NCBI GenBank assembly: GCA_015272515.1
Contig: JACYLN010000101.1
Location: 62,001-126,000, forward strand
DNA from: Leptolyngbyaceae cyanobacterium C42_A2020_001
GTDB taxonomy: Bacteria > Cyanobacteriota > Cyanobacteriia > Leptolyngbyales > Leptolyngbyaceae
Direction of reading: 5' to 3'
DNA: 64,000 nucleotides
The notes under the pieces were generated by a model. The model did no database searches. It was not told the origin of the DNA and saw nothing but the letters and a program-made list of their open reading frames with translations. Below, one piece after another: positions 1 to 64,000 of this stretch. Position numbers and translations under genes: made by a program. Within the stretch, counting starts at the first letter, position 1, and every line of letters begins with the position of its first letter.

Positions 1-570
1 ATACAATCCCAGCATTAACGGATTGCCCTTGAAGTAAGCCCGAATCGCACGATCGGCGTTTGCCCGATATTCATCGCTGTCGAGATAGGGGTCAAACTGG
101 TTAACAGGAGCATACATATTGCGGTGCCACAGCATTGCCCGCATACACTCCTCGGCAAACTCCATATTGATGCGATCGTGCCAGAGGTGGTGGAATAGGC
201 GGGGCAATCCCTGCTTCAATTCACCTTTTTTGATGAACTCTTCCAGTTCTGGGTGAACGGTTCCGCGACCTCGCCAAATTCGCAAATCGGCGTTGTCTCC
301 GGCGTAGTGGTTTTCCCGCTGGAGGTATTCATCCGAAATAAAGAACTTGAAAAAGGGAAGGGGATTGAGAAACACCTGCTCGCCGATATAAAGCAGATCT
401 CGCCAGTAGAAATCCATTGGCACAGCATAGGCTTTGTACAGTCCAATGATTTGCATCAGGTTCTCTGGCGTATCAGGAAGCATGGCTCCCCCCGCTTCGA
501 GCCGATAGATAATTTCGGCGAAGGGGTGGTTAGATGGTGGAATTTTGGATTGGGGCGCAGACATATTCAT
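1..570 (-). CDS. cupA: CO2 hydration protein ChpX/CupA-type, partial (C-terminus beyond window)
   Basis: Reading leftward from the ATG at 570, 190 codons stay open to the window edge, so the C-terminal part is missing. The protein matches the Chp/Cup family, the zinc-containing subunits that NDH-1M modules with NdhD3/F3 or NdhD4/F4 use to hydrate CO2 at the thylakoid. Visible landmarks are an N-terminal PFAEIIYRLEAGG segment and a His-rich HHLWHDR at residues 127-133. That segment has the His-x4-Arg spacing reported for the zinc site of CupA; placing it here is my inference. AGGAA lies about 9 nt before the start. The gene is third after ndhF and ndhD on the same strand, 84 bp behind ndhD, as in the ndhF3-ndhD3-cupA operon. 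ChpY versus ChpX cannot be settled from half a protein; the adjacent LysR gene favours the inducible CupA form. Confidence 0.85.
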   Translation of the reverse strand, partial: MNMSAPQSKIPPSNHPFAEIIYRLEAGGAMLPDTPENLMQIIGLYKAYAVPMDFYWRDLLYIGEQVFLNPLPFFKFFISDEYLQRENHYAGDNADLRIWRGRGTVHPELEEFIKKGELKQGLPRLFHHLWHDRINMEFAEECMRAMLWHRNMYAPVNQFDPYLDSDEYRANADRAIRAYFKGNPLMLGLY

Positions 571-654
571 AGGCGCAGTTCCTGGGTTAATGGGTTGGAT
601 GAATGACTGGCAGATAGACCAAATGCAGATTTGCGAGTTTATAGAGAATGGCGA

Positions 655-2196
655 TTACAGTTGAGGCGCGATCGCGGCCGTTGGTACCGGAGCCTGACTC
701 ACAACAATTTGTCGCTCTACAGGGGTTGCCTCAACTAGAGCTGTAGTGGTTGTTTCACTCCAACGCACCAGCCAAGTAGGTTGAATGCCCAACCACAAAA
801 TCAGCCCAGTAAGAGCCAGCGCTGGAAAATGCTCCTTGAATGTGACACGGGGATAATATGCCGTTTTGGTATCCAACTTGCCGAAGCAAGTTCGATTCAA
901 CAAAATCACAAAATACACCGCCGTTAGCCCTGAACCTACAACCCCCAGCAGCGTGGGGATGGGAAAGATTTTGAAGCTGCCCTGGAACACCAGAAATTCT
1001 GAGATAAAGCCCACCATGCCAGGAATTCCAGCACTTGCCATGCCTGCCAAAATCAGCAGGGCGCTGGTCATCGGCAACCCGCGAATGGCGTTTAGCAACC
1101 CGTTTAATACATCCAGTTCGCGCGTGCCCACTTTGACCTCAATCACCCCAACTAAGTAGAACAACAGTGCCAGAATTAAACCGTGGCTCACCATCTGCGA
1201 AACGGCACCCACCATGCTGAGTGGAGTAAGCGCCGCCATGCCCAGCAGAACGTAACCCATGTGACCGATGGAACTGTAGGCAACCATGCGTTTGATATCT
1301 TTCTGAGCGATCGCCACCATTGCCCCATACATCACACACACAGCAGCAAGGATGGACAAACCTGGCGTAATTAATGACCACGTTTCAGGAAATAACCCCA
1401 CTCCAAAGCGGGCAAGACCATAGGTTCCTAGTTTTGACAACACCCCGCCCAGCAAAATCGCTGTCGGCGTAGAGGCTTCAACATATGCATCTGGTAACCA
1501 GGTGTGCAGCGGCACCAGAGGAATTTTGATCCCAAAACCTACCAGCACCAGTGTCAACAGAATCAGTTGGGTTCGCTGCGATAATTCCCCAGTTTGAATC
1601 GCGCTGTATTCAAAATTGGCAGATCCAGTCAGCCATCCAATCGCTAAAAATGCCGCCAAAATCAAAATGCCAGATGTTGCTGTATAGATCAAAAACTTCA
1701 TCCCGGCATAATCTCGTTTCTGCCCACCCCAGATCACAATTAACAAGTAAAACGGGATCAACTCCAACTCATAGAAAAAGAAGAACAGCAGCAGGTTTTG
1801 TGCCAGCAGTGCCCCTGCCATGCCCGCATTAATCAGCAATAAAAGACTGTAAAAAAGGCGTGGGCGATGGAGTTCTGTTGATTTTGGCGTAAGACTATTG
1901 CTACTGAAGGCAACAACTAACGTTAGCAAGTTACTGAGGGCGAGCAACGGCAGCGATAATCCATCAATTCCCAGGGAATAGTTAATGCCTAACGTGGGAA
2001 TCCACGGCAAAAACTCCTGAATCTGGATGCCTGTAGTCCTAGAGTCAAACTGGGTAAATAGCCAGAGCGTCCACAGGAGCGCGAAACTGCTGACCGCGAT
2101 CGCACTCCAACGCGATCGACTGGCAGATGAGGTGCCTGGAAAGAAGCCAATGAATGCGGCACCTAAAACTGGAAACCAAATCAGAGTACTAAGCAT
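655..2196 (-). CDS. ndhD3: NAD(P)H-quinone oxidoreductase subunit NdhD3/NdhD4 (CO2-uptake NDH-1)
   Basis: A 513-residue polytopic membrane protein of the NuoM/NdhD proton-antiporter family. Family landmarks are ELELIPFYLLIVIWGG (the essential Glu of the antiporter channel), [19 protein letters not shown], and DIKRMVAYSSIGHMGYV. It would form one of the two distal proton-pumping subunits of the NDH-1MS/MS' complex, which uses ferredoxin-derived electrons to drive CO2 hydration. The start at 2196 has AAGGAT about 9 nt upstream and lies only 19 bp after the ndhF stop, so the two are co-transcribed and probably translationally coupled. The VEAST variant at the HTWLPDA motif differs from the HGEAT form in the NdhD1 at 18830-20428, which supports assignment to the D3/D4 branch. 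D3 rather than D4 rests on context only. Confidence 0.9.
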   Translation of the reverse strand: MLSTLIWFPVLGAAFIGFFPGTSSASRSRWSAIAVSSFALLWTLWLFTQFDSRTTGIQIQEFLPWIPTLGINYSLGIDGLSLPLLALSNLLTLVVAFSSNSLTPKSTELHRPRLFYSLLLLINAGMAGALLAQNLLLFFFFYELELIPFYLLIVIWGGQKRDYAGMKFLIYTATSGILILAAFLAIGWLTGSANFEYSAIQTGELSQRTQLILLTLVLVGFGIKIPLVPLHTWLPDAYVEASTPTAILLGGVLSKLGTYGLARFGVGLFPETWSLITPGLSILAAVCVMYGAMVAIAQKDIKRMVAYSSIGHMGYVLLGMAALTPLSMVGAVSQMVSHGLILALLFYLVGVIEVKVGTRELDVLNGLLNAIRGLPMTSALLILAGMASAGIPGMVGFISEFLVFQGSFKIFPIPTLLGVVGSGLTAVYFVILLNRTCFGKLDTKTAYYPRVTFKEHFPALALTGLILWLGIQPTWLVRWSETTTTALVEATPVERQIVVSQAPVPTAAIAPQL

Positions 2197-2215
2197 AGGT
2201 CAATATCCTTTTTTC

Positions 2216-4102
2216 CTATCCCACCGATTGCTGGAGCAAGCTTGCCGTCACTACGAGCGCCATGTGCGACAGAAACGGGAAGCAGAGGAACAAGCCCAGC
2301 AACGTAATGCCGAGCACAATTGTTAATGCATAAGACTGAGACTGCCCAGAGGTGCTGTATCGCAGGCTTTGACCACCAAAGATCGTCGCCAGCCCAAACA
2401 AGTTCACAACTCCATCCACAAAGTACTTATCAAACCAGGAGGTGAGCCGAGAGATGAGATCGACCGTCACCACAATGCTGGAGCGATACAACGTTGGGGT
2501 ATAGAAATCATAAGAAACCAGGTCTTGCAGCACTTTTGAGGGAAAGCGAATGGGTTTGGGAATGGATTTGCCCAGGTAGACTACGGCACTCAAACTACAC
2601 CCAAAAATACTCGACCAGGTAAGCAGTAAGGCAATATCTTTGCTGATCTCAGCCCAACTAGGCAACAACGAACACGCTTGCAAAACTAAGGGAACGTGCA
2701 ACGTGAAGCCTAGCAATACGGTCATTGGCAGCATCATGGGCCAATGTACTTCTGGCGATCGCTGCGACATCTGCTTCGCCTCGCCACCAAATACCAGACA
2801 AAACACCCTCGTTAAGCCAAATGCAGTCAGGGCATTGACCAGAAGCAACACCCCTACCAACCAGGGATGAGTGTCTTTCAACCCATCTGTCAGTTCTTGA
2901 ATTGCCCAGAAGCTACCAAACGGCGGAAACGCAATTAGCCCCAGTGTGCCAAAAATAAATGCAAGACCGGAAATCGGGCGACGCGACCACAGCCCACCCA
3001 GTTGCGTCACATCTTGCGTGATGCTGTTCCAGATGATACCGCCAATGCTCATGGTGAGCAGCGCGATCGCTACAGCGTGGGTAAACACCAGCAACAATGC
3101 AGCTTTTGTGAATCCAGTACTTACTGCAATAAACACAATGCCCATGTAGGCACTCACCAAGTAAGACAGAGTCCGCTTGATATCAATCTGTGCCAATGCA
3201 ATCAAGGCACCACCCACTGCCGTTACCGCACCAACAAAGGTCGCAACTGACAACGCCACCGGGGAAAGCGCCAATACTGGCTGCAATTTCACCAATACCC
3301 AGGCTCCAGTTGCCACTACCACGGAGTTTCGCAGAATGGTGGAGGGAATTGGACCTTCCATTGCTTCATCCAGCCACAGATGCAGCGGGAATTGAGCACA
3401 TTTGCCCATAGGTCCAGCAATTAAGCCCAGCCCGATCAGGGTCATCACTGTAGGGTCAACCTGAGCCGTCTTAGCCCATTCAGCCAACTCAGAAAAATCC
3501 CAGGTTCTAGCTAGAGGGTAGAGCGCTACAACCGCCATCAGCAGGAATAAATCCCCAACCCGTTTAGTGAGGAATGCGTCGCGCGCACCCGTAACCACCA
3601 ACGACTGATTAAACCAGAAGCCAACGAGCAGGTAAGTTCCTAAAGTGAGAATTTCTAAGATGATGTAACTGAAGAATAACGAGTCGCACAACACGAGAGC
3701 CGTCATCCCAGCCTCAAATAGTGCTAACAGGGAGAAGAACCGCGCCCACCCCCAATCCATCTCCAGATAGCCAAAGGCAAACACCTGCGCCAACAGGTTC
3801 ATACCGGAGATGAGGGCGATCGCGCCAACCGTCAAAGAAGAAACATCAACCGGAATCGAGAGGGATAAACCTGCCACTTCCAACCACTGAAACGAAACTT
3901 CGTAAGGTGGCTGATTCCACACGGCTGGCAGGGCAAACAATGCGTGGACAAAGGTCATCAGCGTCATCAATGCATTAATGTACCCCGCTGGGCGAGGTCC
4001 CGTTCGACGAGTAATCGAAGGGAACCAAATCACCGATAGCGTAGCTCCTAGCAGTGAGTAGAAGGGTACCAACCAAATGTTGTGTAAGAAGAGGGAAGCC
4101 AT
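2216..4102 (-). CDS. ndhF3: NAD(P)H-quinone oxidoreductase subunit NdhF3/NdhF4 (CO2-uptake NDH-1)
   Basis: A 628-residue NuoL/NdhF-family antiporter subunit with about 16 hydrophobic segments and the long C-terminal amphipathic tail region. Landmarks are ILEILTLGTYLLVGFWF, DAFLTKRVGDLFLL, GPMGKCAQFPLHLWLDEAMEGP and QIDIKRTLSYLVSAYMG. Where the NdhF1 in this window reads SALIHAATM, this protein reads STILRNSVV, so the usual His is replaced. That is a hallmark of the F3/F4 branch whose distal site is taken over by the CO2-hydrating Cup subunit (family assignment by inference). GAGGTGATTTGA precedes the ATG at 4102. It is the first gene of the ndhF-ndhD-cup operon. The LysR gene beyond the fasciclin gene suggests low-carbon induction, typical for F3. 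Confidence 0.9.
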   Translation of the reverse strand: MASLFLHNIWLVPFYSLLGATLSVIWFPSITRRTGPRPAGYINALMTLMTFVHALFALPAVWNQPPYEVSFQWLEVAGLSLSIPVDVSSLTVGAIALISGMNLLAQVFAFGYLEMDWGWARFFSLLALFEAGMTALVLCDSLFFSYIILEILTLGTYLLVGFWFNQSLVVTGARDAFLTKRVGDLFLLMAVVALYPLARTWDFSELAEWAKTAQVDPTVMTLIGLGLIAGPMGKCAQFPLHLWLDEAMEGPIPSTILRNSVVVATGAWVLVKLQPVLALSPVALSVATFVGAVTAVGGALIALAQIDIKRTLSYLVSAYMGIVFIAVSTGFTKAALLLVFTHAVAIALLTMSIGGIIWNSITQDVTQLGGLWSRRPISGLAFIFGTLGLIAFPPFGSFWAIQELTDGLKDTHPWLVGVLLLVNALTAFGLTRVFCLVFGGEAKQMSQRSPEVHWPMMLPMTVLLGFTLHVPLVLQACSLLPSWAEISKDIALLLTWSSIFGCSLSAVVYLGKSIPKPIRFPSKVLQDLVSYDFYTPTLYRSSIVVTVDLISRLTSWFDKYFVDGVVNLFGLATIFGGQSLRYSTSGQSQSYALTIVLGITLLGLFLCFPFLSHMALVVTASLLQQSVG

Positions 4103-4562
4103 TCAAATCACCTCATGGGGGTTGGGAACAAATTTGTAGCACATAGCAGCTCAAGAGAATTTACCCTCTGAGCCTTAAAAATAATTCGATTTTTTTCAAT
4201 CTTTCTTCTACTTAGTATTTAACATTCTCGATGCCAAAAGATAGTGATTAATGATTTGAAATTTATTTACCTGATCATCAAAAATCTTAATGGTCAAACC
4301 AAAGGATCGGCAGAACTATTGACGAAACCGGAGTTTGAATATTCAAAAAAATCTATTGAAAAACCCTACAATCAAAAACCATCCGAAAATCTTGCTCCCA
4401 TCGAAGCGTGATACCCATGTAGTCGTTACTTTTTGCATGAGAAGGACAGGTTGTAAAAAGCACCAAACCAGGTAATAAAAATCCCCCTTCACCCAATCAA
4501 AAAAAGATGATGCAAAGGAGGATTTGTCAATACTGATGATGGAGAAAGCCAAAATAAATTGC
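4103..4562. other. AT-rich intergenic region, ndhF3 leader
   Basis: 460 bp between the fasciclin stop and the ndhF3 start. It is much more AT-rich than its surroundings, especially 4180-4330, and is the likely promoter and 5' leader of the ndhF3 operon. I see no confident sigma-70 box. A 69-codon open frame on the minus strand (4552-4343) starts right after the fasciclin stop but has no recognisable family and is probably chance. Several TTA/TAA half sites of the LysR type (for example around 4249-4272) are present but not diagnostic in such AT-rich DNA. Confidence 0.5.
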
Positions 4563-4964
4563 TTATCCCATTAAGATGACGGTATCAATCACATGAATCA
4601 CTCCGTTATCAGCTTGAATGTCCGGAGCAATTACCGTGGCATTTTTAACTTCAAAATTTTCAGAGCAATCAATGGGAATTGTTGAACCTTCAACAGAAGT
4701 AACAACTCCTAACTCTGCTAACTCTGCTTGAGTGAGTCTGCCGGGTACAACATGAAATTTCAAAATCCGGGTTAATTGAGGGATGTTTTGCACTAACGTT
4801 TGGATGGTTCCCGGAGGCAGTTTTGCAAACGCATCATCGTTAGGCGCGAAGACTGTAAAAGGTCCGGGACTTTTTAGCGTTTCAACTAAGCCCGCCGCTT
4901 GAACAGCCGTTACCAGAGTGGTGAAAGAACCTGCACTAACTGCAATGTCAACAATATCTGCCAT
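4563..4964 (-). CDS. Fasciclin (FAS1) domain protein, CupS-like candidate
   Basis: A 133-residue single-domain FAS1 protein without signal peptide or membrane segment, so probably cytoplasmic. The H1 motif [11 protein letters not shown] lies at about residues 37-47 and the H2-like [12 protein letters not shown] closes the C-terminus. CupS, the small accessory subunit of NDH-1MS, is a FAS1 protein, normally encoded directly downstream of cupA. Here the FAS1 gene is on the same strand as the ndhF3 operon but upstream of it, separated by 460 bp. A GGAG precedes the ATG at 4964. It may be CupS relocated, or one of the stand-alone cyanobacterial fasciclins whose role is unknown. The identity as FAS1 is firm; the CupS role is inferred from position only. 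Confidence 0.85.
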
Positions 4965-5312
4965 TAATATTCACTCCAAACCAGGCTGATCGAGATAGGA
5001 TAGGGACATCGAGAGTAAAACATTCGTTTCACAACGAGCTATACTGACCGTTGATTGCAACTTCGACTCTAAGAGGATGTGGAAAAAGCGTTGCACAACG
5101 GGGAGGATTGAATATCGGAACTAAAGGCTGCGATGGCGATTCACCGAGTTTTAATTACGACATCATCAAAACTTACCTGTGCAACGCTGTTATGGAAGGG
5201 AGCATAGACTCTTAGCAATGATAATAACTCTGGAACTTATAAATAAAAATCATTGTTTCTGATTAGAATGATAGAAGCATATCTATGACCTTCTTTATTG
5301 GGAGATCCGCTC
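4965..5312. promoter_or_regulatory. Divergent control region between fasciclin and LysR genes
   Basis: 348 bp separate the divergent fasciclin and LysR-type genes, the classic arrangement for a LysR regulator acting on its neighbour. A perfect 11-bp inverted repeat, AGCGTTGCACA at 5087-5097 and TGTGCAACGCT at 5178-5188, spans 80 nt in the middle. The right part (5215-5285) is AT-rich and probably holds the LysR gene promoter. No verified binding motif can be assigned from sequence alone. Confidence 0.45.
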
Positions 5313-6290
5313 TTGAGGCAAGCCACTCTCCATCAGCTCAAGGTATTTGAGGCAGTCGCTCGTCATAACAGTTTCACCCGTGCTGCCGAAGAGTTGTTTC
5401 TAACACAGCCTACGGTTTCGATGCAGGTAAAGCAGCTATCTAAAGCAGTTGGGTTGCCGTTGTTTGAGCAGGTAGGTAAACGACTGTTCCTCACAGATGC
5501 CGGAAAAGAGCTTTATACGACCTGCCGTGAAATTTTCGATCGCTTATCGCAGTTTGAGATTGCGATCGCCGATATGAAAGGGCTGAAACAGGGATCTTTA
5601 CGACTCGCTGTAGTGACCACGGCTAAGTACGTAATTCCGCGTTTGCTGGGTCCTTTTTGCCAGCGCTATCCCGGCATCGATGTTTCGCTGACGGTGACCA
5701 ACCACGAGTACGTAATTGAGAGCTTGGCAAATAACCGTCATGACCTCTACATTCTCAGTCAACCCCCTGATGATTTGGATGTCTCTATTCATCCGTTTCT
5801 CGACAATCCACTTGTAGTGATTGCCTGGCACGACCATCCCCTTGCTAGAGAGAAGGATATTCCCATCAAGCGGTTGGCAGATGAACCATTTATTATGCGG
5901 GAGCCAGGATCGGGAACCCGCAAAGCGGTGCAAAAGCTGTTTGACGAGCAGAACGTGCCATTGAAGGTGAAGTTGGATTTAGGTAGCAATGAGGCGATTA
6001 AACAGGCGATCGCCGGAGGACTAGGAGTTTCAGTGCTATCGATTCATACGCTGGCACTAGAAGGAACGAATAGTCAACTGGCGATTTTGGATGTGGAGAA
6101 CTTCCCAATCCAGCGCTATTGGTACGTTGTCTATCCTTCGGGCAAGCAGCTTTCCATTATTGCCCAAACCTTTTTTGATTACTTACTCAATGAAGGTAAA
6201 ACGGTTGCAGAAAAAACGGCGTTTGAAGGCATTTTTAGTCAGGCTCACAAACCCGATCGTCCATCTGCCGATGCTGACACCAGTGAATAA
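5313..6290 (+). CDS. ccmR: LysR-type transcriptional regulator, CmpR/CcmR (NdhR) group
   Basis: A 325-residue LysR protein. The N-terminal winged helix-turn-helix reads ATLHQLKVFEAVARHNSF, then FTRAAEELFLTQPTVSMQV, nearly a signature of the cyanobacterial carbon regulators CmpR and CcmR/NdhR. The C-terminal two-lobed effector domain includes LRLAVVTTAKYVIPRLLGPF and REPGSGTRKAVQ, and in the relatives it binds 2-oxoglutarate, 2-phosphoglycolate, RuBP or NADP+. I chose TTG at 5313 because GGAG sits 8 nt upstream and the family begins just before QATLHQL; a TTG at 5298 would add five residues. It is divergent from the fasciclin and ndhF3 genes, as ccmR is near ndhF3 in some cyanobacteria. CcmR (repressor of ndhF3/ndhD3/cupA) is therefore more likely than CmpR (activator of cmpABCD), but the two are close paralogues. 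Confidence 0.85.
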   Translation: MRQATLHQLKVFEAVARHNSFTRAAEELFLTQPTVSMQVKQLSKAVGLPLFEQVGKRLFLTDAGKELYTTCREIFDRLSQFEIAIADMKGLKQGSLRLAVVTTAKYVIPRLLGPFCQRYPGIDVSLTVTNHEYVIESLANNRHDLYILSQPPDDLDVSIHPFLDNPLVVIAWHDHPLAREKDIPIKRLADEPFIMREPGSGTRKAVQKLFDEQNVPLKVKLDLGSNEAIKQAIAGGLGVSVLSIHTLALEGTNSQLAILDVENFPIQRYWYVVYPSGKQLSIIAQTFFDYLLNEGKTVAEKTAFEGIFSQAHKPDRPSADADTSE

Positions 6291-6618
6291 GCGACTGTTC
6301 GATTCAAAATCTGCTGTATCACTTCATACAATCTTCAACTTTGACGTTTTCCAGGCTACGTAGATTTCACAGTCTGTCAGTGTAGCGTGATCTGGTGAAA
6401 ACTCGCATCTCCTAACCAATCACTTGCTTGCTCAACCAGATTGAGCTGGAGCGGTGGCTGTCTCCACAGGGCTTTAAGCATTTGTGGGGGGTGTTCGTGT
6501 GTCTGAAAAGCCGCACGCTGTTGATGTTGCTTTGGCTGCATCTGTACTTTTTATGCGATTCGGTTAGTCCCACCCAGCTTTTGCCTCCAATTGTTCACGC
6601 AGCTATGAGGTTTGTTTT
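6291..6618. other. Intergenic region, no supported gene
   Basis: 328 bp between the LysR gene and the secreted nuclease gene. A 69-codon plus-strand frame (6428-6637) overlaps the nuclease start, has no family features and is not supported. GAGG near 6607 is the ribosome binding site of the nuclease. No hairpin, tRNA-like fold or repeat stood out. Confidence 0.4.
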
Positions 6619-9600
6619 ATGCCCGCAATTCGTTTAAGCAGCCCCTACATCCAAACGTTTGATGCTTTGCTGGCATCGGGTTCTGGAACCTGGGTGAATG
6701 ATCCAGCGACCGATGGCGGCGTTGGGCTGGCTGGATGGTATACGGCTCGGACTGGCTCTGGTACTACGATCGCGGCAGATACAGGCTCCAATAATGCTGG
6801 CAATTTGTATAGTTATGGCTCGGCTGGCAGTAGCGATCGCGCATTGGGTTCGATTGGCTCTGGCAATGCCGCCGCAGGCAATTTCTTTTGGGGGGTGCGC
6901 CTGATCAACGACACCAGCAGCCTTCTTTCCGCGCTTACCATCAGCTACACCGGAGAGCAATGGCGCTATAGCGGCACAACCGCTGCCCAAACCGTTGATT
7001 TTCAGTATCAAATTGCAGCTACCAGCCTCACCGCTGGCACCTGGGTTGATTTCAATCCCCTCGATTTTGTCAGCCCCGTGATTTCAGGAACTACAGGTGC
7101 ACTCAACGGCAATGTTGCACCCAACCAGACGGCTCTTTCCACCACCTTGAGCGGGCTATCTCTGGCACCGGGGCAAGAAATTTGGCTGCGCTGGTCGGAT
7201 ATTGACCATCCTGGTAGTGATCAGGGTTTGGCGATTGATAATTTTTCTGTCTCTACCACCGTCACACCACCCTCAGGTGCAGGCATCACCGTGATCCAGT
7301 CGGGCGGCAGTACGGATGTGAACGAGCAGGGCGAAACTACTGATACCTACGCGATCGCCCTCAGCACCGTTCCCATTGCCCCCGTGAATATCACCATCAC
7401 TGCCGATGCTCAAACCGTGGTGAGTGTGGATGGGGTCAACTTCTCTAACTCCCGCAGCCTGACCCTGACCGATACCACGCCTGCAACTGTCACCGTCAGA
7501 GCGATCAATGACACACTGCAAGAAAGCTCTCCCCATGTCGGAGTCATTACTCACGCGATCGCCAGTGCCGATGCCGCCTACGCTGCCCTCACCCTTCCCA
7601 ACATCAACGTCAACATTCTGGATAACGATGTCGCGCTGCAACTCACCAAAATCAGCACGATTCAGGGTACTGGTTCTGCTGCAACGGCAGGCACCTTCAC
7701 CATCGAAGGCATTGTTGTAGGCGATTTCCCTGGTACTACTAACAATGGCTTCTACATTCAGGAAGAAGACGCGGATGCGGATGGTAACCCGCTGACCTCC
7801 GAAGGGATTTTTGTGAACTCCTCGGCGGCTGTGAACTTTGGCGATCGCGTGCGGATTACCGGAACCGTAGCGGAAAACTCCACTTCCCCCTCCTTCAACC
7901 AGGCAATCATTACCCCCACCAGCGCTGCCGATCTGGTCATCACTGGAACCGGATTGCAAAACCTGGTTACTCCCACCAACGTTGTGCTGGGAACAGATGC
8001 GGGCGAAACTCCCAACAACCAACTGGAACGTTACGAGGGAATGTTGGTGACCTTTGACCAGACCCTCACTGTCACCGAGACCTTTCAGCTAGGGCGATTT
8101 GGGCAAATTGCCCTGTCCTCCACAGGCATTCAACGCACTCCTACCGACTTTATTGACCCCAACGACAGTCCTGCATCTGGCACTAACTCTAGCGGCAGCA
8201 GCAACGTTGCAGCGGTCACTGCCCAACAAACTGCAAACGCCCAAAACCGCATTTTCCTGGACGACGGATTCAACAACTCGTTCCAATTCCCAACGCCTTA
8301 CGTTAACCGCACTCCAGGACAACCGGAAACGCTGCGAGTGGGCACTACAGTTGAAAGCTTGACCGGGGTGTTAGGGTTTGGTTTCAATGCCTATCGAGTT
8401 CAACGCAATCCTTACGATGCAGCGGATACTTTTAACCAACTGTATCCGCTGACCTTTAACTACGCTCCTCGTCCTGAAGCACCGCCTGTGGTGGGTGGGG
8501 ATGTGAAAGTGGCAAGTTTCAACGTCTTGAACTACTTCACGACTTTGAGCAACGGCTCAAACACTGCTAGAGGCGCAAACAGTCCGGCGGAATTTGAGCG
8601 ACAGCAAGCCAAGATTGTGGCAGCAATTACCCAACTGAACGCTGATGTGTTGGGCTTGATCGAAATTGAAAACAACGCTTCCACTGCCATCAGCAATTTG
8701 GTGGATGCTTTGAATGCAGTGGCAGGCGCAGGCACCTATGCCTTCATCGCGGATCCTGCTGGATATACCAGTCTGCCGGGTGGCATCGATGCCATTAAAG
8801 TTGGTTTCATCTACAAACCGGCTGTGGTGACTCCGGTGGGAGCCGCGATCGCCTCTGCGGATCTTGCCTTTGGCAGCGCCAGAGCACCGATCGCCCAAAC
8901 TTTCCAGACGAATGCTACGGGCGCAATCTTCACCCCGATCATTAACCACTTTAAGTCCAAGAGTTCTAGCGCCGGATTGTCGGGCGATGCCGATCAGGGT
9001 GATGGACAAGGACTCTCCAATGCGTCTCGGAAAGCACAGGCTGAAGCATTGTTGAACTTTGTCAACAACATTGTGATTCCACAATCTGGCGATGCCGACG
9101 TGATGCTATTGGGCGACTTCAACGCTTATGGCGAAGAAGACCCCATCGATATTTTGCGGACCGGTGGATATACCTTGCTGGAAACCAACCCCAGCTACAT
9201 TTTTGATGGGCAGGTGGGTTCGCTTGATCACGTGCTGGTCAGTCAGTCGTTAGTCAATCAGGTGGCTGGAGCTGAAACCTGGAATATCAACTCGCTAGAA
9301 CCCAACGTGCTGGATTACAACGACAACGTGCTGAATTCGGGCGAGAGCAGCAGCAACCCACCCCTCAACGACCCCACCCTCTACGCACCCGATCCCTTCC
9401 GCTCCTCTGACCATGATCCAGTGCTGGTCGGACTCAACCTCACCGTGGCAGGCGCAGGTCAAACCATCAACGGTACCCGCAATGCTGACAACCTGACAGG
9501 CACGGCTGGCAATGATACGATTCGTGGCAATGATGGCAACGACACGATTCGCGGTAACGATGGCAATGACATCATCGAAGGCGGACGGGGTGGCGACATC

Positions 9601-10323
9601 ATTTACGGTGGCTTTGGTAATGATCTACTGGCAGCCGATCGCAGCGATCGCTTTGATGATTTCGACGGCAGCGTCAGCGAACTCTACGGCGAAGCGGGCA
9701 ACGATACCCTGTTGGGCGGCAGTAAACCCGACCTGCTGAATGGTGGATTTGGCAACGATGTGCTGGATGGCAAAATCGGCAACGATACGGCAAACGGCGG
9801 TGCAGGCAACGACACGCTGTTCGGCAGTTTGGGCAACGATACCCTCAACGGCGGTGCCGACATTGACACGATTGATTACTCCGATCTGGTGTTCAACGGC
9901 GTGTTTGGCACGATCGCTGGACTAGATATCAACCTGGCAGCAGGCACCGCGAAACACTCCAGCACCAATAATGGTTTAGGTTCTACCGATACGCTAACGG
10001 GGATTGAGAACATCATCGGTACCAGCCGCAACGATCGCTTCATCGGCGATACCAATGACAACGTGATCAATGGTGGTGGGCAGGTTGGGCGCAGCGATCG
10101 CCAAACCGCCTTCACCGATCTCGATGGCGATGGTTACACCGTGATTGCCGACGTGGTGGAATACAGTGGCAACCGGGCAGACTTCCAGATTCTGTCGGGT
10201 GGGAGTGCCAGCAACTTCCGCATCACCGGAGCCGGAATCGGTACCGATACGCTGATCAACATCGAATTCTTGAAATTCAACGATGGCTTAATTGCTACAA
10301 CCGCTCTGTTTACAACGGTGTAA
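6619..10323 (+). CDS. Secreted RTX-type extracellular nuclease (ExeM/NucH-like)
   Basis: A 1,234-residue exoprotein without a signal peptide. In order: an N-terminal beta-rich module (1-215); a Calx-beta-like module (about 225-340); an OB-fold region as in ExeM/YhcR nucleases (about 340-610, with GFYIQEED); an endonuclease/exonuclease/phosphatase catalytic domain (about 630-935) with DVKVASFNVLNYF, the metal-binding Glu in LIEIEN, MLLGDFNAYGEEDP, SLDHVL and SDHDPVL; then RTX calcium-binding nonapeptides of the GNDTI/GGAGNDTL type (about 955-1090) and a C-terminal module. RTX repeats with no leader indicate type I secretion. The likely role is degradation of extracellular DNA for phosphate and nucleosides, or biofilm remodelling. 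The start has GAGG 9 nt upstream. It stands alone; no ABC/HlyD exporter is nearby. Confidence 0.9.
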   Translation: MPAIRLSSPYIQTFDALLASGSGTWVNDPATDGGVGLAGWYTARTGSGTTIAADTGSNNAGNLYSYGSAGSSDRALGSIGSGNAAAGNFFWGVRLINDTSSLLSALTISYTGEQWRYSGTTAAQTVDFQYQIAATSLTAGTWVDFNPLDFVSPVISGTTGALNGNVAPNQTALSTTLSGLSLAPGQEIWLRWSDIDHPGSDQGLAIDNFSVSTTVTPPSGAGITVIQSGGSTDVNEQGETTDTYAIALSTVPIAPVNITITADAQTVVSVDGVNFSNSRSLTLTDTTPATVTVRAINDTLQESSPHVGVITHAIASADAAYAALTLPNINVNILDNDVALQLTKISTIQGTGSAATAGTFTIEGIVVGDFPGTTNNGFYIQEEDADADGNPLTSEGIFVNSSAAVNFGDRVRITGTVAENSTSPSFNQAIITPTSAADLVITGTGLQNLVTPTNVVLGTDAGETPNNQLERYEGMLVTFDQTLTVTETFQLGRFGQIALSSTGIQRTPTDFIDPNDSPASGTNSSGSSNVAAVTAQQTANAQNRIFLDDGFNNSFQFPTPYVNRTPGQPETLRVGTTVESLTGVLGFGFNAYRVQRNPYDAADTFNQLYPLTFNYAPRPEAPPVVGGDVKVASFNVLNYFTTLSNGSNTARGANSPAEFERQQAKIVAAITQLNADVLGLIEIENNASTAISNLVDALNAVAGAGTYAFIADPAGYTSLPGGIDAIKVGFIYKPAVVTPVGAAIASADLAFGSARAPIAQTFQTNATGAIFTPIINHFKSKSSSAGLSGDADQGDGQGLSNASRKAQAEALLNFVNNIVIPQSGDADVMLLGDFNAYGEEDPIDILRTGGYTLLETNPSYIFDGQVGSLDHVLVSQSLVNQVAGAETWNINSLEPNVLDYNDNVLNSGESSSNPPLNDPTLYAPDPFRSSDHDPVLVGLNLTVAGAGQTINGTRNADNLTGTAGNDTIRGNDGNDTIRGNDGNDIIEGGRGGDIIYGGFGNDLLAADRSDRFDDFDGSVSELYGEAGNDTLLGGSKPDLLNGGFGNDVLDGKIGNDTANGGAGNDTLFGSLGNDTLNGGADIDTIDYSDLVFNGVFGTIAGLDINLAAGTAKHSSTNNGLGSTDTLTGIENIIGTSRNDRFIGDTNDNVINGGGQVGRSDRQTAFTDLDGDGYTVIADVVEYSGNRADFQILSGGSASNFRITGAGIGTDTLINIEFLKFNDGLIATTALFTTV

Positions 10324-10634
10324 TCCACAACTGGCGCGATCGCCTGCAAACGTTATAGCGATGATTCAGTCACCTTAGGACACGATTAGTCAGCGAAACC
10401 ATAGCCTAGGAAGGTGACTGATAGCCGCTTAACAAAACTCTTTACTCCAAAGGGGTACTTGTGAGTTAGATCTAGCAAGCATAGGGAATATTAAGTCAAG
10501 CAATCTACCAGAGCAATTTAATCGTTGTGGTTGTTTGCACAGGTCATCTTGCAATCATTGGTGCGATGATTTTGGCAGCCCATTTTCTGCCCCCAATTTC
10601 CATATTTGCCTTTTACTCCTTCTAAGAAACCCCT
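10324..10634. other. Intergenic region upstream of PAP-like operon
   Basis: 311 bp that should contain the promoter of the V4R-to-kinase operon. I see no clear sigma-70 pair or strong hairpin. A pyrimidine-rich tract with CCCCCAATTTCC and TTTTACTCC runs up to the start codon in place of a Shine-Dalgarno sequence, as before several other genes in this window. Confidence 0.4.
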
Positions 10635-11318
10635 ATGGTGACTGCAACCCCTCAGCCAAACTCCGCAAAATTCAAGAACCCTAAAAAGCATAACCACTAT
10701 GGGTTCCGCGACTTCTTCCAGTTCGACTCGCAAACTGGCACCATTCGCGACTGGAACGGTAGCCAGAACCTACTCACGACTGAGGATTTTATTATTGGCT
10801 TGGTCGAAGGGTTGGAAGAGGAAGTGGGCGATGCATCGGCTGCCATTATGTACACTATCGGCTGTGAATGGGGGCAGAAAGATGCATTTTTCTTTGAGAA
10901 GTGGTTTGAGAAAGAATTCGATCGCAACATCCGCCAAACCAACCTGCTATTCCTGCTCGAAACTTGGTGGTGGCCCTTCACTTCGCAAGGATGGGGACGT
11001 TGGGAAGTAGATATGGGCGATCGCAAACAAGGGTTCATGTTCATCAACGTCTTTGACTCTGCCGTAGCCCGGACGTTGGGGGATGTGGGCAAACCCGTGT
11101 GTTATCTCTACGCTGGATTATTTGCAGGCTTCTTCACGGAAATGGTAAGAAAGCAACTGAGCTGCATCGAGATTCAGTGCTACTCGATGGGTGAAACCTA
11201 CTGCAAATTCCTGCTGGGCAGTCAGGATCGGATTGATGCGGCTGCCTTCTGGTTAAACGAAGGCGCAACCGCCAGAGATATTGAAAAGCGCCTCCGCTCA
11301 GGAGATGTGTTGCGATGA
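10635..11318 (+). CDS. V4R-domain protein, Slr0144-like PSII assembly (PAP operon) protein
   Basis: A 227-residue soluble protein with a C-terminal V4R (4-vinyl reductase-like) domain, about residues 85-215. The Cys-rich core is CIEIQCYSMGETYCKF, which keeps the three cysteines typical of V4R sensors and small-molecule or metal binders. In Synechocystis the slr0144-slr0152 operon, required for efficient photosystem II assembly, starts with such a protein. The order here (V4R, small NWD protein, phycobilisome-like protein, V4R, kinase) mirrors slr0144-0145-0146-0147-0152. The stop overlaps the next start by 4 bp (ATGA), showing translational coupling. V4R identity is well supported; the PAP role follows from gene order and known biology, not from a direct motif. 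Confidence 0.8.
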   Translation: MVTATPQPNSAKFKNPKKHNHYGFRDFFQFDSQTGTIRDWNGSQNLLTTEDFIIGLVEGLEEEVGDASAAIMYTIGCEWGQKDAFFFEKWFEKEFDRNIRQTNLLFLLETWWWPFTSQGWGRWEVDMGDRKQGFMFINVFDSAVARTLGDVGKPVCYLYAGLFAGFFTEMVRKQLSCIEIQCYSMGETYCKFLLGSQDRIDAAAFWLNEGATARDIEKRLRSGDVLR

Positions 11319-11620
11319 GTACTCTTACCCTGCCTCACATGAACGGTTCTAGCACCCACAAACCTGCGGATGAATGGCTGCAATCTTCCGTTCAAAACTT
11401 TTTCTTGCGTTTGAACTGGGATGACACTCCACCTGATGCTGAAGCAGATGGCGCAACAGACGGGATAGATGAAATTCCTAGCCTGGAAATAAGTGTTTCT
11501 CGCTTCTTTGCATCATTCAATTGGGATAGCAATGCGATCGCCGCCGCTGTTCCTGTTGAGCTGCCAAAATCGGACAGCAAAGGGGATTTCACCCTAGACG
11601 ATTTCTCAGATTTATTCTGA
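11315..11620 (+). CDS. Small acidic protein with two FFxxxNWD repeats, Slr0145-like
   Basis: A 101-residue acidic protein in the second slot of the PAP-like operon, overlapping the V4R stop by 4 bp. It contains an internal duplication 35 residues apart: VQNFFLRLNWD at 26-36 and VSRFFASFNWD at 61-71. A third, weaker hydrophobic-acidic tail, FTLDDFSDLF, closes the protein. No membrane segment and no catalytic motif are visible. Such short aromatic-acidic repeats look like docking peptides for a larger partner; that function is my inference. Gene order suggests it is the equivalent of slr0145, itself of unknown biochemical role. Confidence 0.7.
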   Translation: MSTLTLPHMNGSSTHKPADEWLQSSVQNFFLRLNWDDTPPDAEADGATDGIDEIPSLEISVSRFFASFNWDSNAIAAAVPVELPKSDSKGDFTLDDFSDLF

Positions 11621-11666
11621 TCGCTACTCCCGCTTATCTCTTTCAACCTCTCCCCTTCCTGTGCCT

Positions 11667-12149
11667 ATGCATCCCCAAATTGAAGCTCTGTTTGATGAAG
11701 CAGAAAGCCGTTACCTCAAACCTGAAGAACTGGCAGTCCTGAGTCAATATGTTGAATCATTGCCCGCCCGGTTGATGACCTACCGCACATTGCGCGATCG
11801 CGAACTCGATGTCATGCAGCAAGTTGCCGATCACCTCCAGACCGAATTGCCTCACGAAAAGATTGACCATTTAGAGCGGGCGATCAAAGACGCATTGTTG
11901 ACCCTACGCTATTGCGCTATGGGCATGTTGTTAAACGACGAAAAATTTGTCAAAGACCGACTGATGAGCTGGCTAAACGGCACCCTTAGTCTCTATAACA
12001 GCCAGACGATTAATACTGTGCTTTATCGCTTAATGCACCAACGTCTAACTGAGGTATTAGGCACTCAAGCCATGAGTTTTCTCACGCCTCAGCTCCTCAT
12101 GGCACAAACCCTGCTTCACGAGAAAGCAACCCAACCGTCTGTAAAGTAA
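11667..12149 (+). CDS. Phycobilisome-like (globin-fold) protein lacking the bilin cysteine, Slr0146-like
   Basis: A 160-residue protein resembling allophycocyanin-type subunits in length and helical pattern. The segment RAIKDALLTLRYCAMGMLL (71-89) aligns with the phycobiliprotein stretch that normally reads ACLRDxxxxLRY. The chromophore-binding Cys-84 position is Ala72 here, so the protein probably cannot carry a bilin at that site; a Cys three residues after LR (RYC) is in a different helix position. I start at ATG 11667; a GTG at 11661 would add two residues. It sits 46 bp after the NWD-repeat gene in the PAP-like operon, matching slr0146. It may use the globin fold as a scaffold or bind a different tetrapyrrole. 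Confidence 0.7.
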   Translation: MHPQIEALFDEAESRYLKPEELAVLSQYVESLPARLMTYRTLRDRELDVMQQVADHLQTELPHEKIDHLERAIKDALLTLRYCAMGMLLNDEKFVKDRLMSWLNGTLSLYNSQTINTVLYRLMHQRLTEVLGTQAMSFLTPQLLMAQTLLHEKATQPSVK

Positions 12150-12216
12150 TTCTGGTCTAGATCCTCAAACTCCCATTTTTGCCTTTCTATCTGCCATCCC
12201 TATTCCCCATTTTTCT

Positions 12217-12873
12217 ATGATTTCCGTTGCTGATTTATTAACCAATAACCGCATTCCCGGAAACTACTTTGCTACTGACGTTTACGTGCGAAGTGATCTG
12301 GAATTGGGCTTGCTAGAAAACCGTCGGGGCGATCGCCTCCTGGCACTCCCAGAAACTTTAATTCAAGCCATCTACGTTGGGTTAGATAAAGAAACTGGAC
12401 AGGCAACGCGTCTGGTGTTGTTCAACTGTGGCAAATGGTGGGGAAAAAACTTTTACACCCGCTTTCGAGAAGAACTAACCGATTATTACGGTCAGGCGCT
12501 AGCAGATATGACAATGGCAGAGTTTTTGCAATGTCTTCAACAATGCTGGATAACACATGGTTGGGGCAAAGTTGAGCTGGATCATCAGTATCAAAATCGT
12601 GGGTTTTTGGTTATCAAAACCTGGAACTCTCCGTTTGCTGGTCATGCACCCAAAATCAACCGTCCAGTGTGTTACTTTGAAGCGGGCATTCTCAGTGCTT
12701 TCTTTAGTCAATTAACTGGACGAGATTTGCATTGTATTCAAACGGCTTGTGAATCCTTAGGCGCAGAGGCTAACCGATTTGTGATTGGGCTGGAGAAGCG
12801 GCTTGAACCTGCCAATGTCATGGTTGAACAGCAAGCCGATCACGATACCATTATGAAAAAGTTGTGCCCTTGA
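12217..12873 (+). CDS. Second V4R-domain protein, Slr0147-like
   Basis: A 218-residue paralogue of the first V4R protein in this operon. The shared architecture includes WWGKNFYTRF, a central HGWGKVELDHQYQNRGF matching QGWGRWEVD in the first copy, then PVCYFEAGILSAFF and the V4R Cys motif CIQTACESLGAEANRF. The third cysteine of that motif is replaced here (Asn instead of Cys before RF), so the two paralogues are not equivalent in ligand chemistry. It follows the phycobilisome-like gene by 67 bp of pyrimidine-rich DNA. By order it corresponds to slr0147 of the PSII assembly operon. A direct enzymatic vinyl reductase role is unlikely given what is known for V4R sensors. Confidence 0.75.
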   Translation: MISVADLLTNNRIPGNYFATDVYVRSDLELGLLENRRGDRLLALPETLIQAIYVGLDKETGQATRLVLFNCGKWWGKNFYTRFREELTDYYGQALADMTMAEFLQCLQQCWITHGWGKVELDHQYQNRGFLVIKTWNSPFAGHAPKINRPVCYFEAGILSAFFSQLTGRDLHCIQTACESLGAEANRFVIGLEKRLEPANVMVEQQADHDTIMKKLCP

Positions 12874-12956
12874 GATTGATTTAAGTTTTAACCTTTGAGT
12901 GCTCCCAACCTTAAAACTCAAAATTTGCTGTTCCCATAGCTCGTCAGGAACTGAAG

Positions 12957-14951
12957 GTGTCCAATTTCCTTGCAAGAGAGCTAAGTCGCTCCAAGTATCG
13001 ATTGCTTGGACTCGTTGGGCAGGGGCAGTTTGGTCGTGTTTATTGTGCAAGCCACCGCAAAACAGGTCGCTTAGTGGCACTGAAAGAACTGGACCGCGAT
13101 CGCTTCTCAACGCACAAATTTTTACGAGAATTGCGATTTTTGCTAAGTTTACAGCACCCTAACATCGTCACCTGTCAAGCAATGGAGCAGACTGCCACAG
13201 GTCGCTATCTCGTGATGGACTACTGTGAAGGCGGCACCCTGCGACAGGTGTTGGATGAAGAAATGCACCTGCATCCCGCACAAAGCCTAAACCTAGTGAC
13301 CCAAATTCTGGCAGGGCTAGCACACGCTCACCAACGGGGCATTGTCCATTGCGACATTAAGCCAGAAAACATTCTGCTAACAGTTCATGCCAGCGGTTGG
13401 ACGGCGCGAATCTCCGACTTCGGAATTGCTCGCCTGAGTCAGGAAATGGCTGCTCAAACCGACTTCAGTAATACCGGATCGCCCGCATATATGGCTCCAG
13501 AGCGATTTTACGGTCAGTACTCGATCGCCTCCGACCTCTATGCCGTTGGGGTTCTATTGTTTGAACTCTTAGCGGGGTATCGTCCTTTTTCAGGGGTACC
13601 CGGTGAGCTGATGTCTGCCCATCTAAATCAAACAGTTAAAATTCCTGAGTCCCTTCCGGCTGAAGCGCAAACAATTATTCTGAAGGCGCTGCAAAAGCTG
13701 CCTGCTCGTCGATTTCGCTCTGCTGAAGAAATGCTTGAGCAGATACAAGCCTTTGCCAACCGGGCTGAAGCATGGTTTAGCCCAACATGGTCATTAACAA
13801 CCTTGTTGCGTCCGACTCAATTTTTCCCTGCTTGCGACTTGCAGCACGAGTATCAGGAAAACCTGACTGCGCCGATTTATCGCCTGATGGGTGAACAACG
13901 ATGTTTCTCCCACGCAAGAGATCCCTCTATCGAAGAGATTGACTTTAAGCAGGAGTTCGGTCTGCAATCAATCAACTTAGAAAGATGTATTTTTCGGGCT
14001 GTTGGAAATCAGGTTGGCTACCAGCTTTATCCTGTGGAGAGTTGCGATCGCCACACGAATGACTCCCCTGAAACAGTTAAGCCATTACCCGTTGCCAGCA
14101 TCCGCCTTCCAGCACCCATCAGCAATTTGGTCGCTCATCCGTTGGGGTGTTTTGCTGCGACTCAGCAAGCAGTGTATTGGCTAGCCGCTGGTTTATTTAA
14201 TGCAGAAACCACTCAGCCTGGGCAAACTGTGCTGCCGCAATCGCTCTACCCTCCCGTTGTTTCTCCCCTGATGCCACAGCTAATCGCTCAACTCGACCGA
14301 GAGATGATCGCTGCTATTCCACCAAACGGCAATTGGATTGCCACAGCAACCCACGAGACAGAGCGATCGCGAAGCCAAATTAGCATCTGGAATTTAAGCC
14401 ACCTACAACCCTTTAAGCCACAAACTTCGTTTTATACAGCGCCATGTTTCCAGCTTTTAGCATTAGATGCACGTCACATTGCAGCTTTCTCGCACCTCAC
14501 GGATTCAACCTCCAAAGCTTGCATCACAGGCGTTTTAATTGAGATTTTTACTCGCAGAGGCACCTTGTTTGGTTCGCTCAAATTGCCCATTCCTTTACGC
14601 CAAGTTGTAGTAACGCCAACTCCGTATCGGTTGCTGGCAATGGAGCCAAGTTATCCAAACTCACTATTACGGCTAGATCTTAAACCGTTGCGAATTCAAC
14701 GACTTGGTTTGGCGATCGCTCCCAAGCTACTAGCAACCACCATCTGGGGTTGTGCCCTTATGGATGACAACGGACAGATTGTTTTGCTAGATACCTATGG
14801 GCAAAATCTGGGGCAAATTCAGGGTCCCTCTCAGCCAACAGCGCTGTCATTCCTGGATGCTTATCGCCTACTAATTAGTACCTGGAATTCTGAACAAGGC
14901 AGGTTGTATGTAGTGAACTTACAACAGCACGACCTCGACATTTTGTTTTGA
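12957..14951 (+). CDS. spkG: Serine/threonine protein kinase, SpkG-like, with C-terminal propeller-like domain
   Basis: A 664-residue protein. The N-terminal Hanks-type kinase domain (about 14-270) has the P-loop GQGQFG, catalytic Lys43 in VALKEL, the HRD-equivalent HCDIKPEN near 131-138, DFG near 154 and APE in the activation segment. The Arg of HRD is Cys, so activation may not need loop phosphorylation. The C-terminal 400 residues contain repeated beta-strand blocks (NWIATATHE, QISIWNLS) suggesting a WD/propeller-like sensor; no membrane segment is obvious. The start is GTG. Position at the end of the PAP-like operon matches slr0152/spkG, the last gene of the Synechocystis operon. It likely regulates photosynthetic complex assembly or stress response; no substrate can be deduced. 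Confidence 0.85.
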   Translation: MSNFLARELSRSKYRLLGLVGQGQFGRVYCASHRKTGRLVALKELDRDRFSTHKFLRELRFLLSLQHPNIVTCQAMEQTATGRYLVMDYCEGGTLRQVLDEEMHLHPAQSLNLVTQILAGLAHAHQRGIVHCDIKPENILLTVHASGWTARISDFGIARLSQEMAAQTDFSNTGSPAYMAPERFYGQYSIASDLYAVGVLLFELLAGYRPFSGVPGELMSAHLNQTVKIPESLPAEAQTIILKALQKLPARRFRSAEEMLEQIQAFANRAEAWFSPTWSLTTLLRPTQFFPACDLQHEYQENLTAPIYRLMGEQRCFSHARDPSIEEIDFKQEFGLQSINLERCIFRAVGNQVGYQLYPVESCDRHTNDSPETVKPLPVASIRLPAPISNLVAHPLGCFAATQQAVYWLAAGLFNAETTQPGQTVLPQSLYPPVVSPLMPQLIAQLDREMIAAIPPNGNWIATATHETERSRSQISIWNLSHLQPFKPQTSFYTAPCFQLLALDARHIAAFSHLTDSTSKACITGVLIEIFTRRGTLFGSLKLPIPLRQVVVTPTPYRLLAMEPSYPNSLLRLDLKPLRIQRLGLAIAPKLLATTIWGCALMDDNGQIVLLDTYGQNLGQIQGPSQPTALSFLDAYRLLISTWNSEQGRLYVVNLQQHDLDILF

Positions 14952-15005
14952 TCCTCCGTCCCCCTGTACACTAAACCCTATCCCCTATTCCCTACACCCT
15001 CTTCT

Positions 15006-15719
15006 ATGTTCTTCGCTTGGTTAACTCCCAGCCACTTCATCATGCTGGGAATGTTGTTTACGTTTGCGATCGCCCATAGTGGTTTAGCGGCATTGCGCCC
15101 GTGGGCAGAAAAACGCATCGGTGCCCGCCTGTATCGAGTCTTCTTTGCGCTGGTGAGCCTGCCCCTTGCCACAATTTTGATCATTTATTTCTTCAATCAT
15201 CGGTACGATGGATTGCAACTTTGGCAACTTCAGGGAATACCAGGCATTCAATCCATTGTGTGGGTGCTTTCAGCAATTTCTTTTCTGTTCCTCTATCCCG
15301 CAACCTTTAATCTGCTAGAAATCGCTGCTATTCAAAAGCCTCAGGTGCATCTTTACGAAACGGGGATCATTCGCATTACCCGACACCCCCAGATGGTAGG
15401 GCAAGTGATTTGGTGTGTTGCCCATGCTCTCTGGCTTGGAACCACCTTTATGGTAGTAACCTGCGCCGGATTAATCTTGCATCATCTGTTTGGCGTGTGG
15501 CATGGCGATCGCCGCTGGCTTGCTCGCTATGGTGAAGCCTTTGAAGCCGTTAAAGCGAGAACTTCTGTCCTCCCGTTTCTAGCGATTGTTCAGGGAAAGC
15601 AAGATTTGAAGCTAGGAGAGTTTTTACGCCCCGCCTATGTAGGAGTAGCCATTTTTATTGGTCTACTTTGGTGGGCACATCCCATTTTGATTCGTGCAAC
15701 GGGGAGTGTTGGCTGGTAG
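15006..15719 (+). CDS. NnrU family membrane protein (15-cis-zeta-carotene isomerase-like)
   Basis: A 237-residue integral membrane protein with about six or seven hydrophobic segments and the NnrU-family motifs FAIAHSGLAALRPW, RITRHPQMVG and HHLFGVWHGDRRW. The plant enzyme Z-ISO, which isomerises 9,15,9'-tri-cis-zeta-carotene with a heme cofactor, belongs to this family. The conserved histidines seen here are candidates for heme ligation. A carotenoid role in the thylakoid is plausible for a cyanobacterium, but NnrU proteins elsewhere are linked to nitrogen oxide metabolism, so Z-ISO is a family-level guess. It lies 54 bp after the kinase gene and may belong to the same transcript. The upstream spacer is a CCCTATTCCC tract, without a Shine-Dalgarno sequence. 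Confidence 0.8.
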   Translation: MFFAWLTPSHFIMLGMLFTFAIAHSGLAALRPWAEKRIGARLYRVFFALVSLPLATILIIYFFNHRYDGLQLWQLQGIPGIQSIVWVLSAISFLFLYPATFNLLEIAAIQKPQVHLYETGIIRITRHPQMVGQVIWCVAHALWLGTTFMVVTCAGLILHHLFGVWHGDRRWLARYGEAFEAVKARTSVLPFLAIVQGKQDLKLGEFLRPAYVGVAIFIGLLWWAHPILIRATGSVGW

Positions 15720-15780
15720 GATGATCCCAAACAGATCCCCAACCCCCTGTCGGGTGAAAAAACTTATAACAAAATCAAAG

Positions 15781-16116
15781 ATGAATAAGCAATCGCTAGA
15801 GCAAGCAATTCTGGAATCTTCTGAACCCGTTTTAGTCCATTTTGGTGCTCCCTGGTGTGGTCCCTGCCGAATGATTGAACCCCTGCTTTCGCGATTTCAA
15901 TCTGAGTTTGGGGCATCGCTGAAGCTGATTGGGATCAATGCTGACGAAAACCTAAAGCTTGCAAGCCAGTATCGTATCACAACGCTTCCCACACTCCTAT
16001 TTTTTGAGGGTGGGAATTTGCTGCATCGCATGGAAGGAATGTATAAACGGGATGCACTATGGGCAGAATTAACAAAACTTCTGCCTCAATCTCTACAAAC
16101 CACAGCTCCCAATTAA
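15781..16116 (+). CDS. Thioredoxin
   Basis: A 111-residue single-domain thioredoxin with the canonical WCGPC active site at residues 25-29 and the cis-Pro loop TTLPTLLFF. It reduces protein disulfides in the cytosol using thioredoxin reductase or ferredoxin-thioredoxin reductase. I start at the ATG 15781; a longer frame reading back into the NnrU gene is not needed by the family length. It follows the NnrU-like gene by 61 bp. The N-terminus lacks a signal or membrane anchor. Which of the cyanobacterial types (m, x, y) it belongs to cannot be decided without a tree, though the sequence is not the standard m-type. Confidence 0.9.
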   Translation: MNKQSLEQAILESSEPVLVHFGAPWCGPCRMIEPLLSRFQSEFGASLKLIGINADENLKLASQYRITTLPTLLFFEGGNLLHRMEGMYKRDALWAELTKLLPQSLQTTAPN

Positions 16117-16453
16117 CGCCTCAAAAAAAATCACAGGAGCTATTTTTTAAGACAATTTCTTACCTGCGTTAAGACTGAAGATGAGGCGATCGCTGCTCAA
16201 AATTCTCTGTAGCGCTCACCCAATTACGAAATATGTCTTAAGACAGGTTTGAGGTCATATCTCAAGGCGCTCTAATTCGCGATCGCAAGCGTTTAGCCTG
16301 ATTTTTAACTGGAATCGTTGGTTTATGCCGATGGGAACACTCTTTCAAGAAGCTGAAAACTTGTGTTCAGTGTTGACAGATTGCTAACGCGTGTATGTCA
16401 CAATGTAAACGGCTTTTCCAACCCAGTGAAAAACTTTAACGTAGGCATAGCGA
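16117..16453. promoter_or_regulatory. ndhF1 upstream region with consensus -35 box
   Basis: 337 bp before ndhF1. It holds a perfect TTGACA at 16373-16378, followed by only weak -10 candidates (TATGTC at 16394 or CAATGT near 16411), so the promoter call is tentative. Short poly-A and TTTTTTAAG tracts around 16127-16150 follow the thioredoxin stop but do not form a convincing terminator stem. Confidence 0.35.
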
Positions 16454-18541
16454 ATGGAAACGATTTATCAGTATGCCTGGCTAATTCCCGTCTTACCATT
16501 AGCCGCCGCTACTATCATCGGCTTAGGTCTCATATCCTTTAGTAAGGCAACGAGCAGTCTGCGGCAAGGCGCGGCTATGTTCGTCGTGTCTACCCTCGGT
16601 GCAGCAATGGTACTATCCTTCGGGCTTTTTTGGAGCCAGTGGCATGGTCATGCGCCGTATACGCAGATGTTTGAGTGGGCAGCCGCAGGTGATTTCCATC
16701 TAAATATGGGCTACACCATCGATAACCTCACTGCTTTGATGCTGGTCATCGTTACAACCGTCGCGTTTCTAGTAATGATTTACACCGACGGCTACATGGC
16801 TCATGACCCAGGGTATGTGCGATTTTACGCCTACTTGAGCTTATTCAGTTCCTCGATGTTGGGTCTGGTTGTCAGCCCCAATCTGGTACAGATCTACATA
16901 TTCTGGGAACTGGTAGGGATGTGCTCCTATCTGTTGATTGGTTTCTGGTACGATCGCAAACCCGCCGCCGCCGCTTGTCAGAAAGCGTTTGTTACCAACC
17001 GGGTTGGAGATTTTGGCTTGCTTCTTGGGATGCTTGGTTTGTACTGGGCAACCCATAGCTTCGACTTTGGCACCATGGGTACACGCCTCACTGAATTGGT
17101 TGAAACAGGGGCATTAAGCGGTTGGTTGGCTGCTCTGTTTGCAATTCTGGTATTCATGGGACCTGTTGCAAAGTCGGCGCAGTTTCCGCTGCACGTCTGG
17201 CTACCAGATGCGATGGAAGGTCCTACCCCCATCTCCGCTCTGATTCATGCCGCAACAATGGTAGCTGCGGGAGTTTTCCTGATTGCCCGGATGTTCCCCG
17301 TGTTTGAGGATATCCCCACTGTAATGAACGTAATCGCCTGGACGGGCGCGTTTACAGCTTTTTTGGGAGCAACGATCGCCATTACCCAAATGGACATCAA
17401 AAAGGGGTTAGCATACTCCACTATGTCTCAACTTGGCTACATGGTGATGGCGATGGGTGCAGGTGCTTATACCGCTGGTCTATTTCACCTGATGACTCAC
17501 GCCTACTTTAAAGCCATGCTGTTTCTGGGTTCTGGCTCTGTAATTCACAGTATGGAATCTGTTGTGGGACACGACCCCGCTTACGCTCAAGATATGAGGA
17601 TGATGGGCGGGTTGCGGAAATTCATGCCAATTACGGCTGGAACCTTCTTTGTTGGAGTTTTGGCAATTTCTGGAATTCCCCCATTCGCTGGGTTCTGGTC
17701 AAAAGATGACATTTTGGGTTTGACGTTTGCCACTAGCCCTGCTCTTTGGTTTGTAGGCTGGCTCACCGCCGGAATTACGGCATTTTATATGTTCCGAATG
17801 TATTTTTTGACCTTTGAAGGCGAGTTTCGAGGAAATGATACTGCCGTTAAAGGTGTGATTAAGGATGAGCAACTTAAAGCCCTGGGGCTGAATTTTGGTC
17901 CTGGTGCGATGAATCCCCAAGAGTTGGTGATGGAGACAGGGCACGATAGCCATGACAACGATGCCCATGGTCACAGCCATACACCCCATGAGTCGCCTCT
18001 GACAATGGTATTACCGTTGGTTGTGCTGGCGGTTCCTTCAGCCCTGATTGGTTTGGTTGGTACTCCGTTCCACAATTATTTTGAGGAATTTATTCATGCT
18101 CCTGGTGAGGTTGTGGAAGCTTCAGCGACTGGATTCCATGCCCTCCCTCATGAGCAACTGATGGAGTTTTTGATCATGGCTGGGAACTCGGTTGGGATCG
18201 GTTTGATTGGATTAACGCTGGCATCACTGATGTATCTGCGACACAAAATTGACCCAGCGGCGATCGCAGCAAAAATTCCTACGCTCTACAACTTGTCGAA
18301 AAACAAATGGTATATCGACGACATCTACTACAACGTTTTCGTCTTGGGTAGCCGTCGGTTGGCTCGTCAGGTATTAGAAGTTGATTACAAAGTGGTTGAT
18401 GGTGTCGTTAACCTAACTGGTTTGGTCACTCTACTATCGGGTGAAGCGTTGAAATACTTTGAGAATGGTCGTGCCCAGTTCTACGCGCTAATTGTGTTTG
18501 CAGCCGTCTTAGGATTGGTAATCTTCTCAGGCGTTTCTTAA
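16454..18541 (+). CDS. ndhF1: NAD(P)H-quinone oxidoreductase subunit 5, NdhF1
   Basis: A 695-residue NuoL/NdhF protein of the NDH-1L complex, which carries out respiration and photosystem I cyclic electron flow at the thylakoid. Landmarks are FWELVGMCSYLLIGFWYDR, AFVTNRVGDFGLLLG, GPVAKSAQFPLHVWLPDAMEGP, the intact SALIHAATMVAAG, and QMDIKKGLAYSTMSQLGYM. A His-rich loop, HDSHDNDAHGHSHTPH, near residues 498-513 is typical of cyanobacterial NdhF1, and the long amphipathic C-terminal arm is present (VVDGVVNLTGLVTLLSGE). The intact HAATM motif separates it from the F3-type at 2216-4102. It is followed 288 bp later by ndhD1, the common cyanobacterial pair. Confidence 0.96.
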   Translation: METIYQYAWLIPVLPLAAATIIGLGLISFSKATSSLRQGAAMFVVSTLGAAMVLSFGLFWSQWHGHAPYTQMFEWAAAGDFHLNMGYTIDNLTALMLVIVTTVAFLVMIYTDGYMAHDPGYVRFYAYLSLFSSSMLGLVVSPNLVQIYIFWELVGMCSYLLIGFWYDRKPAAAACQKAFVTNRVGDFGLLLGMLGLYWATHSFDFGTMGTRLTELVETGALSGWLAALFAILVFMGPVAKSAQFPLHVWLPDAMEGPTPISALIHAATMVAAGVFLIARMFPVFEDIPTVMNVIAWTGAFTAFLGATIAITQMDIKKGLAYSTMSQLGYMVMAMGAGAYTAGLFHLMTHAYFKAMLFLGSGSVIHSMESVVGHDPAYAQDMRMMGGLRKFMPITAGTFFVGVLAISGIPPFAGFWSKDDILGLTFATSPALWFVGWLTAGITAFYMFRMYFLTFEGEFRGNDTAVKGVIKDEQLKALGLNFGPGAMNPQELVMETGHDSHDNDAHGHSHTPHESPLTMVLPLVVLAVPSALIGLVGTPFHNYFEEFIHAPGEVVEASATGFHALPHEQLMEFLIMAGNSVGIGLIGLTLASLMYLRHKIDPAAIAAKIPTLYNLSKNKWYIDDIYYNVFVLGSRRLARQVLEVDYKVVDGVVNLTGLVTLLSGEALKYFENGRAQFYALIVFAAVLGLVIFSGVS

Positions 18542-18660
18542 GCCTTTGAAGCCAAGAGCCGCGTTTAAGCGAATCAGCATAGCTCTTGGCCATCACTTTA
18601 TTCGTGTCGTAAGTTTATTACCCATTCAGCAGCAACCAGCACTTAGGAATGAGAGCAATG

Positions 18661-18741
18661 GAAAAATGAAAAGTTCAAAATGCTTTCCAGTGTGGCTTTT
18701 TCACTTTTAAATTTTCATTTTGAATAATTCATTGTCCTTAG
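18661..18741. repeat. Dispersed AT-rich hairpin repeat, copy 1
   Basis: The stretch starts with AAAAATGAAAAGTTCAAAATG, continues through GGCTTT, runs into ATTTTCATTTT and ends ATTGTCCTTAG. The two ends are roughly complementary, giving a long imperfect hairpin between ndhF1 and ndhD1. A related copy lies at 57656-57728, in the same order and with the same ATTGTCCTTAG end. It looks like a short non-coding dispersed repeat. Confidence 0.6.
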
Positions 18742-18829
18742 TCGCTCCCCGGCTTTTATTTCATTCCCTAATCCCTATCCTCTTTAGCAAACGTTCTCTG
18801 GCAACACATCTAACGGCTGATAACCAAAA

Positions 18830-20428
18830 ATGTTGACTGAAAACTTTCCCTGGCTGACGTTCATTATTCTGTTTCCGATCGCAGCCTCTCTCTTTGTTCC
18901 CTTCATCCCCGATAAAGACGGCAAAACGGTGCGCTGGTATGCGCTGATTATCGGTTTGATTGATTTTGCTGTCATCGTTTACGCCTTTTACAATTTCTAC
19001 GATTTTTCCAATCCAGATATTCAATTGTTTGAAAGCTACTCCTGGATACCTCAGCTTGATCTGAGATGGTCAGTGGGTGTTGATGGATTGTCAATGCCGT
19101 TAGTGCTTTTGACAGGTTTTATCACGACGCTGGCAATGCTAGCAGCGTGGCCAGTTACTCTAAAGCCACGTTTCTTTTACTTTTTGATGTTGGCAATGTA
19201 CGGCGGGCAGATTGCCGTTTTTACAGTGCAGGATATGATTCTGTTCTTCCTGGCATGGGAACTGGAACTAATCCCGGTGTATCTGCTGTTGGCAATTTGG
19301 GGCGGCAAAAAACGGCAGTACGCAGCAACAAAGTTCATTCTTTACACCGCTATTAGTTCGTTGTTCATTTTAGTGGCGGCACTAGCAATGGCGTTCTACG
19401 GTGATACGGTCACCTTTGATATGCGATCGCTGGCTGCCAAAGATATGGCACTTAACTTCCAACTCTGGATGTATGCCGCTTTTCTGATTGCCTATGCCGT
19501 GAAATTGCCGATCATTCCACTGCACACCTGGTTACCGGATGCTCATGGCGAAGCCACTGCTCCAGTACACATGCTGCTGGCTGGCATTTTGTTGAAGATG
19601 GGCGGGTATGCGCTGATTCGGATGAACGCCGAAATGCTGCCTGGTGCCCACGCCGTCTTTGCTCCAGCGTTGGTGATTCTGGGTATTGTGAACATCATTT
19701 ATGCAGCGCTCACCTCGTTTGCCCAACGCAACCTGAAGCGCAAAATTGCCTACTCATCAATCTCCCATATGGGATTTGTCACGATTGGGATTGCCTCTTT
19801 CACCGACCTCGGCTTGAGTGGGGCAGTTCTGCAAATGGTGTCTCATGGATTGATTGGAGCGAGTCTCTTCTTTTTAGTGGGCGCAACCTACGATCGCACC
19901 CATACGTTGATGCTGGATGAAATGGGCGGTGTGGGTCAGAAGATGAAGAAAATCTTCGCAATGTGGACAACGTGCTCTTTAGCATCTCTGGCATTACCAG
20001 GAATGAGCGGTTTTGTTGCAGAGTTGATGGTGTTTGTGGGATTTGCTACCAGCGATGCTTACAGCGTACCGTTCCGGATTATCGTGGTGCTGCTGGCAGC
20101 GGTGGGTGTGATTCTGACTCCAATTTATCTGCTCTCCAACCTGCGAGAAATTTTCTACGGCCCAGAGAACAAAGAACTCACTTCCCACGAAGTGCTGGTG
20201 GATGCAGAACCGCGAGAAATCTTTATTATTGGAGCGCTGCTGGTTCCCATTATTGGCATTGGGCTATATCCCAAAGTGCTGACCCAAATCTACGATGCCA
20301 AGACGATTCAGCTTACAGAACGGTTGCGTGCCAATGTACCCAGTCTCGCTGGCGAAACCTCAAAGCCGATCGCCCTGTTTCCATCTCAACCGCTGAACGC
20401 TCCCGCGATCGCAGAGGCCCAGAACTAG
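18830..20428 (+). CDS. ndhD1: NAD(P)H-quinone oxidoreductase subunit 4, NdhD1
   Basis: A 532-residue NuoM/NdhD subunit of NDH-1L. It has the antiporter Glu in [20 protein letters not shown], the channel motif [19 protein letters not shown], and [16 protein letters not shown]. The HGEAT form is that of NdhD1/D2 rather than the VEAST form at 655-2196. Fourteen or so membrane segments are visible, and a short cytoplasmic tail follows. It pairs with ndhF1 upstream. Two other structures follow: GGAGGATCGAATACCTCC directly after the stop, and a strong terminator at 20678-20722. NdhD2 cannot be formally excluded, but pairing with ndhF1 favours D1. Confidence 0.95.
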
Positions 20429-20517
20429 GAGGATCGAATACCTCCCCCCTGTACGGGCGAACGGCCATTTGACCCAACGATCCTAAACGACTCCAGCCTA
20501 ATTCAACGTGAGTTCGA

Positions 20518-20627
20518 CAGACCTCTCCCTCCCAACCTCCCTCTCCGATGCGGAAAGGGAGGAGCAGCGAGAAAATCGGCATTTCAAGTCCCTCTCCTAC
20601 AAGGAGAGGGATTTAGGGAGAGGTCTG
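20518..20627. repeat. MITE-like palindromic repeat with 13-bp perfect terminal inverted repeats
   Basis: A 110-bp element bounded by CAGACCTCTCCCT (20518-20530) and its exact complement AGGGAGAGGTCTG (20615-20627). The interior is also partly self-complementary (CCTCTCC / GGAGAGG). It resembles the abundant non-autonomous palindromic repeats common in cyanobacterial genomes. It sits between ndhD1 and a terminator. A 77-codon open frame running through it (20508-20741) is an artefact of the repeat. Confidence 0.75.
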
Positions 20628-20677
20628 CAAGGACAGTATCGCATTCACGTTAACTCAATAGCTTTGGCTCGGTTTAG

Positions 20678-20722
20678 AAAAAACTCTGGCATGATTGTTG
20701 TGGCAACTGCCAGAGTTTTTTT
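20678..20722 (+). terminator. Rho-independent terminator downstream of ndhD1
   Basis: A perfect 14-bp stem, AAAAAACTCTGGCA at 20678-20691 pairing with TGCCAGAGTTTTTT at 20708-20721, has a 16-nt loop and runs directly into a T tract. The A tract on the left makes it potentially bidirectional. It separates the ndhD1 transcript from the VWA gene starting at 20745. Confidence 0.85.
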
Positions 20723-20744
20723 ATGGCAAGGAGTTGGCTAGAGC

Positions 20745-21380
20745 ATGAGTGATGAACTGCTGAGAAATCGAGATTACACCGTCATTGTTGCCAAAACCGC
20801 CGCTGGTGTAGGGGTTGCTCCACCTAACTTTGAGGAACGCTGGGTAACCGCCCACGATGCTATTGTTGGGTTAGCGCAAACCTGCGAGCGCTTCGATCCA
20901 GACGGCATTACGATTTACATTTCGTCTAAAGACCACACAGACGGATGCTTCAAGCAGTACAAACAGGTGTCATCGGAGCAAATTTCAACCATCTTTGATG
21001 AGAATTACCCGCCCGAAGAGTTGAACCTGCTGGATGGTTTGCAGGTGGCGTTGAACGATTATTTTGCTAGTAAAGCTGCCAATCAAACGAAACCCAATGG
21101 CGCAATTATCGTGGTGCTGATCGATGGTGAGCCGCGCGATCGCATGAGTATTGTTAAAACAATTGTGCAAGCCACCGAACAGATAGAGACAGATGAGGAA
21201 CTGGGAATTGGCTTTGCTCAAGTGGGGGATGATTTAATTGCAAAGGGATTTTTAACTGCACTCGATGAAGATTTGCGATCGCAGGCAAACGCAAAGTTTG
21301 ACATCGTGCATACCCGTATTCTGGGTACCACCGAACCCAGTTCACTCACGAATTTCTTAACAGATATCATTCATCGCTGA
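20745..21380 (+). CDS. von Willebrand factor A-like domain protein with degenerate MIDAS
   Basis: A 211-residue soluble protein with the overall alpha/beta pattern of a VWA domain: an N-terminal strand DYTVIVAKTAAG, a central GAIIVVLIDGEPRDR and a closing GIGFAQVGDD. The metal-ion-dependent adhesion site usually begins DxSxS in the first strand; here that place reads VAKTAAG, so the site is degenerate and metal binding may be lost, though DGEPRD could supply one acidic ligand. The protein shows no signal peptide. AAGGAG lies about 12 nt before the ATG at 20745. It has its own transcription unit, after a terminator and before hup. Function unknown; related proteins occur in stress and tellurium-resistance contexts. 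Confidence 0.7.
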   Translation: MSDELLRNRDYTVIVAKTAAGVGVAPPNFEERWVTAHDAIVGLAQTCERFDPDGITIYISSKDHTDGCFKQYKQVSSEQISTIFDENYPPEELNLLDGLQVALNDYFASKAANQTKPNGAIIVVLIDGEPRDRMSIVKTIVQATEQIETDEELGIGFAQVGDDLIAKGFLTALDEDLRSQANAKFDIVHTRILGTTEPSSLTNFLTDIIHR

Positions 21381-21488
21381 GTTGGACTCAAAGCTCACAA
21401 AGCTCACCGCATAAGCGCTTTAGCAAATACCATCACTAAGCCAAAGGCTTTTAATTAACAGAATTCCCTTTAAAAAATGGCTAAATTG

Positions 21489-21516
21489 TTGCACTTTCAG
21501 AAGCCTCAAGTATAAT
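21489..21516 (+). promoter_or_regulatory. Sigma-70-type promoter of hup
   Basis: TTGCAC at 21489-21494 and a perfect TATAAT at 21511-21516 are separated by 16 nt. The start codon of the HU gene follows 29 nt later, with TAAGGAT as its ribosome binding site. Both boxes fit a standard housekeeping promoter. Confidence 0.75.
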
Positions 21517-21545
21517 CACAGCAGCCATTCTAAGGATCGTGGGAT

Positions 21546-21827
21546 ATGAATAAGGGCGAATTAGTTGACAAAATTGCTGAAAAAGCGAATGTAACCAAAA
21601 AAGATGCTGACACGATTTTGTCGGCAATGTTAGATGTGATTTTGGAAACCGTTGCCAGTGGTGACAAAGTGACTCTCGTAGGGTTTGGTACCTTTGAAGC
21701 GAGAGATCGCCAAGCCAGAGAAGGGCGGAACCCCTCCACTGGGGAACCCATCAAAATTCCAGCCACCAAAGTTCCAGCCTTTAGCGCAGGCAAAGTGTTT
21801 AAGGACAAGGTGGTTGGCAAAGAATAG
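21546..21827 (+). CDS. hup: DNA-binding protein HU
   Basis: A 93-residue HU/IHF-family histone-like protein that bends and compacts DNA as a dimer. The family signature GFGTFEARDRQAREGRNPSTG, the beta-arm and its Pro-containing tip, and the C-terminal VPAFSAGKVFKDKV are all intact. The length is typical of cyanobacterial HU. The gene is monocistronic, with a clear TTGCAC/TATAAT promoter and a TAAGGAT ribosome binding site. It is the only nucleoid protein in the window. Confidence 0.96.
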   Translation: MNKGELVDKIAEKANVTKKDADTILSAMLDVILETVASGDKVTLVGFGTFEARDRQAREGRNPSTGEPIKIPATKVPAFSAGKVFKDKVVGKE

Positions 21828-21950
21828 CAAACGGTTTTAACGTCTGCCAACAGTTGCATGTTCGTGATTAGGCGAACTCGATATACTCAGGCTGTAGTGT
21901 TTATCGATTTTGGAGAGGTTGGTTGAGTCAATCGACCTTTTACCCCGCTC

Positions 21951-24194
21951 ATGCAGTCAACGATTGAGCCAGTCGTCAAAGATTTGGTGCTGATTGGTGG
22001 AGGGCACGTTCATGCGATCGCGCTCCGTATGTTTGGAATGAAGCCTCTGCCAGGTGTGCGAATTACCCTAATTTCAGAGGCTTCTGAAAGTGCATACTCC
22101 GGCATGTTACCGGGACGCGTGGCAAATCTCTACACGGATGAAAAATGCCACGTTAATTTATGCGCCTTAGCCGATTTTGCTGGGGCGCAATTTTATATTG
22201 ACCAGGTAACAAATCTGGATCTAGAACACAAACAGGTAATTTGCGCTCACCATCCACCTATCGCCTTCGATGTGCTGTCGATTGATATTGGCAGTACACC
22301 TTCATTGCCAGAAGGAATACGAGATCAGAAGGGGGTGATCCCAGCAAAACCCGTCCGCGCCTTTCTCGACCGTTGGGATGAACTCATCGATCGCGTTTCT
22401 CGCCATCCCGAAACGCCCGTTCGCTTGGGCATTGTGGGAGGAGGCGCAGCCGGAGTTGAACTGTCTCTCAGTATGCATCGGCGCATTCAGGAAATTTTAA
22501 GGGCAGCCCATCAACCTTCTACCAACCTGGAGATTCATTTGATTCATCGGGGACCTCAGTTGGTGCCACAGTTTAATCTGTGGGTCTGCCACTGTTTGCG
22601 ATCGCTCCTGGCTCAGCGCCACATCCATCTACATTTGAATGAAGAAGTTGAAACCGTCGAAGCCCACTCCATTCGCTGCAAATCTGGCTTCGAGGTAACG
22701 TGCGATGCGATCGTTTGGGTAACTCAAGCTTCCGCCCCAGATTGGTTGAGCAAAACCGGACTAACAACCGACGAAAAAGGGTTTGTCCTCGTCAACGATG
22801 CGCTGCAATCCCTCAATTATCCCTTCGTGTTTGCCGTTGGCGATGTTGCGACCATGATTAACCATCCGCGCCCCAAAGCTGGCGTGTTTGCCGTGCGTCA
22901 AGGAAAACCTTTAGTTCGCAACCTGCGTCGTTTCCTGCAAAACCAACCCCTCAAACCCTTCCATCCGCAAAAACGCTACCTCAGTCTATTGAATACTGCT
23001 GATGGAGCAGCCGTCGCCGCCTGGGGACGCTTGGGTTGGCGATCGCCCCTGCTCTGGCGCTGGAAAGACCACATCGACCAGCGCTTCATGCAACGGCTGA
23101 ACCACCTACCCTCCATGCCTGCTCCGTCCCCTTCCCCCCCTCCCCTCTCCCCCATGCCCTGCGCGGGTTGCGGCTCCAAAGTTGGCAGCAATGTTTTGTC
23201 TCGCGTTCTCAACCGCATCCAGCAGACTTCCCACGCTCCCAGTCCTCAAATTCTGATTGGGCTAGAAGATCCTGACGATGCGGCTGTGATTCAAATTCCG
23301 GCAGGACAGGTGATGGTGCAAACCGTCGATTATTTCACAACCTTGATACATGACCCATTTGTATTTGGGCAAATTAGTGCAAACCATTCCCTGAGTGATT
23401 TGTATGCTATGGGGGCTACACCCCACAGTGCGCTGGCGATCGCTACTGTTCCCTATGGAGCCGCAGCCCCCGTGGAAGAAAGCCTGTATCAATTACTCTC
23501 TGGTGCGGTGCAGGTCTTAAATGATGCCGGAGCCGTGCTGATTGGCGGGCACACTACCGAAGGAGCGGAACTGGCGTTTGGTGTGGCTTGCAATGGGCTG
23601 GCACCGGAGAGTGCTCTACTACGTAAAGGCGGAATGCAACCGGGGCAGGCGTTAATTCTGACAAAACCGCTGGGAACGGGCACTCTATTTGCCGCCAAAA
23701 TGCAGCGAAAAGCGCTGGGACGGTGGATTGATCAGGCAGTGGAATCAATGTTGCGATCAAATCAGCAGGCATCCCGCTGTTTGCTTGAACATCATGCCAC
23801 TGCCTGTACAGATGTGACAGGTTTTGGGTTGGTGGGGCATTTAGTGGAAATGGTGCAAGCTTCCAACGTTGCTGTGAAGCTACATCTGGAATCATTGCCC
23901 ATCCTGCCAGGAGCGTTGCAGACGGCGCGGATAGGGATTCTTAGCTCGCTGCAACCGCAGAATCTACGTGCCTGCCAATTTATCGACAATTGGGAATCTG
24001 TTAGCGTATTGCCTCAATTTCAACTGTTGTTTGATCCGCAAACATCTGGGGGGTTGTTGGCGGCAGTTCCCCAAGAGCACGCGATCGCCTGCCTCCAACA
24101 GCTCAAAGCATCCGGTTACCCATCCAGCGCCATCATTGGGGAAACCGTTCCCTTACAAGTTGGACGATCGCCAATCTCCCTCGTTGGACTTTAG
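21951..24194 (+). CDS. selD: Fused FAD/NAD(P)-dependent oxidoreductase and selenide,water dikinase (SelD)
   Basis: A 747-residue fusion. The N-terminal half (1 to about 375) is a pyridine nucleotide-disulfide oxidoreductase-like flavoprotein with LIGGGHVHAI for FAD, GIVGGGAAGVELS for NAD(P)H and FAVGDVATM. The C-terminal half (about 395-747) is SelD, making selenophosphate from selenide and ATP; its active-site region reads CAGCGSKVG (about 403-411), a Cys form, followed by DDAAVIQ, the DLYAMGATPHSAL core and GGHTTEGAE. This fusion is known from cyanobacteria. A proline-rich linker joins the halves. No selA, selB or tRNA-Sec is visible, so selenouridine in tRNA is a more likely use than selenoproteins. 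The flavoprotein half may reduce selenium compounds for its partner (inference). Confidence 0.92.
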   Translation: MQSTIEPVVKDLVLIGGGHVHAIALRMFGMKPLPGVRITLISEASESAYSGMLPGRVANLYTDEKCHVNLCALADFAGAQFYIDQVTNLDLEHKQVICAHHPPIAFDVLSIDIGSTPSLPEGIRDQKGVIPAKPVRAFLDRWDELIDRVSRHPETPVRLGIVGGGAAGVELSLSMHRRIQEILRAAHQPSTNLEIHLIHRGPQLVPQFNLWVCHCLRSLLAQRHIHLHLNEEVETVEAHSIRCKSGFEVTCDAIVWVTQASAPDWLSKTGLTTDEKGFVLVNDALQSLNYPFVFAVGDVATMINHPRPKAGVFAVRQGKPLVRNLRRFLQNQPLKPFHPQKRYLSLLNTADGAAVAAWGRLGWRSPLLWRWKDHIDQRFMQRLNHLPSMPAPSPSPPPLSPMPCAGCGSKVGSNVLSRVLNRIQQTSHAPSPQILIGLEDPDDAAVIQIPAGQVMVQTVDYFTTLIHDPFVFGQISANHSLSDLYAMGATPHSALAIATVPYGAAAPVEESLYQLLSGAVQVLNDAGAVLIGGHTTEGAELAFGVACNGLAPESALLRKGGMQPGQALILTKPLGTGTLFAAKMQRKALGRWIDQAVESMLRSNQQASRCLLEHHATACTDVTGFGLVGHLVEMVQASNVAVKLHLESLPILPGALQTARIGILSSLQPQNLRACQFIDNWESVSVLPQFQLLFDPQTSGGLLAAVPQEHAIACLQQLKASGYPSSAIIGETVPLQVGRSPISLVGL

Positions 24195-24274
24195 CCACAG
24201 TTATCACGAACTGCTACAAAGCATCACATTTCTGCACGCTTTATGTCTTAGCAAATTCTCAGTGATATGATGCC

Positions 24275-25756
<1,482 letters not shown>

Positions 25757-25786
25757 AGGGCAATTAAGACCCTTTAAAAATAGCAA

Positions 25787-25817
25787 GCCCCCCGAATAAG
25801 TTGGGGGGCATTTTTTT
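25787..25817 (+). terminator. Rho-independent terminator of thiC
   Basis: GCCCCCC at 25787-25793 pairs with GGGGGGC at 25803-25809, with a 9-nt AATAAGTT-type loop, followed by ATTTTTTT. It lies 30 nt after the thiC stop codon. Confidence 0.93.
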
Positions 25818-25964
25818 CATAACCCTTGCAAGAAGGGGCGTTCAAATAATCTTTAACTATTAGCTTCTACACTTTCAATTGTGCAGTTTCCGGTTTAATT
25901 TACTGTCCGCCATTTGGTGTAATTTTCTCTCATCCTTGCGCTTGACTTTCCCATTGCTGCTGCT

Positions 25965-26345
25965 CTACCTAAAGTAGAGGTGTTTTGCTCCATTGATACC
26001 CGGACTCACCACTTCCACAACCAGTAACGGCGGAGGCATCTCTAACCGAATCGTGTTCCGCTGTTGAAGTAACTGAATATGCTCATCTCGAATCACAGTC
26101 AGATCAGGAAAGCGGTTTTTAGGTTCGCCTCTCACTTCCAGTTCTAAGCCATGCCCTCGAACTTTGGCATACCCAACGATCGCAGCGAAATGGATCAGTA
26201 GAAATGTCGCAATTTGAACATTGAAGCCTGACTCTGGCGGCACCTCGACAAGTTCTCCGTTAAACAACTCACACAGCACGTCTGAGCCATCGTCGTAAGA
26301 CAAGTACTCTTCAAAACTAAGGAACCGTTGTCGAGCTTGAGTCAT
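25965..26345 (-). CDS. Uma2 (DUF820) family PD-(D/E)XK nuclease-like protein, C-terminally truncated
   Basis: 126 residues; family members are usually about 180-200. The N-terminal FEEYLSYDD..CELFNGELVEV and the core PDLTVIRD and LLVVEVVSPG correspond to the Asp and ExV positions of the PD-(D/E)XK fold. Right after VVSPG the sequence runs into GINGAKHLYFR and a stop, so the final third, which normally carries the RDYxxKRxEY and EYWIVDP motifs, is absent. A frameshift or small rearrangement near 26000 is the likely cause, and the gene is probably a remnant. Uma2 genes are present in dozens of copies in many cyanobacteria and their function is unclear. It is convergent with thiC and 9 bp from the LarE gene. 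Confidence 0.7.
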   Translation of the reverse strand: MTQARQRFLSFEEYLSYDDGSDVLCELFNGELVEVPPESGFNVQIATFLLIHFAAIVGYAKVRGHGLELEVRGEPKNRFPDLTVIRDEHIQLLQQRNTIRLEMPPPLLVVEVVSPGINGAKHLYFR

Positions 26346-26354
26346 CGCAAATTC

Positions 26355-27173
26355 TTACGGCTTTATGCTCAATTGTAGAACCTGGTTTAGTTTGCCACTG
26401 CGAAAACCTTCTAGATCAAGGGTGACATAAACAAAGCCAAGCGCCTGAAAGCGATCGACCAGGGCGGGCAGGTCTGTTGTCAGCACAAAGTCTTGAATCT
26501 GATCAGGTGGGAGTTCAATTCGAGCAGTTTCCCCTTCAGAACGAACTCGGAGGTTTTTTAAGCCCAACTTACGCAAGTAGGCTTCTGCTCGTCCAACCCG
26601 TTGCAACTTAGCAAGCGTAATTTCTTCGCCGTAGGGGAAGCGGGAACTGAGACAGGGTTGGGCGGGTTTATCCCAGCAACTTAAACCAAGATGTTTGGCG
26701 ATTTCCCGCACCTCCAACTTAGTAATGCCAACTTCTGCTAAGGGCGATCGCGCTCCCCGTTCTTTCGCGGCTTGAATTCCTGGTCGGTAATCGCTCAAAT
26801 CATCCGCATTCACTCCGTCTACCACATAGGGGTAGTTTCGTTCCAGCGCTAAGGGTTTAAGGGTGTCATGCAGTTCGCTTTTGCAGAAGTAGCAACGATT
26901 GACGGGGTTAGCCGCATAATTGGGATTTTCCAATTCGTGGGTGTTCACGAGTTCGTGGGCAATGCCGATTGCTTCTGCTTGAATACAGGCTTCTTCCAAA
27001 TCTTCTGGCAGCAAAGAAGGGGAAACTGCCGTCACCGCTAAGGCGCGATCGCCCAACACATCAAACGCTACCTTCGCGACCAACGTGCTATCAATTCCGC
27101 CCGAATAGGCAATTAGCGCCCGCTCCATCTCGGCAAACAGCGTTCTCAGTTGTTCTAGTTTTTCCAGTGCCAT
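26355..27173 (-). CDS. larE: ATP-dependent sulfur transferase, LarE family
   Basis: A 272-residue PP-loop ATPase. The ATP site is AYSGGIDSTLVA near residue 24. Three cysteines stand out: CYFC, and a third Cys in PCLSSRFPYGEE. LarE donates sulfur to the pyridinium cofactor of lactate racemase; the three-Cys pattern is that reported for [4Fe-4S]-type LarE proteins rather than the single sacrificial Cys type (family knowledge, assignment mine). I begin at ATG 27173, with AGGAA about 10 nt upstream; a GTG at 27212 would add 13 residues not typical of the family. larA, larB and larC are not visible in this window. A broader role in sulfur transfer is possible. Confidence 0.85.
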   Translation of the reverse strand: MALEKLEQLRTLFAEMERALIAYSGGIDSTLVAKVAFDVLGDRALAVTAVSPSLLPEDLEEACIQAEAIGIAHELVNTHELENPNYAANPVNRCYFCKSELHDTLKPLALERNYPYVVDGVNADDLSDYRPGIQAAKERGARSPLAEVGITKLEVREIAKHLGLSCWDKPAQPCLSSRFPYGEEITLAKLQRVGRAEAYLRKLGLKNLRVRSEGETARIELPPDQIQDFVLTTDLPALVDRFQALGFVYVTLDLEGFRSGKLNQVLQLSIKP

Positions 27174-27336
27174 CACTTCAACATTCCTGCCCAATCTAAC
27201 CAACCAGGGCACGACTCCACTTCCTACCTTAGCGCTAAACCAAGTTCACCCGAAAACAGGAGGTTTTCACACCCTACTCCCAAGCCCCCCACGCGAATTC
27301 CCAGGCTATAGTTTACTGATCGAAAAATCGCTGCAC

Positions 27337-29226
27337 TCATGCCTCTGGCTTTAGTTGAGGCACGTATTTCAGAATTAGCGTTGCCAAATTCTCCAGATCA
27401 ATGGGCTTAGAAATATAGTCTGTTGCGCCTGCTTGCAAACAACGATCGCGATCGCCCTTCATTGCCATTGCAGTTTGAGCAATCACTGGCAGGCAGCAAA
27501 AGCGGTCATCGGTTCGGATCTGTTGAATCAATGTCATTCCGCTCACATCCGGCAGGTCAATGTCCATCAGAATCAATGCTGGCATCGACTGTTCCAGCGC
27601 TTGCCACATCGCCTGACCATCTTCCGCCCAACTCACCTCATACCCCATACGTCCCAGATAAGTCAGAAGCAGCTTAGCATTGGGTAGATTGTCTTCTACC
27701 AGCAGAATGTAACTGAAGCGAGGCGAATCAAGGTTGCTCAATGGGAGTGCTTCGTGGGTTTGAGCAGAGAGCAGCGACGTTTGAGAAAGTGACTTTGATG
27801 GATCATCCAATGAATCTTGCGCTGAATTTACTTGAGAGAAGGCGATCGGCTGCATAGGTAACACCAGCGTAAACCGAGAGCCGTGGTTCACCTCGGAGAT
27901 CACCTCTACCCAGCCTCCATGCAGTTCAGCCAATTTTTGAGTTAGCACTAGCCCCAATCCAGTTCCCTCATCTCGTGATACGGCAGCATTGGTGATTTGG
28001 GAGTAGGGTTTGAACAAAAGTGCTTGTTCTTCGTGGGAAATTCCAGTCCCCGTATCCCAAACTGTGAAATGGAGAAAATTGTGGGCGGGAACTACTTGCA
28101 GCCCGATCGCCCCTTTAACGGTAAACTTCACTGCATTAGACAGCAGGTTAAATAACATTTGCTTGAGCCGCAGTTCATCAGCGACTAAGGTCGTTGCGGT
28201 AGGGGACACTTCTAGCCGCAACTCTAAACCCTTATCGCTAGCTTTTTCTCGAATTAATGTCATTGCCGTCTGGCAGACATTGGCAATGTCAATGTTGCTC
28301 CATTCAAGCGTTAGTTGATTCGCTTCAATTTTCGACAGATCAAGAATATCGTTAATCAGCGCTAATAGATGTTTTCCGCTGGATAGAATGATGTTGAGAT
28401 ATTCCTGATGTCGTAAGTTCGCTGGATTATAGCCCTGCTGCAACAACAAATGCGTGAACCCAAGAATTGAGCTTAACGGGGTGCGAATTTCATGACTTGT
28501 ATTCGCCAGAAATTGATTTTTTAGCAAGTTTGTTTGCTGCAATTCGCGATTTTGCAAGAGCACTGTTTGATATTGCTGTCGTTGAGCAAGAATTAAACCA
28601 ATTTGTTTGAGAGCGGCATTACATTGCTGCACGCTCTGGTCGATAAATGAGGCAAGAAAACTAGATAAGGTGTTAGGGGAAACAGTTTCTTTGGAGATCG
28701 TAATTAAGCTGGAATGTACTAATAGCCAGCCAATTAAATGTTGCTGAGGAATAATTGGATAAACGCAGGTAGACCTTGATCGCAACGCGTCTAGATCTGC
28801 TTGAGCTAATACCTGACCTTCTTCAAACGCAATGATTTGGCCGAAAGCATCTTGCCAAAAAGCTTCAGAAACATCCGCGCGATTTCTACTAATTGCTACA
28901 TGGTGCAAAGTGAATTCTTGGTCGAACTCTGAATCAGCGTTGGGCAAAGCGATAGCAATTAACGCATCATCGAATGCCGCATGAAGTTCTTCCACAATCA
29001 CTTCAAATACTTGCTGCTCAATCTCTGTTTGTACAACCTCATCCACTGCCACCAAAACTGCTGTAACACACTGACTCAAACGATTGCTCAAATGATTTAA
29101 GCACTGTTCGTAGTGAAGGCGTATTTGGATAGGAATACAGTGATCGTTCAACATCTCAGAAATTGCAACACCCTGAGTAGTCGTATTTGATGAATCATCC
29201 GATTGTTTTGATCTCAACCAGTTCAA
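27337..29226 (-). CDS. Hybrid sensor histidine kinase with C-terminal receiver
   Basis: A 629-residue soluble hybrid kinase. An N-terminal region (about 30-225) looks like a divergent GAF-type sensor. HisKA carries the phosphorylated His245 in TSHEIRTPL, and the ATPase has LLSNAVKFT, DTGTGI and GTGLGLVLTQ. The receiver (about 510-625) has the acceptor Asp555 in LMDIDLP and Lys in ISKPIDL. No membrane segment is seen, so it senses a cytoplasmic signal or a partner. It is monocistronic, with no response regulator beside it, so phosphotransfer probably continues through a separate Hpt. The ligand of the sensor region cannot be told from sequence. Confidence 0.92.
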   Translation of the reverse strand: MNWLRSKQSDDSSNTTTQGVAISEMLNDHCIPIQIRLHYEQCLNHLSNRLSQCVTAVLVAVDEVVQTEIEQQVFEVIVEELHAAFDDALIAIALPNADSEFDQEFTLHHVAISRNRADVSEAFWQDAFGQIIAFEEGQVLAQADLDALRSRSTCVYPIIPQQHLIGWLLVHSSLITISKETVSPNTLSSFLASFIDQSVQQCNAALKQIGLILAQRQQYQTVLLQNRELQQTNLLKNQFLANTSHEIRTPLSSILGFTHLLLQQGYNPANLRHQEYLNIILSSGKHLLALINDILDLSKIEANQLTLEWSNIDIANVCQTAMTLIREKASDKGLELRLEVSPTATTLVADELRLKQMLFNLLSNAVKFTVKGAIGLQVVPAHNFLHFTVWDTGTGISHEEQALLFKPYSQITNAAVSRDEGTGLGLVLTQKLAELHGGWVEVISEVNHGSRFTLVLPMQPIAFSQVNSAQDSLDDPSKSLSQTSLLSAQTHEALPLSNLDSPRFSYILLVEDNLPNAKLLLTYLGRMGYEVSWAEDGQAMWQALEQSMPALILMDIDLPDVSGMTLIQQIRTDDRFCCLPVIAQTAMAMKGDRDRCLQAGATDYISKPIDLENLATLILKYVPQLKPEA

Positions 29227-29608
29227 CTGCTGCTAATTCACACAATGACATCAAGCGATCTAAAACTTTTTGATTTGAATTCAATTCAGGTAAAAGAACC
29301 CTGGGTTCAAGAACTTTGAAGCTATTTTCTTATATTCTCAAATTCACAGAATAAATGTGTTTAAATGGTAATTCCATCTTGGGTAGACCTAGTTTAACCG
29401 ATTTCATCTCGCCTAATTAGGGCAAATTTGCTCACTTTATCACCTGCCTAAATTGAGGGCAAAACTGTAAGGGCAGGATGTAGGACGTAGAGTAGATCTT
29501 GGAACTTCAGGTATTTCTCTCAGCGAACAGGTGCATAATTTCGATAAAGTGATCAACCTGGTTTTTAATCGTTCAAACTCTTTTACTTTACAGTTGAGTC
29601 TCCTGCGG
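29227..29608. other. Divergent intergenic region between histidine kinase and thrB
   Basis: 382 bp, AT-rich around 29240-29420. It should contain the promoters of both divergent genes. I found no consensus sigma-70 pair, hairpin or repeat that I would defend. A longer thrB frame beginning at 29531 reads through it but its first 26 residues lack family similarity. Confidence 0.4.
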
Positions 29609-30538
29609 ATGTCAAATTTTTCTTCTGTCATCGTCTCTGTTCCAGCAACAACGGCTAATATTGGACCGGGTTTTGATTGTTTGGGAGCTGCGCTGTCACT
29701 GTATAATCGCTTCATTTTCTCCAGTGTAGAGGCAGAACCAGGCACCGTTTCCATTACTGCGCTTGGAGATGAGGCAGATCGGGTGCAACTGGATGCGGAT
29801 AATTTGGTCTATCGAGCTTTTGTTCATCTTTATCAGGAACTTAACCAGCCTGTGCCTGCGGTGCAGGTTGAAATTCAGTTAGGAGTGCCGCTAGCACGAG
29901 GTTTAGGTAGTTCCGCAACGGCGATCGTGGGGGGATTGGTAGGGGCAAATGCTCTGCTGGATTTTCCCTTGAATCGGCAGGCGGTCATGCAGATGGCGAT
30001 CGCGCTAGAAGGTCACCCAGATAATGTGGTGCCTGCATTGGTGGGCGGATGTTGTTTAGCAGCAACCGATTCCAATCTTGCCTGGGAGATTTGCGACATT
30101 CCCTGGAGCGATCGCATTGCCCCTGTTGTGGCAATCCCTGACTTTGAACTATCCACTACAGAAGCCCGACGAGTACTCCCTGCAACCTACAGTCGCGCAG
30201 ATGCCATCTTTAACACCGCTCACCTGGGTTTGCTGGTGCGTGGGCTGGAAATGGGCAATCCTGCCTGGCTCCAAGCCGCTTTGCAAGACCGGATTCATCA
30301 GCCCTACCGTCAGGCGCTGATTCCAGGCTATGGTGCTGTTCAGGTTGCCGCGATCGCTGCTGGAGCTTATGGGTTAGTAATCAGTGGAGCCGGACCCACG
30401 CTCCTTGCCCTGGCAGCCATTGACAATGCAGACAACGTTCGAGACGCGATCGCTCAGGCTTGGAGCCAGGAAAATACAAAAGCAGTAGTTAAAGTCCTGA
30501 AACTCGATCGTGCAGGAGCAAGTGTTCAGATGCTTTGA
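29609..30538 (+). CDS. thrB: Homoserine kinase
   Basis: A 309-residue GHMP kinase that phosphorylates homoserine in the threonine pathway. The N-terminal VSVPATTANIGPGFDCLG, the ATP-binding VPLARGLGSSATAIVGG and the C-terminal GAYGLVISGAGPTLLAL are the three GHMP motifs. I start at ATG 29609 because the family begins immediately before the VSVPATTANIGPG strand; the upstream reading frame (from 29531) has no match. Length is normal. No ribosome binding site is obvious. It has no thr neighbours, as is usual in cyanobacteria. A hairpin at 30649-30671 lies downstream. Confidence 0.95.
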   Translation: MSNFSSVIVSVPATTANIGPGFDCLGAALSLYNRFIFSSVEAEPGTVSITALGDEADRVQLDADNLVYRAFVHLYQELNQPVPAVQVEIQLGVPLARGLGSSATAIVGGLVGANALLDFPLNRQAVMQMAIALEGHPDNVVPALVGGCCLAATDSNLAWEICDIPWSDRIAPVVAIPDFELSTTEARRVLPATYSRADAIFNTAHLGLLVRGLEMGNPAWLQAALQDRIHQPYRQALIPGYGAVQVAAIAAGAYGLVISGAGPTLLALAAIDNADNVRDAIAQAWSQENTKAVVKVLKLDRAGASVQML

Positions 30539-30636
30539 AGGGGACGCGGTAATGGGTAAGGGATGATGGTTCAGGCTTTAGAAGCGATGCAGCGGGTATC
30601 TGGTGCGGGGCTTTCCCGATTCCCATTCCCTACTAC

Positions 30637-30671
30637 CCAAATAATAAAGCCCCCAGTTTGTGACCGGGGGC
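30637..30671 (-). terminator. Terminator-like hairpin oriented to the minus strand
   Basis: GCCCCC at 30649-30654 pairs with GGGGGC at 30666-30671. On the minus strand the stem is followed by TTTATTATTT, a terminator tail, whereas on the plus strand there is no T run. No annotated minus-strand gene lies immediately upstream of it, which leaves its client transcript unexplained; it may also stop thrB read-through as a structural barrier. Confidence 0.6.
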
Positions 30672-30820
30672 GACAATCAGGGTGCATCTACCACTCTATT
30701 CTTCGGTGTTATCCCATACCCGTCCGGAGAAACTGAGGAGAAATTTGGCGATTTTTTTTAGTGCAAGGTGACAAATGCGACCAGTACAATCGCCTCAGCA
30801 AGACGCAGAAGCCCCCTGGT

Positions 30821-31582
30821 ATGATCCTCGCAGGTTTGAAAAGTGGACAATTCGCCGTGATTTTTCAAGATCATTTGCCAGGCAAGCAACCTGATGCAGC
30901 ACCTAATTCGGGTCAGTATCGGTGCCAGACCCATTTGAATCTGTACGATTCTGCCACATTGGAACGGTTAGCCACCCAAGCCGCTATTGGGCGATATGTG
31001 CAGATCGTGTCTACTACGTCTCTTGATGCTGTCGCCATTGAGGTGCGTTTGTGTGAGGATGACTATCCTGGTTGGATTGCCGCTCAAGACTTACAGCATT
31101 TAGTTCCAGCTATTATTCCCTACCAAGCGATCGCGCTGTCTGAGGCAGAAATTCGCGCCAAAATTCCGGAGGCGATCGCCTTCACTCAGGCTGCGATGAA
31201 TCAGCCCAATGAGTATCTCTGGGGCGGAACTATCGGTCCCAACTACGATTGTTCAGGGTTGATGCAAGCAGCATTTGCGTCTGTTGGTGTTTGGCTGCCC
31301 AGAGATGCATACCAGCAGGAAGGGTTTACTCAGGCGATCGCGATCGAGCAGCTACAACCCGGTGACCTTGTCTTTTTTGGTCCTGCTCACAAAGCGACTC
31401 ATGTTGGGCTTTACCTGGGTGATCGTCGTTATATTCACAGTTCTGGCAAAGATCACGGGCACAACGGGATTGCCGTTGATGTCTTGTCAAATCAGGGCAC
31501 GGCAATTAGTCAGACTTATTACGCTCAATTGCGCGGAGCCGGACGCATTGTTGCTGCGTATCAGCCGCACCAAACCCGGTAA
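30821..31582 (+). CDS. NlpC/P60 family peptidoglycan endopeptidase with N-terminal SH3b domain
   Basis: A 253-residue protein resembling the structurally known cyanobacterial gamma-D-glutamyl-L-diamino acid endopeptidases. SH3b (about 25-100) includes CQTHLNLYDSATLERLATQA and CEDDYPGWI. The NlpC/P60 domain has the catalytic Cys in YDCSGLMQAAF, the His in THVGLYLG and the third His in YIHSSGKDHG, with WGGTIGPN before the Cys. It trims or recycles peptidoglycan stem peptides. No signal peptide is seen. I prefer ATG 30821, closest to the start of the SH3b fold; GTG at 30761 would add 20 residues without support. It is followed 67 bp later by a glycosyltransferase. Confidence 0.9.
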   Translation: MILAGLKSGQFAVIFQDHLPGKQPDAAPNSGQYRCQTHLNLYDSATLERLATQAAIGRYVQIVSTTSLDAVAIEVRLCEDDYPGWIAAQDLQHLVPAIIPYQAIALSEAEIRAKIPEAIAFTQAAMNQPNEYLWGGTIGPNYDCSGLMQAAFASVGVWLPRDAYQQEGFTQAIAIEQLQPGDLVFFGPAHKATHVGLYLGDRRYIHSSGKDHGHNGIAVDVLSNQGTAISQTYYAQLRGAGRIVAAYQPHQTR

Positions 31583-31649
31583 AATCAAACCAGCGATCGC
31601 GGCTTGTCAATTTGTCAGTATCCACATTTCCATTTCTCAAACACAGCGC

Positions 31650-32669
31650 ATGAGTACCTCTCTAAGCCAGGAAAGTAATCGACTTTGGGCATCTCCCACT
31701 TTTTCGCTCGACGTGTCGATTGTTGTGCCAATTCACAACGAGTATGAAAACTTACCAAGATTACTCGAGGCAATCTCACGTGTTTTGAAAGATGCTAACT
31801 ACAGCTACGAAATTTTGTGCGTGGATGATGGCTCTACCGATGGTTCCACCGAATTACTGAAGGAACTTGCTAAACAACGGGATGACTTGCAAGCAGTGAT
31901 CCTGCGGCGAAATTATGGTCAAACGGCAGCCATGGCAGCAGGATTTCGCTTTGCTCAGGGGAATATTATTATCACAATGGATGGCGATTTGCAGAATGAT
32001 CCAACCGATATTCCCATGTTGATTGCCAAGCTCAACGAGGGTTATGACCTGGTGAGCGGATGGCGGAAAAATCGGCAAGATGCAACCATCACCCGCAAGA
32101 TTCCCTCTAAAATTGCTAACTGGTTGATCGGGCAAGTCACAGGTGTGAAAGTTCATGACTACGGGTGTTCGCTCAAAGTTTACCGCTCAGAGCTTGTGGC
32201 AGATATGAACCTATATGGAGAATTGCATCGCTTTCTGCCAGCGCTTGCTTTCATTGAAGGAGCCAGAATTACTGAAGTCCCTGTGCAACATCACCCCCGG
32301 CAGTTTGGTAAGAGTAAGTATGGGCTGGATCGCACCTTTCGAGTGGTGATGGATCTGACAACGGTGTTTTTCATGCGGAAGTTTTTGACCCGTCCTATGC
32401 ACGTATTTGGGCTGATGGGATTGGTTTCAACGGCGCTAGGATTCGCGATCGGGCTATATCTTACCTCACTCAAACTAGGTTTTGGCGAGAGCATCAACCG
32501 TCCCCTGTTAACGCTAGCGGTTGTGCTGTTACTGGCAGGGGTACAGCTATTTAGCTTTGGCTTGCTGGCTGAACTGTTGATGCGAACCTACCACGAATCG
32601 CAAGGGCGACCAATCTACCGCGTTCGAGAGGTGATCGGTCCGCATAAAGAAATCAACAGCAAGTCTTAG
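31650..32669 (+). CDS. Family 2 glycosyltransferase, polyprenyl-phosphate sugar transferase (DPM1/GtrB-like)
   Basis: A 339-residue protein. The GT-A domain has SIVVPIHNEYENL, LCVDDGSTDGS and the metal-binding MDGDLQNDP (DxD-type), then the LVSGWRKNRQD motif. Two C-terminal membrane segments (about 255-310) anchor it, the arrangement of GtrB-type undecaprenyl-phosphate glucosyl/mannosyl transferases that load the lipid carrier for periplasmic glycosylation. The ATG at 31650 begins this frame; a longer frame overlapping the NlpC gene is spurious. The sugar is unknown. It probably works with a flippase or GT-C enzyme encoded elsewhere; its co-orientation with the wall hydrolase hints at a cell envelope role. 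Confidence 0.9.
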   Translation: MSTSLSQESNRLWASPTFSLDVSIVVPIHNEYENLPRLLEAISRVLKDANYSYEILCVDDGSTDGSTELLKELAKQRDDLQAVILRRNYGQTAAMAAGFRFAQGNIIITMDGDLQNDPTDIPMLIAKLNEGYDLVSGWRKNRQDATITRKIPSKIANWLIGQVTGVKVHDYGCSLKVYRSELVADMNLYGELHRFLPALAFIEGARITEVPVQHHPRQFGKSKYGLDRTFRVVMDLTTVFFMRKFLTRPMHVFGLMGLVSTALGFAIGLYLTSLKLGFGESINRPLLTLAVVLLLAGVQLFSFGLLAELLMRTYHESQGRPIYRVREVIGPHKEINSKS

Positions 32670-32709
32670 GTTAGCGTTTGTGGTTCCTTAGTCAACCCAT
32701 CCCCTATGT

Positions 32710-32916
32710 CTAATCTTCTGGCAAAACCCATTGGGGGGGGGCTGTCATCTTTTTCAGCCGAGCGGCTTCGGCGATTTCGTGCATTTTATCTAATGAGGTT
32801 TCGTTGACAAACTTCATTGCCTCACTTTTGTACTCTAGATTGGGGCACTTATCGCCCAATACGCATCCGTTGACGCACGCTTCAGCGCAATTAATTGCGG
32901 TTGTGTTTTCCATCAT
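32710..32916 (-). CDS. Small conserved Cys-rich cyanobacterial protein
   Basis: A 68-residue protein. The N-terminal half holds four cysteines within about 17 residues: C-x3-C-x3-C-x5-C in NCAEACVNGCVLGDKC. The C-terminal half is basic-amphipathic (LDKMHEIAEAARLKKM) and ends in PPQWVLPED. The spacing suggests a metal site or two disulfides, not a classic ferredoxin. I choose the ATG at 32916; the longer frame to 33003 would add 29 residues with no conserved look. It lies convergent to the glycosyltransferase. I do not recognise a named family; the pattern is compatible with a small conserved cyanobacterial protein of unknown function. Confidence 0.6.
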   Translation of the reverse strand: MMENTTAINCAEACVNGCVLGDKCPNLEYKSEAMKFVNETSLDKMHEIAEAARLKKMTAPPQWVLPED

Positions 32917-33144
32917 CAGAACTCGGCTATTGAGGATTAGTATGCAGACGTATCTGTCTAGAATTGGCATTGCCTTGTTAGAAGAAAGGCAATTACAGAA
33001 CATTTTATCGTTGTCCTTACTGAATGCGATTGAGCCGGAGGATGAACCTGACTAATGGCATAAAGTTTTAGTAGCAATTTTCCTGAGTTGGGGAATAGGT
33101 GGTTGTGAAAGGTTAGCAGAGTTCTTTTATCCGCCAACCTGTTC

Positions 33145-34071
33145 ATGCCGGAGCCACTATTGCTTGCCGCGATCGCTGCCCAACCTGCCCAACCTGTTCA
33201 ACCGACTCAAGACATTCCACCTGTAGTCGCCGTTGAAACTCAAAGAAGTCAATCAATCCAAGCTGAAAAAGCCAGACTTGATCGCCTGCTACGGCAACTG
33301 CGAAAAAATGTAAACCCTGAGCCATCGGGGACAGTTACAGAGTTTTCGCCATCTTTGGAAAGACCCCGCTCTGGTAGTCAACTGTATTCTCAACGGGCGG
33401 CAGCGTTGACAGGGGGACATATTCACACTCGCCTGCCTGCAAGTAGTTTTCGTGCATCCTGGGCCACTTCAGTTCAGCAGCCCACTTATGAGCAATGGAA
33501 ATGGCTGCTGGCACAAGAAGCTGCAAGCGTTCGCGGAACCAATCAACCAGTGGGGGTGTTATTGGGAGATTCTCTGAGCCTCTGGTTCCCCAGCGATCGC
33601 CTGCCGCAAACTCGCCTCTGGCTGAATCAGGGAATTTCTGGCGATACCACGACTGGCATTTTGCGCCGTTTGTCGAGTTTTGCTCACGCTCGTCCTCGCA
33701 TCGTTTATGTGATGGCAGGCGTTAATGATTTGAAGCATGGAGTCAGCGACGCAACCATCCTCCGAAATTTGCAACAAATTATTCAACAACTTCGGCAAAC
33801 TCATCCGCAAGCCCAGATTGTGATGCAGTCGCTTTTGCCGACGCGATCGCTGCCAGTTTCTAGCCAGCGGATTACTCATCTGAATCAGCAACTCAAAGCG
33901 ATCACTCAGCAAAATGGAGCGTACTATCTGGATGTCTATTCCCACATGGCAGATGCCACTGGTTATCTCCAGGCTGACCTCACAACCGATGGTTTGCACC
34001 TGAATGCCAGAGGGTATGAGGTTTGGCAGTCTGTTCTCAATCGGGCTGAGGCTCAAATTGCTAGTAAGTGA
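33145..34071 (+). CDS. SGNH/GDSL-family lipase/esterase-like hydrolase
   Basis: A 308-residue protein. After a proline/glutamine-rich, low-complexity N-terminus (1-125) the hydrolase domain shows the four SGNH blocks: LLGDSLSLW with the nucleophile Ser in GDSL, NQGISGDTT for the Gly, MAGVNDLKHG for the Asn and TDGLHLNARGY for the catalytic Asp-His pair. The first residues, PEPLLLAAIAAQPAQP, are only weakly signal-like. It may deacetylate or de-esterify envelope polysaccharide. It is not in an obvious operon; 132 bp separate it from the CpcT-like gene behind it. A second GDSL gene of a different subfamily is at 57729. Confidence 0.85.
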   Translation: MPEPLLLAAIAAQPAQPVQPTQDIPPVVAVETQRSQSIQAEKARLDRLLRQLRKNVNPEPSGTVTEFSPSLERPRSGSQLYSQRAAALTGGHIHTRLPASSFRASWATSVQQPTYEQWKWLLAQEAASVRGTNQPVGVLLGDSLSLWFPSDRLPQTRLWLNQGISGDTTTGILRRLSSFAHARPRIVYVMAGVNDLKHGVSDATILRNLQQIIQQLRQTHPQAQIVMQSLLPTRSLPVSSQRITHLNQQLKAITQQNGAYYLDVYSHMADATGYLQADLTTDGLHLNARGYEVWQSVLNRAEAQIASK

Positions 34072-34203
34072 GCTACTTCCTTTAGATGAGCTTTGATAAC
34101 GACTGTTGCATGGGTGAAAGCGGTAAGATCAATGCGACCATTCATGGAGATTGGTCTACCGAAATTTGTCTCACCATGTTGTCAGTTCGTTGTTGAGGTG
34201 CCT

Positions 34204-34875
34204 ATGAATCGTCGTAACGCGATCGCCCTCCTTATTGGTTGTTTCTGGCTGGGCAGCAGTCGTTTCGCCAATGCCCAAAACCTGGCAACTCCTGCCATGC
34301 AACAGCAGTCCAAAGAAGTTGCTGCATGGCTAGAAGGGGTGATGGATACCACCGCCCAGGCGAAAGTAAATCCCAAAGCGCCCAGTGTGCAGATGACAAC
34401 CTGCCGAGTCAACGTAGATATTCCCAAACTTCCAGGAAACCCCATTTTTCTTTATCAAGAACAAGCCCTCACCAGCAAACTCTCCCAACCCTATCGTCAA
34501 CGGTTCCTAGAAATTACGCCCGATTTTGAAGCGAAGGCTGTGCGATCGCTTTCCTTTAGACCTCTCCAATCCGACCGCTGGGCTGGCTTTTGTAACAAGC
34601 CTGAATCGCTACGTATGCTTCAAAAAGCTGATCTTGGCAGTCCAGTTTGTAGCGTGTTCCTTAAAAAGGTACCCAATGGTTACTTAGGCGAAACTCCTTC
34701 AGAGGGCTGCCCTGCAAACGTGCGAGGCGCTGTTCGCATTACCAACACGATTGAACTCAATGCTTCTGGTATGAATACCTGGGATCGTGGCTTTGATGCC
34801 AATGGCAAACAAGTGTGGGGTGCACAGTCAGAGGCGTATGAATTTAGACGACAGCAGGCAGGCAGTAAGAAGTGA
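34204..34875 (+). CDS. Exported CpcT/CpeT-family (phycobiliprotein lyase-like) protein
   Basis: A 223-residue protein of the CpcT/CpeT family. Family features are MTTCRVNVD, FLYQEQALTSKLSQPYRQR, GCPANVRGAVRI, MNTWDRGFDANGKQVWG and the closing YEFRRQ. Normal lyases act in the cytoplasm, but here the N-terminus MNRRNAIALLIGCFWLGS followed by ANA-QN is a typical signal peptide, with a double Arg. Four cysteines in the mature part would suit disulfides. GAGGTG lies 3 nt before the ATG at 34204, so the start is well supported; a longer frame from 34093 is not. It is probably in the periplasm or lumen and may bind a tetrapyrrole or act on something else entirely. No cpc or cpe genes are nearby. Confidence 0.8.
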   Translation: MNRRNAIALLIGCFWLGSSRFANAQNLATPAMQQQSKEVAAWLEGVMDTTAQAKVNPKAPSVQMTTCRVNVDIPKLPGNPIFLYQEQALTSKLSQPYRQRFLEITPDFEAKAVRSLSFRPLQSDRWAGFCNKPESLRMLQKADLGSPVCSVFLKKVPNGYLGETPSEGCPANVRGAVRITNTIELNASGMNTWDRGFDANGKQVWGAQSEAYEFRRQQAGSKK

Positions 34876-35136
34876 GGAAGGGCCGGAGTGGGTTAAGTGG
34901 GCGAGTAAGGGAGTGAATGAGTGGATGCGTGAGTGAAGTCCCATCCTCCCATCTACCTAATCTTCAATCCCCAATCTTCAATTTCTGCACCTTCTCTATC
35001 CCCTATTCCCCATCCCTATTTTCCTTTTTCTGTTAGCACCTTCGTCATCTAGGGTACTTTGAGTTAAGAGTTGACACGGCATACTGACAATTGAAGTACA
35101 AGCTGCACAACTCTGACAGTCATAGTGGAGCGTGGA

Positions 35137-36843
35137 ATGGCTGAGGAAACGGATAGCAAATTAAAGCTGATGGTTGTGGATGACGAGCCTGACAACCTCG
35201 CGTTGCTATATCGCACCTTTCGGCGAGAGTTTGATGTGGTCAAGGCGGAAAGCGCGATCGCGGCTCTCAAAATCCTGGACGAGCAAGGCGAGGTGGCAAT
35301 CATCATCTCAGACCAGCGAATGCCGGAGATGCTGGGAACTGAGTTTTTAAGCAAAACGGTCGATCGCTTCCCAGATACCATCCGCATCGTGCTTACTGGT
35401 TATACCGATGTTGAAGATCTGGTTGAAGCCATTAACGCTGGAAAAGTCTTTAAATACATCACCAAGCCCTGGGTGCCGGATCAACTGAAGGTTGTTGTGC
35501 AGCAGGCAGCAGAGACTTACCAAATTGTAAAACATCGGACGAACGAACTTCGACGGGCCCTCAGGCGAGAGTCCTTATTCAACGAAATCACCACTGCCAT
35601 TCGGGAATCGTTGGACTACGAAAGTATGCTAAACACGATCGCTGCTACACTGGGCAGAACTTTTTCAGCCAACGAGTGTACATTGCAACCCGTAGAGGAT
35701 AATCACCTCTCGCCGATTGTGTTTCACTACAGCGCCGAGCCTACTGCAACCGAGGAAAATCAGCATCCACAAGTTAATCGGTTAGTGGAAACAGATGCCC
35801 TGATCCAAAACGTATTTGCGACTCACCAAATCCAAGTTGAGCAATTATCTGAGAGCGATCGCCACCGATTGATTGTGCCGCTCGTTTACCAGCAAGAATT
35901 TCTGGCAATTTTGGCACTCTATCGCAATCCTCAACTCCAAACTTGGACAGCAGAAGACATCAATTTAATGCAAGGCGTTGCCGAACAAGCATCACTGGCA
36001 ATTTCTCAAGCAAAGCTTTACCAACGCACTCAAAAACAGGCAGAACAGATGCGGGCAGAGTTGGAAGTTGCCCGCCAAATCCAGGGCAACCTGCTACGTC
36101 AAAGTTGGCCCGAACTGGATGGTATGAAAGTGCAGGCGTGTTGCTATCCGGCGCGGGAAGTGGGAGGTGATTTCTTTGAGGTGTATACCCATCCGCAGGG
36201 CGACATCTGGCTGGCAGTAGGGGATGTTTCTGGTAAAGGGGTTCCGGCAGCGCTGTTTATGGCAAGTGCCATCTCTGTGCTGCGACGAGAACTGTCTCAA
36301 GAATCGCCGCCAGAGCCGCACATTGTGATGCAGAACTTAAATCAAAGCCTGTCAGACGATTTAATTAGCGCTAATTGTTTCATCACAATGGTGCTGGCGC
36401 GTTATACGCCGACAACTCAAAAACTGGTCTACGCCAACGCCGGACACATCTATCCTTTGGTATGGTCGCGGGAGGCGATCGCGGCTCAACCACCCGAACC
36501 GGGAGATGGCACTACCATTGAGCCGAATTATTTGAAAGTGCGCGGCATTCCACTGGGGATTCTCCCAATCTGGAAAGCAACCGCGGGCAGTCTGGATTTG
36601 CGATCGGGCGAAGTCTTGCTACTCACCAGCGATGGCATCACCGAAGCAACTATTCAAACGCCTGAAGCGTCCAATGGTCATGCTGGAACTGCTTCCACCT
36701 CAATGCTGCAACAAACAGGGCTTTGGAAGTTGCTTTTGAACGAGCAACACCCCTTAGATTTAACTCATCTACTGGCTCGTATCCGAGCCCATAATACGAT
36801 TCAAGAAGACGACCAAACGATACTCTCCCTGGAGGTCCTTTAG
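35137..36843 (+). CDS. Response regulator with GAF and PP2C/SpoIIE-type phosphatase domains
   Basis: A 568-residue protein. The receiver (about 10-130) has the acceptor Asp59 in IISDQRMPEM and the Lys in ITKPW. A GAF-like region follows (about 150-290), then a coiled-coil LYQRTQKQAEQMRAELEVARQIQ, and the PP2C/SpoIIE phosphatase (about 320-565) with EVGGDFFEV, GDVSGKGVPAAL, NAGHIYPL and LTSDGITEA. It is expected to dephosphorylate an STAS anti-sigma antagonist. I start at ATG 35137 with GGAG 6 nt upstream; GTG at 35125 is also possible. The next gene, 4 bp later, encodes a RsbW-like kinase, so the two form a partner-switching module. Confidence 0.92.
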   Translation: MAEETDSKLKLMVVDDEPDNLALLYRTFRREFDVVKAESAIAALKILDEQGEVAIIISDQRMPEMLGTEFLSKTVDRFPDTIRIVLTGYTDVEDLVEAINAGKVFKYITKPWVPDQLKVVVQQAAETYQIVKHRTNELRRALRRESLFNEITTAIRESLDYESMLNTIAATLGRTFSANECTLQPVEDNHLSPIVFHYSAEPTATEENQHPQVNRLVETDALIQNVFATHQIQVEQLSESDRHRLIVPLVYQQEFLAILALYRNPQLQTWTAEDINLMQGVAEQASLAISQAKLYQRTQKQAEQMRAELEVARQIQGNLLRQSWPELDGMKVQACCYPAREVGGDFFEVYTHPQGDIWLAVGDVSGKGVPAALFMASAISVLRRELSQESPPEPHIVMQNLNQSLSDDLISANCFITMVLARYTPTTQKLVYANAGHIYPLVWSREAIAAQPPEPGDGTTIEPNYLKVRGIPLGILPIWKATAGSLDLRSGEVLLLTSDGITEATIQTPEASNGHAGTASTSMLQQTGLWKLLLNEQHPLDLTHLLARIRAHNTIQEDDQTILSLEVL

Positions 36844-36847
36844 CCAA

Positions 36848-37303
36848 ATGAGAACCGAACTTCACGTACCAAGCGATCTCAAGTTCTTGAACATTGTCGA
36901 GAACTGGTTGCTGGGCAGCTTGGAAGTTGAGCTGGGCGATCATGTTGACTGGCCCAAACAGTCCAATCGTCTCCGGTTGGTACTTGTTGAGGCTTATTCC
37001 AATGTGGTTCGCCATGCTCATCGAGATCAGCCCAACCTCCCCGTCCTGATTCGTCTGGAACTTCAGGAGCGCGACATTGCCCTAGAGATTTGGGATCACG
37101 GGCAGGGGTATGACTTATCGACCTATCTCCCGCCCACGCCAGAAGCGAAGCAAGAAAATGGCTATGGTTGGCTAATCTTGAATCGGTTGATGGATCGGGT
37201 TGAATATCGCTTGCAAGTCAATGGTCGCAACTGCTTAAAGCTAGAGGCAAGCTTGCCAGAGGTGAAGCCGCAAACTCCAACGCTTTCTGGTAGAGAAGGA
37301 TAG
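36848..37303 (+). CDS. RsbW-like anti-sigma/serine kinase (HATPase_c_2)
   Basis: A 151-residue GHKL ATPase. The N box is LVEAYSNVVRHAH, the G1 box IWDHGQGYD, and the G2-like GYGWLILNRLMDRVEY; this arrangement is that of RsbW/SpoIIAB kinases that phosphorylate STAS antagonists and hold sigma factors. It starts 4 bp after the PP2C stop and is surely co-transcribed. The N-terminal LHVPSDLKFLNIVENWLLG is the usual dimer-interface strand and helix. No STAS protein or sigma factor gene is adjacent, so the target must be elsewhere. Confidence 0.9.
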   Translation: MRTELHVPSDLKFLNIVENWLLGSLEVELGDHVDWPKQSNRLRLVLVEAYSNVVRHAHRDQPNLPVLIRLELQERDIALEIWDHGQGYDLSTYLPPTPEAKQENGYGWLILNRLMDRVEYRLQVNGRNCLKLEASLPEVKPQTPTLSGREG

Positions 37304-37333
37304 AAGGAGTTTTGATTGCTGATTGGGGTAGGT

Positions 37334-37370
37334 AGGAGCCAGAAGCCAGGAGCCAGAAGCCAGAAACCAA
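37334..37370. repeat. Short AGCCAGA/AGCCAGG tandem repeat
   Basis: Four to five imperfect heptamer-type units built from AGCCAGAAGCCAGG follow the anti-sigma gene. They are simple-sequence DNA of a type often seen between cyanobacterial genes. No function can be assigned. Confidence 0.6.
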
Positions 37371-37489
37371 AGTCCACAAGCCAAAGGGAGATGGGGTAGC
37401 AGTTCGGCTTTGGGACTTCTCTAGCTTCAAGTTCTAATCTTCAATCAGCAAGCTCTAATCTTCATCCTTTCAAACTTCTCGAAAATCTC

Positions 37490-37544
37490 AATCAACAGAG
37501 AACCTTTATCAAACTTTAAGTTCGGTAGAGGTTCTCTGTTGATT
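37490..37544. repeat. Perfect 16-bp inverted repeat upstream of dnaA
   Basis: AATCAACAGAGAACCT at 37490-37505 is exactly complementary to AGGTTCTCTGTTGATT at 37529-37544, with a 23-nt spacer. As RNA it would be a long stable hairpin; no U tract follows, so it is not a simple terminator for the anti-sigma gene. It could be a protein-binding palindrome or a short repeat. Confidence 0.75.
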
Positions 37545-37594
37545 GGGGATGAATGGGGTAGACTACCAGCAGCATTTTTGCCAAGTTCATTTCC

Positions 37595-37603
37595 TGTGGA
37601 AAA
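37595..37603 (-). promoter_or_regulatory. DnaA box in dnaA upstream region
   Basis: TGTGGAAAA on the plus strand is TTTTCCACA on the minus strand, a match to the cyanobacterial DnaA-box consensus. It is the only clear box in the 523-bp space before dnaA, so autoregulation of dnaA is more likely than an origin. The rest of 37304-37826 holds a short tandem repeat, the 16-bp palindrome and otherwise nothing I recognise. Confidence 0.55.
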
Positions 37604-37826
37604 GTAGTACATACCAATCTTGGCAAGGATTCTCGACCTGATACACTATAGCTGGAGTGGGTTGAATTTAATTCCCTCCACATATAGCGTCTTTACCAGC
37701 GGTTTTATGAGTGGAAGGCATTATGTTTTTTACTCTGTTGAATTGCTAGGCTTGCCGTTTTCATGTGTTTTTTCCCGCTAAATTTGCTTTGGTTTGCTGT
37801 TGTTTGGGAGTAGCTCGAGGTCAGCC

Positions 37827-39263
37827 GTGGAGTTAACAGCGATTGACGATCTTTGGGCGGAGGTGTTGGAACGCCTGCAATTATTGCTTAACCGTCCAAC
37901 CTATGAAGCCTGGATTAAAACGGCAGTGGTTGAGGAACTCACTGATACCCGTATGGTGTTGAGGACATCCAATCCATTTGCTCGCAAGTGGCTGAAGAAG
38001 TATTACTTCAAAACGATTACTGAGGTGATCCACGAAATTGTGGGTCGCCCAATTGAAATTCATATGACGGTTGCCTGTGATGATGAGGGTAATCCAATCG
38101 ATCCAGATTTCTGCTGGACGCTGCCACTGGAGGCGAGACCTGCCAATCTGACGGAGCCGCTGCCTGCGATCGCCAATTTGACAGAACCGCTGCCTGCGAT
38201 CGCCAACTCCACTGATCGCCTCCGCTCCACCGATCTCAACCCCAAGTATGTGTTTTCTCGATTGGTCGTGGGTTCCAACAACCGCATGGCTCATGCTGCC
38301 TCACTGGCAGTGGCAGAATCGCCGGGACGCGAGTTCAATCCACTCTTCTTGTGTGGTGGAGTTGGATTGGGCAAAACCCATTTGATGCAAGCGATCGGAC
38401 ATTATCGGTTGGAGATTTGCCCCAGTTCGCGAGTATTTTATGTTTCCACAGAGCAATTTACGAATGATTTGATCACGGCTATTCGTCGAGACAATATGCA
38501 GAGTTTCCGGGAGCACTACCGGGCGGCGGATGTGTTGCTGGTGGATGATATTCAGTTCATTGAGGGTAAGGAATACACGCAAGAAGAGTTTTTCCACACC
38601 TTTAACACATTGCACGAGGCGGGTAAGCAAGTGGTTCTGGCTAGCGATCGCCCACCCAACCAGATTCCCAGACTGCAAGAACGGCTCTGTTCGCGCTTCT
38701 CGATGGGCTTAATTGCTGATATTCAGACACCCGACCTGGAAACCCGGATGGCAATTCTCCAGAAGAAGGCTGAGTACGAAAATATGCGCCTGCCGCGTGA
38801 GGTGATTGAGTACATTGCTTCTAGTTACACCTCCAACATTCGGGAATTAGAAGGAGCGCTGATTCGCGCCGTTGCCTACATCTCCATTGCGGGGCTGCCA
38901 ATGACGGTGGAGAATATTGCGCCTGTACTGAATCCTCCTGTGGAGCAGGTGGAAGCGTCGCCGGATGATGTGTTGAAAGTCATTTCAGAGCACTTTGATG
39001 TAGCAATTGAAGATTTGAAAGGTAGTTCTCGGCGGCGGGAGGTGAGCACATCGCGGCAGATTGGGATGTACTTGATGCGGCAGCACACAGATTTGAGCTT
39101 GCCGAAGATTGGTGAAGTGTTTGGCGGCAAAGACCACACGACGGTGATGTATAGCTGCGACAAAATTGCCCAGCTTAAAGACAATGATTCGTCGATGATG
39201 CAGACGCTACGCCAGTTAAGCGACTTGATTAATCAAACCAGTCAGGCTCGTCACCAGGCTTAA
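37827..39263 (+). CDS. dnaA: Chromosomal replication initiator protein DnaA
   Basis: A 478-residue DnaA. Domain I starts [14 protein letters not shown]; domain II is a short variable linker; the AAA+ domain has the Walker [12 protein letters not shown], Walker B LLVDDIQF and the sensor region; domain IV ends with the DNA-binding signature [17 protein letters not shown] start at GTG 37827, which has GAGG 6 nt upstream; TTG at 37794 would add eleven residues. The linker contains a 30-bp tandem duplication (38145-38204) giving two copies of [11 protein letters not shown] DnaA box lies upstream. No dnaN or recF follows; murJ is next, 63 bp away. Confidence 0.96.
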
Positions 39264-39326
39264 GGGTTGGTTTTGCCTTTCCCCTCTTGCCGTACCATAG
39301 GTGAAGTTCTTTTTTAGGTAATTGGT

Positions 39327-41000
39327 GTGGCGGAATCCCAAAAGCCTGGGCGTTCTTTAATCGGCATTGCCGGGATTGTCGCCGTGGCAACGCTGGTGAG
39401 TAAGTTGTTTGGGCTGTTCCGCCAACAGGCGATCGCGGCTGCGTTTGGCAACGGAGTCGTTGCTGGGGCTTACAACTTTGCCTACATCATTCCGGGGTTT
39501 CTGCTGATTTTACTGGGCGGAATTAATGGACCGTTTCATAGCGCGCTCGTTAGTGCCCTGGCAAAACGCAAGAAGGAAGAGGTTGCGCCGATTGTTGAAT
39601 CGATTACAACGCTGGTGGTTGGCGTTTTGTTGATTGTCACCATAGGGTTGGTGGTTTTTGCCGATCCGCTGATGCATCTGGTTGCGCCAGGGCTGTTTGC
39701 TACACCAGAACAAGCCGCTGCTAGGGGCGTTTCCCCTCTGGAATACCAAAATTTGGTACAAACGCGCGCGATCGCGATTCAGCAGTTCCGCATCATGGCA
39801 CCGATGGCCATCCTGGCAGGGCTAATTGGCATTGGTTTTGGCACTCTGAACGCGGCGGATCAGTACTGGCTCCCCTCTATTAGCCCGTTGCTATCGAGTC
39901 TCACTGTGTTGATTGGCTTGGGCTGGTTGGGCTGGTCGCTGGGCAGTCAGGTGACGCTGCCGCAATATGCCATGCTGGGTGGAGCCGTGCTTGCCTGGTC
40001 TACCGTGGCTGGTGCAGTTTTGCAATGGTTGGTACAGTTGCCTGTGCAGTGGCAATCAGGACTGGGCGGGTTTCGTCCCCGGTTCGACTTCCGCCGCCCA
40101 GAAGTACAGGACGTAATCAAAATCATGGGACCAGCAACCTTCTCTTCGGGAATGTTGCAAATCAACGTCTGGACAGATATGTTTTTCGCGTCCTACATTC
40201 CCAATGCAGAAGCGGCTGTCTCAGCGATGGGTTACGCCGGATTGTTGGCTATGACTCCGCTGGGCATTCTGTCTAACGTGATTTTGGTGCCGTTGATGCC
40301 CGTGTTCTCTCGCCTATCTGATCCGGAAAATTGGGCAGAACTGAAACAGCGCATCCGGCAAGGGTTGTTAACAACGGCTCTCACGATGTTGCCTCTGAGT
40401 GCCCTGATGATTGCGCTAGCACTGCCGATTGTGCGTGTGGTGTATGAGCGCTACGCCTTTGATAAAGACGCATCCCTGCTAACTGCATCTGTCCTAATTG
40501 CGTATTCAGTGGGAATGTTTGTATATTTGGGGCGGGATGTACTGGTGCGGGTGTTTTATGGACTGGGCGATGCCGATATACCCTTTCGCATCAGTGTGGT
40601 GAATATTTTCATCAATGCCCTGCTGGATTTTCTGCTGTTTAAACCCTTTGGTGCGCCGGGTTTGGTATTGGCAACGGTGGGAGTTAACCTGATCTCGCTG
40701 GTGGTGATGCTGTGGATTCTGAATCGGCGGCTCAATGGTTTGCCTCTGCTGGCGTGGAGTGTGCCGATCGCTGGATTAGCAGGAGCCAGCGCGATCGCGG
40801 GTCTGGTTGCTTGGGGCACTCTGCAAGTTCTAGAACAAGCCTGGGGAACTCAAGGCTTTTTGATCCTGCTGCTACAACTAGCTATTTCCAGCCTCACCGG
40901 ATTTGCCGCCTTTGCCCTGATTGCCACCCAACTAAAACTGCCAGAAGTCAACTTCTTTGTAAATCGTCTCAAGCAGAAGATGTCGCGGCGATCGCGCTAG
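39327..41000 (+). CDS. murJ: Lipid II flippase MurJ (MviN)
   Basis: A 557-residue MATE/MOP-superfamily protein with about 14 membrane segments that flips lipid II for peptidoglycan synthesis. Signatures are VAVATLVSKLFGLFRQQAIAAAFG at the N-terminus, PGFLLILLGGINGPFHSAL and the DxxE-like YIPNAEAAVSAMGYAG, with basic cytosolic loops. The start is GTG at 39327; AGGT lies upstream. It is co-oriented with dnaA and 63 bp behind it. Length (557) is slightly long for MurJ because of a long loop after the third segment (about residues 128-150). Confidence 0.94.
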   Translation: MAESQKPGRSLIGIAGIVAVATLVSKLFGLFRQQAIAAAFGNGVVAGAYNFAYIIPGFLLILLGGINGPFHSALVSALAKRKKEEVAPIVESITTLVVGVLLIVTIGLVVFADPLMHLVAPGLFATPEQAAARGVSPLEYQNLVQTRAIAIQQFRIMAPMAILAGLIGIGFGTLNAADQYWLPSISPLLSSLTVLIGLGWLGWSLGSQVTLPQYAMLGGAVLAWSTVAGAVLQWLVQLPVQWQSGLGGFRPRFDFRRPEVQDVIKIMGPATFSSGMLQINVWTDMFFASYIPNAEAAVSAMGYAGLLAMTPLGILSNVILVPLMPVFSRLSDPENWAELKQRIRQGLLTTALTMLPLSALMIALALPIVRVVYERYAFDKDASLLTASVLIAYSVGMFVYLGRDVLVRVFYGLGDADIPFRISVVNIFINALLDFLLFKPFGAPGLVLATVGVNLISLVVMLWILNRRLNGLPLLAWSVPIAGLAGASAIAGLVAWGTLQVLEQAWGTQGFLILLLQLAISSLTGFAAFALIATQLKLPEVNFFVNRLKQKMSRRSR

Positions 41001-41095
41001 CCACCTCGATCAAAAAGAAAAGCTAACATTCCAAGCTTTGGGGCGTGAGACGGTCTACAGTCCAAAGTCAAGAGCTACGGACAGGAGCGCAACTC

Positions 41096-41428
41096 ATGGA
41101 AGACTTTCACGACTGCTTAACTCACAAAATCGCCCACGTCACAGTGGGAGAGTTTCAACTGGGAAAATTTGATGAAGCCCGCAGAATTTACCAGGAAGCG
41201 GTTTCTACCTATGGCAAAGGTTTCGAGGGGGCGTATCTACTGCAAGAAACTGGAACTGAGCGAGGTATTGCCGTAATTCTTTGGGATAGTGAGCAGAGCA
41301 TGAAAGAGAATGAGGGCACGGAGGCTCACAAAACAGTCCTCAAAAAGATGATGCCGCTCTTTGCCACCACTCCCACCACTACCTACTATGAGGTGGTAAC
41401 TGAAATTCAACCTGGAGAAGCAAGCTAG
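41096..41428 (+). CDS. Antibiotic biosynthesis monooxygenase-fold (ABM-like) small protein
   Basis: A 110-residue protein with the ferredoxin-like alpha/beta pattern of ABM/dimeric barrel proteins: HVTVGEFQLGKFDEARRIYQEAV, GFEGAYLLQE, GIAVILWDSEQSM and YYEVVTEI. A distinct catalytic residue is not evident. I start at ATG 41096, with AGGAG about 10 nt upstream; the longer frame to 41045 lacks support. The gene overlaps the convergent DUF3181 gene by 4 bp at its stop. Members often act in oxidative chemistry of small molecules or heme breakdown, but the family is broad; this is a fold-level guess. Confidence 0.65.
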   Translation: MEDFHDCLTHKIAHVTVGEFQLGKFDEARRIYQEAVSTYGKGFEGAYLLQETGTERGIAVILWDSEQSMKENEGTEAHKTVLKKMMPLFATTPTTTYYEVVTEIQPGEAS

Positions 41429-41733
41429 AGATTGCGTTGAAACTCTTCAAGCAAATCCAATAAGTTAACCTGACACTGCATAGGAATGAGATCAGATAGG
41501 GGCAGTTCCCGCTTGCCACCTCCCAACTTGACCGCGATCGATTGCAGAATCTGTTGAACTTTTGCTTCTGACAACTCATCGTTGGCAAGGAGGGGGTAAA
41601 GCTGCTCTGCGAGAACGGTGTGCAGATGGGCATCTGACAGATACAGATGCCATTTGGCAACATCAATGTAAACGCTTTGACCAATTTCGGCGGCGAGAGA
41701 TTCTACAACCCGGCTAGAACTGGCGCTGGTCAT
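41425..41733 (-). CDS. DUF3181 family protein
   Basis: A 102-residue soluble protein matching the cyanobacterial DUF3181 family: SLAAEIGQSVYIDVAKWHLYLSD, TVLAEQLYPLLAND, KLGGGKRELPLSDL and PMQCQVNLLDLLEEF. The family occurs in most cyanobacteria and has no assigned function. Position: convergent with the ABM-like gene (4-bp overlap of the stops) and 23 bp downstream of the 2TM gene on the same strand. Recognised from overall resemblance, not from a search. Confidence 0.8.
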   Translation of the reverse strand: MTSASSSRVVESLAAEIGQSVYIDVAKWHLYLSDAHLHTVLAEQLYPLLANDELSEAKVQQILQSIAVKLGGGKRELPLSDLIPMQCQVNLLDLLEEFQRNL

Positions 41734-41756
41734 ATCAGGTTCCTCAACTTTTCATT

Positions 41757-42077
41757 TTATTTATTCGCATTAGAGCCGAAGCCGGTACCTCCTTTGGGCG
41801 GAGACGCAGTTGCTGTTTGGGAGTACTGGGCAATCGCAAAAATAAACACCGCATGAGCCACTAAAACGGCTGCCCACACAGTCGTAATCCAGGGAGTGAC
41901 TGAAGGCCCACCCGGCAACCCGGATTTAGATGTTTTTTCGCCCAATAGCCGGAAGAACCAAAGCCCAGAGTTAATTGCAGCAAACAGCGCAACGTGGGTG
42001 GCAAAGGTCATCCGGTCGTCTAAACGGCGGAAATCAGGATCGGCGCGATCGGGTTTTCGAGACCAACGGGGTGGCAT
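41757..42077 (-). CDS. 2TM domain-containing membrane protein
   Basis: A 106-residue protein. A basic N-terminus (PPRWSRKPDRADPDFRRLDDR) is followed by two hydrophobic helices, ATHVALFAAINSGLWFFRLL and TVWAAVLVAHAVFIFAIAQYS, with a short GGPSVTPW connector, then a Gly-rich tail. This matches the small 2TM proteins frequent in cyanobacteria. It starts at ATG 42077; the longer frame from 42128 is not needed. Function unknown. It is co-oriented with the DUF3181 gene. Confidence 0.7.
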   Translation of the reverse strand: MPPRWSRKPDRADPDFRRLDDRMTFATHVALFAAINSGLWFFRLLGEKTSKSGLPGGPSVTPWITTVWAAVLVAHAVFIFAIAQYSQTATASPPKGGTGFGSNANK

Positions 42078-42401
42078 AACGATAGGTATCCAAACAAAAA
42101 GTTCTCTCTTTAAAGTATCGAATAACAACCGACTTCAGACGATTTGGTTACAAATAAGTAGTCGGGATAGGGTGTGAGGTGTGGGGGATCGGGGATAGGA
42201 AAGAGTCAGGAGCGAGCAGGGATCCCGTACCCGCTTCCCTATCTTCCCCATCCCAAACCTCTACACCCCATCCCCCATTCCCCTTGCCTCAGCCAAAGAG
42301 ATCTAAAGAGTTAGTTAAATGAACGCTTTGGGGATTTGGCAACTCAGCGAGTAAGGTTAGAATGCAAAAGTGATAAGAATCCTCACACATTAACCAATCC
42401 A

Positions 42402-42917
42402 GTGTCCATTTCACACCTCTTTAGGAAATCGGCGTTGGGGCGACGCACAACCCATCTTGCAATTGTGGTTTTCCCAGATGAAGGCTCTGTCTTTCAGGCA
42501 TATCGTCTGCTTCACTATCACGGTATTTCCCCAGAAAATCTGGCGATCGTTGGTCACGGCTACAGCAGCCCCGAACGAGTTGGGCTGATGACTCCACTCC
42601 GGATCATCCTATGTAAGGCGTTAATTTACGGCGTTGTTTCTAGCGCAATTGGAGCGATTCTTGGTGTTGTCTCTATTCTGGTTTGGAAACTTCAGCATGA
42701 CCTGACTCTAGTTTTGCCAACTTGTGCCTTGCTGAGTGGGCTGGCTGGTACGGTATTGGGAGCGCTGTTTGGCTTATTCGGAGAAGGCTCAACTGCAAGC
42801 GTTTATCGCCATCATCTGCGCCAGGGACGATACTTATTGATGATGGAAGGTTCGGAGAACTTAGTGCGGTGGGGTCAGGAAGTGTTAGGTTGCTATTCTG
42901 CACCCAGTCCCCATTAA
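42402..42917 (+). CDS. General stress protein-like protein with Gly-zipper membrane region
   Basis: A 171-residue protein. The N-terminal AIVVFPDEGSVFQAYRLLHYHGISPENLAIVG is the YflT/general stress protein-like module that ends in the aromatic-glycine strand. It is followed by two hydrophobic segments rich in small residues (YGVVSSAIGAILGVVSIL and ALLSGLAGTVLGALFGLFG) that form a Gly-zipper-like pair, then a cytosolic tail. The start is uncertain: GTG 42402 gives this protein, and TTG 42336 would add 22 residues; neither has a ribosome binding site. It is probably a stress-linked membrane protein; no substrate is implied. Confidence 0.65.
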   Translation: MSISHLFRKSALGRRTTHLAIVVFPDEGSVFQAYRLLHYHGISPENLAIVGHGYSSPERVGLMTPLRIILCKALIYGVVSSAIGAILGVVSILVWKLQHDLTLVLPTCALLSGLAGTVLGALFGLFGEGSTASVYRHHLRQGRYLLMMEGSENLVRWGQEVLGCYSAPSPH

Positions 42918-43122
42918 GTTGTACTCGACTAATTGGGATATAAGTCTAGCCGTCAAAAAGGCTAGATGGGCATAACATTCATGGAATTTGTATGCTCAGT
43001 TACGAACCTGAGTGGCAGTTTCTTTAGGATTGTTAACAGTGTGGGATGCGATCGCGCGTGAAATTTCCGTTGGATCAAATCCTGATTCAATTTGTTGCAA
43101 TCATCAGGTTTCTACTTAAACT

Positions 43123-43380
43123 ATGAAACTGCTTAATGTTGCGAAAGAGGTCGTCTCAGATTTTGTTTATTCAATCTACACCGCCTGGTGGGTTGAAGTA
43201 ACCACAGCAGAGCCTCGCTGCGTCTATTACTTTGGTCCATTTAATAGCTCAGAAGCGGCTGAAATCGCTCGTCCCGGTTATCTTGAAGATCTGGAACAGG
43301 AAGGGGCAAAAGGAATTGTGACGAGTATCAAACGGTGTAAACCTAAAGCAATGACGATCGTAGAAGGGGTTGCTGAGTAG
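43123..43380 (+). CDS. DUF1816 domain protein
   Basis: An 85-residue small soluble protein resembling the cyanobacterial DUF1816 family: AWWVEVTTAEPRCVYYFGPFNSSEAAE and the tail GIVTSIKRCKPKAMTI. A function is not known. It starts at ATG 43123. The 205-bp spacer to the stress-protein gene contains a 20-nt stem of the CTAGCC/GGCTAG type at 42947-42966, a weak terminator for that gene. Confidence 0.8.
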   Translation: MKLLNVAKEVVSDFVYSIYTAWWVEVTTAEPRCVYYFGPFNSSEAAEIARPGYLEDLEQEGAKGIVTSIKRCKPKAMTIVEGVAE

Positions 43381-43403
43381 GCGGATGTCGCTTCAAGAGC
43401 GGC

Positions 43404-43703
43404 TCATCGAGGATGACGGGCGGCATCCATTAGCCAATCTACGAGTGGTTTGAGGTTTCCTGGCATGGATGATTCGCTAACAGTAACCGTATGCTTGCGT
43501 TTGGGATCTGCAACTGTGAGGTGATACTGAAAGCGATCGGGCTGAGCAGAGGTGGCGATCGCTTCAGGCAGTTCAAAAAAGCCAGCTTCTTCCACCATTG
43601 ACTTCACCTGATTTGCTTCAGTGGGTGCCAGCTTGTTGGTATCAATCGAAACAGACATCAGCATTCCGGCAAATCCACCGCTACGTTCAAAGGAAATCCT
43701 CAT
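43404..43703 (-). CDS. Emfourin-type metalloprotease inhibitor
   Basis: A 99-residue protein of the emfourin family, first described as an inhibitor of M4 proteases such as protealysin. It has MRISFERSGGFAGMLMSVSIDTNKL at the start, then the Glu/Leu-rich FELPEAI and a C-terminal Trp-containing helix, LKPLVDWLM. No M4 metallopeptidase gene is in the window, whereas in many bacteria the inhibitor is beside its protease. It may act on an endogenous protease encoded elsewhere, or on a protease from another cell. It is convergent with the DUF1816 gene and separate from the TPR gene. Confidence 0.75.
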   Translation of the reverse strand: MRISFERSGGFAGMLMSVSIDTNKLAPTEANQVKSMVEEAGFFELPEAIATSAQPDRFQYHLTVADPKRKHTVTVSESSMPGNLKPLVDWLMDAARHPR

Positions 43704-43923
43704 ATCTGTGATGCTGAGAGCGCCTCGCTATTAACCAGGAATGTTCCTTGTGGAACTTTGCCACTTCAGGAACGTCTAAGACTGGTTGGGGTATTTATGC
43801 TTTATCAGAATTGTACAGATTGATCCCTGTTCAGGCTAGTGCTGGATGGTTGGGTTTTCTAAAGCGACCTCGCAAAAGCTTGTTTGAACTAGGTTTGCCG
43901 GGGATGGGGAGATTTTTCTGCAA

Positions 43924-45432
43924 CTACTTTTCTGCTTCGCGAATGATATCACTCCAGGTGGCGATCGCAAGAAAAATTGCACTGATCACCAAAGCTGTTG
44001 CCTGACTGCTGGTTGCAACCAAGACGCTTAAGGCAATGATGATCAGTGCAGGCAGTTTGCGTTTGACGAGGCTGTTGAAGGTGTTTTTCAAATCGTTGCC
44101 CAGGCGGCCCCGCTCGGCGATCGAGCAGTTGCCCAACACATGACTCACCAGGTTGCCTGTAGTCAAGAGCGTGTATAGCCGACTTTGGGTAGCGGGATGA
44201 AAGTCTGGGTCGAGTGTTAGTGCCCGATCAAAGTTGGAAATCGCGCCATCAAATCGCCCTAAACGGCGCAGGGCTAGTCCTCGCTGATACCAGAGGCTGG
44301 CATCTCCCGGTTTCAGGTCTAAAGCTTTGTCGTAACTGGCGATCGCGGCTTCGTAGCGATGCAGTTTTTTCAGCGCGACTGCTTGATGAACCCAGAGATC
44401 CGCGTCTTTGGGGTTCAGCGCCAGTGCCCGTTCACAACTTTCCACTTCCTCTTCCAACTGGTGCGAATCTCGGAATAGTAAGGCTCGAATCCGCCAGGGG
44501 TAGTAATCATCGGATTGGATTTGAATGGCGCGATCGCAGCTTGCCAGGGCTTCCTCGCGGCGTTGCAGTTTGGCGCAGGCGATCGCTTTCAGGCTCCAGG
44601 CTTTAGCATCATTGGGGTTAAGTTTCAGGGCTTCTTCCAGGCTGGCGAGTCCCTCTGGATAATTTTGCTGATCAAACAGGGCAGAGGCGCGATCGCACCA
44701 CAGGGCCGCATCGTTTGGCATCAGTTCTAGCGCTGTGTCGTAACTGCGAATGGCGGCATCCAGGCTACCCAGGTCTTTCAATACATCGCCACGTTTGCGC
44801 CAGGCTTTGGCATCGTCAGGTTTCTGCTCTAACACCTGGTCGTAGCTAGAGAGGGCTTCGTTGTAGCGTTTGAGCGTATGCAAAAGGGTGCCACGATTGC
44901 GCCACGCCTGGAGGTGGTCGGGCTTCAGTTGAATCACTTCGTCATAGCTGGAAAGAGCTTCTACCAGCCGGTCTAACTTCTCCAGGGATAGCCCTCGATT
45001 GTACCAGGCAGTATGAAAATTGGGGAGAATTTTGATTGCCTGATTGTAGCTGCTGACGGCTTCTTCGTATCTGCCCAGGTGGTGCAAGGCGATGCCGCGA
45101 TGGTTCCAGGCGGAGTGTCCATCTGAACGAATGGCGATCGCTCGATCGCAGCTTTCCACGGCTTCTTCGTAGCGTCCCAACCGTTTCAGGGCATCGGCGC
45201 GATCGCTCCAGCTACGGTAAAAGTTAGGCTTCAGTTCCAGCGCTTGAGTGTAAAACGCGATCGCTACTTCAAAATTCTGCTCATCTGCCTGCAAGCGTCC
45301 TTCCTGAAACAGCAGTAAGGCTTTGAATTCGACGGAAGTCTCCCCATCCTGGATCTGCTCGTGCCGCTCTGCCGATGTCAGACTGGCACCCTGCTGATAC
45401 TCGACCTCAGAAAAGTCATCTGGTTGACTCAT
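43924..45432 (-). CDS. Tetratricopeptide repeat protein with C-terminal membrane anchor
   Basis: A 502-residue protein made mainly of about 11 TPR units (residues 45-420) with the consensus AWxxRGxxLxxLxRYEEAxxSYDxALxLxPD. It ends in a basic segment and two hydrophobic stretches (about 455-495), so it is likely tethered to the membrane with the TPR solenoid in the cytoplasm. Within the array, several units are almost identical, hinting at recent expansion. I start at ATG 45432 rather than GTG 45444. It is divergent from rpiA. TPR proteins with such anchors serve as scaffolds for complexes; no client can be named. Confidence 0.88.
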   Translation of the reverse strand: MSQPDDFSEVEYQQGASLTSAERHEQIQDGETSVEFKALLLFQEGRLQADEQNFEVAIAFYTQALELKPNFYRSWSDRADALKRLGRYEEAVESCDRAIAIRSDGHSAWNHRGIALHHLGRYEEAVSSYNQAIKILPNFHTAWYNRGLSLEKLDRLVEALSSYDEVIQLKPDHLQAWRNRGTLLHTLKRYNEALSSYDQVLEQKPDDAKAWRKRGDVLKDLGSLDAAIRSYDTALELMPNDAALWCDRASALFDQQNYPEGLASLEEALKLNPNDAKAWSLKAIACAKLQRREEALASCDRAIQIQSDDYYPWRIRALLFRDSHQLEEEVESCERALALNPKDADLWVHQAVALKKLHRYEAAIASYDKALDLKPGDASLWYQRGLALRRLGRFDGAISNFDRALTLDPDFHPATQSRLYTLLTTGNLVSHVLGNCSIAERGRLGNDLKNTFNSLVKRKLPALIIIALSVLVATSSQATALVISAIFLAIATWSDIIREAEK

Positions 45433-45487
45433 CGATGATCCCACCGAAATAGTAGACTGACGAATGGACTAGTTGGCAAAGGAACCT

Positions 45488-46207
45488 ATGAGCGCAGAAC
45501 TTGACCCCGTGACGTTGATGAAGAAACAAGTTGGAGAAGCGGCTGCGGCATTGGTGCAGTCAGGTACTATTGTAGGCTTGGGAACCGGGTCAACGGCTGC
45601 CCTGATGATTCAAGCATTGGGCGATCGCCTCAAATCGGGCGATTTGAAAGACATTCAGGGGATTACCACCTCGTTTCAGGGAGAAGTATTGGCACGGGAG
45701 TGTGGCATTCCCTTAACCACATTGGATGTGGTGGATGCGATTGACATTGCGATCGATGGAGCCGATGAAGTTGATCCCGACTTGAACCTGATCAAAGGCG
45801 GTGGTGCGGCTCACTTTCAGGAAAAGCTCGTAGAAAAATTTGCCAAGAAGTTTGTGGTGATTGTAGATAGCAGCAAACTGGTAGACAAGCTGAATCTTAA
45901 CTTTTTGCTACCTGTGGAAGTGGTGCCGAAGGCATTGAACCCGGTAACAAAGGCGATCGAAAAACTGGGTGGCAAACCCACTCTGCGAATGGGCGTGAAG
46001 AAAGCAGGTCCCGTAGTGACGGATCAGGGCAACTTGATTTTAGATGTGAAATTTCCCAACGGCATCGATAACGCGGCTGAGTTAGAAAAGACGCTGAATA
46101 ACATTCCGGGTGTGCTGGAGAACGGGCTATTTGTCGGCATGACGGATCTGGTATTGGTGGGTGCGGTGATCGATGGTCAACCAACCGTGCGCGAGATTAA
46201 GAAATAG
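45488..46207 (+). CDS. rpiA: Ribose-5-phosphate isomerase A
   Basis: A 239-residue RpiA, interconverting ribose-5-phosphate and ribulose-5-phosphate in the Calvin cycle and pentose pathway. Landmarks are [30 protein letters not shown], the catalytic-loop [20 protein letters not shown] with Asp-Glu and Lys, and [14 protein letters not shown] at the end. I start at ATG 45488, preceded by AAGGA; a TTG at 45473 adds five residues. Divergent from the TPR gene. Length is normal. Confidence 0.96.
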
Positions 46208-46349
46208 CCTGGTTGGAGCTTTTGGGCTGGAAACCACCGCGATGCAATTCATTCGACGAATGGTAAGGGCAGTGCTACATTCCGGATGAAGTTTCTCCAG
46301 GCTAAAAAAGATGGTGAACTCTGAAGGGCTTGTTAGCAAGGGTGTCTGC

Positions 46350-47201
46350 ATGAATCCTGAGCAAACAGTATTGTATGAGCGAATTCAAATGTTTTCGTTC
46401 GACAAACCCAATGCTCAGTTACCGTTTAGCAAACGGTTAGCAAGAGAAAATGGCTGGTCGTTGCAATATGCACGGCAAGTCATTGAGGGGTACAAGAAGT
46501 TTGCTTTTTTAGCGGTGGCAGCGGGTCACCCAGTTACCCCTTCAGATCAGGTCGATCAAGTCTGGCATCTGCACCTAACCTATACGCGATCGTATTGGGA
46601 AGATTTCTGCTTACAGGTTTTGCAAACCCCCTTACATCACGAGCCAACGCTGGGTGGACAAGCTGAAAATCAGAAATTTGATGATTGGTACAAGAAGACT
46701 CTAGAAAGCTATGAACGGTTTTTTGGGGCGAAACCTCCAGTGGAAATTTGGTCTACACCCAGCGATCGCTTCGGGCGTGATTTACAGTTTGTGCGAGTGA
46801 ATACTCAGCAGAACTGGATATTCGCCAAGCCGCACGCTCAAAAAGGAGCAATGGTGATACTTGCCCTGCTTTTCACATTGATCCTGGGTGGTTGTTACGT
46901 AGACAAATCTCTAAATAGCATCGATCCATTGGCTGGTGCTCTACTCGCTGTCATATGTATTGCCGCAGGGTTTGGAGCAGTACGGTTTTTTATAGGAATA
47001 GTCGATTTCATTAAAAATCCTTCCCGTCCTCGTATTGGTGCGGGCTGTAGTTTTGCTGGCTGCGGGACTGGATGGGATATTTCTGATAGTCCTCAGTCTG
47101 ATCACTCTAGTGGTGGCAGTAGCAGTGGTGGAGATGGAGGTTGCGGTGGCGGAGGTTGTGGCGGCGGAGGTTGCGGTGGCGGAGGTTGCGGTAGTGGATA
47201 A
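46350..47201 (+). CDS. Glycine/cysteine-rich membrane protein with N-terminal GRDP-like domain
   Basis: A 283-residue protein. The N-terminal region (residues 1-150, with FPFSKRLAREN-type LPFSKRLARENGWS, DQVDQVWHLHLTYTRSYWEDFC and FGRDLQFV) resembles the helical domain of glycine-rich domain-containing proteins, with the HLHLTYTRSYW core. Two hydrophobic segments lie near 168-190 and 200-225. The C-terminus is a Ser/Gly/Cys tail with about four units of GGGGC. I start at ATG 46350; the frame to 46311 adds 13 residues. The Cys-Gly tail could coordinate metal or cross-link, which is my inference. Function unknown. Confidence 0.75.
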   Translation: MNPEQTVLYERIQMFSFDKPNAQLPFSKRLARENGWSLQYARQVIEGYKKFAFLAVAAGHPVTPSDQVDQVWHLHLTYTRSYWEDFCLQVLQTPLHHEPTLGGQAENQKFDDWYKKTLESYERFFGAKPPVEIWSTPSDRFGRDLQFVRVNTQQNWIFAKPHAQKGAMVILALLFTLILGGCYVDKSLNSIDPLAGALLAVICIAAGFGAVRFFIGIVDFIKNPSRPRIGAGCSFAGCGTGWDISDSPQSDHSSGGSSSGGDGGCGGGGCGGGGCGGGGCGSG

Positions 47202-47286
47202 GACACACCGTTACAAAATTTCATTACAGTAAGGAATATCCAGAGCACAGACTTTTTCTGACTCCTGACTTTTCACTCTTCCCCTT

Positions 47287-48468
47287 ATGCAATATCGACG
47301 TTTTGGACGCACGAATCTGCAAATGCCCGTCTTTTCCTGTGGGGGAATGCGGTATCAGTACAAATGGCAGGATGTCCCACTGGCGGCTGTGCCTGTCGAT
47401 AATCAGACAAATTTGGAAGCAACCATCCGGCGATCGCTGGAGGTGGGCATTAACCACATCGAAACGGCGCGTGGCTACGGCAGTTCTGAAATGCAGTTGG
47501 GGCAAATCGTACCCAAAATTCCCCGCGAATCCTTTATCCTCCAGACCAAAGTCGTGCCTACGGCTGATCCCAACGAGTTTCGCGACAAGCTGGAAAAATC
47601 CCTTGCTTACCTCAAGTTGGACTACGTTGATCTGCTGGGTATTCACGGCATCAACACCGACGAAATTCTGGAATGGACGGTGCGCCCCGGTGGCTGTTTA
47701 GACATTGTGCGCCAGTTTCAGCAGCAAGGACGGATTCGGTTTGTTGGTTTCTCCACTCACGGTCCTACGGATGTAATTGTTCGCGCCTGTGAAATAAACC
47801 AGTTCGACTACGTGAATCTGCACTGGTACTACATCAATCAGCGCAACTGGGATGCGATCGCCGCTGCCACTCGGCACGACATGGGCGTGTTCATCATCAG
47901 CCCTTCCGATAAAGGCGGAATGCTTTACAATCCGCCCCAACGCCTGGTCGAGTTGTGTGCTCCGCTCAGCCCCATTGTGTTTAATGATTTGTTTTGCCTC
48001 AGCCATTCTCAGGTGCACACGCTGAGTGTTGGAGCTGCCCGTCCCCAGGATTTAGATGAACACTTGAAAACGCTGGATTATCTGAACCGCGCCGATGAAG
48101 TGCTGCCACCCATTCTGCATCGGTTGGAGCAGGCGGCAATAGAGCGGCTGGGAGAAACCTGGTACAAAACCTGGCATGTGGGGCTACCCTCGATTGAGGT
48201 AACTCCCGGACGGTTTAATATCCTTACCGTTTTGTGGCTGTGGAATCTGGCGATCGCCTACGACATGGTGGACTACGCCCGAATGCGTTACGCCCTCCTC
48301 GGCAATGGTGGGCACTGGTTTCCCGGAGCCAAAGTCGATCAGATCGATCTCAATGCCATCCAGCCTTTCCTCCAAAACAGCCCCCACGCCGACACAATCC
48401 CCACCATTTTGAAAGACGCTCACACCCTACTGGGAGGACAGGACGTAAAGCGCCTTTCAAACTCATGA
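47287..48468 (+). CDS. Aldo/keto reductase family oxidoreductase
   Basis: A 393-residue NADPH-dependent (beta/alpha)8-barrel reductase. Family features are RRFGRTNLQMPVFSCGG at the start, the Tyr in ETARGYGSSE, the Lys in ILQTKV, and the His in LLGIHGIN; these correspond to the catalytic Tyr-Lys-His of the tetrad. The Asp position reads Glu (HIETARGYG). A C-terminal extension of about 80 residues beyond the barrel (from LPPILHRLEQAAIERLGETW) is longer than in typical AKR proteins and could be a substrate-binding or oligomer region. Substrate unknown. The gene has its own spacer and no operon partner. Confidence 0.9.
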   Translation: MQYRRFGRTNLQMPVFSCGGMRYQYKWQDVPLAAVPVDNQTNLEATIRRSLEVGINHIETARGYGSSEMQLGQIVPKIPRESFILQTKVVPTADPNEFRDKLEKSLAYLKLDYVDLLGIHGINTDEILEWTVRPGGCLDIVRQFQQQGRIRFVGFSTHGPTDVIVRACEINQFDYVNLHWYYINQRNWDAIAAATRHDMGVFIISPSDKGGMLYNPPQRLVELCAPLSPIVFNDLFCLSHSQVHTLSVGAARPQDLDEHLKTLDYLNRADEVLPPILHRLEQAAIERLGETWYKTWHVGLPSIEVTPGRFNILTVLWLWNLAIAYDMVDYARMRYALLGNGGHWFPGAKVDQIDLNAIQPFLQNSPHADTIPTILKDAHTLLGGQDVKRLSNS

Positions 48469-48605
48469 TGCTGATCAACTGTTGCAGTCCTGAATAGAGA
48501 CTTTAATTGCCCTCACCTCCAATCTCTTCTACCTCCAAGCTTCCTAAAGTTGGGCTACTTTAACGTCTCGTCTAGAGTTGAACGGTTTTTCTAGAGGTTA
48601 TTTTT

Positions 48606-48666
48606 CGGGGGGAGCGCGGGGGAGTTAGGACCCCGCGAGGCGGGGGTGCGGGGGGAAGTCCCCCGG
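48606..48666. repeat. GC-rich hairpin element between aldo/keto reductase and exoprotein genes
   Basis: The stretch contains CCCCGCGAGGCGGGG at 48631-48645 (a perfect 6-bp stem with a GAG loop) and GGGGGAAGTCCCCC a few bases on. The base composition is far richer in G and C than the flanks, in keeping with a dispersed hairpin repeat. In 48469-48726 nothing else recognisable is seen. Confidence 0.6.
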
Positions 48667-48726
48667 TAGAGTTTGTCGGTTTAAGGCAAGATCTGTGTCC
48701 GAAGAAGAAATTTTCCTCAGCACAGG

Positions 48727-51700
48727 TTAGACCACAGTGAAATTGGTAGCAGCCAGAGTGTTTGCCTGCACCCCCGTCAAAATTGCCAGGGTGTCATCCT
48801 CTGACATCACGAGCGTATTGCTACCAGACTGCGACAGAGTGAGACTGCCGAAACTCAAGCCACCAGTCAGCCCAATGCGATCGCCCTCGCTAATCTGGAA
48901 ATCGGCGATCGTGTCAATTCCCTCCCCAACTGTGAGTACGAAGAAATCAGCTCCCGTTCCACCAATCAGCGTATCGTTGCCCAAACCACCGCGCAGTACA
49001 TCGTCACCTGCCAACCCTACTAGCTTATTTTTACCATCCGTTCCCGTCAGGTTATCGTTGGTGATAGTGCCCGTTTGAGTGAGTGTGGGTGTTACCTGGA
49101 ACTGGCTGACGACTTCAGGGGTGCGGCTGATGATTGCTGCCGGGTTTGCTAGCAATTCCGCCTCGGTGTATGGCTGGATGCCATAGGTCGTAACAGTGAG
49201 TACCTGGGTTTCTTGGTCTATGTCGAACTGAGTCCAACCGTAGACATGAGTTGCAACGTAATCGCCTTGCAGCAGTTCAGCATCAATTTTGCCTTCCGCG
49301 ATCGCGAGATTAGCATCTAACCCAATTGGGTCATAACCGAGAGGTTGCAAGCCAGCATTCACAACCTGCTTAATAAAGGCATCCTTGCCAGCCGTAGGCA
49401 GCGAGTCGTATAGGGCTTTTTGCTGAGGTGTAATCACGCCAGCGGCAACACCCAACTCCGCTACAGTCGGACCAAAAGGTGCATCAAAAGCAACGGAACC
49501 TGTTGTAATTTCAAAGGCACTCGTGGCAATTTGAGCACCACCTGGTTGAGTTTGATAGGTGAGGTTGTTAATCACGGTGCCGTGAATATCTGCTGCAATG
49601 AAGACAACATTGGTGATGTCGTTGTCGTGAATGAACTTGAGAATTTCAGTGCGCTCGGCGGCGTAGCCCTCAAAGCGATCGCTGGCTGCCAGGACTCCTA
49701 AATTTTGGATGGGTTCTGGCACTACCACATATTTCCAGGTAATACCCTTCGTTTCTGCATCCAACAAATCTCGCTTTAAATCTGTGACTTGTTGCCGTCC
49801 TAGAAACGTTCGGGTGGAATTGAAGGAGCCAGCGAGGAACGTACCCACTTGAACGGGGTCAGCCAGGTTCGCCACTGGTGGTAAGCCGACATCGCGAAAA
49901 GAGCGGGCATCGAGCACGTAGGTTGCGGCATCACTCCCAAAGGTGTTGTAGCGGTAGAGTTTACGTTCTCCTGCCATGCGGGGGTCGTTGAGTGTGCTGC
50001 TATAAAACTCATCCCGAATTGGGTTGTATTCCTGGAACGTTTGCAGCCCAATCTCATACAGCGGAGAGTCATTAATCAACCCGCTGGTCGCACCATACAG
50101 AGCTTGCTTTGTAGGCGATGCGGCCGCCAAATTTTCGCCGCCTTCAAAATCATTTGTGACCTCGTGATCGTCAATGGTTGCCAGGATGGACGTTGTTCTT
50201 CTCAGGTCACCCCAAGTGTTCAAACCCAGACGTTCTCCATAAACTTCTCCATGCTTGAGCCGATACTCTTCTAGGGTTGTGGCTTGGGCTTTGGGAACAG
50301 CGGGCGAGGCATAGTCGGCATAGATTGTATCGCCCAGTTCGATGAAAAACCTGAGGTTTTGTGAAGCGGCATTGGCGATCGCAGGATAGGGACTCAGCTC
50401 ACCGCGCCAATCACCTGATGCCCCAAAACTCAAGCCAGCGTAGGTACCAATGGCGGCGGCTGTGGTGAATTGTCCCAGTTCGCGGATGCCTGCCTGGTTA
50501 GTAACCTGGTAGTAATAGGTAGTGTTGGGTGTGAGTCCCTCCACATTCACTTTCACAGGCTGGAGCGGACTGGTGACGGTTGTGGTTTGGCTGCCAAAAA
50601 CGTGTTCAAACTCGGAGTCGGTGGAGTACTCAAAGGTGAGGTCACCGACAAAGTTACTGCTGGCCCAGAGTACTGTTGAAGTCTGGGTAGTGTCGCCGCT
50701 GGCAATGCCGTTGAAGGGCGCGATCGCCTGGGGTTCACGCGGGTCAAACGAACCGGGGTCAATCTGCAATGCCGTGGGGAAGGCGTTAGCGATGTTTTCC
50801 CAGGGCACAAATTTAAAGTTGGCGCTGATATTTTCCAGTTCACCATCATCTTCTTGCAACACAGCGGGGTCATTTGAGCCATCCTGGGTCACAAATAACC
50901 CAAAGGGGAAGTTTGGTCCCAACGGCACGTTGATCACATCGGCTCCATCCGATTCCTGCACGCCGTCGATGCTACCGTTTGCGCCGACTGCAAACCGTCC
51001 CAGAAATTCGTTGGTTTGGCGGGAATAAACGGCAAAGGTATTGTCACCCTGGCTGGAAGCGAGCAGGTAGCCCGTCCCGTCTGCACCGTAGTAAATAGTT
51101 AAGCCTTCCACATCGTCGGTCAGGTTCTTGCCACCCAGTTCTTTCACCGTATCAACCAAAATACCCGTGGTGCCGCCGTTGGGTTCTGCCCGATAACGCC
51201 AGATGCCGACATTTTCTTGCCCAATGTAGAGAATGCCCGTTTCCTTATCCACAACCATGCCTTCCAATTGCGAGTCGGTGTCAACAGGTGCGCCAGGTGG
51301 GATGGGAACCGTAAAGTTGCGAATTGCTTCCACTCCAACCTTGCCGTTGCCTGCATCGATTAATTTGAGCTGAACTACGTCTCCCGTTTCGCGACGATTG
51401 ACGAAAACGTAATCCTCTCCTGTGACCGGACTGCTGTAGGCGGCGATGCCATAGGCGCTGCGGGTAGAAGCGGAGTAGGGCGGCAGGAAGGGCGCTGATT
51501 GGAACAGGGTGCCAATGCTGCTGTCGGTGATATCGGTGAGGTAGGTGCCATCCGTGCCATCGGGGTTGATTTTGAAGATCACCACTTTATCGTTCTGGCG
51601 ATCGCTGGCAATCGCCAGATCCACCGTCTCACAGCCCAGATCAAAGCCGTACAGCACATCCACATTGTTGTAGCGCACGTCATCGGGAGCAATGGTTTGA

Positions 51701-54231
51701 ATCAGCTTGCCGCCCAGGTCATACACTCGTAGCCCGCCATCCTTGACCGCCGTGATCACAAAACTGTTTGCCGCATCATCGGGATGGACATAGATGGCTG
51801 GATCGTCTGCATCTGCTCGTTCTGCGTCGTTGTCGAGCAGGGGAGGGCGGGTTTCCACAGTGGGCGTAACCGTGGGCAGAATCTCAGCACCGATCGCCAA
51901 AATTTGCGTGAACTGGGTGGGGCTGAAGTTGTTGTCGCTCACCAGCACAATCGATTGCCGACCATCCGGCAGTTTGGGACCAAAGGTAATGCCTTCAATG
52001 TTGTCGGTGCCTGTGGGCAGGTCGAGGTCGTTAAGGTTGAGCAAGAGCCGCTTTTGCACCGGAGTGATCGCAGCCAGTTCAGCAGGGGTAAGGCTATTCA
52101 GCGATTCGTAAGCGCTGATATCGGTCGCGCCCTGCAAGCTAACTTCGTAAATTTTGATCGTGTTGCCTGTGCCCGGAACACCTGTAGAGAACGATCGCTC
52201 CACTGCCAACAGGGTGCCGCGATCGTCCAGCGCCAGTAAATCGACTAAGCCATTGGTGCTAAAAGCGGTTGCTGGATTGGGTGTCTGCGCTACCGGATCA
52301 ACGTCGTACAGGTATTCTTTCTCCGGTTGCCCCGACCCCAGGTTGTACTGCAAAATCCGGGAACGACTGCCACTCGTGACACTGGCAGCGGCTCCATCCT
52401 GGAACAGGGCATTTTCGGTTGCGGTGAATAGGGTTTTGTTGCTGGGGGTGATGGTCAGGCTTTCAAACGCCAGGTTGTTACGAATGCCGCTGGTTTGGGT
52501 ATCGCCTGCATCAATCACGCCATTGCCGTTTGTATCCTGGAAGCGAGGCTGAAACTTCACCGGAACAGGCAGCGATCGCAGCAACGAGCCATCCAGCCCG
52601 TACTCATTCACAAATGGGTTAGTGACTCGTCCGGCGGCGGCGTTTGCTTCTCCTTCTGAAGAGATAAACACCGTGTTGTTTTTCGTCAAGGCAATACCTT
52701 CCGGGTCGAGACTGAGACGGGAATACAGGCTACCATCTGCCTGCCGAATCGGGGTAGCGTTGGTAAATTCCACACTGCTGGAACTCAACGAACCACTGCT
52801 CAGATCCGCGGTGAAGGTGTAGAAGCGGGCGGGCCCATTCTCGGCGCGATCGTCAGAAATCGCGAAATAGCGGTTGTTTGCGGCATCATAAGTCACGCCA
52901 GACAATCCACCCAACTGAGTTGCAGTCCCGTTGGGAGTTCCTGCCGCACCCGCAGGTACAAATCCGGTAGGAAGAACCACCTGCCCCTGAAAGGTCGGCT
53001 CCAGCACCGTTTGGCCCGTTTGTGTTGTCCCTACTGCCACGTCAACATACACCAAACGGTGATCAGAACTGGGGTAGCCACCGGGCAAAGCGGGGTTGAA
53101 CGTGCCCACCAGAGAGAAGGTGGGGTCAGTGTTGAGGGGCCAAAAGATGCCAGAGTTGGCGATGTCTAAATCAGTGGACGGCAAGACGTAATCTGCCCGC
53201 AGGTTGCCGGGAGTAGTATCGGCGAAATCTGCTGTGTCGAATGCCGGATTAGAGCGGTGGGTGGTGTTGGCTGCCCCCTGCAAAGCGGCTTGCTGCGGTC
53301 CACCAGGGCTGCTGGGAATGCTGTTGGTATTGATGTTGGGATTTTGCAACAGTTGCAGAACAGCTCGGTTGTAGCTGTCGCCATCGTTGGGATCAGCATT
53401 CTGGTCGCCCATGATTACGAAGCTGGAGCCAGGAGTTAAACCGCCAGTTCCGCCGTCATCGTCGTAGATGTAGTCGCCCTTGCCAGGAGTTACATAGTCT
53501 GACCAGAAGCGAATTTCGTCATAGTTGCGCTTACCATTGCGGTCTTCGGTGCCGTCAAACACGGGTGGGGTGGGATGGCTGACCAGCGCATGAACGACTT
53601 CTCCGTTGGGTAATTGGATTGGTACATCCCAGTGACTCTTGGAGGAAAGTCGCAGAATTTCTTGTTCTGCTGCTGAGTAGAAGCCACTCAAATTTTCGTT
53701 GACGGGTGTTGCAGGATTGTCAACAGTTGGGTCGCTGGTTAGCAGGTTACCGGGCATATCCTTCCACAAAAAGGTCTGGAAGGTGCGAACGCCTTCTTCA
53801 TCAATGGGGTATTTGGAGAGCAGCAACATCCCGAACTGCCCTGGAAACTGCCCAAAGCCGAAGGAGTCATCCCCATAACCCGGTGCTTCAGGTGTAGTGA
53901 CTGCTGTGCCATTGTTGTTCAGGTCAAACCCTGTGGCAATTCCGGTGTTGGAGGGAGCGATGTAAACGTAGGGATACTCAACCGGGGTCGCTCCGTTTTG
54001 GCTGACGGCTAAATAATTCTGCTGCAACAGACGCACAGGCTCCAGCGGACCGGCTTCCACATAATCAAACTCATTGATCAACAGCACGTCGGCGTTGGTG
54101 CGCTGGATAATTTCGGCAACGGCTTTTGCTTGAGCGTTGTCTGGTGTGGAGAGGTCGCGAACCAGTTGTCCGGCACTGTTGCGGTTCAGGGAGGCATTGA
54201 ACTGGGCAAAACGAACTGGAGTAGAAGGCAT
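48727..54231 (-). CDS. Giant secreted multi-domain phosphohydrolase: EEP, esterase-like phytase, phytase, PhoD and RTX
   Basis: A 1,834-residue protein. Domains in order: endonuclease/exonuclease/phosphatase (about 1-395, with LLINEFDYV, VIMGDQNADP and SSDHRLVYVDV); esterase-like phytase region (about 440-780, GLSGVTYD and EGITFG); 3-phytase beta-propeller (about 790-1120, ADDPAIYVHPDD, IASDRQNDKV, LEGMVVDKETGILYIGQEN); a PhoD-type phosphodiesterase/alkaline phosphatase (about 1170-1715, GIASGD, FGASGDWRG, LGDTIYADY, DDHEVTNDF, ADIHG); then RTX (LRGGLGNDTLIGGTG) and a C-terminal signal region. The start is chosen at ATG 54231 with AAGGA upstream; the frame is open back to 54459 but that part has no family likeness. 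RTX and no leader point to type I secretion. Likely releases phosphate from nucleic acid, phytate and phosphoesters; expression under phosphate starvation is expected but no Pho box was seen. Confidence 0.9.
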   Translation of the reverse strand: MPSTPVRFAQFNASLNRNSAGQLVRDLSTPDNAQAKAVAEIIQRTNADVLLINEFDYVEAGPLEPVRLLQQNYLAVSQNGATPVEYPYVYIAPSNTGIATGFDLNNNGTAVTTPEAPGYGDDSFGFGQFPGQFGMLLLSKYPIDEEGVRTFQTFLWKDMPGNLLTSDPTVDNPATPVNENLSGFYSAAEQEILRLSSKSHWDVPIQLPNGEVVHALVSHPTPPVFDGTEDRNGKRNYDEIRFWSDYVTPGKGDYIYDDDGGTGGLTPGSSFVIMGDQNADPNDGDSYNRAVLQLLQNPNINTNSIPSSPGGPQQAALQGAANTTHRSNPAFDTADFADTTPGNLRADYVLPSTDLDIANSGIFWPLNTDPTFSLVGTFNPALPGGYPSSDHRLVYVDVAVGTTQTGQTVLEPTFQGQVVLPTGFVPAGAAGTPNGTATQLGGLSGVTYDAANNRYFAISDDRAENGPARFYTFTADLSSGSLSSSSVEFTNATPIRQADGSLYSRLSLDPEGIALTKNNTVFISSEGEANAAAGRVTNPFVNEYGLDGSLLRSLPVPVKFQPRFQDTNGNGVIDAGDTQTSGIRNNLAFESLTITPSNKTLFTATENALFQDGAAASVTSGSRSRILQYNLGSGQPEKEYLYDVDPVAQTPNPATAFSTNGLVDLLALDDRGTLLAVERSFSTGVPGTGNTIKIYEVSLQGATDISAYESLNSLTPAELAAITPVQKRLLLNLNDLDLPTGTDNIEGITFGPKLPDGRQSIVLVSDNNFSPTQFTQILAIGAEILPTVTPTVETRPPLLDNDAERADADDPAIYVHPDDAANSFVITAVKDGGLRVYDLGGKLIQTIAPDDVRYNNVDVLYGFDLGCETVDLAIASDRQNDKVVIFKINPDGTDGTYLTDITDSSIGTLFQSAPFLPPYSASTRSAYGIAAYSSPVTGEDYVFVNRRETGDVVQLKLIDAGNGKVGVEAIRNFTVPIPPGAPVDTDSQLEGMVVDKETGILYIGQENVGIWRYRAEPNGGTTGILVDTVKELGGKNLTDDVEGLTIYYGADGTGYLLASSQGDNTFAVYSRQTNEFLGRFAVGANGSIDGVQESDGADVINVPLGPNFPFGLFVTQDGSNDPAVLQEDDGELENISANFKFVPWENIANAFPTALQIDPGSFDPREPQAIAPFNGIASGDTTQTSTVLWASSNFVGDLTFEYSTDSEFEHVFGSQTTTVTSPLQPVKVNVEGLTPNTTYYYQVTNQAGIRELGQFTTAAAIGTYAGLSFGASGDWRGELSPYPAIANAASQNLRFFIELGDTIYADYASPAVPKAQATTLEEYRLKHGEVYGERLGLNTWGDLRRTTSILATIDDHEVTNDFEGGENLAAASPTKQALYGATSGLINDSPLYEIGLQTFQEYNPIRDEFYSSTLNDPRMAGERKLYRYNTFGSDAATYVLDARSFRDVGLPPVANLADPVQVGTFLAGSFNSTRTFLGRQQVTDLKRDLLDAETKGITWKYVVVPEPIQNLGVLAASDRFEGYAAERTEILKFIHDNDITNVVFIAADIHGTVINNLTYQTQPGGAQIATSAFEITTGSVAFDAPFGPTVAELGVAAGVITPQQKALYDSLPTAGKDAFIKQVVNAGLQPLGYDPIGLDANLAIAEGKIDAELLQGDYVATHVYGWTQFDIDQETQVLTVTTYGIQPYTEAELLANPAAIISRTPEVVSQFQVTPTLTQTGTITNDNLTGTDGKNKLVGLAGDDVLRGGLGNDTLIGGTGADFFVLTVGEGIDTIADFQISEGDRIGLTGGLSFGSLTLSQSGSNTLVMSEDDTLAILTGVQANTLAATNFTVV

Positions 54232-54752
54232 GGGTGAAAAGTCCTTAGCAGGTGACGGTGATGAGTCGGGCGTTTGCTTGCGGATATCTGCAAAGCAGCC
54301 GCCAACCCGGTGCAGCAAAAATCGACACGCCAAAGCTGTCTTCACCAACTCAAATGTTGGTAGACGGTGAGCAGGTGTGCATCGCTTCATCCTGCCTTCA
54401 TTCTGGAAACGCAGCCGCGATCGCCTGCAATTGGCGTGTTGTATGAATTCTGCAAGCACCGTAACACTGTCAAGCCAGGTGTGTTAAGTTCACCAGAAGA
54501 CATCGAACATAAAGATTGTATGAAGTGATACCGCTCCTGGTGGGGATGGGATTGAGCGATGCAGAACCAAATCCTTTCAATGCCAACTGTTTGCGAGACC
54601 GTAGACCCTAGTAGGGAAATAGGTTCTATCTGTGTAAATCGCAAATGACTGTAACAAAAGTTGTTGATTGTGGGTGAGCCGCGATCGCTGTTGGGTAGTG
54701 GGTAGGAGCGATCGTACAGTTAATGTCCATAGCGAGGAGTCTACACCTTCAG

Positions 54753-54780
54753 ATAATAAAAATATGGGCCATTCGCCCAT
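54753..54780 (-). terminator. Rho-independent terminator on the minus strand after the membrane pseudogene
   Basis: ATGGGC at 54764-54769 pairs with GCCCAT at 54775-54780 across a 5-nt loop. On the minus strand it is followed by ATTTTTATTA. It lies 134 bp downstream of the minus-strand membrane gene and shields the giant exoprotein gene from it. The rest of 54232-54913 has no gene I would defend; the 67- and 85-codon frames there look like chance. Confidence 0.75.
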
Positions 54781-54913
54781 CCTACTGTTGGACTAGTAAC
54801 TGAAGGCTAACGGCTAAAGTGAGCGGCGACAAACATGACTGAAACGCAGTGAGAAGACCCAACTCGTCCGCTCCACTGCGTTGTTATACTGCGTTATTTG
54901 CACTTGCCAATAA

Positions 54914-55514
54914 CTAGAAAGTTTTTGCTTTGCCATGCCTTAGCAGATCCAAGGCCATGATGTGAGATACACCCGAAATAGGCACTCCAAATAGTGGTAT
55001 CAAGGCAAGTGGATAAGTTGTGATCGTATCCATCATCGGAATTTGGAGCAAAGAAAAAGTCAGTCCCGTTCCTACGGCGATCGCAAAATCAGTCAGTCCA
55101 AACAAGTGAAATACCCAATATTTCCAACGGTGATTCGGCAACATCAGAATCGGCAGCACTAATGCCCCTGCAAATAAGTCTCCCCAAGCCGCATTTCGTA
55201 CAAAAGTTTCAGGTAGCAGTTGTTGGCTGCCGTAGTAGAAAAAGACTAAAGCGGCCGGAACGCGCCATAGATGAAACACTGTCAAATAATTTAAATGCAA
55301 TTGCTGGATGTAAGGCTTGAAATGTCGAATTGCGGTAATAGACGATCGTCGGAATTGTAATCCCGATCGCAACAAGCAAAGCAAACCAGGGCAGAGGGAA
55401 GGTACTGAACAGCCCAAAATAGCTACCAACTCCTACCCCCATCCCCCAAACGCCGATGATAGAAAACAGTCGTTGAGCGATTTGATGACGTTGATTCAAA
55501 GATAGAGAGACCAT
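54914..55514 (-). pseudogene. Frameshifted small membrane protein gene
   Basis: Two overlapping minus-strand frames together give one membrane protein. Reading starts at ATG 55514 (MVSLSLNQRHQIAQRLFSI, with GGAGG before it) and goes through four hydrophobic stretches up to about 55330, but then the other frame continues with FKPYIQQLHLNYLTVFHLWRV and three more membrane segments to 54914. The switch from one frame to the other lies between about 55300 and 55340. I read this as a -1/+1 frameshift in a formerly 200-residue protein of about 5-6 membrane segments. It is under the same palindromic operator as the adjacent MarR gene. A sequencing error cannot be excluded. Confidence 0.65.
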
Positions 55515-55545
55515 AAAATCCTCCAGTTTCATGATTTCACGGATA

Positions 55546-55559
55546 AGTGTATATACACT
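55546..55559. promoter_or_regulatory. MarR-type palindromic operator, copy 1
   Basis: AGTGTATATACACT, a perfect 14-bp palindrome, lies 32 bp upstream of the membrane pseudogene start. The same core occurs upstream of the MarR gene at 56047-56060. Two copies in one locus strongly suggest the binding site of the MarR regulator encoded between them. Confidence 0.8.
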
Positions 55560-55581
55560 CATTTGCAAAGAATTTTTAGAC

Positions 55582-56040
55582 TCAGCGAATTAACACCGTT
55601 GCTTCTACTAAATGCGAAAGCAAAGTGTTCCATCGTTGTTGTCCAAGAGCTTCTTCCACATCTGTTTGAGCTTGCCTCCACAGCGGGAGAGCTTTCGCTA
55701 AAGCTGCTGCTCCATCTGTAGTTAGGCTAATTACGCGAGTTCGCAGATCTTGCCCAGGCTCGGATTTTAACCATCCCTCTCGTTCGAGGGGCTTAAGATT
55801 TCGGGTTAAAGTTGTGCGATCCATCCCCAACACCTCCGCTAACTCATTCATAGTTCCTGCCTTTACTATTTCCACAGCCACTAGAATTGTGAACTGGGTA
55901 ATCAGTAACCCGCTAGGCTCTAGAATTGCATCGAAGTGTTGTGTGATGGCACGAGCAGCCTTACGGACGTTGAAGCAGGCGCAGGTTGAAACTACTTGCC
56001 TTAGTTCGGTTGAGTTGATGGGGCTGGTATGTTTCTTCAT
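55582..56040 (-). CDS. MarR-family transcriptional regulator
   Basis: A 152-residue winged-helix protein. The DNA-binding part reads TMNELAEVLGMDRTTLTRNLKPLEREGWL, and the wing follows with GQDLRTRVISLTTDGAAAL. N- and C-terminal helices would form the dimer interface. An N-terminal CxC pair (STCACFN, residues 19-23) could act as a redox switch, as in some MarR proteins, which is an inference. The gene is followed 68 bp later by the frameshifted membrane gene on the same strand. Both have the same palindrome in front, so the regulator probably represses itself and the membrane gene. Start ATG at 56040. Confidence 0.9.
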   Translation of the reverse strand: MKKHTSPINSTELRQVVSTCACFNVRKAARAITQHFDAILEPSGLLITQFTILVAVEIVKAGTMNELAEVLGMDRTTLTRNLKPLEREGWLKSEPGQDLRTRVISLTTDGAAALAKALPLWRQAQTDVEEALGQQRWNTLLSHLVEATVLIR

Positions 56041-56042
56041 GG

Positions 56043-56064
56043 TTTAAGTGTATATACACTTAAA
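56043..56064. promoter_or_regulatory. MarR-type palindromic operator, copy 2 (22-bp perfect palindrome)
   Basis: The core AAGTGTATATACACTT with flanking TTT and AAA is symmetric over all 22 bases. It begins 3 bp upstream of the marR start codon, so binding there would block initiation. The first copy at 55546-55559 shares the inner 14 bp. The remaining region up to 56327 has no gene I can support. Confidence 0.85.
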
Positions 56065-56327
56065 TGGTTCGTCAAGCAGATGGGTGAAGCTTGTTGTCAC
56101 CAGTTATTGCAAAACTTTGACTGACCAACCGACTCCACATCGCTTAACCTTGAAAAATCCTAGAGTTACCTCAAATCAGTGCCATTGCTGGAAATTCAAG
56201 CAGTGTGACAACAGGCTTAAGGAAAAGCGAGCCTTTTCTTGTCTTTTCCACCATGGCCGTACTGGTAACAAACTGGGCATCCGAACCAGAGTAAAATCAG
56301 GAGCATCGTTTTAATACTTGTATCAAC

Positions 56328-57653
56328 GTGGGATTTCAAGCATTTCGCAGCTCATTTCTAGATTTCATCGCCGATCCATTCTTTGTTCCAGAAGCCGAAA
56401 GCGTTCGCTACTTTGCAGATGGCTTGATGGTGTTGGAGGATGGCATGATCAAAGATCTGGGAGCCTATGAGGATCTCAAGGGAACGTATGCGGAGGTGCC
56501 AATAGTTGATTATCGCGATCGCCTGATTTTGCCCGGATTCATCGACACCCATATTCATTTCCCGCAGGTGGAAGTGCTTGCTGCCTACGGGGAGCAATTG
56601 CTGGAATGGCTGAACAAATACACCTTTCCGGCGGAGGGTAAGTTCCACGACAAATCCTACGCGCAGAAAGTTGCCACCGTTTTTCTGGATGAGTTGATGC
56701 GAAACGGCACTACTACAGCGCTGGTGTTTGCCACGGTTCATCCCCAATCGGCCGAGGCATTTTTTGAGGAAGCCAGTCGGCGCAACCTGCGAATGATTGC
56801 AGGCAAAGTCATGATGGATCGAAATGCGCCCGATTTTCTCACCGATACTGCCGAAAATGCGTACCAGGAAAGTAAAGCGCTGATTCAGAAATGGCACAAT
56901 AACGGCAGACTGCTGTACGCGGTGACCCCTCGCTTTGCGATCACGTCTACGAACGAGCAATTGCGACTAGCCGGAAAACTGTTGGAAGAGTTTCCCGATG
57001 TGTACTTGCACACGCACCTGTCGGAAAATGTGAATGAGGTAGAACTGGTTGCCCAACTATTTCCTGACAGCAACGGCTATTTGGATGTGTATGACCAGGC
57101 AGGACTCGTGCGAGAGCGATCAGTGTTTGCTCATGGAGTGCAGTTGCGGGATGACGAATTTCAGCGGTTGTCAGCAGCGAAGTCCGCGATCGCGTTTTGC
57201 CCCACCTCTAATCTATTTTTAGGCAGTGGCTTGTTCAAATTGACAAAAGCCAAGTCCGCTGAGCATCCGGTTCAGGTAGGGTTAGGAACTGATGTGGGAG
57301 GTGGTACCAGCTTTTCTATGCTGCGAACTGCCCACGAAGCCTACAAAGTAGTGCAACTTCAGCGCGAAAAATTATCGCCATTCAAAGCGCTGTTTCTAGG
57401 AACTCTGGGCGGAGCAAAAGCCCTGTATTTAGATGATAAAATTGGCAACTTTGGAGTGGGCAAAGAAGCAGATTTCGTCGTGTTGGATGTAAAAGCAACT
57501 CCCTTAATGGCATTCCGTACTCCCAACCCCACTGCCCACTCGCTGGCAGAGCTAGCAGAAAAAGTATTTACGCTAATCATCCTGGGCGACGATCGCGCTA
57601 TCGCCGCCACCCACATCATGGGCGAGTTAGCCTATCAGCGAGATTTGACTTAA
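56328..57653 (+). CDS. guaD: Guanine deaminase
   Basis: A 441-residue amidohydrolase converting guanine to xanthine and ammonia. Metal and catalytic motifs are FIDTHIHFPQ, YAVTPRFAITS, DVYLHTHLSEN, VFAHGVQL and GLGTDVGGGTSFSM, the last with the metal-binding Asp. The start is GTG 56328, four codons before QAFRSSFLDF, a typical N-terminal segment. Length is usual. It releases ammonia, so it fits with a nitrogen-salvage role; the glutamine synthetase-like gene lies on the same strand 3 kb downstream with an opposite GDSL gene between them. No other purine catabolism genes are in the window. Confidence 0.94.
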   Translation: MGFQAFRSSFLDFIADPFFVPEAESVRYFADGLMVLEDGMIKDLGAYEDLKGTYAEVPIVDYRDRLILPGFIDTHIHFPQVEVLAAYGEQLLEWLNKYTFPAEGKFHDKSYAQKVATVFLDELMRNGTTTALVFATVHPQSAEAFFEEASRRNLRMIAGKVMMDRNAPDFLTDTAENAYQESKALIQKWHNNGRLLYAVTPRFAITSTNEQLRLAGKLLEEFPDVYLHTHLSENVNEVELVAQLFPDSNGYLDVYDQAGLVRERSVFAHGVQLRDDEFQRLSAAKSAIAFCPTSNLFLGSGLFKLTKAKSAEHPVQVGLGTDVGGGTSFSMLRTAHEAYKVVQLQREKLSPFKALFLGTLGGAKALYLDDKIGNFGVGKEADFVVLDVKATPLMAFRTPNPTAHSLAELAEKVFTLIILGDDRAIAATHIMGELAYQRDLT

Positions 57654-57655
57654 TT

Positions 57656-57728
57656 AAAAATGAAAAATCAAAAGTTCAAAATGGGTTCCGTCAGGCTTTG
57701 CCATTTTGCATTTCCATTTTTATTGTCC
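57656..57728. repeat. Dispersed AT-rich hairpin repeat, copy 2
   Basis: The copy runs AATCAAAAGTTCAAAATG, then GGCTTTGCCATTTTGC, and ends in ATTGTCCTTAG, the same order as copy 1 at 18661-18741. It forms an imperfect hairpin between the convergent guaD and GDSL genes. Its right end abuts the stop codon of the GDSL gene. Confidence 0.6.
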
Positions 57729-58586
57729 TTAGAAAACGCCCGCTGTCTGCATGGCTGAAAACGCTGCCTCACTCAACTGCCGATGCGCTGCCGTAGTCGG
57801 GTGAATACCATCCCAAAACAAAAATTGTTCTGGATTGGAACACACACGAGAACCTTCCAGGCAGGCACTTGTGACATTCCGAAAGCCAAACTCTGTGGGC
57901 TTGGCGATCGCATTGTGGTAAAGCGTACCCGCATCTAGAGTGGCAATTTGCAGGTCAGGATATTGCTGATTCAATTGCTTTAGCGATCGCCGCAGAGTTT
58001 GGTTGTGGGATTGGGTCAACTGAGTCAGATTTGCCGCTGTGGAACTAATTCTAGTGGAGGGTAATCGTCCCAAATCTGGCAGGTTCGCCACCAAAAAGGT
58101 TTGGGCACCTACGGCCACAAGCTGCGCGATCGCCGTCGTCACATTTTCCACCGGAACTTTGGAATTGGTCGTTCCTTGCAAATAATCGTTTGCACCCGCC
58201 CACAACACACACAAATCGGTGGCACGCAGTTTGGGCTGCGTTTTCAGAAACGTTTGCACCTGGGTCAACAAACCTGGTACGAGACTATTTTGATCATTGG
58301 TGGTGGTCGCGCCGCCATAGGCAAAATTATGCGTCTGGTTAGGAGCCAGTTGCAGACGATTTGCTAAATATTCCACCCAAACCTGCCCATTCGAGTAGCG
58401 CCCCTGAAAGTAGGGTGGGTTCGGCGGGTAGAGACCCCCAGTTGCGCGAAACACTGTCCCCACATCTGAGAGACTATCGCCAAACACATAAAGGGCTGTG
58501 ATCGATTCAGGTTTTTGAGTGGAAAATACAAGGGTAGCCATAAGTGTCAAACACGCAAACGCGATCGCAATAACGATTTTTCTCAC
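57729..58586 (-). CDS. Secreted GDSL-family lipase/esterase (thermolabile hemolysin-like)
   Basis: A 285-residue enzyme. An N-terminal signal peptide MRKIVIAIAFACLTLMATLV leads to export. The SGNH blocks are FGDSLSDVGTV (nucleophile Ser in GDSL), YGGATTTND (Gly), WAGANDYLQG (Asn) and a C-terminal WDGIHPTTAAHR with catalytic Asp and His. The FSNGxVWxxYL-like RYSNGQVWVEYLA is characteristic of SGNH subfamily proteins of the plant GDSL/thermolabile hemolysin type. Its natural substrate is probably a lipid or acylated polysaccharide outside the cell. It is convergent with guaD. The start at 58586 is followed by a Lys/Arg and hydrophobic core, consistent with a leader. Confidence 0.9.
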   Translation of the reverse strand: MRKIVIAIAFACLTLMATLVFSTQKPESITALYVFGDSLSDVGTVFRATGGLYPPNPPYFQGRYSNGQVWVEYLANRLQLAPNQTHNFAYGGATTTNDQNSLVPGLLTQVQTFLKTQPKLRATDLCVLWAGANDYLQGTTNSKVPVENVTTAIAQLVAVGAQTFLVANLPDLGRLPSTRISSTAANLTQLTQSHNQTLRRSLKQLNQQYPDLQIATLDAGTLYHNAIAKPTEFGFRNVTSACLEGSRVCSNPEQFLFWDGIHPTTAAHRQLSEAAFSAMQTAGVF

Positions 58587-58840
58587 CGTTTTAATTTAGA
58601 AAAATGGTCGAATTTGAACACCGACAAACTTTCACTAGACTGAGAGAAAACTTAAACAATCACTCATCTTGACTATTGTGAAGAAGTCATAGCCTGTTTG
58701 CACTCTGTCTTAAGGAAAAAAGATTGCGAGTCTGAGTGCGTCACCCTGGCTTATGTAGTGGTTAATACAATTGTTAAGCAGACCAGAGCGGTATATGAGT
58801 AGGAGAAACGTATTCTCTTCTATTTACTGTTGAGTTTGTG

Positions 58841-59821
58841 ATGTCCATTCAAGATCTGTCTGTCAACCCTTTGGAATCGCTGCCAGATTCAGTTGCTCCG
58901 GTGAATACCAACGTTTCTAACCCACGCCACATCCTTGCGAACGAGGTGCTGGAGGCGTTGAATGGGCGATCGAATCTCAAGGGTGGATTGCAACTGGCTG
59001 GGCACCTGGCAATTATGGGCATCAGCGGCTATCTGTGGGCAACCAACTTAGATCACTGGTTGCTGGCGTTTCCGGCGCTGGTGGTGTATGGGTTCAGCTT
59101 TGCCTCGATGTTTGCCCCTATGCACGAAGGCAGTCACCGCACGGCGTTTGCCAACAATCACTTAAATGACTTGCTGGCTTGGTTTGCGGGCTTGTTGTCG
59201 TTCTACAACAGCACCTTCTATCGCCGCTATCACAAGTGGCACCACCGCTACACCCAAATTCCCGGCAAAGACCCGGAACTGGGCGATCGCAAACCCACTA
59301 GCATTGGGGAATACCTGCTTGAACTGAGCGGCTTACCCTGGTGGCGCGGTAAGTTGCAAACCCATCTAAAAATCGCAGCCGGACAAACCCAGGATTATCC
59401 CTACATTTCTGAAGATGCGCGAAACGAAGTGATCTGGTCGGTGCGACTGCAATTGCTGGTGTATGTAGTTGCGATCGCCGTTTCCATTGCTTTTGGGCAA
59501 CCCTGGTTCTGGCTGTACTGGTTGCTGCCAATCATTGTAGGACAACCGATTTTGCGGGCAATCCTGTTGTCTGAACATACGGGCTGCACCCATGATGACA
59601 ACCCGCTGACAAACACCCGCACGACTTTAACCGGTTTTCCCATTCAGTTTCTCATGTGGAATATGCCGTTCCATGCCGAGCACCATCTCTATCCGTCGAT
59701 TCCGTTTCATGCGTTACCTGTGGCTCACACTACATTGCGTCCCTACTTTGCTCACGTTGATCCGGGTTATGTGAGCGTTAATCGCAGTCTGATTGCCAAG
59801 TTTGAGAAAGCTGCCGCATGA
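58841..59821 (+). CDS. Fatty acid desaturase-family membrane di-iron enzyme
   Basis: A 326-residue integral membrane desaturase/hydroxylase. The three His boxes are HEGSH (about 95-99), HKWHH (about 131-135) and HAEHH (about 280-284), which bind the two irons; four to six hydrophobic segments surround them, and the N-terminal segment is cytosolic. The HEGSH/HKWHH/HAEHH pattern differs from the standard acyl-lipid DesA-D set and is closer to short desaturase-like or ketolase/hydroxylase proteins. I choose ATG 58841 rather than GTG 58838. The next gene overlaps the stop by 4 bp, so this is the first gene of a three-gene operon with an alpha/beta hydrolase and a GlnT-like ligase. Its substrate is unknown. 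Confidence 0.85.
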   Translation: MSIQDLSVNPLESLPDSVAPVNTNVSNPRHILANEVLEALNGRSNLKGGLQLAGHLAIMGISGYLWATNLDHWLLAFPALVVYGFSFASMFAPMHEGSHRTAFANNHLNDLLAWFAGLLSFYNSTFYRRYHKWHHRYTQIPGKDPELGDRKPTSIGEYLLELSGLPWWRGKLQTHLKIAAGQTQDYPYISEDARNEVIWSVRLQLLVYVVAIAVSIAFGQPWFWLYWLLPIIVGQPILRAILLSEHTGCTHDDNPLTNTRTTLTGFPIQFLMWNMPFHAEHHLYPSIPFHALPVAHTTLRPYFAHVDPGYVSVNRSLIAKFEKAAA

Positions 59822-60834
59822 CTCGTCCGGCTTGTTGCTATACTCTGGAGAACTTTGATCTCCAATGCGGAGCGGTGTTGCCTCAGGCTCAGGTGGTGTA
59901 CCAAACCTATGGTGAACTTGCCAGCGATCGCAGCAATGTCATCCTCTATCCCACTTCCTACGGCGCACAACACACCGATATTGAATGGTTGATTCGCCCA
60001 GACAGCATTCTTGATCCCTCTCGCTGGTTCATTGTCATCCCCAATATGTTTGGCAACGGGCTATCCAGTTCTCCCAGCAATTGCGAGGTATGTGGCTTGG
60101 TGGAGCAAGGCTTCTGGTTTACCCACGTGGACAATGTTCGTGCCCAAGAGCGGCTACTGCGAGACGTTTTTGCCATAGAACGATTGGCACTGGTTTATGG
60201 TTGGTCAATGGGAGCGCAGCAGGCGTATCACTGGGGGGCTTTGTTTGGCGATCGCGTCGAGCGGATTGCGGCTCTCTGCGGCACTGCCCGCACCACTGAC
60301 CACAACCGCATTTTTCTCGAAAGCCTACGGGCCGCGCTGACTGCCGATCCTGCCTGGACGGGCGATCGCTTTGTCGAAACTCCGGAGCGTGGCTATCGCG
60401 CCTTTGCCCGCATCTATGCCAGTTGGGCAGCGTCTCAAGCCTTTTACCGAGAAGGGCTGTACTATAAATTGGGTTACTCCTCTCTTGAGGAATATTTACT
60501 CAAGGGCTGGGAACTGAGTTATCGCCAACGTGATCCCCATAATCTCCTCTCAATGATTGAAACCTGGTTGCGTTGCAATATTAGCCATAACTCCACCTAC
60601 CAGGGCAACTACGCCACTGCCTTAGCGTCTATTTCTGCCCAAACCCTGGTCATGCCTGCAACGACTGACTTGTATTTCACCCCAGAAGATTGCGCGGCGG
60701 AAGCGGCTCTCATGCTCCATGCCGAATACCGACCCATCCCCTCGATTTGGGGGCATCGGGCTGGTAACCCTTACCAGAACCCAGAAGATGAAACTTTCAT
60801 TCGTAATGCCATTCGAGACTTGTTGAATCGCTAA
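59818..60834 (+). CDS. Alpha/beta fold hydrolase of the homoserine O-acetyltransferase (MetX)-like type
   Basis: A 338-residue protein. The N-terminal strand YTLENFDLQCGAVL and the VVYQTYGEL lead are those of the MetX-like family; the nucleophile Ser is in YGWSMGAQQAYHWG (about residue 130), Asp in PATTDLYFTPED and His in SIWGHRAGNP. True MetX makes O-acetylhomoserine, but cyanobacteria use other routes and often carry these as generic hydrolases. It overlaps the desaturase by ATGA (59818) and is 27 bp before the GlnT-like gene, so all three are co-translated. Which ester, if any, it acts on is unknown. Confidence 0.85.
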   Translation: MTRPACCYTLENFDLQCGAVLPQAQVVYQTYGELASDRSNVILYPTSYGAQHTDIEWLIRPDSILDPSRWFIVIPNMFGNGLSSSPSNCEVCGLVEQGFWFTHVDNVRAQERLLRDVFAIERLALVYGWSMGAQQAYHWGALFGDRVERIAALCGTARTTDHNRIFLESLRAALTADPAWTGDRFVETPERGYRAFARIYASWAASQAFYREGLYYKLGYSSLEEYLLKGWELSYRQRDPHNLLSMIETWLRCNISHNSTYQGNYATALASISAQTLVMPATTDLYFTPEDCAAEAALMLHAEYRPIPSIWGHRAGNPYQNPEDETFIRNAIRDLLNR

Positions 60835-60861
60835 TCCTCCCTGCTACCCCCCCTAACCCCT

Positions 60862-62178
60862 ATGACCAACTCCACCTCCCTTTCGGACATCGCCCAGCGC
60901 AAAGGTATTCGTTACTTTTTGATTTGTTTTACCGATTTGTTTGGGGTTCAACGTGCCAAGTTGGTTCCTGCCCCAGCGATCGACCAGATGGCGACTAGCG
61001 GTGCCGGATTTGCCGGATTTGCCGCCTGGTTGGATATGACTCCTGCCGATCCGGATGTGCTGGCGATTCCCGATCCTGCCAGCCTGTTTCAACTGCCCTG
61101 GCAACCCGATATCGCCTGGATGCCAGCGGATCTCCATACGATGGATGGGCAACCCGTTCACCAAACGCCGCGATTAGTGCTGAAGCGAGTATTGAACCAA
61201 GCTCAAGAAATGGGCTACAGCATTCGCACAGGAGTCGAGTGTGAGTATTTTCTCCTGTCACCGGATGGAGCACAGCTATCTGACCTGCGCGATCGCCAGA
61301 GCAAACCCTGTTACGACCAGCAGTCCCTTATGCGGCGATTTGATGTGATTTCTGAAATCTGCGATGGGATGTTAGCGCTGGGCTGGGGCGCTTACCAGAA
61401 CGATCACGAGGATGCTAACGGACAGTTTGAGATGAACTGGAACTACGCAGATGCTCTGGTCACCGCCGATCGCCATGCCTTTTTCAAATACATGGTGAAA
61501 GCGATCGCCGAAAAACACGGTTTCAGAGCCACGTTCATGCCCAAACCCTTTCCTCACCTCACCGGGAACGGTTGCCACACTCACCTCTCCGTGTGGGATA
61601 CGGCGGGCACCGTTAATCTGTTTCACGATCCGCAAGGAGAATTGGGACTGTCAGCGCTTGGCTACCAATTCATTGGTGGCGTGTTGCACTCGGCTGAATC
61701 TCTTTGTGCCTTTACCAATCCCACCATTAACTCTTATAAACGCTTGAATGCACCTGTCACGACTTCCGGTGCTACCTGGTCGCCCAATACTGCAAGCTAT
61801 AGCGGCAACAACCGCACCCACGCGATTCGCATTCCCGACGCTGGACGGTTTGAGTTGCGCCTTGCTGATGGATCTGCCAATCCCTATCTGTTGCCTGCGG
61901 CGGTGATTGCAGCAGGGTTGGATGGCATCGCTCAAAAACGCGACCCTGGCCAACGCTACGACAACAACGCCTATACCGATCCGCTGCCACCCGAAGCCGT
62001 AAAGCAGTTGCCAACGAATTTGTTGGATGCGCTGCGCTGCCTGGAGCAAGACACCATTTTGACTGAGGCAATGGGGCAAGAATTTGTCGCCTCTTACCGG
62101 AAGTTAAAACATCAAGAATGGCAAACCTACAACACGCAAATCACTAGCTGGGAATTAGACAATACTCTAGATTGCTAA
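60862..62178 (+). CDS. glnT: Type III glutamine synthetase-like ligase (GlnT/gamma-glutamylamide synthetase)
   Basis: A 438-residue glutamine synthetase-fold ligase. Metal and ATP sites: ECEYFLLS, HEDANGQFEMNW, NGCHTHLSVW, and RIPDAGRFELRLADGSANPYL, the C-terminal signature with Arg and Glu. These are GlnT (formerly GSIII-type) motifs rather than classical GlnA. Such enzymes often join glutamate to amines (methylamine, ethylamine and others) instead of ammonia. The tight operon with a desaturase and a hydrolase suggests that it acts on a product of those enzymes, or on the amine they release. Guanine deaminase, an ammonia-releasing enzyme, lies upstream. A housekeeping glnA is not seen here. 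Confidence 0.85.
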   Translation: MTNSTSLSDIAQRKGIRYFLICFTDLFGVQRAKLVPAPAIDQMATSGAGFAGFAAWLDMTPADPDVLAIPDPASLFQLPWQPDIAWMPADLHTMDGQPVHQTPRLVLKRVLNQAQEMGYSIRTGVECEYFLLSPDGAQLSDLRDRQSKPCYDQQSLMRRFDVISEICDGMLALGWGAYQNDHEDANGQFEMNWNYADALVTADRHAFFKYMVKAIAEKHGFRATFMPKPFPHLTGNGCHTHLSVWDTAGTVNLFHDPQGELGLSALGYQFIGGVLHSAESLCAFTNPTINSYKRLNAPVTTSGATWSPNTASYSGNNRTHAIRIPDAGRFELRLADGSANPYLLPAAVIAAGLDGIAQKRDPGQRYDNNAYTDPLPPEAVKQLPTNLLDALRCLEQDTILTEAMGQEFVASYRKLKHQEWQTYNTQITSWELDNTLDC

Positions 62179-62180
62179 TC

Positions 62181-63089
62181 TTAAAGGTGCGTTTCTAACC
62201 AACCAGTTAAATCAGCCAATGTAGCAAAGCTCAGTAACGCCTCTCCTAAATCTTCCAACTGAGTGAGGGAGAGCTGCTCAATTCGAGATTTTGCTTCCAA
62301 CGAAATTTCACCGACTTTGCGGGACAACAGGCGGAGGATGAGCGATCGCGCTTCTTCCAGTCGTTCCTCCCAACGAACTTCTTCACGAGCTTCTTCTCGT
62401 AATTCCCGACGAACTTCTTCACGAGCTTCTTCTCGTAATTCCCGACGAACTTCCTCGCGAGCCTCTTCTCGTAATTCTTGATAAACTACAGACTCTTGCA
62501 TCAATTCCCTCCGCAACACTCGCCGAACGATCTGCTTATCTAATACTAGTCCAGCCAATACGCCACTGGCTGCTGCCAAATTACTCTGCTGTTGTTTATC
62601 TGGAAGAGCATCAATGGCTTCTGCGACTTTCTGCAAAACAGACGTGCGATCGCTGGCTCGACTTAAAACTGCATAAGGCAATAATCCAGGGCGTTGAAAG
62701 AAAATTTCGGTAGACTGTTCCCACAATCGCACCACTTCAAACTCATGTTGCAAGCGATTAGCAGTGAAGGTCGTTTGCTGCACTAACTCAGAATCGGTAG
62801 GGCGCAAGTAAAGCACTACCTGTACCAAACGTTTGTAAGGAAAGCGTCTGAATACGCGCAGCGCGTAGTCTGCCATCCGAAACGGCATGGTTGAGTCGGG
62901 AGCAGTTTGAAACTCGCACTGTAGAATAACATCAGCCGATTGCAGCAGAATTAGAGCATCAGCACGAATTGGTTCCAGGGAGAGTTCTGAAGGACTCAAT
63001 TCAGTTAAATCAATCGGTTCGCCAATTAACCAACTGGCAAAGTCAGGCGAGTATTGCTCGATCAGAAATTTAGAGATATTGTCAAACAC
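62181..63089 (-). CDS. Rpn/PD-(D/E)XK nuclease family protein with DUF4351 tail
   Basis: A 302-residue protein. The N-terminal region has FDNISKFLIEQYSPDFASWL, the acidic core PIRADALILLQS followed by ILQCEFQT (D...ExQ of PD-(D/E)XK nucleases) and PFRMADYALRVFRRFP. Then comes a highly charged coiled-coil linker made of three 12-residue units REEAREEVRREL (positions 62374-62481), then DUF4351, starting EARSLILRLLSRKVGEISLE. Rpn relatives promote recombination. Convergent with glnT (2-bp gap), so its transcript may be antisense at the glnT end. Similar proteins are abundant in cyanobacteria. Confidence 0.88.
   Translation of the reverse strand: MFDNISKFLIEQYSPDFASWLIGEPIDLTELSPSELSLEPIRADALILLQSADVILQCEFQTAPDSTMPFRMADYALRVFRRFPYKRLVQVVLYLRPTDSELVQQTTFTANRLQHEFEVVRLWEQSTEIFFQRPGLLPYAVLSRASDRTSVLQKVAEAIDALPDKQQQSNLAAASGVLAGLVLDKQIVRRVLRRELMQESVVYQELREEAREEVRRELREEAREEVRRELREEAREEVRWEERLEEARSLILRLLSRKVGEISLEAKSRIEQLSLTQLEDLGEALLSFATLADLTGWLETHL
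62374..62481. repeat. 36-bp tandem repeat, three units, inside the Rpn-like gene
   Basis: Units 62374-62409, 62410-62445 and 62446-62481. The first two are identical; the third differs at a few bases (TTCCTCGCGAGCC instead of TTCTTCACGAGCT). Since 36 is divisible by 3, copy-number change alters the charged linker by 12 residues without frameshift. Confidence 0.9.
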
Positions 63090-63124
63090 TGAACGATCGT
63101 ACCAGTTGAGTAGAGATGACTCAA

Positions 63125-63331
63125 CTAATCAGCGATGTAGCAATGGTGCGATCGCAGCAGTTGCTCTAGCTTCCAGAGGCAGCGCCCACAGCGATCGCCA
63201 CTCTGGCAATGAACCCGCATTGCCTGTTTGAAGGGCAACGGATCGGCTTGCTGCCGCGCCAAAATTTCGGCATGGGGGAGTTCGCTGCAATAGCAATAGG
63301 CAGGTTCTTGTTTCTTTGGGGTTGGAGTCAT
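63125..63331 (-). CDS. Bacterioferritin-associated ferredoxin-like small protein
   Basis: A 68-residue Cys-rich protein. Cys13, Cys15, Cys48 and Cys51 give C-x-C-x32-C-x2-C, the spacing of the [2Fe-2S] Bfd domain; an additional Cys42 is present. Bfd reduces ferric cores of bacterioferritin to mobilise iron. The adjacent upstream gene encodes a ferritin-like protein and overlaps the start by 4 bp (ATGA), which supports the functional pairing. The rest of the N-terminus (TPTPKKQEP) is a short basic lead. Bfd call is from cysteine spacing and context. Confidence 0.75.
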   Translation of the reverse strand: MTPTPKKQEPAYCYCSELPHAEILARQQADPLPFKQAMRVHCQSGDRCGRCLWKLEQLLRSHHCYIAD

Positions 63332-64000
63332 GGAGCGATCGCGGCTAATTTCCGGTTAAATGCCTGAATTGCGCGAGTTTCTAAACGCGAAACTTCCAAC
63401 GCACATTGCCGCGCCCGTGCCTTTTGCTCATCGGTGACGCAATACTTGCTGAGAATGCGCCGTCCTAACCGCAGATGAAACTGTTCATCGGGCATAATGC
63501 GCCGCATGGTTTTTTGCAGGTCTTCGGGCAGAAATGGCGCAATGCTGGCAAAGGAGCGACAGGCACCGGATTCTCCTGCCAGGTTGTGGGCAGCCAGGCG
63601 CGAAATAGTGTCTGGCAAATTGCCATAATACGTTTCTACCCAATCCACAATTTCCGGGAGCGGTTGCCAATCCGCCAATTTTGCGCCCAGTTGCTCCAGA
63701 TGTTGATTGAGCCAGTAAAAATGATTCCCTTCGTCTTCAATCTGCTGGCAGAGCAACACTAACGCATCTAGCTCAGGTGTGCTTTGCAGCCATTTGCTGA
63801 TGAACAGAATTGCCTGATATTCGTAATAGGTCTGAAAACTCAGCCATTCAACGACCCGTTCGCGGCACCAGGGTTGGCAAGGCGCGTGGGAGGTTGCAAA
63901 CGCCTGATCGCCTGCATCTTCTAGCAAGGCGCGATCGCGATGGGCGTTGAGTTCAGCTTCAATTGCCTGAACAAACGGTGCCCAGGTATCGGTATCAGAA
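63328..64000 (-). CDS. Ferritin-like domain protein, partial (N-terminus beyond window)
   Basis: At least 223 residues visible, open to the right edge, so the N-terminus is missing. Iron-binding helices contain QIEDEGNHFYWL, NLAGESGACRSF and PDEQFHLRLGRR, the ExxH-type pairs of a four-helix di-iron bundle. Gene order on the minus strand is ferritin-like, then Bfd-like, with a 4-bp overlap. It may store iron or act as a small oxidase; cyanobacterial proteins of this type are not well characterised. The sequence upstream (SDTDTWAPFVQAIEAELNAHRD) is in frame and looks like the first helix of the bundle. Confidence 0.78.
   Translation of the reverse strand, partial: SDTDTWAPFVQAIEAELNAHRDRALLEDAGDQAFATSHAPCQPWCRERVVEWLSFQTYYEYQAILFISKWLQSTPELDALVLLCQQIEDEGNHFYWLNQHLEQLGAKLADWQPLPEIVDWVETYYGNLPDTISRLAAHNLAGESGACRSFASIAPFLPEDLQKTMRRIMPDEQFHLRLGRRILSKYCVTDEQKARARQCALEVSRLETRAIQAFNRKLAAIAP

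Follow-up and report, generated by a model that had tools for sequence, protein, structure and literature searches.

The five genes at positions 10635-14951 of the window are the ordinary split form of the PAP operon, a layout that is very common among cyanobacteria. The frequencies of the layouts across the class therefore make the nine-gene operon of Synechocystis the exception, an unusual form, and this puts right what had been inferred from a single model organism. We consider it probable, at roughly 0.8, that a single PAP/BBAG module is encoded at two loci in this genome, the V4R block in the window and an Fe-S/BBAG gene pair on another contig. The window is the whole stretch of DNA that was analysed, 64,000 nt from Leptolyngbyaceae cyanobacterium C42_A2020_001 (GCA_015272515.1, contig JACYLN010000101.1, positions 62,001-126,000, forward strand); the genome (G000) is 99.98% complete, with 5.55 Mb in 149 contigs. 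The block and the two conserved neighbours that follow it are:

10635..11318, + strand: V4R-A, slr0144 orthologue, 227 aa (Pfam V4R, 8.5e-21)
11315..11620, + strand: NWD protein, slr0145-type, 101 aa (family alignment; no Pfam match)
11661..12149, + strand: phycobilisome-like globin, slr0146-type, 162 aa, GTG start (Pfam PF00502, Phycobilisome, 1.9e-9)
12217..12873, + strand: V4R-B, slr0147 orthologue, 218 aa (Pfam V4R, 8.6e-19)
12957..14951, + strand: SpkG, slr0152 orthologue, Ser/Thr kinase, 664 aa, GTG start (Pfam Pkinase, 4.3e-55)
15006..15719, + strand: NnrU-family membrane protein, 54 bp 3' of SpkG (Pfam NnrU, 1.3e-46)
15781..16116, + strand: thioredoxin, with NnrU upstream of it (Pfam Thioredoxin, 1.3e-23)

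The five block genes lie head to tail, with gaps of -4, 40, 67 and 83 bp in order, the first being the 4 bp by which the NWD gene overlaps V4R-A. This spacing is compatible with a single transcript, and the gene layout suggests that the block is probably one transcription unit, which may extend into the NnrU and thioredoxin genes. NnrU lies immediately 3' of SpkG in 36 of 100 loci (the locus sets overlap), with thioredoxin next in 35 of the 36, so that the order SpkG-NnrU-thioredoxin is found in 35 of the 100 loci in which SpkG comes after V4R-B. The block genes are under coding constraint. V4R-A is 98.7% identical to that of G002, a closed congeneric genome, and the differences between the two blocks fall mostly at third codon positions, those in V4R-A being distributed 5/2/97 by codon position. 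Across the class, V4R-A homologues are found down to 52% identity, and in nearly all of the loci read, relatives of the slr0146-type gene adjoin V4R genes and V4R-B comes after the slr0146-type gene.

The PAP operon slr0144-slr0152 of Synechocystis sp. PCC 6803 goes back to Wegener et al. 2008, as that work is cited in PMC4853703 and PMC13326532. For orthology, a genus with the slr0144-slr0152 gene order, represented by two genomes (loci L176 and L177), served as a stand-in for Synechocystis itself. The order in both is V4R-A, slr0146-type, V4R-B, Fe-S, globin, plant-type ferredoxin, TPR protein and SpkG. V4R-A and the slr0146-type gene are ~0.4 kb apart, and this gap is the expected slr0145 site, where an slr0145-type gene was not separately matched. 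When the reference SpkG is compared with the window genome, the best match is the window kinase (57% over the kinase domain, E 4.6e-96), and the match also covers the C-terminal domain; the next kinase in the genome is at 31%. The sequence-only reading had equated the order V4R, NWD, phycobilisome-like, V4R, SpkG with slr0144-0145-0146-0147-0152, and the ORFs, the Pfam matches and the reference loci bear this out. Sequence comparison also speaks against the idea that these are not orthologues of the Synechocystis genes, as they match loci with the slr0144-slr0152 order and SpkG is the best match in its own genome across both domains. The window thus has the same slr0144, 0145, 0146, 0147 and 0152 orthologues as the Synechocystis PAP operon, in the same order and orientation. 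The two V4R genes flank the slr0145- and slr0146-type genes, as in the PAP operon, and SpkG is the last PAP-type gene, followed on the same strand by NnrU and thioredoxin; spkG is likewise the final gene of the Synechocystis operon (PMC11863333).

Where, then, are the four genes that are missing from between V4R-B and SpkG? Their absence had been claimed correctly: in the window, SpkG comes after V4R-B with no gene of the ferredoxin, slr0149 or slr0151 type in between. In Synechocystis, slr0148 is Fdx5, a [2Fe-2S] protein closer to the bacterial than to the plant type, and slr0150 is Fdx4 (PMC7363133). Unlike the Synechocystis operon, the window genome carries its slr0148 and slr0149 types at a second locus, L084 on contig C21, rather than inside the operon. 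The Fe-S gene (L084:6659-7144, 161 aa) is intact and retains C37, C43, C46 and C82, the cysteines that are invariant in the alignment; the adjoining slr0149-type globin gene, or BBAG (L084:7411-7884), is also intact, and just downstream of the pair is an apparent alanyl-tRNA synthetase gene. On its left (L084:2900-6439) the pair is flanked by a kinase, a LysR regulator and a 286-aa ORF with no Pfam match, a flank common to joined and split genomes. With the LysR gene and another kinase beside it, the pair sits where many relatives carry the joined version. Unlike Synechocystis again, the window genome was found to hold neither a dedicated slr0150-type ferredoxin, the closest match (57%) having an ordinary PetF-type motif, nor a full-length slr0151, matches to which are essentially confined to the TPR repeats.

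Two further observations concern the region upstream of V4R-A. In the window, the place held by the Fe-S/BBAG pair in joined relatives is occupied by a 1234-aa ORF (6619-10323) that reads by eye as a secreted endonuclease carrying NxGNDxL calcium-binding repeats. Several relatives have a divergent plant-type ferredoxin (CKQGxCSAC) upstream of V4R-A (L039:5310-5645, L041:5684-6049, L042:9060-9413, L050:2157-2495, and also L096); as a candidate for the moved ferredoxin it was rejected, since the window genome has no close copy.

The survey of the operon across cyanobacteria that the sequence-only reading had proposed shows how closely the two halves keep company. V4R-A is found in 164 of the 242 genomes of the class, five of these calls being weak (about 1e-22 to 1e-79) and possibly V4R-B or remnants, and the Fe-S gene is also found in 164. 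By-eye comparison of the two lists gives 163 genomes in common, a raw count that ignores kinship and is confounded by shared ancestry. The exceptions are G161, with V4R-A only, and the fragmented genome G087, with the Fe-S gene only. It follows from this overlap that Fdx5 is not optional. BBAG is present in 158 of the 242 genomes and SpkG in 154, whereas Slr0151 is restricted to 28, in families whose read loci have the Fe-S gene downstream of V4R-B. A testable prediction is that selection keeps the V4R pair, the Fe-S protein, BBAG and usually SpkG together, but not Slr0150 or Slr0151.

Placement is far more variable. Among the 135 genomes in which both genes could be placed, the Fe-S gene is upstream of V4R-A in 59 and unlinked in 57; it is downstream of V4R-B on the same strand, the Synechocystis position, in 17, a count that leaves out a few more genomes such as L176-L181, and on the other strand in 2. 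The figure of 57 is an upper bound because many of these genomes are drafts, and some cases may reflect breaks in the assembly, as in G072, where V4R-A and the Fe-S gene are each near the start of a contig; in 13 the separation is proven by a single contig that carries the two genes at a large distance. SpkG is directly 3' of V4R-B in 29 genomes of the upstream type and in 48 of the 57 unlinked ones; in these 48 its distance from V4R-A is 1.7-3.2 kb, compared with 2.3 kb in the window. The layout of the window is therefore found in up to 48 of 135 genomes, versus ~17 that are Synechocystis-like. Over a 52-genome V4R tree, gene arrangement has changed at least 7 times, and the breakpoint varies, some genomes keeping BBAG beside V4R-A with the Fe-S gene alone elsewhere.

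One might think that the block and the Fe-S/BBAG pair are two independent systems whose shared distribution is inherited baggage. That the two are unlinked in as many as 57 of 135 genomes is in keeping with such independence, as is the position of SpkG, apart from the V4R genes in many genomes. The near-perfect joint presence and absence makes it an unlikely explanation, however, for it extends to the V4R-free members of families f1, f13 and f16, which are also without the Fe-S gene. A second possibility is a true minimal PAP unit, in which five proteins are enough and neither the ferredoxins nor slr0149 is needed; the sequence-only reading had called the operon compact and spoken of a minimal unit. 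None of the four genes is in the block, most of the class lacks slr0151, and the window genome yielded no dedicated slr0150. The slr0148 and slr0149 types are nevertheless retained elsewhere in the same genome, the slr0148 type accompanies V4R-A almost without exception, which already contradicts dispensability for that gene, and the layout is among the commonest rather than a pared-down one; we regard a minimal unit as very improbable. The suggestion that the ferredoxins are optional or moved has to be divided: "moved" holds for slr0148 and slr0149, intact on contig C21, while "optional" fails for the slr0148-type Fe-S gene (with V4R-A in 163 of 164 genomes) and fits slr0150 and slr0151. Finally, 149 contigs might invite the thought that the separation is an artefact of draft assembly, but the closer contig end is ~69 kb away from V4R-A (contig C97) and ~16 kb away from the Fe-S gene (C21), and the closed genome G002 has the block and the pair 2.13 Mb apart with the same flanks, so that this explanation has next to no chance of being right.

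How does a module at two loci compare with the described BBAG cluster? The paper that describes it, PMC10151467, is Rockwell and Lagarias, PNAS 2023. A cluster descended from pre-PcyA is described as consisting of Fe-S, two V4R and globin genes, and cyanobacterial BBAG clusters as variable, lost in many genomes and duplicated in others, with genes that are adjacent in Synechocystis often absent from them (PMC10151467). The window genome likewise has the Fe-S protein, two V4R proteins and the BBAG globin; unlike in that cluster, the genes are not together, the V4R block being on one contig and the Fe-S/BBAG pair on another. The variability of the cluster is thus already published (PMC10151467). 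The present analysis adds counts of how often the two halves co-occur although they are physically separated, the finding that Slr0151 is restricted, and the Trp that most BBAGs have in place of Cys84. These are refinements rather than a new system.

We infer for the two-locus module that the products of the V4R block and of the Fe-S/BBAG pair still act together in trans. Fdx5 would be the electron carrier, and SpkG, by analogy with Synechocystis, a kinase acting on Fdx5. The catalytic residues K43, D133, K135 and N138 and the DFG motif of SpkG are invariant in the alignment. Its AlphaFold model, of moderate confidence (mean pLDDT 69, pTM 0.44), has a long all-beta C-terminal domain; a Foldseek search with the model, directed at the C-terminal fold with a propeller in mind, gave only kinases among the matches listed. 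In Synechocystis, a spkG mutant no longer shows Fdx5 phosphorylation, according to PMC11863333 in its citation of Angeleri 2018, and PMC11863333 also reports that direct demonstration of SpkG kinase activity is lacking even in Synechocystis. The title of Angeleri et al. 2018, as cited, names an interplay with Slr0151. SpkG occurs in 154 genomes; Slr0151 is present in 28 of them and the Fe-S gene missing from 5, which leaves ~121 holding SpkG and Fdx5 without Slr0151; if the SpkG-Fdx5 pairing is conserved, Slr0151 is no general requirement for it. Part of the operon's PSII repair literature refers to a gene, slr0151, that only a minority of cyanobacteria possess, the Synechocystis-type group among them.

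In the family alignment, the NWD protein shows the motif VxxFFxxxNW[DE] twice and has a conserved TLDDFSDLF at its C-terminus. The number of repeat motifs is about 5 at L178:7224-7946, and a search of the window genome for a second NWD-like protein or FF-NW motif found none. These motifs point to a small repeat-motif protein that might serve as an adaptor in the module. Slr0151-type proteins share an invariant Leu-Phe near the C-terminus.

V4R domains bind small hydrophobic molecules, and the V4R pair is treated as the product of a duplication (PMC13326532). Such binding fits a candidate role in pigment handling: the V4R proteins, together with the globin-fold proteins, may bind ligands of the chlorophyll, heme or bilin type while photosystems are assembled and repaired. 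PDB sequence searches with V4R-A and the slr0146-type globin gave weak matches only. Among 74 BBAGs from the fetched loci, the bilin-attachment position (phycobiliprotein Cys84) is Trp in 55, Cys in 18 and Phe in 1; the Cys cases include the Synechocystis-type loci, and the BBAG of the window genome has Trp. With Trp at this position, covalent bilin attachment there looks impossible in most lineages, though the authors of PMC10151467 may not require the Cys. These considerations can be drawn together in a fuller version of the two-locus reading, which we hold as tentative and slightly doubtful: a conserved two-part module whose halves part and rejoin yet are co-inherited, in which SpkG would act on Fdx5 in trans, mostly without Slr0151, and in which most BBAGs, with Trp at the Cys84 position, would bind their ligand non-covalently or bind none. 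At L085:5871-7189 on contig C115, the window genome has a further phycobilisome-like globin of 157 aa, which adjoins a gene that by eye resembles one for a phycobilisome linker polypeptide.
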